NCBI GenBank assembly: GCA_009694095.1
Contig: SHVV01000007.1
Coordinates: 1-36,278 of the forward strand
Source: Alphaproteobacteria bacterium
GTDB taxonomy: Bacteria > Pseudomonadota > Alphaproteobacteria > SHVV01
Length of the DNA stretch: 36,278 bases
Reading direction: 5' to 3'
Positions 1 through 36,278 of this stretch are shown one piece after another; the stretch's first letter is position 1, and every line of letters begins with the position of its first letter. The notes below the pieces were generated by a model, which saw only the letters and a program-made list of their open reading frames with translations, did not search any database and was not told where the DNA came from. The position numbers were made by a program, and so were the translations under genes.

Positions 1-66
1 CGTTGCTATATGGTTGCTACGATAAATTTCGGCTTCGCGGGAATGTCCATAAGTCTTTGATTTTAT

Positions 67-142
<76 letters not shown>

Positions 143-151
143 CGCGCGCGC

Positions 152-180
152 GGTATAGCAAACGGCGCGCGGTGAGTCAG
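152..180 (-). promoter_or_regulatory. Candidate promoter of tRNA-Lys with GC-only discriminator
   Basis: On the minus strand there is CTGACT at 180-175, a 17-bp spacer, and TATACC at 157-152. The stretch from the -10 box to the first tRNA base (151-143) is entirely G and C. A GC-rich discriminator is the known hallmark of stable-RNA promoters under ppGpp/DksA control. The boxes are an eye match and the regulation is inference. Confidence 0.5.
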
Positions 181-217
181 CACATTTCAGCCCGCAGGCC
201 GACCCGCGCTAGGCTCG

Positions 218-1369
218 TCAATCGGATGAGCCCGGACGGCGAGGAATTCGAACGTCGCGGTGTGTGTGAGCACAGATAAGGATACCGAACGCGGCGAGGA
301 TCGACACCAGTGCGGTGCCGCCGTAGGAGAAGAGCGGTAGCGGGACGCCGACGATCGGGATCAACCCCATCACCATCGCTACGTTGATGAATATATAAAA
401 GAAAAACACCGTGGTGATGCTCATCGCGACCAGGCGGCCGAAGTGCGACGCGATGCGCTGCGCCATGACAACGCCGTTGGCGATCAAGACGAAATAGAGA
501 AACAGCAAGAACAGCCCGCCGACGAGACCAAACTCCTCGGCGTACACGGTAAAGATGAAATCGGTTTGCTTTTCAGGAAGGAAGTTGAGGTGGCTTTGGG
601 TCCCCTGCATGAACCCCTTGCCGAACGTTCCACCCGATCCGAGCGCGATTTTCGATTGGATGATGTGGTAGCCGGCGCCGAGCGGATCGCGCTCGGGGTC
701 GAAAAAGGTGAACACGCGGTTTTTCTGATAGTCGTGCAGAAATTCCCAGGCCAAGGGCAACGCCGCCAGCAGTCCGCCCCCGGAAACGATAAACATCCAC
801 AACCGCACGCCGGCGAGAAACAACACCGTGACGCCACATAGGCCGAGTAAAGCCGCAGTCCCAAGATCAGGTTGGCGCAACACCAGGACGATTGGAGCGG
901 CGATCATGAGCAGCGGTACGATTAACCAGCGGATTTGTCCGACCTCACCCTCGTTCCGAGTGTGGAAATACTTGGCGAGAGCGAGAACCAGAGCGATTTT
1001 CATCAACTCGGACGGCTGAATATTGAAGGCGCCGACCGATACCCAGCGTTGCGCGCCCATGCCGATGTGCCCAACAATATCCACGGCGACGAGAAGAGCG
1101 AGGGCGACGGCATAGATCGGGTAGGCATAGCGGTAGAAAAAGCGGAAGTCGGTCAGCGCGCCAGCGAACATCACGGCTGCTCCAAGCACGAAGCGCACCG
1201 ATTGTTTGAGCACCCAGGTGTCAGTTGTCCCACGTGCGATCGAGTAGAGCATCGCGAAGCCGATGCCGACGATGACCAGAACGACGCCGACGAAGAGCCA
1301 GTTCACCGCCAAGAACCTCTGCCATAGCGTCAATTCCACCGGCGGGCGAAGACTTTCGCGGATCGTCAT
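218..1369 (-). CDS. rodA: Rod shape-determining peptidoglycan glycosyltransferase RodA
   Basis: A SEDS-family polytopic membrane protein of 383 residues that polymerises lipid II into glycan strands for lateral wall elongation, working with its partner PBP2 encoded just upstream. About ten hydrophobic segments are visible. The family signature around residues 262-284 (LNFLPEKQTDFIFTVYAEE) contains D270, which matches the catalytic Asp of E. coli RodA as I recall it. The C-terminal PLPLFSYGG motif is also typical of SEDS proteins. The frame stays open far upstream, but that part overlaps mrdA in another frame. The ATG at 1369, two bases after the mrdA stop, gives the usual MTIRE...-like beginning. 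It is the last gene of the mre/mrd cluster. Confidence 0.97.
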   Translation of the reverse strand: MTIRESLRPPVELTLWQRFLAVNWLFVGVVLVIVGIGFAMLYSIARGTTDTWVLKQSVRFVLGAAVMFAGALTDFRFFYRYAYPIYAVALALLVAVDIVGHIGMGAQRWVSVGAFNIQPSELMKIALVLALAKYFHTRNEGEVGQIRWLIVPLLMIAAPIVLVLRQPDLGTAALLGLCGVTVLFLAGVRLWMFIVSGGGLLAALPLAWEFLHDYQKNRVFTFFDPERDPLGAGYHIIQSKIALGSGGTFGKGFMQGTQSHLNFLPEKQTDFIFTVYAEEFGLVGGLFLLFLYFVLIANGVVMAQRIASHFGRLVAMSITTVFFFYIFINVAMVMGLIPIVGVPLPLFSYGGTALVSILAAFGILICAHTHRDVRIPRRPGSSD

Positions 1370-1371
1370 GG

Positions 1372-3240
1372 TCAGCTTTCCCGATTCGGGGCGGTCGCCG
1401 CGACGGCGGGCTCGCTTCCGGTCGACGGGTTGCGTAACTGGGCCAGGCGCAAGACATCGCGGATGATCGGCGCCGCCATCGCCGACCCCGCGCCGCCGTG
1501 TTCGACGACGACCGCGGCCGCGAACCGGGGCGCGTTCGCCGGGGCGTACCCGACGAACACGGCGTGGTCGCGTTCGTGCCACGGTTTGTTTTCGTCCTTG
1601 ATTTTCTTTCCAGCGAGCCGTTCGGACTTGCTGATGCGACGAACCTGCGACGTACCGGTTTTGCCGGCAAGCAACAGATTCGGTTCTTTGATACGGGCCT
1701 TGAACGCGGTGCCATGCGGCCTGTTGCACACGCCGAACATCGCATTCTGGACAAACTTGAGCGACGCGGACGAAACGCCGATCGATTCTAGCTTTTGATC
1801 GCTCGGCTGACCGCGTTCGCGCAAGAGCCGGGGTGCCACCACATGCCCGCCGTTCGCGATGCGCGCCGCCATGACACACAATTGTAATGGCGTTGCAAGA
1901 ACGAAGCCCTGGCCGATGGCGGTGTTGAGCGTCTCGCCGTGCTGCCAGGGCACGCCGGTCGCCGCCAACTTCCAGTCCCGCGTCGGAATCAATCCTTCTT
2001 TTTCTCCGGTTTGATCGACGCCTAGCTTGGTGCCAAGGCCGAATTTTTTCGCCATTGCCGCAATGCGATCCGGACCAAGCCGACGTCCAAGATCGTAGAA
2101 AAAAACGTCGCAACTCTGTTCGATCCCTCGGGTAAAATCGATTCGACCGTGCCCTTCTTTTTTCCAACAATGGAACCGGTGATCGCCAAGGTCCATGAAG
2201 CCAGGACAGGAAACGCTGTGGTCCGGGGACACGAGACCCGATTCGAGCGCGGCGAGCGCGACCACCAGTTTGAATGTCGAACCGGGCGGATACTGACCGG
2301 CGATCGACTTGTTCACCAACGGGTTGCGCTGGTTTTGTACCAGCGACTGCCACTCCGCCCGGCTCAATCCGACATTGAACGCCGTGGGGTCGAAGGCTGG
2401 CGTCGACACGAGCGCGAGCACATCGCCATCGTGAACGTTCATGACCGCAAGACCACCCGACTCCTCGCCCAGGCGTTCAACCGCAAGTAGCTGAAGACCG
2501 GCGTCGATCGACAGCTGAACCATTTCACCGGGCTGTCCATCACGCCGGCCAAGCTCGCGAATCACCCGGCCATAGGCATTGACTTCAACACGGCTACTGC
2601 CGGCCGTGCCGCGCAATCGTTGATCGTATATTCTCTCGATACCGCTTTTGCCGATGCGAAATCCCGGCACCTGGAGCAGCGGATCATCGCTGCCCCTTTT
2701 GTCTTCCTCGGCGACCGGCGCCACATAACCGATGACGTGCGAAAACGCCGAATTGCTTGGATACGCCCGTGTCTCGCCGACGTCTGGCTGGATGCCCGGA
2801 AGGTCAGGTGAGCGCACGTTGATACGCGAGAATTGTTCCCACGTCAGATTCTCGCTGATCGTAACGGGCACGAAACCGCGCATTCGTTTAACATCGCGCA
2901 TAATTCGACGGCGATCGTGCTCGGGGATGTCGATGAGTTCGGCGAGGCGCGCGAGCGTGGTCTCAGCGCTTCTCGTTTGCTCCGGAATCAATACGACGCG
3001 GTAGTTTTGCTGATTGCTGGCGAGATCCACTCCGAAGCGGTCGACGATTCGACCGCGTGGCGGAGCGAGCAATCGGAAATTGATGCGATTGTCTTCCGCC
3101 AATACCTTGTACTGGTCTGATTCAATCACCTGGAGATAGTGCATGCGCGCAGCGAGCGCGCCGAACAACACGGTTTTAGCGCCGATGAGGAATAGGGCCC
3201 GCCGGCTGAAAATCTTATCGCGCATGTTATCGCGCGCCAT
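1372..3240 (-). CDS. mrdA: Penicillin-binding protein 2 (peptidoglycan transpeptidase)
   Basis: A 622-residue class B PBP that cross-links new peptidoglycan in the elongasome with RodA and MreBCD. A membrane anchor lies at about residues 14-32, followed by the non-catalytic PBP dimer domain with the RGRIVDR motif (62-68), then the transpeptidase domain. All three active-site motifs are present: S321-TFK, S376-CD (in place of SxN, as common in PBP2) and K527-TGT. The ATG abuts the mreD stop (TAA directly followed by ATG), so translation is probably coupled. A second Met five residues in (MRDK) is a possible alternative start. Length is normal for the family. Confidence 0.97.
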   Translation of the reverse strand: MARDNMRDKIFSRRALFLIGAKTVLFGALAARMHYLQVIESDQYKVLAEDNRINFRLLAPPRGRIVDRFGVDLASNQQNYRVVLIPEQTRSAETTLARLAELIDIPEHDRRRIMRDVKRMRGFVPVTISENLTWEQFSRINVRSPDLPGIQPDVGETRAYPSNSAFSHVIGYVAPVAEEDKRGSDDPLLQVPGFRIGKSGIERIYDQRLRGTAGSSRVEVNAYGRVIRELGRRDGQPGEMVQLSIDAGLQLLAVERLGEESGGLAVMNVHDGDVLALVSTPAFDPTAFNVGLSRAEWQSLVQNQRNPLVNKSIAGQYPPGSTFKLVVALAALESGLVSPDHSVSCPGFMDLGDHRFHCWKKEGHGRIDFTRGIEQSCDVFFYDLGRRLGPDRIAAMAKKFGLGTKLGVDQTGEKEGLIPTRDWKLAATGVPWQHGETLNTAIGQGFVLATPLQLCVMAARIANGGHVVAPRLLRERGQPSDQKLESIGVSSASLKFVQNAMFGVCNRPHGTAFKARIKEPNLLLAGKTGTSQVRRISKSERLAGKKIKDENKPWHERDHAVFVGYAPANAPRFAAAVVVEHGGAGSAMAAPIIRDVLRLAQLRNPSTGSEPAVAATAPNRES

Positions 3241-3750
3241 TTATCCGACCAGCCGTCGATGGACTTGGCCGAGACACCACGCAAACAGCGGATAGAGGGC
3301 GGCCGTGATGGCCGCTTCCAAGATAATTGGCGTGAAACCGACAATGGTGAGGAAATACAAGCTCGCGGCAAGCCAACCGATCACCGCCGCGCCAAGAGCG
3401 ACAAGAACGAACCCCAACCAAGACACGACGAACCCTTTGCCGAGGATCGCCCGGCGTTGCGACACAACGAAACCACTCGCCAACAGCAGCACCAAGGCCG
3501 ACAGCCCCAACGGTGTGCCAAGGATCAGATCCTGCAGCACACCCAAGCCAAACACAGTCGCAAGCGGCAAGAGGTCCGGCCGGCACGTCGTCCAGTAGTA
3601 GACAGCCGCCAAGCTCAGCGCCGGTCCGACGTGGGAGATATGCGGCAACCCGAGCGGGATGACGCTCAAGAGCAACAACACGACAATAGTTGATGCCGGC
3701 ACGACGCCGCGGGAGGCTCGAGCGAATGCGGCTTCAAAATGCTCGCTCAT
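3241..3750 (-). CDS. mreD: Rod shape-determining protein MreD
   Basis: A small integral membrane protein of 169 residues with about five hydrophobic segments, and the typical VFGLGVLQDLILGTPLG motif in the middle (residues 66-82), which identifies MreD. It is a membrane component of the elongasome that bridges MreC to the peptidoglycan synthases. Its ATG overlaps the mreC stop by four bases (ATGA at 3750-3747), and its stop abuts the mrdA start. Both junctions argue for a single translationally coupled mRNA. MreD is poorly conserved in sequence; the gene order is strong support. Confidence 0.93.
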   Translation of the reverse strand: MSEHFEAAFARASRGVVPASTIVVLLLLSVIPLGLPHISHVGPALSLAAVYYWTTCRPDLLPLATVFGLGVLQDLILGTPLGLSALVLLLASGFVVSQRRAILGKGFVVSWLGFVLVALGAAVIGWLAASLYFLTIVGFTPIILEAAITAALYPLFAWCLGQVHRRLVG

Positions 3751-4634
3751 GGCATACGCTTACCCGGTGCGCGCAGCCCGTCGCGGCTTTCTTCGAGCTC
3801 CGGCGCTTCATGGCGCAGAACCCGTACATACTCCAGTCGATTGAGATCGGCGAAAAGTTGGACCCGGGCCACTCGATCGCCGACTGACGCGACCACCCCG
3901 ACCAAAAGCCCGGGCGGAAAAACGCCGCCCTGTCCAGACGTGACGATGCGATCGCCGCGCTGCAGCTCATCGGCGTTAGCGAAGAACTGCAACCGCGGCC
4001 AATCCGAGTTGTCGCCGGACAAGATCGCGCGCGCGCGGGTATTTTCGATCAGAACCGGCAGCCGCGAATTTAGATCGGTCACCAGCAAAACGCGCGAAGC
4101 ACGCTCGCCGGCTTCAACGATCTGCCCGACAACACCGTCCGCGATGGCGACCGGCATGCCCTTGGTGACGCCGTCGCGCGTTCCAGCCGAGAGAATCATG
4201 GTACGGATGAACGGTCCGCTGGTATCGGCGACGACCCGAGCGGTGATGAAGCTGGTCCGCGACTCGCCGCCCTTGGCGTTGAGTAGAGAGCGATACGCCG
4301 CATTTTCCTGCTCGATCCGTCTCGCCGCCACTTGCCACTGCCGAAGGCGCTCGTTTTCCACGCGCAGGCGCGCGTTCTCGGTGTGGAGGTTGACTAAGCC
4401 GTCGATCGTTTGAACGCCGTGATTGACCGCGGCAACCGGCTCGCTCAACACGGCGAGGATCGGCGCGACGGCATCGGCGACAAACTGGCGAACTCGTTCC
4501 GTCAGCACGGTGTCCGCCTTACCGAGCAACATTAAGGCGAACGAACCGCCGACCAAAGCGATAAATGCGAACCGTTGTGCAATCGCACGGAACGGGATCG
4601 TCAACTGGGTCAGACGCTCGTGCGGCGCTGCCAC
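3747..4634 (-). CDS. mreC: Rod shape-determining protein MreC
   Basis: A 295-residue bitopic protein with one membrane helix at about residues 22-40, a periplasmic coiled coil at about 75-115 (NLHTENARLRVENERLRQ) and a C-terminal beta-rich MreC core carrying the GMPVAIADGVVGQIVEAG and TSGQGGVFPPGLLVG segments. It scaffolds PBP2/RodA in the periplasm. The open frame extends back into mreB, but the start chosen is GTG at 4634. It lies just after the mreB stop, is preceded by AAGGAG eight bases away, and leaves a normal family length. The gap from mreB is 34 bp; the stop overlaps mreD. Confidence 0.94.
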   Translation of the reverse strand: MAAPHERLTQLTIPFRAIAQRFAFIALVGGSFALMLLGKADTVLTERVRQFVADAVAPILAVLSEPVAAVNHGVQTIDGLVNLHTENARLRVENERLRQWQVAARRIEQENAAYRSLLNAKGGESRTSFITARVVADTSGPFIRTMILSAGTRDGVTKGMPVAIADGVVGQIVEAGERASRVLLVTDLNSRLPVLIENTRARAILSGDNSDWPRLQFFANADELQRGDRIVTSGQGGVFPPGLLVGVVASVGDRVARVQLFADLNRLEYVRVLRHEAPELEESRDGLRAPGKRMP

Positions 4635-4668
4635 GTTGCCACTCCTTGGAACGCCGCGTCCGACTGGC

Positions 4669-5721
<1,053 letters not shown>

Positions 5722-5767
5722 TTAAGTCCCTACGTGGCAACCGACGGCGAAGTGCCGCCACCCCCTG

Positions 5768-5783
5768 CCCCCCCCCAAAAAAA
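5768..5783. repeat. Homopolymer block C9-A7 upstream of mreB
   Basis: Nine C (5768-5776) directly followed by seven A (5777-5783), with another C5 at 5761-5765. On the mreB coding strand it reads T7-G9 and lies about 50-65 bp upstream of the mreB ATG, between leuA and mreB. It is the longest mononucleotide tract I noticed in the window. Such tracts are prone to replication slippage and assembly error. No promoter boxes are clear around it. Confidence 0.8.
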
Positions 5784-5826
5784 CGATTCTTCCCCTTGAA
5801 CTAATCCCCGGTTCGGCGCATCGGGC

Positions 5827-7377
5827 TTAGGCCCAAAGCGCCGCCGGTGCCGATTTTTCGCGCTTTACCAACAATTTGTTGAGTGCGTTGATGTAAGCAC
5901 GTGTCGCCGCAACTAACGTATCCGTATCCGCCCCTTGGCCATTGACGGTGCGGCCATTCTCTTCGAGGCGAACCGTCACTTCAGCCTGCGCGTCCGTGCC
6001 TTCGGTAACCGCATGCACCTGGAACAGTTTGAGCGTCGCGGTGTGCGGAAACAAGTCTTTGATCGCCTTGAATGCCGCATCGACCGGCCCGTCTCCATGG
6101 GCTTGCGTCCTTTTGACCGCGCCGTCGATGTCGAGTTCAAGATCGGCCTTTTGGGGCCCGCGCGAGCCGCAAACGATCTCAAGCGAGACGAACTTGACTC
6201 GTTCGTTGCCGGACTGGATGCCGTCGTCGACCAATGCGATCAAGTCCTCATCGAAAATGTCCCGCTTCTTGTCGGCTAGATCCTTGAAGCGACGGAACGA
6301 GTCTTTGAGTGCATTGTCGCCCAGCGCGTAACCGAGATCTTCGAGCTTTTTCTTGAACGCATGTTTGCCCGAGAGCTTACCCAACACGATTTTCGATTGC
6401 GACAATCCAACCGATTCGGGCGTCATGATTTCGTAGGTTGCGGCATTTTTGAGGACGCCGTCCTGGTGAATACCGGACTCGTGGGCGAACGCATTGGCAC
6501 CGACGATCGCCTTGTTGTTCTGAACCGCCATGCCGGTGATAGCCGCGACCAAACGAGATGTTTTCACGATGTTCTCGGTCTTGACGCCGGTCTTGTAGGG
6601 GATCGCGTCGTGGCGCGTGCGCAGCGCCATCACAATCTCTTCCAGCGCCGCATTCCCCGCCCGCTCGCCAATGCCGTTTACCGTGCACTCGACTTGCCGT
6701 GCGCCAGCGGCGACCGCGGTCAGCGAGTTGGCGACCGCCAAGCCGAGGTCGTTGTGGCAGTGGGTCGACAGCCTCGCCTTGTCGATGTTGGGAACTCGAT
6801 TTCGAAGCATCGAGATCAGGTCAAAGTATTCCGACGGAATCGTATAACCAACCGTATCCGGAATATTGATCGTGCTGGCGCCAGACTTGATCGCAGCCTC
6901 AACGACCCGGCACAGGAAATCGTGGTCGGTCCGGGTGCCGTCCTCGCAACTCCACTCGACGTCGTCGCACAGGCGTCGGGCGTACGACACGCTGTCGATC
7001 ACCGCGTCGTACACCTCTTCGGGCGTCATCCGCAGCTTGACCTTCATGTGGAGCGGGCTGGTCGCAATAAACGTGTGGATGCGGCGGCGTTTGGCCGGCT
7101 TGGTCGCTTCCGAAGCGGCATCGATATCCGCTCGTGCCGAACGCGAAAGCGAGCACACCGTTGCGTGCTTGGTGCGCTTGGCGATAGCGTTGACCGCTTC
7201 GAAGTCGCCGCGCGAGGAAACGGCGAAACCGGCCTCGATCACGTCGACTCCAAGATCGTCGAGCGCCTCGGCAATTCGGATTTTTTCGTCTAGATTCATC
7301 GCTGCGCCGGGCGATTGTTCGCCGTCGCGCAACGTCGTATCGAAAATCAACACGCGATTACTGTCGTTCGTCGTCAC
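5827..7377 (-). CDS. leuA: 2-isopropylmalate synthase
   Basis: Catalyses the first committed step of leucine synthesis, condensing acetyl-CoA with 2-oxoisovalerate. The TIM-barrel domain carries DTTLRDGEQSPG right at the N-terminus, HCHNDLGLAVANS (metal-binding HxH), NGIGERAGN and HESGIHQDG. The C-terminal about 130 residues form the LeuA regulatory domain that normally binds leucine for feedback inhibition (GNERVKF...GTDAQAEVTVRLEENGRTVNGQG). Chosen start: GTG at 7377 (516 residues), giving the short VTTNDSNRVLIFDTTLRDG beginning usual for the family, with AGGGA seven bases upstream. A TTG at 7407 with AGGAG nine bases upstream would add ten residues and is a real alternative. It is preceded by an unusually long structured leader. 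Confidence 0.96.
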   Translation of the reverse strand: MTTNDSNRVLIFDTTLRDGEQSPGAAMNLDEKIRIAEALDDLGVDVIEAGFAVSSRGDFEAVNAIAKRTKHATVCSLSRSARADIDAASEATKPAKRRRIHTFIATSPLHMKVKLRMTPEEVYDAVIDSVSYARRLCDDVEWSCEDGTRTDHDFLCRVVEAAIKSGASTINIPDTVGYTIPSEYFDLISMLRNRVPNIDKARLSTHCHNDLGLAVANSLTAVAAGARQVECTVNGIGERAGNAALEEIVMALRTRHDAIPYKTGVKTENIVKTSRLVAAITGMAVQNNKAIVGANAFAHESGIHQDGVLKNAATYEIMTPESVGLSQSKIVLGKLSGKHAFKKKLEDLGYALGDNALKDSFRRFKDLADKKRDIFDEDLIALVDDGIQSGNERVKFVSLEIVCGSRGPQKADLELDIDGAVKRTQAHGDGPVDAAFKAIKDLFPHTATLKLFQVHAVTEGTDAQAEVTVRLEENGRTVNGQGADTDTLVAATRAYINALNKLLVKREKSAPAALWA

Positions 7378-7467
7378 GGCGGGTTCCCTGATCCGTGGGT
7401 TTGACAAAGGTCCGTTCTCCTGCCCCGACCACCCGCGATGCTCGCAAGTGAGCCTACGCCGTGATCA

Positions 7468-7597
7468 GGGGCACCTAAGTCGAAAGACCTCGCCCCAAGA
7501 ATCGTCTCTGCCACGTGCGCATGGCATGGTGTTCGCCGAACTCACGGCGTAAATCCTACCCGTCGCCGTGGGTAACGCGTTGATTTTCCTACGCACC
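7468..7597 (-). promoter_or_regulatory. Structured leader of leuA with overlapping hairpins (candidate attenuator)
   Basis: The minus strand holds a series of inverted repeats that share arms, so they cannot all form together. GGTGCGT (7597-7591) can pair with ACGC...ACC (7580-7571). TACCC (7574-7570) pairs with GGGTA (7561-7557). CACGGCG (7570-7564) pairs with CGCCGTG (7549-7543). CGCCG (7549-7545) pairs with CGGCG (7538-7534). A separate strong hairpin, GGGGC-AGGTC...GACTT-GCCCC, spans 7496-7468. The repeats are seen directly. Switching between them is inference. No U-tract follows any hairpin, so a simple intrinsic terminator is not evident; Rho or translation-level control would be needed. 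Confidence 0.45.
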
Positions 7598-7642
7598 AAA
7601 TAAAACCTTCAAAACCAGCATATTGCTACAGAACGCTCGCAT
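7589..7642 (-). CDS. Candidate Leu/Val-rich leader peptide ahead of leuA
   Basis: A short frame on the minus strand from ATG at 7642 (17 codons) or from the inner ATG at 7621 (10 codons, MLVLKVLFGA), ending with TAG at 7591-7589. The inner peptide has three Leu and two Val in ten residues, and the Leu codons are CTG, TTG and TTA; TTA looks rare in this GC-rich genome. It sits 14 nt before the first of the overlapping hairpins and upstream of leuA, as an attenuation leader would. Against it: no good ribosome binding site is visible before either ATG, and sORFs this short arise by chance. Confidence 0.35.
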   Translation of the reverse strand: MRAFCSNMLVLKVLFGA

Positions 7643-7654
7643 TTCACTGTGACA

Positions 7655-7689
7655 AATCAGGGTTAAATCGCACTTGACTAGCCCTGATT
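7655..7689. promoter_or_regulatory. Perfect 8-bp inverted repeat between ilvC and leuA
   Basis: AATCAGGG (7655-7662) and CCCTGATT (7682-7689) are exact inverse complements separated by 19 bp. The element sits just downstream of the candidate leuA promoter. It could be a regulator operator or an RNA hairpin at the 5' end of the leader. No U-tract follows on either side, so it is not an obvious terminator. Confidence 0.4.
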
Positions 7690-7695
7690 GAATAA

Positions 7696-7724
7696 TTTCT
7701 ACGCCCCAATCCCGAGCGAAACAA
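7696..7724 (-). promoter_or_regulatory. Candidate promoter for leuA leader
   Basis: TTGTTT at 7724-7719, a 17-bp spacer and TAGAAA at 7701-7696 on the minus strand. Placement about 320 bp upstream of leuA would include the leader peptide and all hairpins in the transcript. Match to the sigma-70 consensus is moderate (3/6 and 4/6). Confidence 0.35.
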
Positions 7725-7735
7725 CAATTTTTCGG

Positions 7736-7758
7736 GGTATTGGGGATTTCACCCAACC
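7736..7758 (-). terminator. Weak hairpin after ilvC
   Basis: Minus strand GGTTGGG-tgaaatc-CCCAA-t-ACC forms about seven pairs with one bulge, starting about 30 bp after the ilvC stop. It is followed by CCGAAAAATTGTTG rather than a clean T-run, so termination would be partial at best. Confidence 0.25.
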
Positions 7759-7786
7759 GTTTTCGACCCCGTCGCCTCGTTCCGGC

Positions 7787-8806
7787 CTAGTTTCTGGCTC
7801 TGTCTACCAGACGATTGCGGCCAAGCCATGGCATCATCTCCCGCAATTTCTCTCCGACCGCTTCGATCGGATGCTCGGCGCCGCGATTTCGCATCGCCTT
7901 GAAGCTCGGCTGACCGGCCTGGTTTTCAAGCACCCACTCGCGCGCGAACTGTCCGGACTGAATCTCGGACAGAATCTTTTTCATCTCGGCACGGGTTTCA
8001 TCGGTGATCACGCGTCGGCCGCGCGTGTAATCGCCATACTCGGCGGTGTTCGACACCGAGTAACGCATATTGGCGATCCCGCCTTCATAGAATAGGTCGA
8101 CGATCAACTTGAGTTCGTGCAGGCACTCGAAGTACGCCATTTCGGGCGCGTAACCCGCTTCGACCAGAGTCTCGTACGCCGCCATCACCAGCGCCGTCAC
8201 TCCGCCACAGAGCACGGTCTGCTCGCCAAACAAGTCGGTCTCGCATTCCTCGCGAAACGTCGTCTCGATGATTCCGGCGCGTCCACCGCCGATCGAGCAA
8301 CCGTACGAGAGCGCGGTCTCTTGCGCGTTGCCGGATGCGTTTTTCTCGATCGCGAGAAGGCACGGCACACCGGCGCCCCGGGCGTACTCCGAGCGAACCG
8401 TGTGGCCTGGACCCTTCGGCGCGATCATAAAGATATCGAGGTCCGATCGCGGTTCGATCAGCTTGAAGTGAATGTTGAAACCGTGCGCGAAGGCAAGCGC
8501 CGATCCTTGCTTCAGGTTGGGGCGCAGGTGGTCGCGGTACAAAGCGGCTTGCAACTCGTCGGGCACAACGATCATCGCGACGTCGGCCCAACGAGCCGCG
8601 TCGTCGAGTTCCATGATCGGAAAGTTAGCCATCTCGGCTTTTTTCCGGCTCGGGCTGTCTTTGCGAAGTGCAATCGCGACCTCTTTGACGCCTGAATCAC
8701 GCATGTTGAGCGCGTGTGCATGCCCCTGACTGCCGTAGCCATAAATCACGACTTTCTTGGACTTGATCAAATTAACGTCGGCGTCGCGGTCGTAATAGAC
8801 TCGCAT
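7787..8806 (-). CDS. ilvC: Ketol-acid reductoisomerase (NADP+), class I
   Basis: A 339-residue enzyme converting acetolactate or acetohydroxybutyrate to the dihydroxy acid in valine/isoleucine synthesis. The Rossmann motif [17 protein letters not shown] (23-39) is followed by the NADP-phosphate loop [12 protein letters not shown] (R48, S51, S53), consistent with NADPH use. Catalytic residues visible include H108, K131 and the Mg-binding D191, E195, E227 and E231. Short (class I) length fits. The start ATG at 8806 has a strong GGAGGAG ribosome binding site. It follows ilvN by 17 bp, so ilvB-ilvN-ilvC is one operon. Confidence 0.98.
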
Positions 8807-8823
8807 GGGCTCCTCCAGACTTT

Positions 8824-9402
8824 CTATGCGTTGACCCGCTTGCGCTTTCGCAACGGGCTTTTTGTTGCGGCGTTCGATGCCGACACGCCGCGCTCGAAGC
8901 CGACGGCGCCGCGACGAATCGCGACGGCGCCGGTCCGCGAAACCTCGACCAAGCCGAGGGGTCGCATTAGTTCGATGAAGGCATCGATCTTCTCCGTCGA
9001 TCCCGTCATCTCGAACACAAACGAATGCGTTGTCGAATCAACAGCGCGAGCGCGAAACACATCGGCGAGGCGGAGCGATTCGACGCGGTTTTCGCCGTTT
9101 CCTTTGACCTTGATCAATGCCAACTCGCGCGTGACATGGGGCCCGTCCGTCGTCAAGTCCTGCACCGCGTGCACCGGCACCAGCCGGCCGAGCTGATTCT
9201 TGATTTGCTCGATCACCATCGGCGTTCCCTTGGTGACGACCGTGATACGCGACAATTTTTTCTCGGCGTCGACCTCGGCCACGGTCAGGCTCTCGATATT
9301 GTAACCGCGGCCGGAAAAAAGACCGATCACGCGCGCGAGAACGCCGGCCTCGTTGTCGACGAGCACCGCGAGCGTGTGGTTTCGAACGATTGAATCGAGC
9401 AT
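8824..9402 (-). CDS. ilvN: Acetolactate synthase small (regulatory) subunit
   Basis: A 192-residue regulatory partner of IlvB. The N-terminal ACT domain (about 8-80: [30 protein letters not shown]) binds the feedback inhibitor valine in this family, and the C-terminal ALS_ss_C domain (about 95-165) activates the catalytic subunit. The C-terminus is extended and basic (KSPLRKRKR). Only 6 bp separate the ilvB stop from this ATG, so the two subunits are probably co-translated. Also named IlvH; the large-small order alone does not tell isozymes apart. Confidence 0.97.
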
Positions 9403-9408
9403 ATCCGT

Positions 9409-11169
9409 CTATACCAACATCTTTCCTTCGGCCGAGACTTCGGGCCTCTTGTCCTCCGGCCCGAGTATCATGTCGTAATGCGCGGCACCCGACGAAATCA
9501 TCGGAAAGCAATTCTCATCGGGATCGACGACGATGTCGGCGACAACCGGATGCGGCGTCGAGATCATCTGTTCGATCACGTCGTCGAGCTCGCCTGGAGC
9601 GGTTGCACGTAACCCCACCGCACCGAACGCCTCTGCCAGTTTTACGAAATCTGGCAGCGCGTCCATGTACGTTTCGGCATAACGCCCGCCGTGCAACAGC
9701 TCCTGCCACTGGCGCACCATCCCCATGTAGTGATTATTGAGGATGAAAACTTTGACCGGCAGCCGGTACTGAATAATCGTCGAGAGTTCCTGAATGTTCA
9801 TAAGAATCGATGCTTCGCCGGCAACATCGATCACCAGCGAATCCGGGTGTGCGACCTGGACACCCATGGCCGCCGGCAGCCCATAGCCCATCGTTCCGAG
9901 CCCGCCCGATGTCATCCACCGGTTGGGCTCCTCAAATCGAAGAAATTGCGCCGCCCACATCTGGTGCTGGCCCACTTCGGTCGTGATGTAGGCGTCGCGG
10001 CCCTTGATGTGGCGGTACAACCGTTCGAGCGCGAACTGCGGTTTGATGATGTCATCCGATTTGCGATAGCGTAGGCACTCGCGCGCGCGCCAACCGGCGA
10101 TCTTCCCCCACCACGCCTTCAGCGCCTTAGCATCAGGCTTGTAGCACTTCTTGCGCCATACTTTGAGCATGTCGTCGAGCACGCTCCCGACGTCGCCGAC
10201 GATGCCGATATCGACCGAAACATTCTTGTTGATCGACGACGGATCGATGTCGATGTGAATTTTCTTCGAGTTCTTGGCAAACGCGTTCAGCCGCCCGGTA
10301 ACTCGATCGTCGAAGCGGGCACCGACTGCAATCATGACGTCGCACTCGGACATCGCGAGATTCGCCTCGTAGAATCCGTGCATTCCGACCATGCCGAGGA
10401 ACTGTTGGTCGGATCCAGGGAAGCTCCCGAGACCCATCAAGGTGTTGGTGATTGGAAAGCCTGTCAGCTTGACAAATTCGGTCAAGAGCTCGGACGCGCG
10501 CCGCCCCGAATTGATGACACCGCCGCCGGTGTAGAAAAGCGGCCGCTTCGCGGCCGCAATCATCGCTACAGCGGCTTCGATCTTGTCGGGGCTTCCCTTG
10601 ATCTGCGGGCGATAAGTGCGGTGCGTAGCCTCCCGAACGGACGTATAGCGCCCAGTTGCGAGCTGGACGTCCTTTGGCAAGTCGACGACGACCGGCCCCG
10701 GTCGGCCTGATCGGGCGACGTAGAACGCTTCATGGATAATCCGGCCGACATCGTTGACGTCGCGCACGAGGTAATTGTGTTTGGTGCACGGACGGGTGAT
10801 GCCGACCGTGTCGGCTTCCTGAAAGGCGTCGTTGCCGATCAGATGGGTCGCGACTTGGCCGGTCAGACAGACAATTGGAATCGAATCCATCATCGCGTCG
10901 GTCAGGCCGGTAACGGTGTTGGTCGCGCCGGGACCCGAGGTGACGATCAGAGCGCCGACCTTACCGGTCGAGCGTGCATAACCTTCGGCCGCGTGAATCG
11001 CGCCCGCCTCGTGCCTAACAAGAATGTGCCGAATCTGGTTCTGGGAAAAAATCGCGTCGTAAATCGGAAGAACCGCGCCACCAGGATAGCCGAAAATGAT
11101 GTCGACGCCTTCGTCGGCGAGTGCCTTGATGACGATCTCGGCGCCGTTCAATTCGTGGGCCTCGGACAT
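9409..11169 (-). CDS. ilvB: Acetolactate synthase large (catalytic) subunit
   Basis: A 586-residue thiamine-diphosphate and FAD enzyme that makes acetolactate from two pyruvates, the first step of valine/leucine synthesis and parallel step for isoleucine. The N-terminal Pyr domain has GYPGGAVLPIYDAI and the catalytic Glu in VRHEAGAIHAAEGYAR (E54). A central FAD/DHS domain follows. The C-terminal PP domain has GLPAAMGVQ...GEASILMNIQELSTI, in which GEAS replaces the textbook GDGS, a form I recall from other alphaproteobacterial IlvB proteins. The frame is open upstream, but ATG 11169 with AAGGAGG just before it is the clear start. It leads the ilvBNC operon and has its own promoter. Confidence 0.98.
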   Translation of the reverse strand: MSEAHELNGAEIVIKALADEGVDIIFGYPGGAVLPIYDAIFSQNQIRHILVRHEAGAIHAAEGYARSTGKVGALIVTSGPGATNTVTGLTDAMMDSIPIVCLTGQVATHLIGNDAFQEADTVGITRPCTKHNYLVRDVNDVGRIIHEAFYVARSGRPGPVVVDLPKDVQLATGRYTSVREATHRTYRPQIKGSPDKIEAAVAMIAAAKRPLFYTGGGVINSGRRASELLTEFVKLTGFPITNTLMGLGSFPGSDQQFLGMVGMHGFYEANLAMSECDVMIAVGARFDDRVTGRLNAFAKNSKKIHIDIDPSSINKNVSVDIGIVGDVGSVLDDMLKVWRKKCYKPDAKALKAWWGKIAGWRARECLRYRKSDDIIKPQFALERLYRHIKGRDAYITTEVGQHQMWAAQFLRFEEPNRWMTSGGLGTMGYGLPAAMGVQVAHPDSLVIDVAGEASILMNIQELSTIIQYRLPVKVFILNNHYMGMVRQWQELLHGGRYAETYMDALPDFVKLAEAFGAVGLRATAPGELDDVIEQMISTPHPVVADIVVDPDENCFPMISSGAAHYDMILGPEDKRPEVSAEGKMLV

Positions 11170-11317
11170 TGCATCCTCCTTGATCTCCCCGCCTTGCCGG
11201 AAGATCGATTCAGCGCCTTCCCGTGAGTGCGGCAACGGGTGCGCTCGCTGCCTTCGCGGGTCGGGCCCCCGCGCAGCCAAATGCTTGGCACCGCCGAAAG
11301 CCTGTAAAAACGGGCAC
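11170..11317 (-). promoter_or_regulatory. Structured 5' leader of ilvB
   Basis: About 140 nt separate the candidate promoter from the ilvB ATG. Three hairpins are visible on the minus strand: GCCAA-gcat-TTGGC (11289-11276), CGCGGG-7nt-CCCGCG (11273-11255), and CCCGT-10nt-ACGGG near 11239-11220. None is followed by a U-tract, and I see no branched-chain-rich leader peptide, so its role is unclear. The ribosome binding site AAGGAGG lies at its 3' end. Confidence 0.4.
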
Positions 11318-11346
11318 AACCTAGTGGCCCACCCCCGTCCGGTCAA
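11318..11346 (-). promoter_or_regulatory. Promoter of ilvBNC
   Basis: TTGACC at 11346-11341, a 17-bp spacer, TAGGTT at 11323-11318, minus strand. The -35 matches the alphaproteobacterial housekeeping form (TTGAC). It lies directly after the miaA terminator-like hairpin, as expected for the start of a new transcription unit. Confidence 0.6.
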
Positions 11347-11359
11347 CAAAAATCAGCAA

Positions 11360-11398
11360 ATAAATGAGAAGATTTTTGGTAACAATCTTTCCATTTAT
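11360..11398 (-). terminator. AT-rich hairpin at miaA stop codon (likely terminator)
   Basis: ATAAATGGAAAGAT (11398-11385) pairs with ATCTTCTCATTTAT (11373-11360), a 14-bp stem with one G-U and one A/C mismatch and an 11-nt loop. It begins within the last codons of miaA, and the T-rich TTTGCTGATTTTTG follows. It separates miaA from the ilvB promoter. The stem is AT-rich, so strength is uncertain. Confidence 0.5.
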
Positions 11399-12282
11399 TG
11401 CTCAACGACCGGTGTCCAGTCGGCCATTTGATGTCGAAACCAGGTCGATTGGCGTTTGGCGTACTGCCGCGTGGCGGCCTGGCCGTTGGCGATCGCTCCA
11501 TCGAGCCCTATTTCGCCCCGGATATAAGCCCGCAGCGCCGAGGCGCCAACGGCTTTCATCGCCGGGAGCATCGGGTCATGGCCGAGCGCATCCAGCGCGC
11601 GCACTTCTTCGACGGCACCGGCGGCGACCATCGCGGCGAACCGCCGATCGATCCGCGCCACCAGTTCGTCGCGCGCCGGAGTCAGGATCAGGCGCGCAAG
11701 CGGTGAAAATCGCGGTGCACTCTCGCCTTCTGCCTGCCACGCCGCCAGCGACCGCCCGGTCGCGGCTAGAACCTCCCACGCGCGAGCGAGGCGTTGCCCG
11801 TCCCGCCAACCGATCCGCGCCGCCATCACCGGATCTCGTTGCTCAAGACGGCGGTGAAGAGCTTCCGGCCCGATCGCCGCGAGCAGGGCCCGGCTCTCGG
11901 CGCGCACCGTCGCTGGAATATCGGGGATCGGCGCCAATCCCTCAAGGAGCGCCCGGAAATAGAGCCCGCTACCCCCAACCACAATCGCGATCTTCCCAGC
12001 TGAAGTAGCGGCTTCGATCGCTTCCAAGGCAAGACCGCGCCAACGCCCGGCCGAGCAGTATTCGCCGGCATCCAAGCAGCCGTACAAGCAGTGTTCGACA
12101 CGCGCCGTATCTTCGAGCGAAGGCCGCGCCGTCAAGATACGGAGTTCACGGTAGACTTGCTGGCTATCGGCGTTAACAATCACGGCACCGCCGTGCCTCT
12201 TCAGTCCCTCGGCGAGCGCAATCGCAACCTGCGATTTTCCGCTCGCCGTCGGTCCCGCCAGTAAAATAGCGCGTGTCGTCAC
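11395..12282 (-). CDS. miaA: tRNA dimethylallyltransferase MiaA
   Basis: A 295-residue enzyme that adds a dimethylallyl group to A37 of tRNAs reading UNN codons. The P-loop GPTASGKS is at residues 10-17. The DSQQVYREL segment starting at D39 carries the catalytic Asp and substrate-gripping residues, and GGSGLYFRAL and the C-terminal YAKRQSTWFRHQ motif are typical. The start is GTG at 12282 with AAGGG six bases upstream. It is divergently transcribed from serB across 76 bp. Length is normal. Confidence 0.96.
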   Translation of the reverse strand: MTTRAILLAGPTASGKSQVAIALAEGLKRHGGAVIVNADSQQVYRELRILTARPSLEDTARVEHCLYGCLDAGEYCSAGRWRGLALEAIEAATSAGKIAIVVGGSGLYFRALLEGLAPIPDIPATVRAESRALLAAIGPEALHRRLEQRDPVMAARIGWRDGQRLARAWEVLAATGRSLAAWQAEGESAPRFSPLARLILTPARDELVARIDRRFAAMVAAGAVEEVRALDALGHDPMLPAMKAVGASALRAYIRGEIGLDGAIANGQAATRQYAKRQSTWFRHQMADWTPVVEQ

Positions 12283-12358
12283 GACAAACCCTTACGGTGG
12301 CGTTATCCTCGCCTTCGCGTATCGCCAAGCACCGGTCTCTGCAACCGTCCGCCCGCTT

Positions 12359-13285
12359 ATGAAATATGTTATAACGATCGTTGGCGATACAGCACTACGG
12401 CCGCTCGATACCGTGACGCTCGATAAGGCGGTCACCGCACTCGCGAACGCCAACGCGGCGCTGGCAAGTCCCGATTGGTTGGCAAAGCGTCAAGCCGTCG
12501 ATATCGCTTTCGATGGCATGTTGCCGCTGAAGGCTCTTCACCTCGTTCAAAGCGCACTCGGTGACGCTCCGTTCGACATCTGTGCTCAGCCGATCGAAGG
12601 GCGGCGCAAGAAACTTCTGGTCGCCGACATGGACTCAACGATTCTTGCCGACGAAACCATCGACGAGATCGCGGCCGAGGTAGGAAAGAAAAAGGACATT
12701 GCACAGATCACGCTTCAAGCGATGGAGGGCAAGCTCAAGTACGCCGATTCACTCCGCCGCCGCGTCGCACTTCTGGCCGGAACCGGGCTCGACAAACTCG
12801 ACGCGGTGCTCGCTCGGCTCGCTCTCAACCGCGGCGCGGCGACGCTCATTGCAACGATGAAACAAAGTGGCGCCATGACTGTCCTCGTTACGGGTGGATT
12901 TTCCTATTTCACGGCGCCGGTCGCGGCTGCGCTTGGCTTCGATCGCTTCCACGCAAACCAGCTTGAATTCGAGCGGGGCAGGCTCACCGGCAAGGTCAAG
13001 GAGCCAATCCTCGACGCGGCGGCCAAGCGAAGTATCCTCGAGACGACTTCGCGCGAGCTCGGCATCGAACTTCGAGCCACCGTCGCGGTCGGCGACGGCG
13101 CCAACGATCTCGGGATGATCGAGGCGGCAAGCCTCGGTGTCGCCTTTCGCGGCAAGCCGTCGCTCGCCGCGATGGCCGACGCACAGATCGATCATTCCGA
13201 CTTGACGACCGTTCTCTATTTTCAAGGATTTCACGAGCGCGAGATCATCGTCCGGTCGGACGCGCTCACGTTTGGCAAACAATAA
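12359..13285 (+). CDS. serB: Phosphoserine phosphatase SerB
   Basis: A 308-residue HAD-superfamily enzyme releasing serine from phosphoserine, the last step of serine synthesis. HAD motif I is VADMDSTIL with nucleophile D90 and acid/base D92. Motif II is the VTGGFSYF region. Motif IV is VGDGANDLGMI with Mg-binding aspartates. The first about 80 residues form an ACT-like N-terminal region as in other long SerB proteins. It is followed immediately by a strong terminator shared with convergent degP. Confidence 0.97.
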   Translation: MKYVITIVGDTALRPLDTVTLDKAVTALANANAALASPDWLAKRQAVDIAFDGMLPLKALHLVQSALGDAPFDICAQPIEGRRKKLLVADMDSTILADETIDEIAAEVGKKKDIAQITLQAMEGKLKYADSLRRRVALLAGTGLDKLDAVLARLALNRGAATLIATMKQSGAMTVLVTGGFSYFTAPVAAALGFDRFHANQLEFERGRLTGKVKEPILDAAAKRSILETTSRELGIELRATVAVGDGANDLGMIEAASLGVAFRGKPSLAAMADAQIDHSDLTTVLYFQGFHEREIIVRSDALTFGKQ

Positions 13286-13308
13286 AGGCGGGGCACCCCG
13301 CCTTTTTG
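13284..13308. terminator. Intrinsic terminator between serB and degP
   Basis: AAAGGCGGG-gcac-CCCGCCTTTTTG: a GC-rich stem flanked by A3 and T5, starting at the serB stop. On the opposite strand it also ends with TTTATT, so it probably serves both convergent genes. Confidence 0.9.
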
Positions 13309-13333
13309 TCTAGTCGATGTTCCGACGATCGAT

Positions 13334-14950
13334 TCAGCCGCCTTCGAGCCGCAACGCGATAAAGCGGAGGTCGTCGCCGCTCTGTACCAGGAGAAGAACC
13401 GATTTCCGTTTCGCGTCCTGGATCTTCTTGACCTTATCGGCGACTTCAGCCGGCGCACCGACCTCTTCCTGACCGACCTCAACGATGATATCGCCCGGCT
13501 TCAAGCCCTTTTCCGCCGCCGGTGTATCCTTGTTCACCTCGGTGACGACCACGCCGCGAGCGCCGTCAGGAAGATTGAATCGTTGCTTGGTTTCGGGGTT
13601 GATCGCCGACAGCGTCAATCCGAGCGTTGCCAACGTTTCGCTCTTCCCGACCGGCGGCTTCGGATCGACCGACGCGACTTTCTGTTCGTCTTCCGGCAAC
13701 TCGCCGACTTTGACTTCGAACGTCATAGACTTGCCTTTTCGCCAAACGCCAACTTTGACCGGCTTGCCGATCTTGGTTTCAGCGACGAGGCGCGGAAGAC
13801 GGCGCATATCCTTCACGTCCTTGCCATCGAAGGTCAGCACGATGTCGCCGGCCTCGATTCCGGCCTTCTTCGCCGGACCATCGCCGGCGACGCCGGCAAT
13901 CAGCGCGCCGCGCGTTTCGCCAAGACTAAGGCTCTCGGCGATCTCATCGGTCACCGTCTGAATGCGGACGCCGAGCCAACCGCGCCTGGGCTTGCCATAC
14001 TCAAGCAGCTGTTCGATCACGGGGCGGGCCAACCCCGCCGGGATGGCAAACCCAAGTCCGACGCTGCCACCGGACGGCGAGAAGATCGCCGTATTGATGC
14101 CGATCACTTCACCATCGTTGTTGAACATCGGACCGCCGGAATTGCCCCGGTTGATCGACGCATCCGTTTGCAGGAAATCATCGTACGGGCCGGCGTTGAT
14201 GTTGCGGCCGCGCGCCGAGAGAATGCCGACCGTAACGGTGCCGCCGAGGTTGAACGGATTGCCGATCGCGATGACCCAATCGCCGACCCGCGTCTTGTCC
14301 GAATCGCCCCACTTGATCGCCGGAAGTTTGCGTTCGGTCTTAAGCCGCAGTACGGCCAAGTCGGTCTTCGTGTCGCGTGCGATGATCGTCGCTTCCACGG
14401 TGGTGTCGTCGTGAAGGGTCACCCGAATCTCGTCAGCTTCGGCGATAACGTGATTGTTGGTCACGACGATGCCGCTCGAATCAATAATAAATCCCGAGCC
14501 TACCGACGTGGAGCGTCGCCCCGAAGGCCGATCGCCGCTGCCGCGTTCTCGTTCCTGGCGCTCGAAAAAGTCGCGGAAAAATTCCTCGAACGGCGATCCG
14601 GGCGGAAATTGCGGAGTTGGGATGGCCTCGCGCGGGTTCTGACTGCGCCGAGCGGTCTGCTGCGGTGCGGAGGTGGTCGAGATGTTGACAACCATCGGCA
14701 GCAATTTTTCCGCGAGATCGGCAAAACTTTCGAGCGCCGACGCGCGCGAGGGTTTGGCTGCCGGAGCGGGTCGCGAGGTTTGCGCTTCGCTTGCGAGCGG
14801 CAGGGTAAGCGTGAGCGCGAGCGCAGCGGCACCTAGCCAGATTCCAGCCGCGCTCTTTCGCCCGGCGCACATGGCCACGGGCCGGCCGGCGTTTTGTCCA
14901 ATCCTACCGCTCATGGGGGTCAGCTCCGTGGCCGTCGATCTCGTGTCCAT
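13334..14950 (-). CDS. degP: Periplasmic serine protease/chaperone, DegP/HtrA family (Do)
   Basis: A 538-residue envelope protease that degrades or refolds misfolded exported proteins. A signal peptide lies in residues about 31-56 (GIWLGAAALALTLTLPLASEA), preceded by a long charged N-terminus. The trypsin-like domain has the triad H167 (TNNHV), D197 (TDLAVL) and S271 (GNSGGP), and two PDZ domains follow (about 325-420 and 435-535). The start ATG 14950 has AAGG six bases upstream. Inner Met13 or Met27 would give a shorter, more standard leader and cannot be excluded. It lies downstream of hflK-hflC-DUF2065 with a 134-bp gap, so it may have its own promoter. Confidence 0.96.
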   Translation of the reverse strand: MDTRSTATELTPMSGRIGQNAGRPVAMCAGRKSAAGIWLGAAALALTLTLPLASEAQTSRPAPAAKPSRASALESFADLAEKLLPMVVNISTTSAPQQTARRSQNPREAIPTPQFPPGSPFEEFFRDFFERQERERGSGDRPSGRRSTSVGSGFIIDSSGIVVTNNHVIAEADEIRVTLHDDTTVEATIIARDTKTDLAVLRLKTERKLPAIKWGDSDKTRVGDWVIAIGNPFNLGGTVTVGILSARGRNINAGPYDDFLQTDASINRGNSGGPMFNNDGEVIGINTAIFSPSGGSVGLGFAIPAGLARPVIEQLLEYGKPRRGWLGVRIQTVTDEIAESLSLGETRGALIAGVAGDGPAKKAGIEAGDIVLTFDGKDVKDMRRLPRLVAETKIGKPVKVGVWRKGKSMTFEVKVGELPEDEQKVASVDPKPPVGKSETLATLGLTLSAINPETKQRFNLPDGARGVVVTEVNKDTPAAEKGLKPGDIIVEVGQEEVGAPAEVADKVKKIQDAKRKSVLLLVQSGDDLRFIALRLEGG

Positions 14951-15005
14951 TGCGTGCCTTGTCTCTAGGTTCGTATCTAGCCTAATGTAAGGAGATTCCC
15001 ACTTA

Positions 15006-15035
15006 CTTCGACCCTGCTGCTCGAATTAATGTCAA
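15006..15035 (-). promoter_or_regulatory. Possible degP promoter
   Basis: A perfect TTGACA at 15035-15030 on the minus strand. The best -10 at an 18-bp spacing is TCGAAG (15011-15006), a poor match. I did not see a convincing RpoE- or RpoH-type sequence in the 134-bp gap. Confidence 0.25.
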
Positions 15036-15084
15036 TCCGTGGCAGCGTTGAAATACCGCACTTCGCTGTGCCTCGAAGTCCGGC

Positions 15085-15270
15085 TTAGGCTCTGACCAAC
15101 CAGACGAGCCCGACGCCGACGCCGGCTATGGTGACCCCACCCATGCGTAGGTTGGTCGGCGGAACCGATTGCGCCAGTTCCATCATCCGTTTCAATCCGT
15201 CCGGAAACAACGCGTACAGCGATCCTTCAATCACCAGGACCAAGCCCATGGCCGTCAGAAAATCTAGCAC
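15085..15270 (-). CDS. DUF2065 small membrane protein
   Basis: A 61-residue protein with two hydrophobic stretches (LTAMGLVLVIEGSLYALF and MGGVTIAGVGVGLVWLV) joined by a short polar loop with the PDGLKRMM sequence, which is the DUF2065 pattern. Function is not established. The frame opens further upstream, but GTG at 15270, eight bases after the hflC stop, gives the usual family beginning (xxDFLTAMGLVLVIEG); no strong ribosome binding site is seen. Lying between hflC and degP, it is plausibly an accessory of membrane quality control. Confidence 0.88.
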   Translation of the reverse strand: MLDFLTAMGLVLVIEGSLYALFPDGLKRMMELAQSVPPTNLRMGGVTIAGVGVGLVWLVRA

Positions 15271-15277
15271 GCGCGCG

Positions 15278-16168
15278 TCACTTGGGGTTCGTGGCGCCTG
15301 GGAGGCGTCCCCTGAGGTCATTGAAATAGCGGAAAAATTCCGTATCGGGGTTCAGGATCATCGTGGTGTCGCCGCCGCCCAGCGCTTCGGCGTAAGCCTG
15401 CATTGAGCGATAGAACGCGAAGAATTCCGGGTCCTTTCCGTACGCCTCGGCAAAGATCCGGTTCCGTTCGCCGTCGCCTTCGCCGCGCAAGATCTGCGCC
15501 TTGCGGTGCGCCTCGGCTAGAAGGACCGTCTTCCCTCGATCGGCGTTAGCGCGGATCAGTTGAGCTTGTTCCGCCCCTTGTGCGCGAAATTCTTTCGCCT
15601 CGCGTTCGCGCTCGGCCTTCATGCGTCCATAGATCGCTTGAGCGTTGGCATCGGGCAGATCGGCGCGCTTGATTCGAACATCGACGACGTTGATGCCGAA
15701 TTCCTTGGCCTCGCGGTTGACGAGTTCAGCGGTTTGACGCATCAGCTTGCTGCGCTCGGCCGAAAGAACGGCCGAGAGCGGCACCTCGCCCAAGACCGAT
15801 CGCATGCTGGAGTTGAGCATGGCGGCCAACCGCGATCGGGCGCCGAACTCGTTGCCCACGGCCTGATAAAACTTCAGCGGGTCGACGATCTGGTAACGCA
15901 GGAACGCGTCGACGACGAGCCGTTTCTGGTCGGAAGCGATGATTTCTTCGGCGACTCCGTCATAGATCAGAACGCGTTTGTCGAACGAAACGACGTTCTG
16001 GATTAACGGGATCTTGGCGTACAACCCCGGCTCTTTAATGGTGCGCTTGGGCTCGCCAAATTGGAGGACCAGGACCTGCTCCGTTTGCTGGACCGTAAAA
16101 AAGGTCGACATGAGAGCGATGGCCGCGACGACGACCACGCCGACAGCGATGACGAGAACTCGGTTCAT
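15278..16168 (-). CDS. hflC: FtsH modulator HflC
   Basis: A 296-residue SPFH/prohibitin-family membrane protein that with HflK forms a large cage controlling the FtsH protease. One N-terminal membrane helix (about 4-24) precedes the SPFH domain (QQTEQVLVLQFGEPKRTIKEPGLYAKIPLIQNVVSFDKR) and a helical coiled-coil region rich in A/E/R. The start used is the ATG at 16168, whose A is the last base of the hflK TGA (TGATG). A GTG one codon earlier is possible. The one-base overlap means coupled translation with hflK. Confidence 0.96.
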   Translation of the reverse strand: MNRVLVIAVGVVVVAAIALMSTFFTVQQTEQVLVLQFGEPKRTIKEPGLYAKIPLIQNVVSFDKRVLIYDGVAEEIIASDQKRLVVDAFLRYQIVDPLKFYQAVGNEFGARSRLAAMLNSSMRSVLGEVPLSAVLSAERSKLMRQTAELVNREAKEFGINVVDVRIKRADLPDANAQAIYGRMKAEREREAKEFRAQGAEQAQLIRANADRGKTVLLAEAHRKAQILRGEGDGERNRIFAEAYGKDPEFFAFYRSMQAYAEALGGGDTTMILNPDTEFFRYFNDLRGRLPGATNPK

Positions 16169-17238
16169 CACTTGCTCTCCTTCTTGCGTTGGAGTTCCGG
16201 CAGCGGCAGGTAGGGCACAACGCCACTGCCCCCGGGAGACGGGTCGACCAACACTTTCTGCGAGCTGCGCAGGACCTTCTCCATCGTTTCGATATAAATG
16301 CGACGCTGCGTCACCTCCTTGGCGCGCAGGTACTGGGTGTAAACGGCGAGAAAACGTCGTGCATCGCCGTCGGCTCGCAACTCGGTTTCTTGCTTGTACG
16401 CCAGAGCATCCTGGAGCATTTGTTCGCTCTCGCCGCGCGCGCGCGGGATGATGTCGTTTGCATACGACTCGGCCTCGTTTTTCTGGCGTTCGAGGTCGGC
16501 GCGCGCCCGCTGTACATCGCGGAATGCATCGATCACCGCGTTCGGCGGATCGACCTTTTGAAGCTTGACTTCGGTAATCTGGATGCCGGCCTTGTAGCTA
16601 TCGAGGATTTGTTGCGCCAGGGTTCGAACATCAGTCTGAATCTCCGAGCGTCCCTCGGTCACGGCGCGCTGAAACAGCGTCTTGCCGATAACCTCGCGCA
16701 TGGCGCTTTCGGCGACCATTTTTACGTTCGCGTCCGGCTGGGCGATGTTGAATAGATATTGTCCGGCGTCCCTGATGATCCAAAATACGGTAAAGTCGAC
16801 GTCGACGATGTTCTCGTCGCCCGTCAGCATTAAGCTTTCCTCGGCGACATCGCGGGCCCCCGAACCACGACCCGACTCGACCGCGCCACGAAACCCGATG
16901 TCCACGCGATTGACCCGAGTGACCTTCGGCGTTTCGACTGTTTCGATCGGCGTGGGCAAGTGGTAGTTAAGTCCCGGCATTGTCGTTTCGACCCACTTGC
17001 CGAATCGCAGAACAACGCCTTGCTCGTCAGTGCCGACGCGGTAAAACCCGCTGCCGATCCAGACCACGGCGAGCACCAAGACGATCAAGACGAGCATCCG
17101 CTTCGAACCGCCGCCGCCCGGCAGTATGCCGCGGAAGCGATCTTGGCCGCGGCGCAAAAGATCTTCGAGATTCGGGGGTTGCGGCCCTCGCGGACCTTGT
17201 CCCCACGGACCACCACCACCTTGTTGGTTCCACGGCAT
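16168..17238 (-). CDS. hflK: FtsH modulator HflK
   Basis: A 356-residue SPFH-family partner of HflC. It has the typical Gly/Pro-rich cytoplasmic N-terminus starting MPWNQQGGGGPWGQG, a membrane helix at about 48-64, the SPFH domain (YRVGTDEQGVVLRFGKWVETTMPGLNYHLP) and a long helical C-terminal part (DLERQKNEAESYANDIIPRA). Chosen start: ATG 17238, which begins exactly at the family's MPWN sequence; upstream in-frame sequence is not family-like. It is the first gene of hflK-hflC-DUF2065(-degP), with its own promoter, divergent from mrp. Confidence 0.97.
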   Translation of the reverse strand: MPWNQQGGGGPWGQGPRGPQPPNLEDLLRRGQDRFRGILPGGGGSKRMLVLIVLVLAVVWIGSGFYRVGTDEQGVVLRFGKWVETTMPGLNYHLPTPIETVETPKVTRVNRVDIGFRGAVESGRGSGARDVAEESLMLTGDENIVDVDFTVFWIIRDAGQYLFNIAQPDANVKMVAESAMREVIGKTLFQRAVTEGRSEIQTDVRTLAQQILDSYKAGIQITEVKLQKVDPPNAVIDAFRDVQRARADLERQKNEAESYANDIIPRARGESEQMLQDALAYKQETELRADGDARRFLAVYTQYLRAKEVTQRRIYIETMEKVLRSSQKVLVDPSPGGSGVVPYLPLPELQRKKESK

Positions 17239-17298
17239 GATCAATCCCAGAGTGTTGATACCGGCGCCTCCGGCGGGTTTCTTTTGCCGGTGCGCCAG

Positions 17299-17327
17299 TT
17301 TATATGACACTGATACCGCACACGCAA
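17299..17327 (-). promoter_or_regulatory. Promoter of hflK operon
   Basis: Minus strand TTGCGT (17327-17322), 17-bp spacer, TATAAA (17304-17299), about 60 bp before the hflK ATG. Good -10 match. A CAACCG...CGGTTG inverted repeat lies just upstream, near 17329-17350, in the divergent region shared with mrp and may be an operator; that is inference. Confidence 0.55.
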
Positions 17328-17382
17328 CGCAACCGTTCTTTTTCGCGGTTGTTCAGCGCACGGCAGTATTGGAGTGAGACAT

Positions 17383-18597
17383 ATGGCGGCGATCGGCGAA
17401 GAGCAAGTGCGCATGGCGTTGAAATCGGTGGTCGACCGCGATCGAGGCGCTGATGTGATCTCAGCGGGCATGATCTCGGGCGTCCATGTTCGGGGCGGCC
17501 ACGTCGCGTTCGCGATCGAAGTCCGCGCCGAGGAAGGTGCGCAAAAAGAATCGCTCCGCAAAGCTTGCGAGAAGGCGGTTGAAGCGATCCCGGGCGTCCT
17601 TTCCGTGAGCGCCGTCCTCACGGCGACCCGCGGCGGCGCAAAAGGCGGCAACGCTCCGGAGGGCGGGCACACCCACGCTCCCGGCCATTTGCACGGCCAC
17701 GACCATGGCCACGATCATGGGTCGGCCAAGCCATCTTCCGTGGGCGCGAATTCGACGCCGACGACGGGCGGTACGGTCCAGAAAAAGCCGGGTATCCCCG
17801 GGGTTCGGTCTTTGGTCGCAGTCGCCTCGGGTAAGGGCGGCGTCGGCAAATCGACCACCGCCGTCAACTTGGCACTCGGCCTCAAGGCGATCGGGCTCAA
17901 AGTCGGACTTCTCGATGCCGACATCTACGGACCTAGCATTCCGCGCATGCTGGGCGTCAGCGGTCGTCCGAATTCACCCGACGGCCGACGCATCGAACCA
18001 ATGCGTGCGTACGGTATGGCGTGCATGTCGATCGGCTTCATGGTCGGTGAGGAAACGCCAGTGATCTGGCGCGGCCCGATGGTGATGAGCGCGCTCGAGC
18101 AAATGCTTCGCGACGTCGCTTGGGAAGACCTCGACGTTCTGGTGATCGACTTGCCGCCAGGGACCGGCGACGCACAGCTCACCCTCGCCCAGCGTGCGCC
18201 GCTGACGGGCGCGGTCATCGTCTCGACGCCGCAGGACATCGCGCTCATCGACGCACGCAAGGGGCTGGCGATGTTCCAAAAAGTCGATGTCCCGGTGTTC
18301 GGGATCGTCGAGAACATGAGTTATTTCCTGTGTCCGCATTGCGGGGAACGGTCGGATATCTTTGGCTATGGCGGCGCGCGCCTGACCGCCGAGAAGTTGG
18401 GGGTCGAGTTCCTGGGCGAGGTGCCGCTCCACATGTCGATCCGCGAGACCTCGGACGCCGGCATGCCGATCGTCGCGACCCAGCCCGACTCCGAGCAGGC
18501 CCGCATCTATCTGACGATTGCCCGTCGCGTGAGCGAAAAAATCAGCGAGAGCTTAGGCGCGGCGGAGCGCACCGCGCCGACCATCGTCATCCAGTAG
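17383..18597 (+). CDS. mrp: Mrp/ApbC family Fe-S cluster carrier ATPase
   Basis: A 404-residue P-loop protein of the Mrp/NBP35 family, which binds and transfers Fe-S clusters. The N-terminal FSCA (MIP18/DUF59) domain spans about 5-82. A linker follows with eight His between residues 96 and 112, then the deviant Walker A SGKGGVGKS (149-157), LLDADIYGPSIPR, DLPPGTGD and the cluster-binding C317-PHC320 pair. The start is ATG 17383 with GGAG eight bases upstream; the in-frame GTG three codons earlier is inside that ribosome-binding region. The His-rich linker is unusual for the core family and may bind metal (inference). Confidence 0.95.
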   Translation: MAAIGEEQVRMALKSVVDRDRGADVISAGMISGVHVRGGHVAFAIEVRAEEGAQKESLRKACEKAVEAIPGVLSVSAVLTATRGGAKGGNAPEGGHTHAPGHLHGHDHGHDHGSAKPSSVGANSTPTTGGTVQKKPGIPGVRSLVAVASGKGGVGKSTTAVNLALGLKAIGLKVGLLDADIYGPSIPRMLGVSGRPNSPDGRRIEPMRAYGMACMSIGFMVGEETPVIWRGPMVMSALEQMLRDVAWEDLDVLVIDLPPGTGDAQLTLAQRAPLTGAVIVSTPQDIALIDARKGLAMFQKVDVPVFGIVENMSYFLCPHCGERSDIFGYGGARLTAEKLGVEFLGEVPLHMSIRETSDAGMPIVATQPDSEQARIYLTIARRVSEKISESLGAAERTAPTIVIQ

Positions 18598-18599
18598 GC

Positions 18600-18619
18600 G
18601 CGTTGATCGAAATCAACGC
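18600..18619. terminator. Short hairpin between convergent mrp and the thyX-linked gene
   Basis: GCGTTGAT-cgaa-ATCAACGC is a perfect 8-bp stem with a CGAA loop, starting three bases after the mrp stop. No T-run follows on either strand, so termination is possible but not shown. Confidence 0.35.
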
Positions 18620-18637
18620 CAAGCCTCGACCGGGCGC

Positions 18638-18919
18638 CTATTCTTTGCGTTTCAGCGGGAGGCCGTCAGGACCAATACAGGTCAAATCGAGTTCGTTGGA
18701 CGCGGTCCGTTCAACCTGCCGACGCCGAGCGCCGTCGGCTCGAAGGTGGAGGCACGCCATATCGGACTTATCCTTCAAGTCGTGGTCAGTGAGGCCGGGC
18801 GTGGCCACCTCGAAACCGTCCACATCCCGAATCTTGAGTCGCAAGCTTTCGAGCTGGCAACGGACCTTGTGCGGGCTGCCCAGTCCGTCTGCGCCGCGCA
18901 CCGTTCGCAGACCACGCAA
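18638..18919 (-). CDS. Unrecognised 93-residue protein coupled to thyX
   Basis: I do not recognise this family. It is a hydrophilic, basic protein with three Cys (21, 56, 81), a central DVDGFEVATPGLTDHDLKDKSDMACLHLRADG segment and a basic tail (LPLKRKE). There is no signal peptide or membrane segment. Coding support: the start TTG at 18919 lies one base after the thyX TGA, AGAGGA sits five bases before it, and third codon positions are strongly GC-biased like the neighbours. An inner GTG at residue 7 is an alternative start. Position implies co-translation with thyX; no function can be assigned. Confidence 0.65.
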   Translation of the reverse strand: MRGLRTVRGADGLGSPHKVRCQLESLRLKIRDVDGFEVATPGLTDHDLKDKSDMACLHLRADGARRRQVERTASNELDLTCIGPDGLPLKRKE

Positions 18920-18920
18920 G

Positions 18921-19859
18921 TCAGTCCTCTCGCCCCAAGCTCTGCATTAGCTCGCGCCACTCGCGCTTCGAGAGGCCGCTCTCTTCCTGCATCACGGTCT
19001 CGCCGGCGAGCAGACGCTTCACGATAGCCAACCCCTTGGTCGAGATATGAGCGCCGCCCATGCCGTACTCGGTGAACGCGGCGTGCGTCATCGGCACCCA
19101 GCGTTTGACCGTATCCAACATTGCGTCGGCGTAAACGCGGATTTCAAACTGTGCGTGCGGATCGGCGCGCAACGAAAGAAAACCGAGAAGGTTGTGTAGG
19201 TCGGTTTTCCAATACCACTGCGTATAGAAATTGAGCGAAAGGTTCATTCGAGCGAGTTCGCGCGCGAGTCCTTTGCGCGCGGGGTCGAGCACTCTTCCCG
19301 ACTCGTCCTCGTTCAGCATTTCGGCGTAATGCGCGTAGAGCTGCTCAGAATCGTCTTTGAGTAGCTCGAACACATGCCTCGCTTCCGCTCCTTCGAGTGT
19401 GTCGCCGCGGCCCTGTCGGTTGCCGCGCGCTTGAGCTCCGAGCTGCTCCGGCGCCGGTATGTAAAACTCGTTGTCGAGGATCGAGTAGCGCGCCGAGTAT
19501 TCGTTCACGTTGGCGGTGCGATGGCGAATCCACTGCCGGGCCACGAAAATCGGCAGCTTCACGTGGTATTTGATTTCGCACATTTCAAAGGGCGTCGTAT
19601 GCCGGTGCCGCATCAAGTAGTTGATGAGCCCCTGATCTTCGGAGACGCGCTTAGTGCCGCGGCCGTAGGACACCCGCGCCGCTTGGACCACGGCACCGTC
19701 ATCGCCCATGTAGTCGATGACCCGGATCAAGCCATGATCGAGAATCGGGATCGGCTGATAAAGGATTTTTTCAAGCGCTAAAACCGTCGCCCGTCGCGTC
19801 GTGTGGCTCTCGGCGCGGAGCGCTTCGATCTCGCGTTGTTGGTCGGGGGTCAGGGGCAT
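18921..19859 (-). CDS. thyX: Flavin-dependent thymidylate synthase ThyX
   Basis: A 312-residue FAD enzyme that methylates dUMP to dTMP using methylenetetrahydrofolate and NADPH, replacing ThyA. The ThyX signature is present as [15 protein letters not shown] (112-126), with the preceding [10 protein letters not shown] and the C-terminal [14 protein letters not shown] segment also family-typical. There is an N-terminal extension of about 40 residues before the core, common in alphaproteobacterial ThyX. The stop is followed one base later by the unknown 93-residue gene. It is divergent from ssrA. Confidence 0.97.
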
Positions 19860-19989
19860 GGCGCCAGGGGCAATGAGCTATTAAGGGGCGGCCACTTTAG
19901 TCGGCCGATTGGCCAGTGGCCAGAATAGGGTGAAAGCGTCGATTTCGCCCCGATCAACGACCCGATCCGCACGGGCCACGCCAATTCCT

Positions 19990-20017
19990 TTGAAACCAAC
20001 GTCATCTGCACTATATT
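19990..20017 (+). promoter_or_regulatory. Promoter of ssrA
   Basis: TTGAAA (19990-19995), 16-bp spacer, TATATT (20012-20017). The predicted start near 20023-20026 falls at the GTCGG-GCAA-CCGAC hairpin that would begin the tmRNA precursor. The rest of the region between thyX and this promoter (19860-19989) shows only short GGCC-rich repeats. Confidence 0.65.
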
Positions 20018-20021
20018 AGTC

Positions 20022-20104
20022 CCTGTCGGGCAACCGACTATGGCGATAAATGCAGCTCGAAATAGACGTTGCGGACCCGGGGGCAGTACCCGGCGCCTCC
20101 ACCA
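20022..20104 (+). ncRNA. tmRNA acceptor piece
   Basis: The 3' half of the tRNA-like domain, encoded first. It ends in GCGCCTCC-A-CCA (CCA at 20102-20104). The T-arm stem is CCGGG/CCCGG with loop GGCAGTA, which departs from the standard TTCRA loop. The GTCGG-GCAA-CCGAC hairpin at 20025-20038 probably forms the start of this piece. The mature 5' end is unknown. Confidence 0.85.
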
Positions 20105-20137
20105 AAAGCGCTTCAAGCTCATCGGGAGCGTTTCTGT
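20105..20137 (+). other. Excised spacer of permuted tmRNA precursor
   Basis: 33 nt between the CCA of the acceptor piece and the 5' G of the coding piece. AAGCGCT and AGCGTTT can pair (one G-U), closing the loop that tRNA-processing enzymes would remove. Confidence 0.7.
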
Positions 20138-20298
20138 GGGGGCGAACTAGGATCGACGGACGTAGTAAAAGTTCGGCTTTCGCCCGGTATGATTCCGCCG
20201 TGATGGGTCAAATATATACCTGCCAACAATAACGAGTTGGCTCTCGCGGCCTAACGGCTGGCGCGGTTCGAGGGGCACCGGGCAACAGAAGCCCCTCA
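20138..20298 (+). ncRNA. tmRNA coding piece
   Basis: Begins GGGGGCGAACTAGGATCGACGG, the conserved tmRNA 5' end. It then has a pseudoknot-like GGCTTTCGCCC region, the tag frame at 20222-20254, and a terminal helix GAGGGGC (20270-20276) with GCCCCTC (20291-20297) followed by a pyrimidine-rich tail ACTTCTTCCTCC that may end transcription. Confidence 0.88.
20222..20254 (+). other. tmRNA tag-peptide reading frame (ANNNELALAA)
   Basis: GCC resume codon, then AAC AAT AAC GAG TTG GCT CTC GCG GCC and stop TAA. With the alanine carried by tmRNA itself, the added tag would be AANNNELALAA. Length equals that of the E. coli tag (ANDENYALAA), and the ClpXP-recognised LAA end is conserved, but the D/E/Y positions differ. 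Confidence 0.9.
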
Positions 20299-20341
20299 CT
20301 TCTTCCTCCTTCCCGATAGCGACCGCACGTCACCGCACGCT

Positions 20342-20369
20342 TTTACAGCGCTGTGGCGACGGCTATGTT
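20342..20369 (+). promoter_or_regulatory. Candidate sspB promoter
   Basis: TTTACA (20342-20347), 16-bp spacer, TATGTT (20364-20369), about 80 bp before the sspB ATG and just after the end of ssrA. Moderate match; sspB could also be read through from ssrA. Confidence 0.4.
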
Positions 20370-20452
20370 CTTATGATCCGATCGCGCTATGGTCAGGGCG
20401 GAAAGACTGACGTGAGTGTAACGGTTTCACTTGGCTTAGCCGGAGCGTCGGG

Positions 20453-20962
20453 ATGAGCAAAGACCAAATGCGCTACAAGACGCTCGTCGACCAAGCGCTG
20501 CGCGGGGTCGTCAAGTCCGTGCTGGCGCAAGTCGTCGAGTCCGGGTTGCCGGGCGCCCACCACCTCTATCTGACGTTTCGGACCGACTATCCCGGCGTGA
20601 TAGCGCCCGCCCAGCTTCGGCAACTCTATCCGCAGGAGATCACGATCGTCTTGCAACATCAGTTCTGGGGTTTGACGGTCGGCGACGAGCACTTCGAGGT
20701 CACGCTTTCGTTCGGTGGCGCGCACGAGGTCCTATCGGTGCCGTACGCGGCGCTGACCGGGATCGTCGATCCGAGCGTAAAGTTCGGACTGCAATTCGAA
20801 CCTCCCGACCAGGCCGCCGAACCGCCAGCCGCCGCTGCAGCGCGCTCGCCGCAACCGGTGACGGCGCCACGCGCCAAGATGGCCGGCAACGGACTGGGTG
20901 CCGCCGAACCGGCCGCCGATTCGGAAAAGGTCGTCACGCTCGATACGTTCCGAAAGAAGTAG
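20453..20962 (+). CDS. sspB: ClpXP adaptor SspB (alphaproteobacterial type)
   Basis: A 169-residue adaptor that binds ssrA-tagged proteins and delivers them to ClpXP. The substrate-binding domain spans about 5-115 (RYKTLVDQALRGVVKSVLAQV; HHLYLTFRTDYPGV; FEVTLSFGG; LTVPY-like). A flexible Ala/Pro-rich linker of about 40 residues follows, then a short C-terminal basic peptide VVTLDTFRKK that should be the ClpX-docking tail. GGAG precedes the ATG. It stands directly downstream of ssrA, whose product makes its substrates. Confidence 0.95.
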   Translation: MSKDQMRYKTLVDQALRGVVKSVLAQVVESGLPGAHHLYLTFRTDYPGVIAPAQLRQLYPQEITIVLQHQFWGLTVGDEHFEVTLSFGGAHEVLSVPYAALTGIVDPSVKFGLQFEPPDQAAEPPAAAAARSPQPVTAPRAKMAGNGLGAAEPAADSEKVVTLDTFRKK

Positions 20963-21039
20963 TATGGCCGCAAGCGTCCCCCGGGGCGCAGCGGCGCATC
21001 GATCCCTTGCTAGCCCGTCTGTTCGCATACTAGATCGTC

Positions 21040-21672
21040 ATGCTCCCCGTCGATTGGCCGACCCTCGGCGTGTATTCGGTTACCGCATTCGCTATCGTCA
21101 TCTCGCCCGGTCCGGATACGCTTCTCATCCTGCGCTACACGCTAGCGGGCGGACGCCGGGTAGGGATTGCGACCGTCATCGGCGTGCAAATCGGAATCGT
21201 CGTCCACACGGCGGCGGCGATCGTTGGGCTCGCTTTGCTGATCGTCTCGCTTCCCATGGTCTTTAAATCCATCGCGCTCGTCGGTGCCCTCTATCTTGCG
21301 TTCCTCGGCGTACAGAGTTTTCGCGCTGGTATTTTTTCGGTCGACACCACCGTCGGCGTTTGAGTGAGCCCTGCCAAAGCGGTTCCCGACGCGTTCATCA
21401 CCAATATTTTCAACCCCAAGGTGATTTTGCTGTTTATCGCCTTGATGCCGCAGTTCGTTCGACCCGGGAAAGGCGATGTGCCGTGGCAGCTTGCGACGCT
21501 TGGCGCGACTTTGTTCGTCATCAACGTCGCGTGGCACCTGCTGTTGGTCGCGGCCGCCGAAACGGCACGGCTCTGGCTCGACCGCCCTTCGGTACAGCGG
21601 GCGCTCTCCTGGGGTACTGGGGCGATCTTGTTCGGCTTCGCGGCTCTTTTGATCGTCGATTACGTCATCTAG
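21040..21672 (+). pseudogene. LysE/RhtB-family amino-acid exporter with in-frame TGA
   Basis: The two halves (107 and 102 residues) are in the same frame and together make one normal-length LysE/RhtB transporter of about 209 residues. The first half has the family start VYSVTAFAIVISPGPDTLLILRYTLAGGRRVG and three membrane helices. The second has AFITNIFNPKVILLFIALMPQFV and the remaining helices. A single TGA at 21361-21363 separates them, directly followed by GTG, in the cytoplasmic loop after helix 3. Either a recent nonsense mutation, a sequencing error, or less likely re-initiation at the GTG. No strong ribosome binding site is seen at either start. Confidence 0.8.
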
Positions 21673-21689
21673 GCCGCTCGCGGCGAGAT

Positions 21690-21698
21690 TGCTAGAAT
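21690..21698 (+). promoter_or_regulatory. Candidate extended -10 promoter of fumC
   Basis: TGC-TAGAAT, an extended -10 form, 46 bp before the fumC ATG. No matching -35 is visible. Confidence 0.35.
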
Positions 21699-21744
21699 GC
21701 CGGCGCGCAGTCCGGCGTACACGTCATTTGCAGGGGGAACTTTC

Positions 21745-23145
21745 ATGGCCAAGAACGAAGCGACGCGTGTCGAGACCGACACGTTCGGACCCATCGACGT
21801 TCCCGCCGACACTTACTGGGGCGCCCAGACCCAGCGCAGCCTACAAAACTTCAAGATTGGCTGGGAGAAGATGCCGGAACCCTTGATTCGCGGCTTCGCG
21901 ATCCTCAAGCGCTCGTGCGCGATCGTAAACGTGGCGCAAGGTCAGCTGGACAAGAAAATTGCCAACGCCATCGTCCAAGCCGCCGACGACGTCATTGCGA
22001 ACAAGCTCGACGGCAACTTCCCGCTCGTCGTGTGGCAGACTGGATCCGGCACCCAGACCAACATGAACATCAACGAGGTCATCTCGAACCGTGCGATCGA
22101 GATCATGGGCGGCACGATGGGTTCGAAGAAGCCGGTCCACCCGAACGACCACGTCAATCGCGGCCAATCGTCGAACGATTCATTTCCGACCGCCATGCAC
22201 ATCTCCGCCGGCGAAGAGTCGGCGAATCGTCTGTTGCCGGCGCTCGAATATCTACACAAGGGTCTCGCCGGCAAAGCGCGGGCCTGGTCCAAGATCATCA
22301 AAATCGGTCGCACCCACACCCAGGACGCGACGCCTCTGACGCTTGGTCAGGAGTTCGGCGGCTACGCCCACCAAATCGCTATGGGTATCCGCCGAGTCAA
22401 GGCGGCGCTTCCCCGGGTCTACGAACTGGCCCAAGGCGGAACCGCGGTCGGGACCGGTCTCAACACGAAGAAAGGGTTCGACCGTCGGATTGCCGCCGAG
22501 GTCAAGCGTTACACCGGGCTGCCATTCGTGACCGCACCCAACAAATTCGAGGCGCTCGCTTCGCATGACGCGTTGGTCGAACTGTCGGGCGCGCTCAACG
22601 TTCTGGCGACCAGCCTGATGAAAATCGCGAACGACATCCGCTTCCTCGGCTCGGGCCCGCGATCGGGCTTAGGCGAACTGATCCTGCCGGAGAACGAACC
22701 GGGCTCATCGATCATGCCGGGCAAAGTCAATCCAACTCAATGCGAAGCGTTGACCATGGTGTGCGCGCAGGTCATGGGCAACCATACCGCCGTTACGATC
22801 GCCGGTTCGAACGGCCACTTCGAACTCAACGTGTTCAAGCCGGTCATCATCTACAACGTCCTGCAATCGATCCGCTTGATCGCCGACGCTTGTGTGTCGT
22901 TCCAAGATAACTGCATTGCCGGAACCGAACCCAACAAGCGTCGAATCGCCGAGTTGATGGCCCAATCGCTGATGCTGGTGACGGCGCTCGCACCCTACAT
23001 CGGCTACGACAATGCAGCGAAGATCGCGAAAACTGCGCACAAGGACGGCACCACGCTGCTGGAGGCGGCCGAGAAACTCAAACTCGCCACCGCGAGCGAT
23101 TTCAAGAAGTGGGTCCGGCCCGAGCGCATGATTGGGCCCGAATGA
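21745..23145 (+). CDS. fumC: Fumarate hydratase class II
   Basis: A 466-residue oxygen-stable TCA-cycle enzyme of the fumarase/aspartase superfamily, interconverting fumarate and malate. Substrate motifs are visible: [13 protein letters not shown] (100-112), the [12 protein letters not shown] region with catalytic H191, and the flexible signature loop G320[10 protein letters not shown]. The C-terminal FumC domain ([23 protein letters not shown]) distinguishes it from argininosuccinate lyase. Start: ATG 21745 preceded by AGGGGGA; the frame is open 16 codons further up without a ribosome binding site. Confidence 0.98.
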
Positions 23146-23167
23146 GCCAGCGCCGGGCTTCGCGCCC

Positions 23168-23410
23168 GTGACCGCGTTCGATGCGAACGGTGCAAAAGGA
23201 GGCGCTGTTGGCATCCGCAAGCGGTCGGTCAACCTCCGTGGACACGCCACGAGCGTTTCGCTTGAAGAGGCGTTTTGGACCAGCCTGAAGCGGCTAGCGG
23301 TGTCGCGCGGCGTCTCGGTCGCCGCGCTGATCACCGAAATCGACGGTCGGCGCCGCGGCAATCTGTCGAGCGCGATCCGGGTGTTCGTGTTGGAAGCGCT
23401 GACCGGCTAG
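23168..23410 (+). CDS. Ribbon-helix-helix DNA-binding protein (RHH_4 type)
   Basis: About 80 residues. The core RKRSVNLRGHATSVSLEEAFWTSLKRLAVSRGVSVAALITEID...NLSSAIRVFVLEAL matches the RHH_4 pattern: a beta strand that would enter the DNA groove, then two helices for dimer formation. A DNA-binding or antitoxin-like regulator is likely; its targets are unknown. Start uncertain: GTG 23168 is the only standard in-frame start near the core, 22 bp after fumC, but it has no ribosome binding site and sits at the base of a CGGGC/GCCCG hairpin. An AAAAGGAGG (23194-23202) lies inside the frame. Confidence 0.82.
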   Translation: MTAFDANGAKGGAVGIRKRSVNLRGHATSVSLEEAFWTSLKRLAVSRGVSVAALITEIDGRRRGNLSSAIRVFVLEALTG

Positions 23411-23432
23411 ACGAGAGCGCGGCCTACCCGGC

Positions 23433-26400
23433 TCAATTCTTCTTTTTCCCGCCGAGCAGACCCTCGAGTAGCTGCTGGGCCGGGGTTTTTTGCTGCTGCT
23501 GGTTTGGGGCGGTCTGCTGTTGCGATGATGGCGGTTGTTGCGCCGGCTGTTGCCCGCCACCCGTTAGGCCCTCAAGGACAGCGCCGAGCGGATTGTTTTT
23601 TCCGATCGCCTTCTTCAATACCGAGGCACCCAAGCGCTGCGCCAGAAACGCTTCGAGTTCCTTGGTCTTGACATCACTTTTCGGACTATCAAGCGGGCCA
23701 CTGACATCATAACCCACAGTGGGCGCGTTCGCGTGTTCGGTCAGCCGATAACGGCTCTTTATATCGATCATCCAACGCGGCAGATCGATCCCAGCCTGCG
23801 CGTCGCCTTCGGCTGCATTGAGCTGCGCGCGGATATCGGTCGACCGGACGACGCCGTTTTGCACCTGAAACGTACCAGCAATAGACTGGAACCCAGTCGT
23901 GCCGCCGCCGAACGCGGTTTGCAGCAACCCGAGATAGTCGGTGATTTCGTTCAAACGTTTGAGGCCCTCCGACAGCATGCGCAGATCAAAGCCGCGGACC
24001 GTTCCTTGTCGTGCCGATATCTGCCCTTGGCCGGAAAGGTTTGAAATGAGATCGAACTGGCTGCGTCCAGCCCCGGCAAGCTGCATCTGAATATCGAAAA
24101 TGCCGGTTGCCGAATCGATCCCCGCCGCTTCACGCACCGCTTGGGCAAGGTTTCCGCGTGCGACATTGAGCCCGACGGCCACGCGCGGCACCTGCGTCGC
24201 GTCGATCTTCGCCGTGAGCTGAACCTCGCCGCCGAATAATTTCCCCGTGAGCGGCGCAACCTCGAGAATGCCGTTCTTGACCGCGATCTTGACCTTCGGG
24301 TCGGCGAAGTTATAGGCACCCCAAACGATGCCGCTCGAAGCGAGCTGAATGTCGGCGTCGAAGTCGCGCAGGGCTGAAACGTCGATTGGCTCGGTCGACC
24401 ACCGTTGACCGGCGGGTACGACACCTTGCTGCCGTCCCGCGGCGGCCGGCGGACGTGACATCGCCGCGGTCTTCGGTAAAAAGAGGTCGAGCAGTATTTC
24501 GCTGGTGCGAAGGTCCGCGCTGACGTTCGGGCGCCCCCCGCCGAGCGCAGCCGTGAAATTTCCTGCGACTTTGACCGGGCCGATACTTCCATCGATTCCA
24601 TCGATGACGATCTTCTCCGATCCCCCGGCGAGGTTTGCCTTGATCGCAATGCCGCCAAGATTGGCCGCCGCTGGCTGATATGCCACCCCAGTCATCGCGA
24701 CGAGGTCGGTGAGCTTCGGATGATTGATGTTAAGCGCTAATTTGAAATCGGGACCAGCGAGCGGAGCGACGGTTCCCTTAGCAGATACTTGGCCGCCCGA
24801 GAGTTGCGCGACGAGGTCGACATCGGCTGCGTTGAGACCGCCAACGACCTTTCCGCGCACCTGGCCTGCGCCCTTGATGCCCGCGTCGGCCGCTGGATCG
24901 AGGCGGCGCGCAAGCTCGCCGATATCGTCAACCTTGAAGTCGAGACTTAGATCGACCGTGCTTTTGTCGGGGGTCGCGAAACCGGCTACGCGGCCGGTAA
25001 TCTTGCCATCGATCCCAGCGGCTTTGAGCCCGGTATCGAGGGTCATATTCTGCTCGCTTCCCGAAATCGATCCCTTGACCGCAATTACGCCAAGCTTGGT
25101 CAAGGCGGCCGGTACGCTCGCATCGGCTAGTTTGGCGAGTTTCGCAATGTCGCCGGCGTTAATATTGTAGTTCACGGCAAAACTCGGCACGCCCCTGAAA
25201 TTGGCCCCCGTTCCGGCAAGCGCGAGCGCGGTGCCGGCGATATTGACGGCCGATAGTTCGCGTACCGTCAGTTGGCCACCAACCAGCGACATATCGAGCT
25301 TGAGGCCTTGAGCCGCCGTTTCGCGAAACATCAGCGAATCGGCCTTGAGCTTCACATTGGTGTCGAACGTATCGAGGATAGCGAATGGCAGCGCATCGTC
25401 TCTTCGCGCCGCCGGAGCTGGTTTTGCTGCGCTCGCCGACACGGATCCTTTTGCCGAGTCAGATTTGGAACGCGGGAGGTAGGCATCGATGTTCAAACGG
25501 TCGAGCGCAAGATCGACGCTGAACGATGGACGCGCCCGCAAAGCATAGGCAGCGCCGCCAGTGACGCGTGCCGTATCCAGATGAAGATCGATGTCATAGA
25601 GCTGCATGACCTGCGGATTGACCCGCGTTCTCGCGGTCAGAGAGAACTTGCGCAACTGATCGGCGGGTACATCGGTGAGATCGGACGCCAGCCATTGCAT
25701 TAGTTGGCGCATGTTGTCCGAGGTCGCCTCGACTCGACCATCGAACTGAGGCTCGTCCTTGACTGCGGCTAGAGTGCCTGACAGGGCGATGTCAGAACCG
25801 CCGGGCAGCTGGGCGGCCAGGCGCGTCAATTTGACCTGCCCCTTGGCGACGCCCGCTTCGAGCCGTACCTGGCGTATTACGCCGCCCTTGAATGAAAGCG
25901 CTTCGATCTCGACGTTGGCCGTTCCTGTAAGCGAGAGCGGAATCGCAAACGGCTTTTCGACCGGACTGGCGGCCGATTGCGCCGCCGGAGCACCCGGTTT
26001 CACTGCTGCCGGCGCAGCGGTCGACGCTTTGATAAGATCGTCGAGGTTGACGCGGTTCAAGCTGAGGGCAACGTCGAACTTCGGCGCGGCGCTGAGGGTG
26101 ACGCTAACGGCACCGGTAGCCTTGCTTTCGCCGAGTTGTAGGTTGATATCGTTGAAGGCAATATCGGTCGAGGCGCCGACGATCGTCGCTCCGATTTTGA
26201 CCGATCCTGGCAGCGCCGGAAGCACCGGCGCTTGCGTTCCAGCGATCTGCGCGATCACGCTGGCGAATCGGCCAAGTGAGTCGCTCGAAACGTCGAGCTT
26301 AGCGCCAATCTTCGCGCTCGGTCCGATTTCGGACGCCGATCCTTTGACAACGATCTTCGCCGCCCCCCGGTCGAGGGTGATCTCGGCGGAAACCGGCACG

Positions 26401-27053
26401 GACTTCTCGGTAATTGATCCCGCCGTCACCGCAAAATCGACCGGAACCCCGCGAAAATCAAGAGATCCGGCCGCGGCGAATGGTCCGTTCAGCGATTCAG
26501 TCGTAACCCGAAGATCGATCTTATCTAATCGAAGATAGTCCTTGGTTCGAACATCACCGTAGACGATCGACCCACCCGTAACGCGCAGCCGATCGACCCG
26601 AATCGCGGACCCAAGGTCGCCGCTGCGCCGCTCAGGACTGCTGCCGGTCTTGGCCGCAGAGGATGCCGGAGCGAATTCGAGATTGCTGCGGCCGTCGGCG
26701 AGCGTTTCGATCGTTATCGCCGGTTCGACCAACGTAACGCTCGTGACCTGAACCCGACCGGAAAGCAGCGGCACGAAGGCCACGTTGACGTCGATCGATT
26801 TGAGCGTCGCTAAATCGGGCCGCGATCCGCCGGAGAGATTCGCGAAACGCAACCCGGTCACGGTCGCGCCGGGGCTCGGCAACAGGCGAGCGGTAATTGA
26901 GCCGTCGATCGTTAGTTTGCGCCCCGTCGCCGCTTCGACTTGCTCGGCGATCTCGTCTTTGTAGTCATTGAGGTCAAGCAGCGCCGGTAGCAACACGGCG
27001 GCGGCGATCACGAGAGCGATGACCGTTGCGGCACCGAAGAGAATTTTTTTCAC
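23433..27053 (-). CDS. AsmA family envelope protein
   Basis: A 1206-residue protein with an N-terminal membrane anchor (about 5-27), the AsmA start LLDLNDYKDEIAEQVEAATGRKLTIDGSI, and a very long beta-rich body with repeating short strands. The C-terminal AsmA domain (about 940-1140) has LNVARGNLAQAVREAAGIDSATGIFDIQMQLAGAGRS. The last about 45 residues are Gln/Pro-rich low complexity, ending LLGGKKKN. The family forms bridge-like proteins between the inner and outer membrane, implicated in lipid transport. The start is GTG 27053 with AGAGGA upstream. Convergent with the RHH gene (22-bp gap), divergent from DUF4169. Confidence 0.93.
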   Translation of the reverse strand: MKKILFGAATVIALVIAAAVLLPALLDLNDYKDEIAEQVEAATGRKLTIDGSITARLLPSPGATVTGLRFANLSGGSRPDLATLKSIDVNVAFVPLLSGRVQVTSVTLVEPAITIETLADGRSNLEFAPASSAAKTGSSPERRSGDLGSAIRVDRLRVTGGSIVYGDVRTKDYLRLDKIDLRVTTESLNGPFAAAGSLDFRGVPVDFAVTAGSITEKSVPVSAEITLDRGAAKIVVKGSASEIGPSAKIGAKLDVSSDSLGRFASVIAQIAGTQAPVLPALPGSVKIGATIVGASTDIAFNDINLQLGESKATGAVSVTLSAAPKFDVALSLNRVNLDDLIKASTAAPAAVKPGAPAAQSAASPVEKPFAIPLSLTGTANVEIEALSFKGGVIRQVRLEAGVAKGQVKLTRLAAQLPGGSDIALSGTLAAVKDEPQFDGRVEATSDNMRQLMQWLASDLTDVPADQLRKFSLTARTRVNPQVMQLYDIDLHLDTARVTGGAAYALRARPSFSVDLALDRLNIDAYLPRSKSDSAKGSVSASAAKPAPAARRDDALPFAILDTFDTNVKLKADSLMFRETAAQGLKLDMSLVGGQLTVRELSAVNIAGTALALAGTGANFRGVPSFAVNYNINAGDIAKLAKLADASVPAALTKLGVIAVKGSISGSEQNMTLDTGLKAAGIDGKITGRVAGFATPDKSTVDLSLDFKVDDIGELARRLDPAADAGIKGAGQVRGKVVGGLNAADVDLVAQLSGGQVSAKGTVAPLAGPDFKLALNINHPKLTDLVAMTGVAYQPAAANLGGIAIKANLAGGSEKIVIDGIDGSIGPVKVAGNFTAALGGGRPNVSADLRTSEILLDLFLPKTAAMSRPPAAAGRQQGVVPAGQRWSTEPIDVSALRDFDADIQLASSGIVWGAYNFADPKVKIAVKNGILEVAPLTGKLFGGEVQLTAKIDATQVPRVAVGLNVARGNLAQAVREAAGIDSATGIFDIQMQLAGAGRSQFDLISNLSGQGQISARQGTVRGFDLRMLSEGLKRLNEITDYLGLLQTAFGGGTTGFQSIAGTFQVQNGVVRSTDIRAQLNAAEGDAQAGIDLPRWMIDIKSRYRLTEHANAPTVGYDVSGPLDSPKSDVKTKELEAFLAQRLGASVLKKAIGKNNPLGAVLEGLTGGGQQPAQQPPSSQQQTAPNQQQQKTPAQQLLEGLLGGKKKN

Positions 27054-27217
27054 GGACGGCGTTCCTCTTGTTTTTTATTTTAGCCGACTTGCAGTACGAC
27101 AACTGCGGCTGTGGTAACTCTAACGTTTGAACGATAGCGGTCGAAGGCAAGCGATCTAGGTAAAATTATTGCGATAGTCATCGCGATCGCGACGCGGTCG
27201 TTAAAGTGGGTAACGAC

Positions 27218-27397
27218 ATGGGCGACATCGTCAATCTCAATCGCGAGCGAAAACTCCGGCGGCGCACCGAGGCGAACGGCGCCGCAACGGCGAATCGCGC
27301 GAAACACGGCCTACCCAAGATCGAACGCCTACGGCAGCTTAAAAAATCTGAACGCGACGCAAAACACCTTGCAGACAAAAAGATCGATCGCGATTGA
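27218..27397 (+). CDS. DUF4169 family small basic protein
   Basis: A 59-residue, highly charged protein beginning MGDIVNLNRERKLRRRTEANGAATANRAKHGLPK, which is the DUF4169 pattern (MGDIVNL... NRAKFGR). It is mostly helical and basic; function unknown. Start ATG 27218; a GTG four codons earlier is possible. In many alphaproteobacteria, from memory, DUF4169 and an RHH_4 gene lie side by side near fumC; here the asmA gene separates them. Confidence 0.88.
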   Translation: MGDIVNLNRERKLRRRTEANGAATANRAKHGLPKIERLRQLKKSERDAKHLADKKIDRD

Positions 27398-27406
27398 TCC
27401 ACGAGT

Positions 27407-27435
27407 TTGCGCTAAAAAGGCAATATCGATAGGCT
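27407..27435 (+). promoter_or_regulatory. Candidate promoter of the second acetolactate synthase-like gene
   Basis: TTGCGC (27407-27412), 17-bp spacer, TAGGCT (27430-27435), about 80 bp before the ATG. The -10 resembles that of ilvB (TAGGTT). Confidence 0.4.
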
Positions 27436-27514
27436 GTTTGTGTGGCATCATATCGATCGCGTACTAGAAAAAAAACTGGGGCCGCCGGCTCCAGATATCA
27501 GCACGGGGGACTCA

Positions 27515-29191
27515 ATGGCCAAGGGCAAGATCAAGGCATCCGATTTGTTCGTCCGCTGCCTCGAGGCGGAAGGCGTCGAGCGCATTTTCGGCATTCCCGG
27601 CGAAGAAAATGCCGACGTGATGATGTCGCTGCTTGACAGCAAAAAAATCGAATTCATCTTGTGCCGGCACGAACAAGCGGCAGCATTCATGGCCGACGCC
27701 TACGGCCGTCTGACCGGCAAGCCCGGCGTTTGCTTGGGCACGTTGGGGCCCGGCGCGACTAATCTCGTCACCGGCGTTGCCGATGCCAACATGGACCGTG
27801 CGCCGCTCGTCTGCATCATCGGTCAGGCCGGCACCAATCGACTGCACAAGGAAAGCCACCAGAATATGGATGCCATCGCCATGTTCCGGCCGATCTCGAA
27901 GTGGGCGACGACGATCACCAACCCGCGCGCCATCCCTGAGGTCGTGCGCAAAGCGTTCAAGATCGCGACCACCGAGAAACCGGGCGCGACGGTGATCGAA
28001 TTGCCGGAGGACGTCGCAGAACACGAGACCGAGGGCGAGCCGATTGCGGTGATCAAGACGCGCCGGCCGGGTGCCGACTACAAGGCGATCGCGCAGGCGC
28101 TCGAAATCATCATGAGCGCCAAGAACCCAATCATCTTCGCCGGCAACGGAGCAGTCCGGAAGCGAGCATCCGAACAGCTTCTCCGTTTCGTCCGCAAGAC
28201 CGGAATCGCGTGCGTCAATACGTTCATGGGCAAGGGTGCCATCCCGCGCAAGGACAAGCATTGCCTGTTCACCATGGGTCTCCAGGGGCGCGATCACGCC
28301 AACGCTGCGATGGACGCGGCCGATGTCGTGATCTCGGTTGGCTACGACCTGGTCGAGTTCAGCCCCGAATTTTGGAACAAGACCGGCACCAAGAAGATTG
28401 TTCACATCGACTTCTGGCCAGCCGAAATCGACGACAAATACCCGGTCGCCGTCGATGTCGTCGGCGACATCGCCGACGCGCTCTGGCAGCTGAACGAAGA
28501 GATCAACAAGCGCTACGAAGATCGCATGCCGTTGTTCGATATCGGCAAGCGCGCCAAGCTCCGCGACCTCATTCTCGACGATTTCGCGATGGAGAAGGAC
28601 GATACATCGTGCCCGATGAAGCCGCAGAAAATCCTGTGGGACGTGCGCGAAGTGATGGGACCGTCCGACATCCTACTCTCGGACGTCGGCGCCCATAAGA
28701 TGTGGATCTCGCGCTACTACCAATGCGACGAGCCCAACACTTGTCAGATCTCGAACGGCTTCTGCTCGATGGGTTTTGCGTTCCCGGGATCGATCGGAGC
28801 GAAGATCGCCTATCCCGACCGCAAGGTGCTGTCGATCAACGGCGACGCTGGCTTCATGATGAACGTCCAAGACCTCGAGACCGCCGTCCGCAACAAGCTC
28901 AATGTCGTCGCCATGGTGTGGATGGATGGCGAGTACGGCTTGATCAAGTGGAAGCAACAGAACTCGTTCAACGGCCGCCACTTCCCGCTCGCCTTCAACA
29001 ACCCCGACTTCGAGATGTTCGCGAAGTCGTTCGGCTGTTGGGGCAAGGTCATATCGTCCGCGTCGCAGTTGAAGCCGGCATTGAAAGAGGCATTCAAGCA
29101 AAAAGGCCCGGCGATCATTGCCGTACCCGTCGACTATAGCGAGAACCGCAAACTCACCAAGCGCTTGGGCGAACTATCGTTCACGATCTGA
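27515..29191 (+). CDS. Thiamine-diphosphate enzyme, acetolactate synthase large-subunit-like
   Basis: A 558-residue TPP enzyme, distinct from the ilvB product. The Pyr domain has FGIPGEENADVMMSLLD and the catalytic Glu in LCRHEQAAAFMADAYGRLTG (E53). The central domain is DHS/FAD-like. The PP domain has INGDAGFMMNVQDLETAVRNKLNVV with the GD...N metal motif intact. The sequence looks like the stand-alone acetolactate synthase group often annotated IlvB or AlsS, and no small subunit gene lies nearby. The exact substrate cannot be told from sequence. Start ATG 27515 has GGGGGA upstream. A strong terminator follows, so it is monocistronic. Confidence 0.88.
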   Translation: MAKGKIKASDLFVRCLEAEGVERIFGIPGEENADVMMSLLDSKKIEFILCRHEQAAAFMADAYGRLTGKPGVCLGTLGPGATNLVTGVADANMDRAPLVCIIGQAGTNRLHKESHQNMDAIAMFRPISKWATTITNPRAIPEVVRKAFKIATTEKPGATVIELPEDVAEHETEGEPIAVIKTRRPGADYKAIAQALEIIMSAKNPIIFAGNGAVRKRASEQLLRFVRKTGIACVNTFMGKGAIPRKDKHCLFTMGLQGRDHANAAMDAADVVISVGYDLVEFSPEFWNKTGTKKIVHIDFWPAEIDDKYPVAVDVVGDIADALWQLNEEINKRYEDRMPLFDIGKRAKLRDLILDDFAMEKDDTSCPMKPQKILWDVREVMGPSDILLSDVGAHKMWISRYYQCDEPNTCQISNGFCSMGFAFPGSIGAKIAYPDRKVLSINGDAGFMMNVQDLETAVRNKLNVVAMVWMDGEYGLIKWKQQNSFNGRHFPLAFNNPDFEMFAKSFGCWGKVISSASQLKPALKEAFKQKGPAIIAVPVDYSENRKLTKRLGELSFTI

Positions 29192-29205
29192 GCGGACCCC
29201 TCGCC

Positions 29206-29241
29206 AAAGGCCCGCCGTTCAAGCGAGCGGCGGGCCTTTCT
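29206..29241 (+). terminator. Intrinsic terminator after the acetolactate synthase-like gene
   Basis: AAAGGCCCGCCG and CGGCGGGCCTTT form a perfect 12-bp stem with a 10-nt loop, ending in TTTCT, 14 bp after the stop codon. The A-run on the 5' side means it can also work in reverse. The 138 bp from here to the next gene show nothing else. Confidence 0.92.
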
Positions 29242-29379
29242 ATGTCGACGCGGGCGACGCGAGAGCGATATCCGCGGCCTTCGGGCGGCGATCGAGCGAA
29301 TTCAACTGCGCTAACAATTGGTTGCGACTCGCGAGCTCGCTGGCTCCCGCGTCTTGGGCGCCGCGTTCGACGACTTGCT

Positions 29380-30150
29380 TTAGTTATCGAGCGCCTGTTC
29401 GGCGATCAGCAGTCCGTCATACGTCGACTCAGGCAACGGCCGGTCGGGCGCGATGTTCATCCGGCTCAAGATTTCCGCCAGTTGGCGTGAATGCTGACCA
29501 GCATGCGACGCAGTGCGCAGCAAGACCTCGCTCATCGGCTTGGCGCCGTAGTACGTCTTCATCACGAATTCGCCGCGTTTGTGCGGCCAGCCGTTCCACC
29601 AGTCGCGCAATCGTTTACGCACCTCATCGCCATACGACGCGATCCTAGCCGACGATACCAAATCGGGCGTCGGTTCACGCGTGAGCGACTCGTAGGTCAA
29701 TACTTCGCGATCGACTGAATCGAGAAAGGCATCGACGACGCGGAACGCGTGATGCGCCAGCACTCGATAGCTGCGTGGCCGGTTCGGCATGTTTTCGCCG
29801 AGCTTGGCGTCAGGGATTTGGCGCGCATACCGCGCCGAGGCGGCGAGGATCGAATCCATTCGATCGATCAATGCCTGGGGCGAAACATTGACGACATTGT
29901 CCTTGATGCCGACGAATGCGGCGACATCAGCGATCGACTGCGCGTAGACGAACCGATCGCCGCGCGCCACGAGCGGCACGCTCTTCGCGCCGATCCGCGC
30001 CATGTCTTGATACGCGGTCTTGTGTTCGAGAACGTTAATCGACTCGAACGGAATCTGGTGCTTCGTCAGGTACTGTTTGACGAACGCGCAGCTCGAGCAA
30101 TGCGGCTGCCAATACACGCGGATGTCATCTTGCTTTGCTTGCAATGTCAC
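29380..30150 (-). CDS. Glutaredoxin-DinB fusion protein
   Basis: A 256-residue two-domain protein. Residues about 9-85 are a glutaredoxin fold: the active site C18-SSC21 in a WQPHCSSCAFVKQYL context, the cis-Pro loop KSVPLV (P59) and the following GDRFVYAQS. Residues about 92-250 are a DinB-like four-helix bundle with a candidate metal triad of H133/H134 (LAHHAF) and H216/H220 (SHAGQHSRQL). DinB relatives include metal-dependent thiol S-transferases using bacillithiol or mycothiol, so a thiol-related role is plausible but unproven. The start is GTG 30150 with GGAGAG upstream. It follows the FAD oxidase gene by 28 bp, suggesting an operon. Confidence 0.85.
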   Translation of the reverse strand: MTLQAKQDDIRVYWQPHCSSCAFVKQYLTKHQIPFESINVLEHKTAYQDMARIGAKSVPLVARGDRFVYAQSIADVAAFVGIKDNVVNVSPQALIDRMDSILAASARYARQIPDAKLGENMPNRPRSYRVLAHHAFRVVDAFLDSVDREVLTYESLTREPTPDLVSSARIASYGDEVRKRLRDWWNGWPHKRGEFVMKTYYGAKPMSEVLLRTASHAGQHSRQLAEILSRMNIAPDRPLPESTYDGLLIAEQALDN

Positions 30151-30178
30151 GGGGCTCTCCCTGCCGCCTGTCCGATCG

Positions 30179-31573
30179 CTACATCTTTAGCATCTTACCC
30201 GGATTCATGACGTTGTCCGGATCGAGCGCTTTCTTGACGGCGCGCATGACCGCGACGCCCTCGCCATGCTCGGCGATCAGGAACTGCATCTTTCCCGAAC
30301 CGATGCCGTGCTCGCCGGTGCAGGTTCCATCCATCGCCAACGCCCGCATCACCAGTCTTTCGTTCAAACGTTCGACCTCGGCGATCTCCTGGGGATCGTT
30401 TGGATCGAGCACGAACGTCACATGGAAATTGCCGTCGCCGACGTGGCCGAAGACAGGCGCGAAGAGGAATGAAGCCGACAAATCACGCTTGGTTTCGGCG
30501 ATGCAATCGGCCAATCGGCTGATCGGAACGCACACATCGGTCGGCCAAACGCGCGTCCCGGGCCGCATCGCCATACAGGCGTAGGCCGCGTCGTGGCGTG
30601 CTTGCCAGAGTTTAGCGCGGTCCTCGGTGCTCGTTGCCCAGGTGAGGCCGCCGCCGCCGTGTTCGGTCGCGATCGCCCGGAACAGCTCGACTTGCTCCCG
30701 TACGCCGGCGTTGGTGCCATGAAATTCGAGCAGTAACGTCGGTTTTTCCGGGTAGTTCAGCTTGGAGTAACGATTGAGCGCCGTCATCGACTCGGCGTCC
30801 ATCAGTTCAACGCGGGCGACCGGGATCCCCGACTGAATGGTGAGAATAACGGCATCGACCGCACCTTCGATGCCATCGAACGGACACACGGCAGCCGAAA
30901 TCGCTTCCGGAATACCGTAGAGCTTGAGGGTCACCTCGGTGATGACGCCGAGCGTTCCCTCCGATCCGACAAAAAGGCGCGTCAGATCGTATCCCGCCGC
31001 CGATTTCCGGGCGCGGTGCGCCGTCTCCACGATCCGACCGTCGGGCAGGACAACCCGCAGCGCGAGCACGTTCTCGCGCATCGTTCCGTAGCGGACGGCA
31101 TTGGTGCCGGATGCTCTGGTCGCGGTCATACCGCCGAGCGAGGCATCGGCCCCGGGGTCGATCGGGAAAAAGAGCCCGGTGTCGCGCAGATGTTCGTTAA
31201 GCTGCTTGCGGGTAACGCCCGCTTCGACCGTCACGTCCATGTCCGGCACGCTCACCCGCTTGATCTGCTTCATGTTGGTGAGCGCGATCGTGACGCCGCC
31301 GTGCAAGGCCATCACATGACCTTCGAGCGAGGTCCCCGTCCCGAATGGGATGATCGGCGACTTGTGCGAGGCACAGATCTTGACGATCGCCGCGACCTCC
31401 TCCGTCGTCTGGGGAAAAACAACGACATCTGGGGCGTGCGGCGTGTGGCAGGACTCGTCCTTGCCGTGATGAGCGCGAACAGCCGCGGCGGTCGACATTC
31501 GATCGCCGAGCAGTGCCCGCAGTTCGCCGGTTAGCGAAGCGAGCGAATTAATTCGATTGGGCGAGACCGTCAT
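30179..31573 (-). CDS. FAD-linked oxidase, D-lactate dehydrogenase (cytochrome)/GlcD family
   Basis: A 464-residue PCMH-type flavoprotein. The N-terminal FAD-binding domain has FPQTTEEVAAIVKIC, the pyrophosphate loop PFGTGTSLEGH, DPGADASLGGMTATRASGTNAVRYGTMRENVLAL and GSEGTLGVITEVTLKL. The C-terminal oxidase domain has the metal-binding GHVGDGNFHV and GEHGIGSGK motifs typical of D-lactate and glycolate dehydrogenases. No signal peptide is seen. Most like Dld1-type D-lactate dehydrogenases; another D-2-hydroxy acid is possible. GAGG precedes the ATG. It is divergent from the thioesterase gene and upstream of the glutaredoxin-DinB gene. Confidence 0.92.
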   Translation of the reverse strand: MTVSPNRINSLASLTGELRALLGDRMSTAAAVRAHHGKDESCHTPHAPDVVVFPQTTEEVAAIVKICASHKSPIIPFGTGTSLEGHVMALHGGVTIALTNMKQIKRVSVPDMDVTVEAGVTRKQLNEHLRDTGLFFPIDPGADASLGGMTATRASGTNAVRYGTMRENVLALRVVLPDGRIVETAHRARKSAAGYDLTRLFVGSEGTLGVITEVTLKLYGIPEAISAAVCPFDGIEGAVDAVILTIQSGIPVARVELMDAESMTALNRYSKLNYPEKPTLLLEFHGTNAGVREQVELFRAIATEHGGGGLTWATSTEDRAKLWQARHDAAYACMAMRPGTRVWPTDVCVPISRLADCIAETKRDLSASFLFAPVFGHVGDGNFHVTFVLDPNDPQEIAEVERLNERLVMRALAMDGTCTGEHGIGSGKMQFLIAEHGEGVAVMRAVKKALDPDNVMNPGKMLKM

Positions 31574-31670
31574 GGTGCCTCAGGTATCCGCGACGGCCCG
31601 GAAGATCACTGCGTAGGCAGACAATCCAACGAGCCTCCGTTATCATGCCTGAAAATTTGGTTTGTAGGTC

Positions 31671-32162
31671 ATGAATCGAAACGGATTGATCGAGTTGTCG
31701 GGGCTGGCGGTCCAACCGGAGTGGATCGACTACAATGGACATATGAATGTCGCTTACTACCTGCTGGCATTCGACAAAATCACCGATTCTCTTTGGGATT
31801 TCATGGGGATCGGGATCGATTACGTGAAGCGAACCAACCGCTCGACGTTCACGCTCGAAAACCACATGACCTTCGTGCGCGAGGTAAAACTTGGCGATCC
31901 GCTGAAATTTACGTTCCAACTCCTCGACCACGACCGCAAGAAGTTCCATTTCTTCGGTAGGATGTACCACGCGACTCAAGACTACGTGTCGTCGACGATG
32001 GAGTGGATGACGCTCCATGTCGATTTGAACGCACGCCGGGGCACCGAGATGGATGGCCGGACGTACGCTCGGTTTGCCGAAGTGAAGCGAGTGCACGCTC
32101 AGCTGCCGCGGCCGTCGGAAGTCGGACGCACGATCGGAATGACGCAGAAGCGGGCCGGATGA
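31671..32162 (+). CDS. Hotdog-fold acyl-CoA thioesterase
   Basis: A 163-residue protein of the 4-hydroxybenzoyl-CoA/YbgC-like hotdog group. WIDYNGHMNVAYYLLAFDKITDSLWDFMG carries the usual catalytic Asp and NGHMN helix start, followed by the strand region FTLENHMTFVREVKLGDPLKFTFQL. Similar proteins are annotated as carnitine-pathway (betainyl-CoA) thioesterases, but no carnitine genes are nearby, so the substrate is open. The stop overlaps the next gene's ATG by four bases. Confidence 0.85.
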   Translation: MNRNGLIELSGLAVQPEWIDYNGHMNVAYYLLAFDKITDSLWDFMGIGIDYVKRTNRSTFTLENHMTFVREVKLGDPLKFTFQLLDHDRKKFHFFGRMYHATQDYVSSTMEWMTLHVDLNARRGTEMDGRTYARFAEVKRVHAQLPRPSEVGRTIGMTQKRAG

Positions 32163-32695
32163 CGCGGCCCAACATTCTCGGACTGGTCGTTGCTGGGCTC
32201 TTCGTCGTAACTTTGCCGGCCATCGCAGGTTGCGCCGATCCGCCGTCGGCCGCCGTCAACTGGTCGCGGTGCATCTTCTTCGATCGCGACTTTTCGAACG
32301 TCGATCTGACGGGAGCGGTCCTTCGCGAGGCTCATTTCAACCGCTCAGTCTTTACTGGCGCCAAACTCGATGCGATCGACGCCTATCGCAGCAAATTCGT
32401 TTCCGCCAGGTTCGCTAGCGCAAGCCTGCGCGGCGCTCGACTTGATGAGGCCGACTTCACCGCGACCGATCTCTCTGGGGCAAGCCTAGTCGGCGCCCAG
32501 CTTGACCGCGCCAAGTTCTACAACGCGGATCTCCGCGGCGCCGACTTGCGAAACGCCGATATTCGCGGCACCGACTTTCTAAAAGCCAATCTCTCGCAGG
32601 CACATTGGATAGATGGAACCATTTGCGCCGAGGGTTCGATCAGTCAATGCGTGCCCGCGGTCGCCGCACAAGGAAAAACGGCCGGCGGGTCCTGA
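32159..32695 (+). CDS. Pentapeptide-repeat lipoprotein
   Basis: A 178-residue protein with a signal peptide (LGLVVAGLFVVTLPAIAG) and lipobox I22-A-G-C25, so it is probably lipid-anchored. Residues about 40-150 are pentapeptide repeats of the A(D/N)LxG type (for example DLTGAVLREAHF, ADLRGADLRNADIRG), which fold as a right-handed beta helix. Function unknown. The start ATG overlaps the thioesterase TGA (ATGA), implying translational coupling; the longer open frame upstream runs through the thioesterase gene in another frame and is rejected. Confidence 0.88.
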   Translation: MTRPNILGLVVAGLFVVTLPAIAGCADPPSAAVNWSRCIFFDRDFSNVDLTGAVLREAHFNRSVFTGAKLDAIDAYRSKFVSARFASASLRGARLDEADFTATDLSGASLVGAQLDRAKFYNADLRGADLRNADIRGTDFLKANLSQAHWIDGTICAEGSISQCVPAVAAQGKTAGGS

Positions 32696-32759
32696 GTTTG
32701 TCTAAATGCCCTAGACGATCGCCGCGTGTACGCTATACGTAGCTGAACAGCATCCGACG

Positions 32760-35126
32760 ATGTCCGATCCGTTCGATCTCGCTCACCACGAACCAGCCGC
32801 GGCGGTGGCGCCGGTGCTGGCCGTGGATACGCCCGCCGCGCCGCCACCCTATCTCGTCGGTCTCAATGACGCCCAGTCGGCCGCAGTTCTCGCGACCGAA
32901 GGCCCCGTCCTGGTGTTGGCCGGCGCCGGAACTGGCAAGACCAAAGTTCTCACCACGCGGCTGACGCACATCTTGAACGCACGCCGCGCGTTCCCAAGCC
33001 AGATCCTCGCCGTTACCTTCACCAACAAAGCGGCGCGAGAGATGGTCGAGCGCGTGCGCGCGCTCATCGGCGAAGCAGTCGAGGGATTGTGGATCGGTAC
33101 GTTTCATTCGATCGGGGCGCGCATCCTGCGCCGCCACGCCGAACTCGTCGGCCTCAAGCCCAACTTCACGATCCTCGACACCGACGACCAGCTGCGGCTG
33201 TACAAACAAATCCTTCAAGCTGCAAATATCGACGAAAAGCGCTGGCCGGCGCGCTCGTTAGCTTCGGTCATCGACCGATGGAAGGACCGCGGTTACACCC
33301 CGGACAAGGTACCGACTGCTGACGCTGGCGATTTTGGCGGCGGGCGCAGCATCGATCTCTACAAGCTCTATCAGCAGCGTTTGATCGCGTTGAACGCCAC
33401 CGATTTTGGCGACTTGCTGCTCCACACGATCTCGATCTTCCTCACCAACGCCGAGGTTCTCGTCGACTACCACCGGCGGTTCAAATACGTCCTGGTGGAC
33501 GAATATCAGGACACCAACGTCGCGCAGTATTTGTGGCTGCGGCTTCTAGCACGTGGGCACAACAACATCTGCTGCGTCGGCGACGACGACCAATCGATCT
33601 ACGGTTGGCGCGGCGCGGAGGTCGGCAACATCCTCCGCTTCGAACAAGACTTTCCCGGCGCCCAGGTTATCCGGCTCGAGCGCAATTACCGCTCGACGAC
33701 TCATATTCTGGCCTGCGCATCAGCCTTGATCGCGCACAACCAAAGTCGACTCGGCAAGATCCTGTGGACCGAATCGGAGCATGGCGAGAAGGTGAGCGTC
33801 AAGGGCGTCTGGGACGACGCCGCCGAGGCGCTGTTCGTCGCCGAGGAAATCGAAGCCTTGCAGCGCCGCGGCAATCGCCTGACGGAGATGGCCATTCTGG
33901 TGCGCGCCTCGTTCCAAACCCGCGCGTTCGAGGAACGTTTTCTCACCACCGGCGTTCCCTATCGTGTCATAGGCGGCCTCAAGTTCTATGAGCGGCGCGA
34001 GGTACGCGACGCGCTCGCATACCTGCGCGTCCTGATGGTGCCGCAAGATGACCTCGCGTTCGGGCGGATCATCAACGTTCCGAAGCGTGGCATCGGGGAA
34101 TCGACGATCCGAGCGCTGCATCAGCTTTCGCGAGCGGAACAGATTCCACTCACTGAAGCCGCCAAGCGCTTGATCGAGACCGACGAGCTTCGCCCCAACG
34201 TGCGACAGACCATCCGCCGGCTGCTTGAGTTGTTCGACCGCTGGCGCTCGCTCATTTCATCGTCGAGCGCGGCTGAAGTCGTCGAGACCGTGCTCGACGA
34301 TTCGGGCTATACGCAGATGTGGCAGGCTGATCGTTCGCCGGATGCTCCAGGCCGGTTGGAAAATCTCAAGGAATTCGTGCGCGCGATCGGAGAATTTGAG
34401 TCCTTGAGCGGTTTTCTTGAGCACATTGCGCTCGTCACCGATAACGACGAAGCGGCGACCGCCGACCGTGTCAACTTGATGACGCTACACGCGGCGAAGG
34501 GGCTCGAATTCGACACGGTGTTCCTCCCCGGCTGGGAGGAAGGTTTGTTCCCGCATCGATTAGCGCTCGACCAAGGCGGCACGAAAGGTCTCGAGGAGGA
34601 GCGGCGCCTCGCCCACGTCGGTCTGACGCGGGCTCGCCACCGCGCGATTATTTCGTTTGCCGCCTCGCGCCGAACCTTTGGCGAAGTGAGCCACGGCAAC
34701 ATTCCTTCGCGTTTCGTCGACGAACTCCCGGCCGAGCATATCGAACAATCGACCGACTCAGGCCTCTACACCCGCGGCGGGGTCGCCGATTGGAGTCTTG
34801 GTTGGGGCAACGAATTGGAAGACCGCGTCGACAACGACGGGAACTCGTACGGTCAGTATCGCGCACGCTACAAACGAGGCCGCCCCCAACTGGGTGAACG
34901 AACCAGCCGATATCGCGGCGCGAGCGGGTCGCCTGGCCCGGTTGTCGAGGCCGAGGCCGAGCCCGCTCCACCACCGGCTCCTAGCGCTTATTCGCGCGGA
35001 CAACGCGTGTTTCACCAGAAATTCGGCTACGGCAAGATCCTGATGGCCGATGGCGAAAAGCTCGAAATCCAGTTCGACAAGTCCGACGTCAAGAAGGTCA
35101 TGGCGTCGTTCATTCGACCGGCATGA
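32760..35126 (+). CDS. uvrD: ATP-dependent DNA helicase UvrD/PcrA family
   Basis: A 788-residue superfamily 1A 3'-5' helicase for nucleotide excision and mismatch repair and for clearing stalled RNA polymerase. Motifs: Q-motif LNDAQSAAV (Q39), Walker A AGAGTGKT (54-61), FTNKAAREM, TFHSIGARILR, Walker B DEYQDTN (from D247), DDDQSIYGWRGA, LERNYRS, and motifs V-VI MTLHAAKGLEF and EERRLAHVGLTRAR. The C-terminal Tudor-like domain (RGQRVFHQKFGYGKI) is present. The first about 33 residues are an Ala/Pro-rich extension. Its stop overlaps the prmA start by four bases. Whether it should be named uvrD or pcrA is convention. Confidence 0.96.
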   Translation: MSDPFDLAHHEPAAAVAPVLAVDTPAAPPPYLVGLNDAQSAAVLATEGPVLVLAGAGTGKTKVLTTRLTHILNARRAFPSQILAVTFTNKAAREMVERVRALIGEAVEGLWIGTFHSIGARILRRHAELVGLKPNFTILDTDDQLRLYKQILQAANIDEKRWPARSLASVIDRWKDRGYTPDKVPTADAGDFGGGRSIDLYKLYQQRLIALNATDFGDLLLHTISIFLTNAEVLVDYHRRFKYVLVDEYQDTNVAQYLWLRLLARGHNNICCVGDDDQSIYGWRGAEVGNILRFEQDFPGAQVIRLERNYRSTTHILACASALIAHNQSRLGKILWTESEHGEKVSVKGVWDDAAEALFVAEEIEALQRRGNRLTEMAILVRASFQTRAFEERFLTTGVPYRVIGGLKFYERREVRDALAYLRVLMVPQDDLAFGRIINVPKRGIGESTIRALHQLSRAEQIPLTEAAKRLIETDELRPNVRQTIRRLLELFDRWRSLISSSSAAEVVETVLDDSGYTQMWQADRSPDAPGRLENLKEFVRAIGEFESLSGFLEHIALVTDNDEAATADRVNLMTLHAAKGLEFDTVFLPGWEEGLFPHRLALDQGGTKGLEEERRLAHVGLTRARHRAIISFAASRRTFGEVSHGNIPSRFVDELPAEHIEQSTDSGLYTRGGVADWSLGWGNELEDRVDNDGNSYGQYRARYKRGRPQLGERTSRYRGASGSPGPVVEAEAEPAPPPAPSAYSRGQRVFHQKFGYGKILMADGEKLEIQFDKSDVKKVMASFIRPA

Positions 35127-36031
35127 GCGGGCCGCCAGAGGGCACGCCGCTCTGGAAAATCGCCCTCACCGTGCCTGAGCGTGCCATTGACGCGATCGAG
35201 GCGGCATTTTGCGATATTGCGTTGGTTGTAACGTCCTATGTGCTCGAAGGCGACCGCGCCCAGCGCGCCGAAACACTCTGGCGGGTTGAGTTTCTCACAC
35301 CGTCCTTGCCACCAAACGACTTAATCGAAGGCGCTATCGCCCGGGTCGCAACCGAGTCCGGCTTCACTACGCCGGACATCGTCGTTGCACCAATCGACGA
35401 ACGTGATTGGATTGCCGCTGGCCTCGCTCAACAGCCTCCAACTCGCGTCGGTCGGTTCATCGTTTGCGGCCGTCATTCTCGCGACGAAGTCCGCCCGGGC
35501 GAAATTGCAATCGAAATCGATGCCGGGTTGGCCTTTGGCACCGGACGTCACGAGACGACATATGGTTGCTTGAGTGCCATCAGCCGCGTTCTCAAACGTA
35601 CTCGACCGCGCCGCATGCTGGATCTTGGAACGGGGAGCGGTGTGCTCGCGATCGCGCTTGCCAAGGCGACGCGTCGCCCGGTCACCGCGGTCGAAATCGA
35701 TCCAGTGGCGGTCGGGGTCGCGGGCGAAAACGTAACGCTGAATGGAATGGGCCTGTTCATCGACGTCCGCAACGGGAAGCACGTGCCCCGAGCATTGGCG
35801 TTTGATCTGATCGTCGCCAATATCCTGATCGGTCCGCTGGTGCGCTTGGCGCCGGCAATTGCGCGAGCGCTCGCGCCCGGTGGCCGCGCTATCTTGAGCG
35901 GTATCCTCGATGACGAGGAAGCCGCTCTGATTGCCGCCTACCGGGCGCAAAAGCTTGCACTCGTGGAACGGATCGAGCGTGGCTCTTGGCCGACGCTCGT
36001 GTTCAAACGCCGCTCGCGCGGACGTTCGTGA
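35123..36031 (+). CDS. prmA: Ribosomal protein L11 methyltransferase
   Basis: A 302-residue SAM-dependent enzyme that methylates ribosomal protein L11. The substrate-recognition N-terminal domain (about 8-95) is followed by the family motif EIAIEIDAGLAFGTGRHETTYGCL, the SAM loop LDLGTGSGVLAIALAK and VANILIGPL in motif IV. Its ATG overlaps the uvrD stop (ATGA), so it is probably co-translated with the helicase. Length is normal for PrmA. Confidence 0.95.
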   Translation: MSGPPEGTPLWKIALTVPERAIDAIEAAFCDIALVVTSYVLEGDRAQRAETLWRVEFLTPSLPPNDLIEGAIARVATESGFTTPDIVVAPIDERDWIAAGLAQQPPTRVGRFIVCGRHSRDEVRPGEIAIEIDAGLAFGTGRHETTYGCLSAISRVLKRTRPRRMLDLGTGSGVLAIALAKATRRPVTAVEIDPVAVGVAGENVTLNGMGLFIDVRNGKHVPRALAFDLIVANILIGPLVRLAPAIARALAPGGRAILSGILDDEEAALIAAYRAQKLALVERIERGSWPTLVFKRRSRGRS

Positions 36032-36034
36032 TCG

Positions 36035-36278
36035 TTATGCCGCTCTTGGCTCGTTGCTATTGGCCGCGACTGGCATCGGATTGTTCCAGTTCGCCGCAAC
36101 TCCGCCGATCGTGCCACGCGCCGCAGCGTAGATCATGCTGCGGTCCAGGCCGATATCCGCCAGGGTCCGATCGTCGAGCCGTTGCAGTTCGGCAAGGTTC
36201 GAGCGTTCCTCGATCCGGGCACGGACTAAAGTCACGAAGGACTTTCCGCGAGCGGCAATCCACTTCGCGAGGGTGCCT
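36035..36278 (-). CDS. DUF1127 protein, 5' end cut by window edge
   Basis: The C-terminal part has the DUF1127 pattern LQRLDDRTLADIGLDRSMI, an Arg-rich short protein type (YjiS-like). In-frame sequence stays open to the window edge (KWIAARGKSFVTLVRARIEER), which fits the usual N-terminal helix, so the true start is probably outside; a GTG at 36235 would give 66 residues. The tail after the motif is longer than usual (about 35 residues, Asn/Ala-rich). Convergent with prmA, 3 bp apart. Function not firmly known. Confidence 0.8.
   Translation of the reverse strand, partial: GTLAKWIAARGKSFVTLVRARIEERSNLAELQRLDDRTLADIGLDRSMIYAAARGTIGGVAANWNNPMPVAANSNEPRAA

Follow-up and report, generated by a model that had tools for sequence, protein, structure and literature searches.

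A permuted two-piece tmRNA gene directly upstream of the sspB adaptor gene in an alphaproteobacterial contig, and the distribution of the pair across the class

Genes and features of the ssrA-sspB locus

The window analysed here, a 36,278-nucleotide stretch of contig SHVV01000007.1 from an alphaproteobacterium (assembly GCA_009694095.1), carries a gene for a permuted tmRNA (ssrA) followed on the same strand by a gene for an alpha-type SspB adaptor (sspB). The features of the locus and its flanking genes, in window positions, are as follows.

18921-19859, minus strand: thyX, FAD-dependent thymidylate synthase, divergent neighbour of ssrA (TIGR02170, 198.5 bits)
19988-20017, plus strand: ssrA promoter-like site CTTTGAA-N16-CTATATT (from the sequence; 10/12 consensus match)
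20023-20104, plus strand: acceptor (tRNA-like) tmRNA piece with encoded CCA at 20102-20104 (Rfam alignment; 5' end predicted)
20105-20137, plus strand: 33-nt intervening segment between CCA and GGGGGCG, presumably removed in precursor processing
20138-20144, plus strand: 5' acceptor strand GGGGGCG (from the sequence)
20138-20300, plus strand: coding (mRNA-like) tmRNA piece (Rfam alpha_tmRNA alignment to 20300)
20222-20254, plus strand: tag reading frame ANNNELALAA and stop (ARAGORN and sequence)
20270-20297, plus strand: hairpin closing the 3' end of the coding piece, stem GAGGGGC...GCCCCTC and loop GGGCAACAGAA (from the sequence)
20342-20369, plus strand: promoter-like site before sspB, TTTACA-N16-TATGTT (9/12 consensus match)
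20453-20962, plus strand: sspB, alpha-type SspB adaptor for ClpXP, 169 aa (Pfam and PDB matches)
21697-23145, plus strand: fumC, class II fumarase, downstream (TIGR00979, 765.7 bits)

The Rfam model alpha_tmRNA (RF01849, gathering cut-off 50 bits) matches positions 19985-20300 of the plus strand over its full length (model positions 1-355) with 234 bits and an E-value of 7.7e-67, the tmRNA_permuted model matches 20042-20254 with 144 bits, and ARAGORN reports a permuted tmRNA with the tag ANNNELALAA. The initial annotation of this DNA had named the RNA from its permuted order, its G3-U70 pair, the GGATCGACGG hallmark and the tag frame, with the Rfam alpha-tmRNA model as the proposed check; the model match bears this out, and each of the four marks is seen in the sequence. 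The CCA-ended acceptor part comes first, followed by the 5' acceptor strand and then the tag, as read from the Rfam alignment and the sequence; the alanine identity pair G3-U70 is the third, G-U pair of GGGGGCG with CGCCUCC; GGATCGACGG is present; and the tag frame has the hydrophobic-Ala-Ala end. The terminal hairpin is kept at the equivalent place in 84 loci, and its stem is seen in the predicted RNA fold of the window region. An unusually stable hairpin region was considered and rejected, its stability in the window fold not being higher than that of shuffled sequences (z -0.66). The tmRNA of the window would be processed into two RNA pieces: in Sinorhizobium meliloti, mapping gave stable pieces of 214 and 82 nt along with a precursor that is unstable (PMC2873474), and the predicted ends of the acceptor piece in the window give the same length of 82 nt.

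A detail absent from the initial annotation is that the tag begins with ANNN where nearly all relatives have ANDN. The third tag codon (20228-20230) is AAT (Asn) in the window, GAT in the sister genome G020, whose tag ANDNELALAA is one base apart, and encodes Asp in nearly all relatives; this single base is either a real change or an assembly error. Together with the 63% completeness of the assembly, such an unusual tag start might suggest that the tmRNA called here is a decayed or additional copy, the functional ssrA lying outside the assembled sequence. We regard this explanation as largely refuted and extremely improbable, given the full-length 234-bit match, the intact tag frame, the near-identity to the sister's single ssrA at the equivalent position, and single copies being the rule across the class sample. 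Neither a second ssrA, which the initial annotation had named along with a missing covariance match as grounds against its call, nor a second sspB was found in the 63% complete assembly of the source genome.

The sspB reading frame matches PF04386 with 145.6 bits (cut-off 27; E 1.6e-42), and the closest solved structures of its product are those of Caulobacter SspB (2qas and 2qaz, E 3e-36; also 2nys). Its ATG at 20453 lies 152 nt past the tmRNA end on the same strand, so that both the adjacency of the two genes and the distance of about 150 bp given by the initial annotation hold. Of the 35 alignment columns that at least 85% of 84 SspB sequences share, the protein agrees in 34 and differs in one, residue 104, which is Ile in the window and Phe in 95% of relatives. 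This one differing conserved column was considered as a compensating change for the ANNN tag and set aside as too little to claim. The C-terminal tail KVVTLDTFRKK resembles that of the relatives, presumed to contact ClpX, and an LDxFR motif stands at the C-terminus of 67 of the 84 aligned SspB proteins, the window protein included. The window SspB is predicted to bind the tmRNA tag and to deliver it to ClpXP. As a whole, the window locus is an ordinary, well-formed member of known families.

Distribution of the pair and its gene order

How widespread the arrangement is had been left as a question by the initial annotation, which suggested a survey of ssrA-sspB distances. We looked for the two genes in 114 genomes of the class, roughly one from each family. 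Of the 105 that have both, 79 carry ssrA immediately before sspB, in the same orientation and within 1.5 kb (75 of 105 within 500 nt), which makes this the arrangement of most of the class. In two more genomes (G065 and G106) the two genes fall at contig ends in a way that agrees with the arrangement, and five carry other genes between ssrA and sspB, over 2-7.5 kb. Among 80 named relatives, mostly of Rhodospirillales or Rhizobiales type, ssrA lies within 3 kb upstream of sspB in at least 71 (66 found by motif and 5 by ARAGORN), several of the remaining ones having no upstream sequence. On these counts the arrangement is old and class-wide, and no peculiarity of the source genome. The available part of the open-licence literature yielded no earlier report of the linkage, and we do not claim that it is unreported.

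The genes around the pair are also partly conserved. In 52 of 84 loci the divergent neighbour of ssrA is a thymidylate synthase gene (thyX in 34, thyA in 18, never both), and fumC lies downstream of sspB in 26 of 84; the old cluster consists of mrp, thymidylate synthase, ssrA, sspB and fumC, a block that has been partly kept. We know of no functional tie between thyX or thyA and ssrA, and since one or the other stands beside ssrA in 52 loci, part of the linkage is plain synteny. The position of sspB might likewise be nothing but inherited gene order, without functional meaning, in a slowly rearranging block whose genes each have their own promoter. The frequent retention of mrp, thyX or thyA, and fumC nearby is what such a history would leave behind, and we take it as a serious possibility, albeit one that falls short of being probable. 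It does not account well for the difference in retention between neighbours: among the 65 families with ssrA, sspB and thyX, ssrA and sspB are adjacent in 54 and thyX and ssrA in 40, with 19 against 5 discordant families (exact p 0.007, families being taken as independent). This greater retention of ssrA-sspB than of thyX-ssrA favours selection for the pair.

Some further features of the neighbourhood deserve mention in their own right. In the slot divergent from ssrA (e.g. L065, L073 and L305), thyX and thyA, which encode unrelated thymidylate synthases, seem to stand in for one another. A LysE-type transporter gene of the window (21040-21672, plus strand) is broken in two by an in-frame TGA codon (21361-21363); its counterpart in the sister genome is a single frame, open over 233 codons. 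Near ssrA-sspB, in the region of 15278-17310 and 13334-14950 (both minus strand), lie genes for two Band 7 (SPFH) proteins, of which the longer has an N-terminal HflK domain, and for a DegP-type trypsin/PDZ protease, so that several protein quality control genes share the region.

Transcription of the pair and co-variation of tag and adaptor

Separate promoter-like sequences for the two genes, as described in the initial annotation, are indeed present in the window, with 10/12 matches before ssrA and 9/12 before sspB against 0.3 such sites expected by chance in the region. The first of them is widely shared, CTTTAAA-N16-CTATATT standing before ssrA in 80 of 84 loci across the class. With a matrix built from the ssrA promoters, these promoters reach a mean score of 17 and the ssrA-sspB spacers score like their shuffles (1.4 vs 0.65, with 5 of 76 at p<=0.05), and a class-wide separate promoter of sspB was rejected on these chance-level scores. 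Moreover, in 30 of 79 families no more than 50 nt separate the sspB start codon from the point where the tmRNA model match ends, and in 16 of these no more than 30 nt; as start codons were chosen by rule, single values can be off. Because so many start codons are this close and no ssrA-type promoter rises above chance in the spacers class-wide, read-through from the ssrA promoter probably accounts for most, or at least part, of sspB expression in the class. The idea of co-regulation raised in the initial annotation thus gains comparative support from same-strand adjacency in most families and from spacers often too short for a promoter.

The window itself is less typical, and lends something to the view that the pair is only inherited gene order with one promoter per gene: it has two promoter-like sites, and the one at 20342-20369 is the best-scoring of the spacers scored (18.3 vs a shuffle mean of 4.9). 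A T-run after the terminal hairpin, enriched across the class (24 of 84 families vs 5.9 expected), points the same way. Partial termination is therefore likely in some lineages, where ssrA can end at a terminator, and we do not claim universal read-through. On the other side stand the class spacers, at chance for promoters and in 30 of 79 families too short for one, and the sister genome G020, whose aligned spacer does not contain the window's promoter-like site. Among the 30 short spacers (50 nt or less), 19 have no T-run after the hairpin. We infer that read-through is the common mode and that local promoters were gained in some lineages; the window would be an exception with a promoter-like site of its own in the spacer, and a second promoter may contribute to its sspB. 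Judged by the spacer scores, separate promoters such as those of the window are not the rule elsewhere in the class.

The tag and the presence of the adaptor are associated. By manual count, an N-x-N element, usually within ANDN, occurs in 102 of 104 readable tags from SspB-bearing genomes, the exceptions being G004 and G092; about one in five permuted tags escaped ARAGORN or were misread by it, and these were taken by pattern or by eye. The Asp can vary (ANNN in the window, ANQN in L208), and long unusual tags keep N-x-N, some of them twice (for example ANDNVAFVAANDNTVVEVAVAA). None of the genomes searched in two orders (38 in the first, 6 in the second) has SspB, and the tags of these orders (29 and 7 read) all lack N-x-N, the second Asn being absent (ANDE, ANES, ANNK, ANDD, AKSD and others). 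There, fumC follows ssrA directly in 6 of 30 loci of the first order and in all 5 genomes checked of the second, which means that sspB is missing from its usual place. A third SspB-less lineage, a family, has ANDN in 7 of 10 tags and ANNN in 1 of 10. Counted over the three lineages without SspB in the class sample, the association has a Fisher p of 0.003, phylogeny being ignored. Tag and adaptor appear to change together, N-x-N and sspB sharing one fate, and the loss of N-x-N in orders without SspB gives comparative support to the co-evolution that the initial annotation had suggested as a meaning of the linkage.

The same association could stem from shared ancestry and streamlining, if sspB was lost from small genomes and short tags arose there separately. 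The two SspB-less orders do have small genomes (1.0-1.5 Mb), and the SspB-less family has kept ANDN in most of its tags. We nonetheless find this account rather unlikely, as several SspB-bearing families with small genomes (G057, G087, G110 and G113 among them) keep N-x-N in long odd tags, and as the Asn codons AAT and AAC are favoured, not disfavoured, in AT-rich genomes.

Two observations on individual tags may be added. L130 (G094), L205 and L172 (G070) have long tags in which N-x-N occurs two or three times, a pattern that looks like a repetition of SspB sites. Genome G157 has two ssrA genes (L314 and L332), one with the tag ANESYALAA typical of an SspB-less order, by contamination or transfer.

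Proposed working of the locus and comparison with known systems

Taken together, the locus is, with high probability, a normal alphaproteobacterial ssrA locus, in which an alpha-type sspB comes directly after a permuted tmRNA gene in the same orientation and, in the class at large, is most likely transcribed at least partly by read-through. A housekeeping promoter would transcribe the tmRNA precursor, from which tRNA-processing enzymes would excise the segment between the CCA and the 5' acceptor strand to give the acceptor and coding pieces. The tmRNA would then rescue stalled ribosomes and add the tag, SspB would bind the N-x-N part of it, and the C-terminal tail of SspB would bring the tagged proteins to ClpXP. 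Across the class, expression of sspB would come at least in part from the ssrA promoter, with a possible contribution from the second promoter in the window genome.

A stronger reading, to which we give an even chance, is that the tmRNA precursor serves as the leader of the sspB mRNA and that the two amounts are coupled, one promoter serving both the template of the tag and its reader; N-x-N and sspB would accordingly be kept or lost together, and some tags would repeat N-x-N. A conserved pair of an RNA gene and a protein gene such as ssrA-sspB would be missed by gene-neighbour tools that consider proteins only. The pair also offers a natural test of tag-adaptor co-evolution, and read-through from the tmRNA gene into its partner can be checked in the ordinary RNA-seq of many genomes.

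A permuted two-piece tmRNA was reported in Caulobacter by Keiler et al. in 2000. With the alphaproteobacterial permuted tmRNA (RF01849; Caulobacter, S. meliloti) the window RNA shares the permuted order, the encoded CCA, G3-U70, the class promoter, the terminal hairpin with its CAACAGAA loop and the tag end LAA, whereas its tag is short, with 10 residues, and has ANNN instead of ANDN. At the S. meliloti ssrA locus (SMc01449< ssrA> SMc01450>; PMC2573895, Table 3), as in the window, a divergent gene lies upstream and a same-strand gene downstream; the accessible part of that paper holds no discussion of these neighbours that we could find. The window SspB belongs to the same family as Caulobacter crescentus SspB (2qas, 2qaz) over residues 3-126 and also carries the C-terminal LDxFR motif; a difference is Ile104, at the position that is Phe in most relatives. 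In Escherichia coli, ssrA follows smpB and sspB follows sspA. There, too, the tmRNA gene lies beside a gene of the same pathway and SspB serves ClpXP, but in the window it is the tmRNA and SspB genes themselves that adjoin each other.
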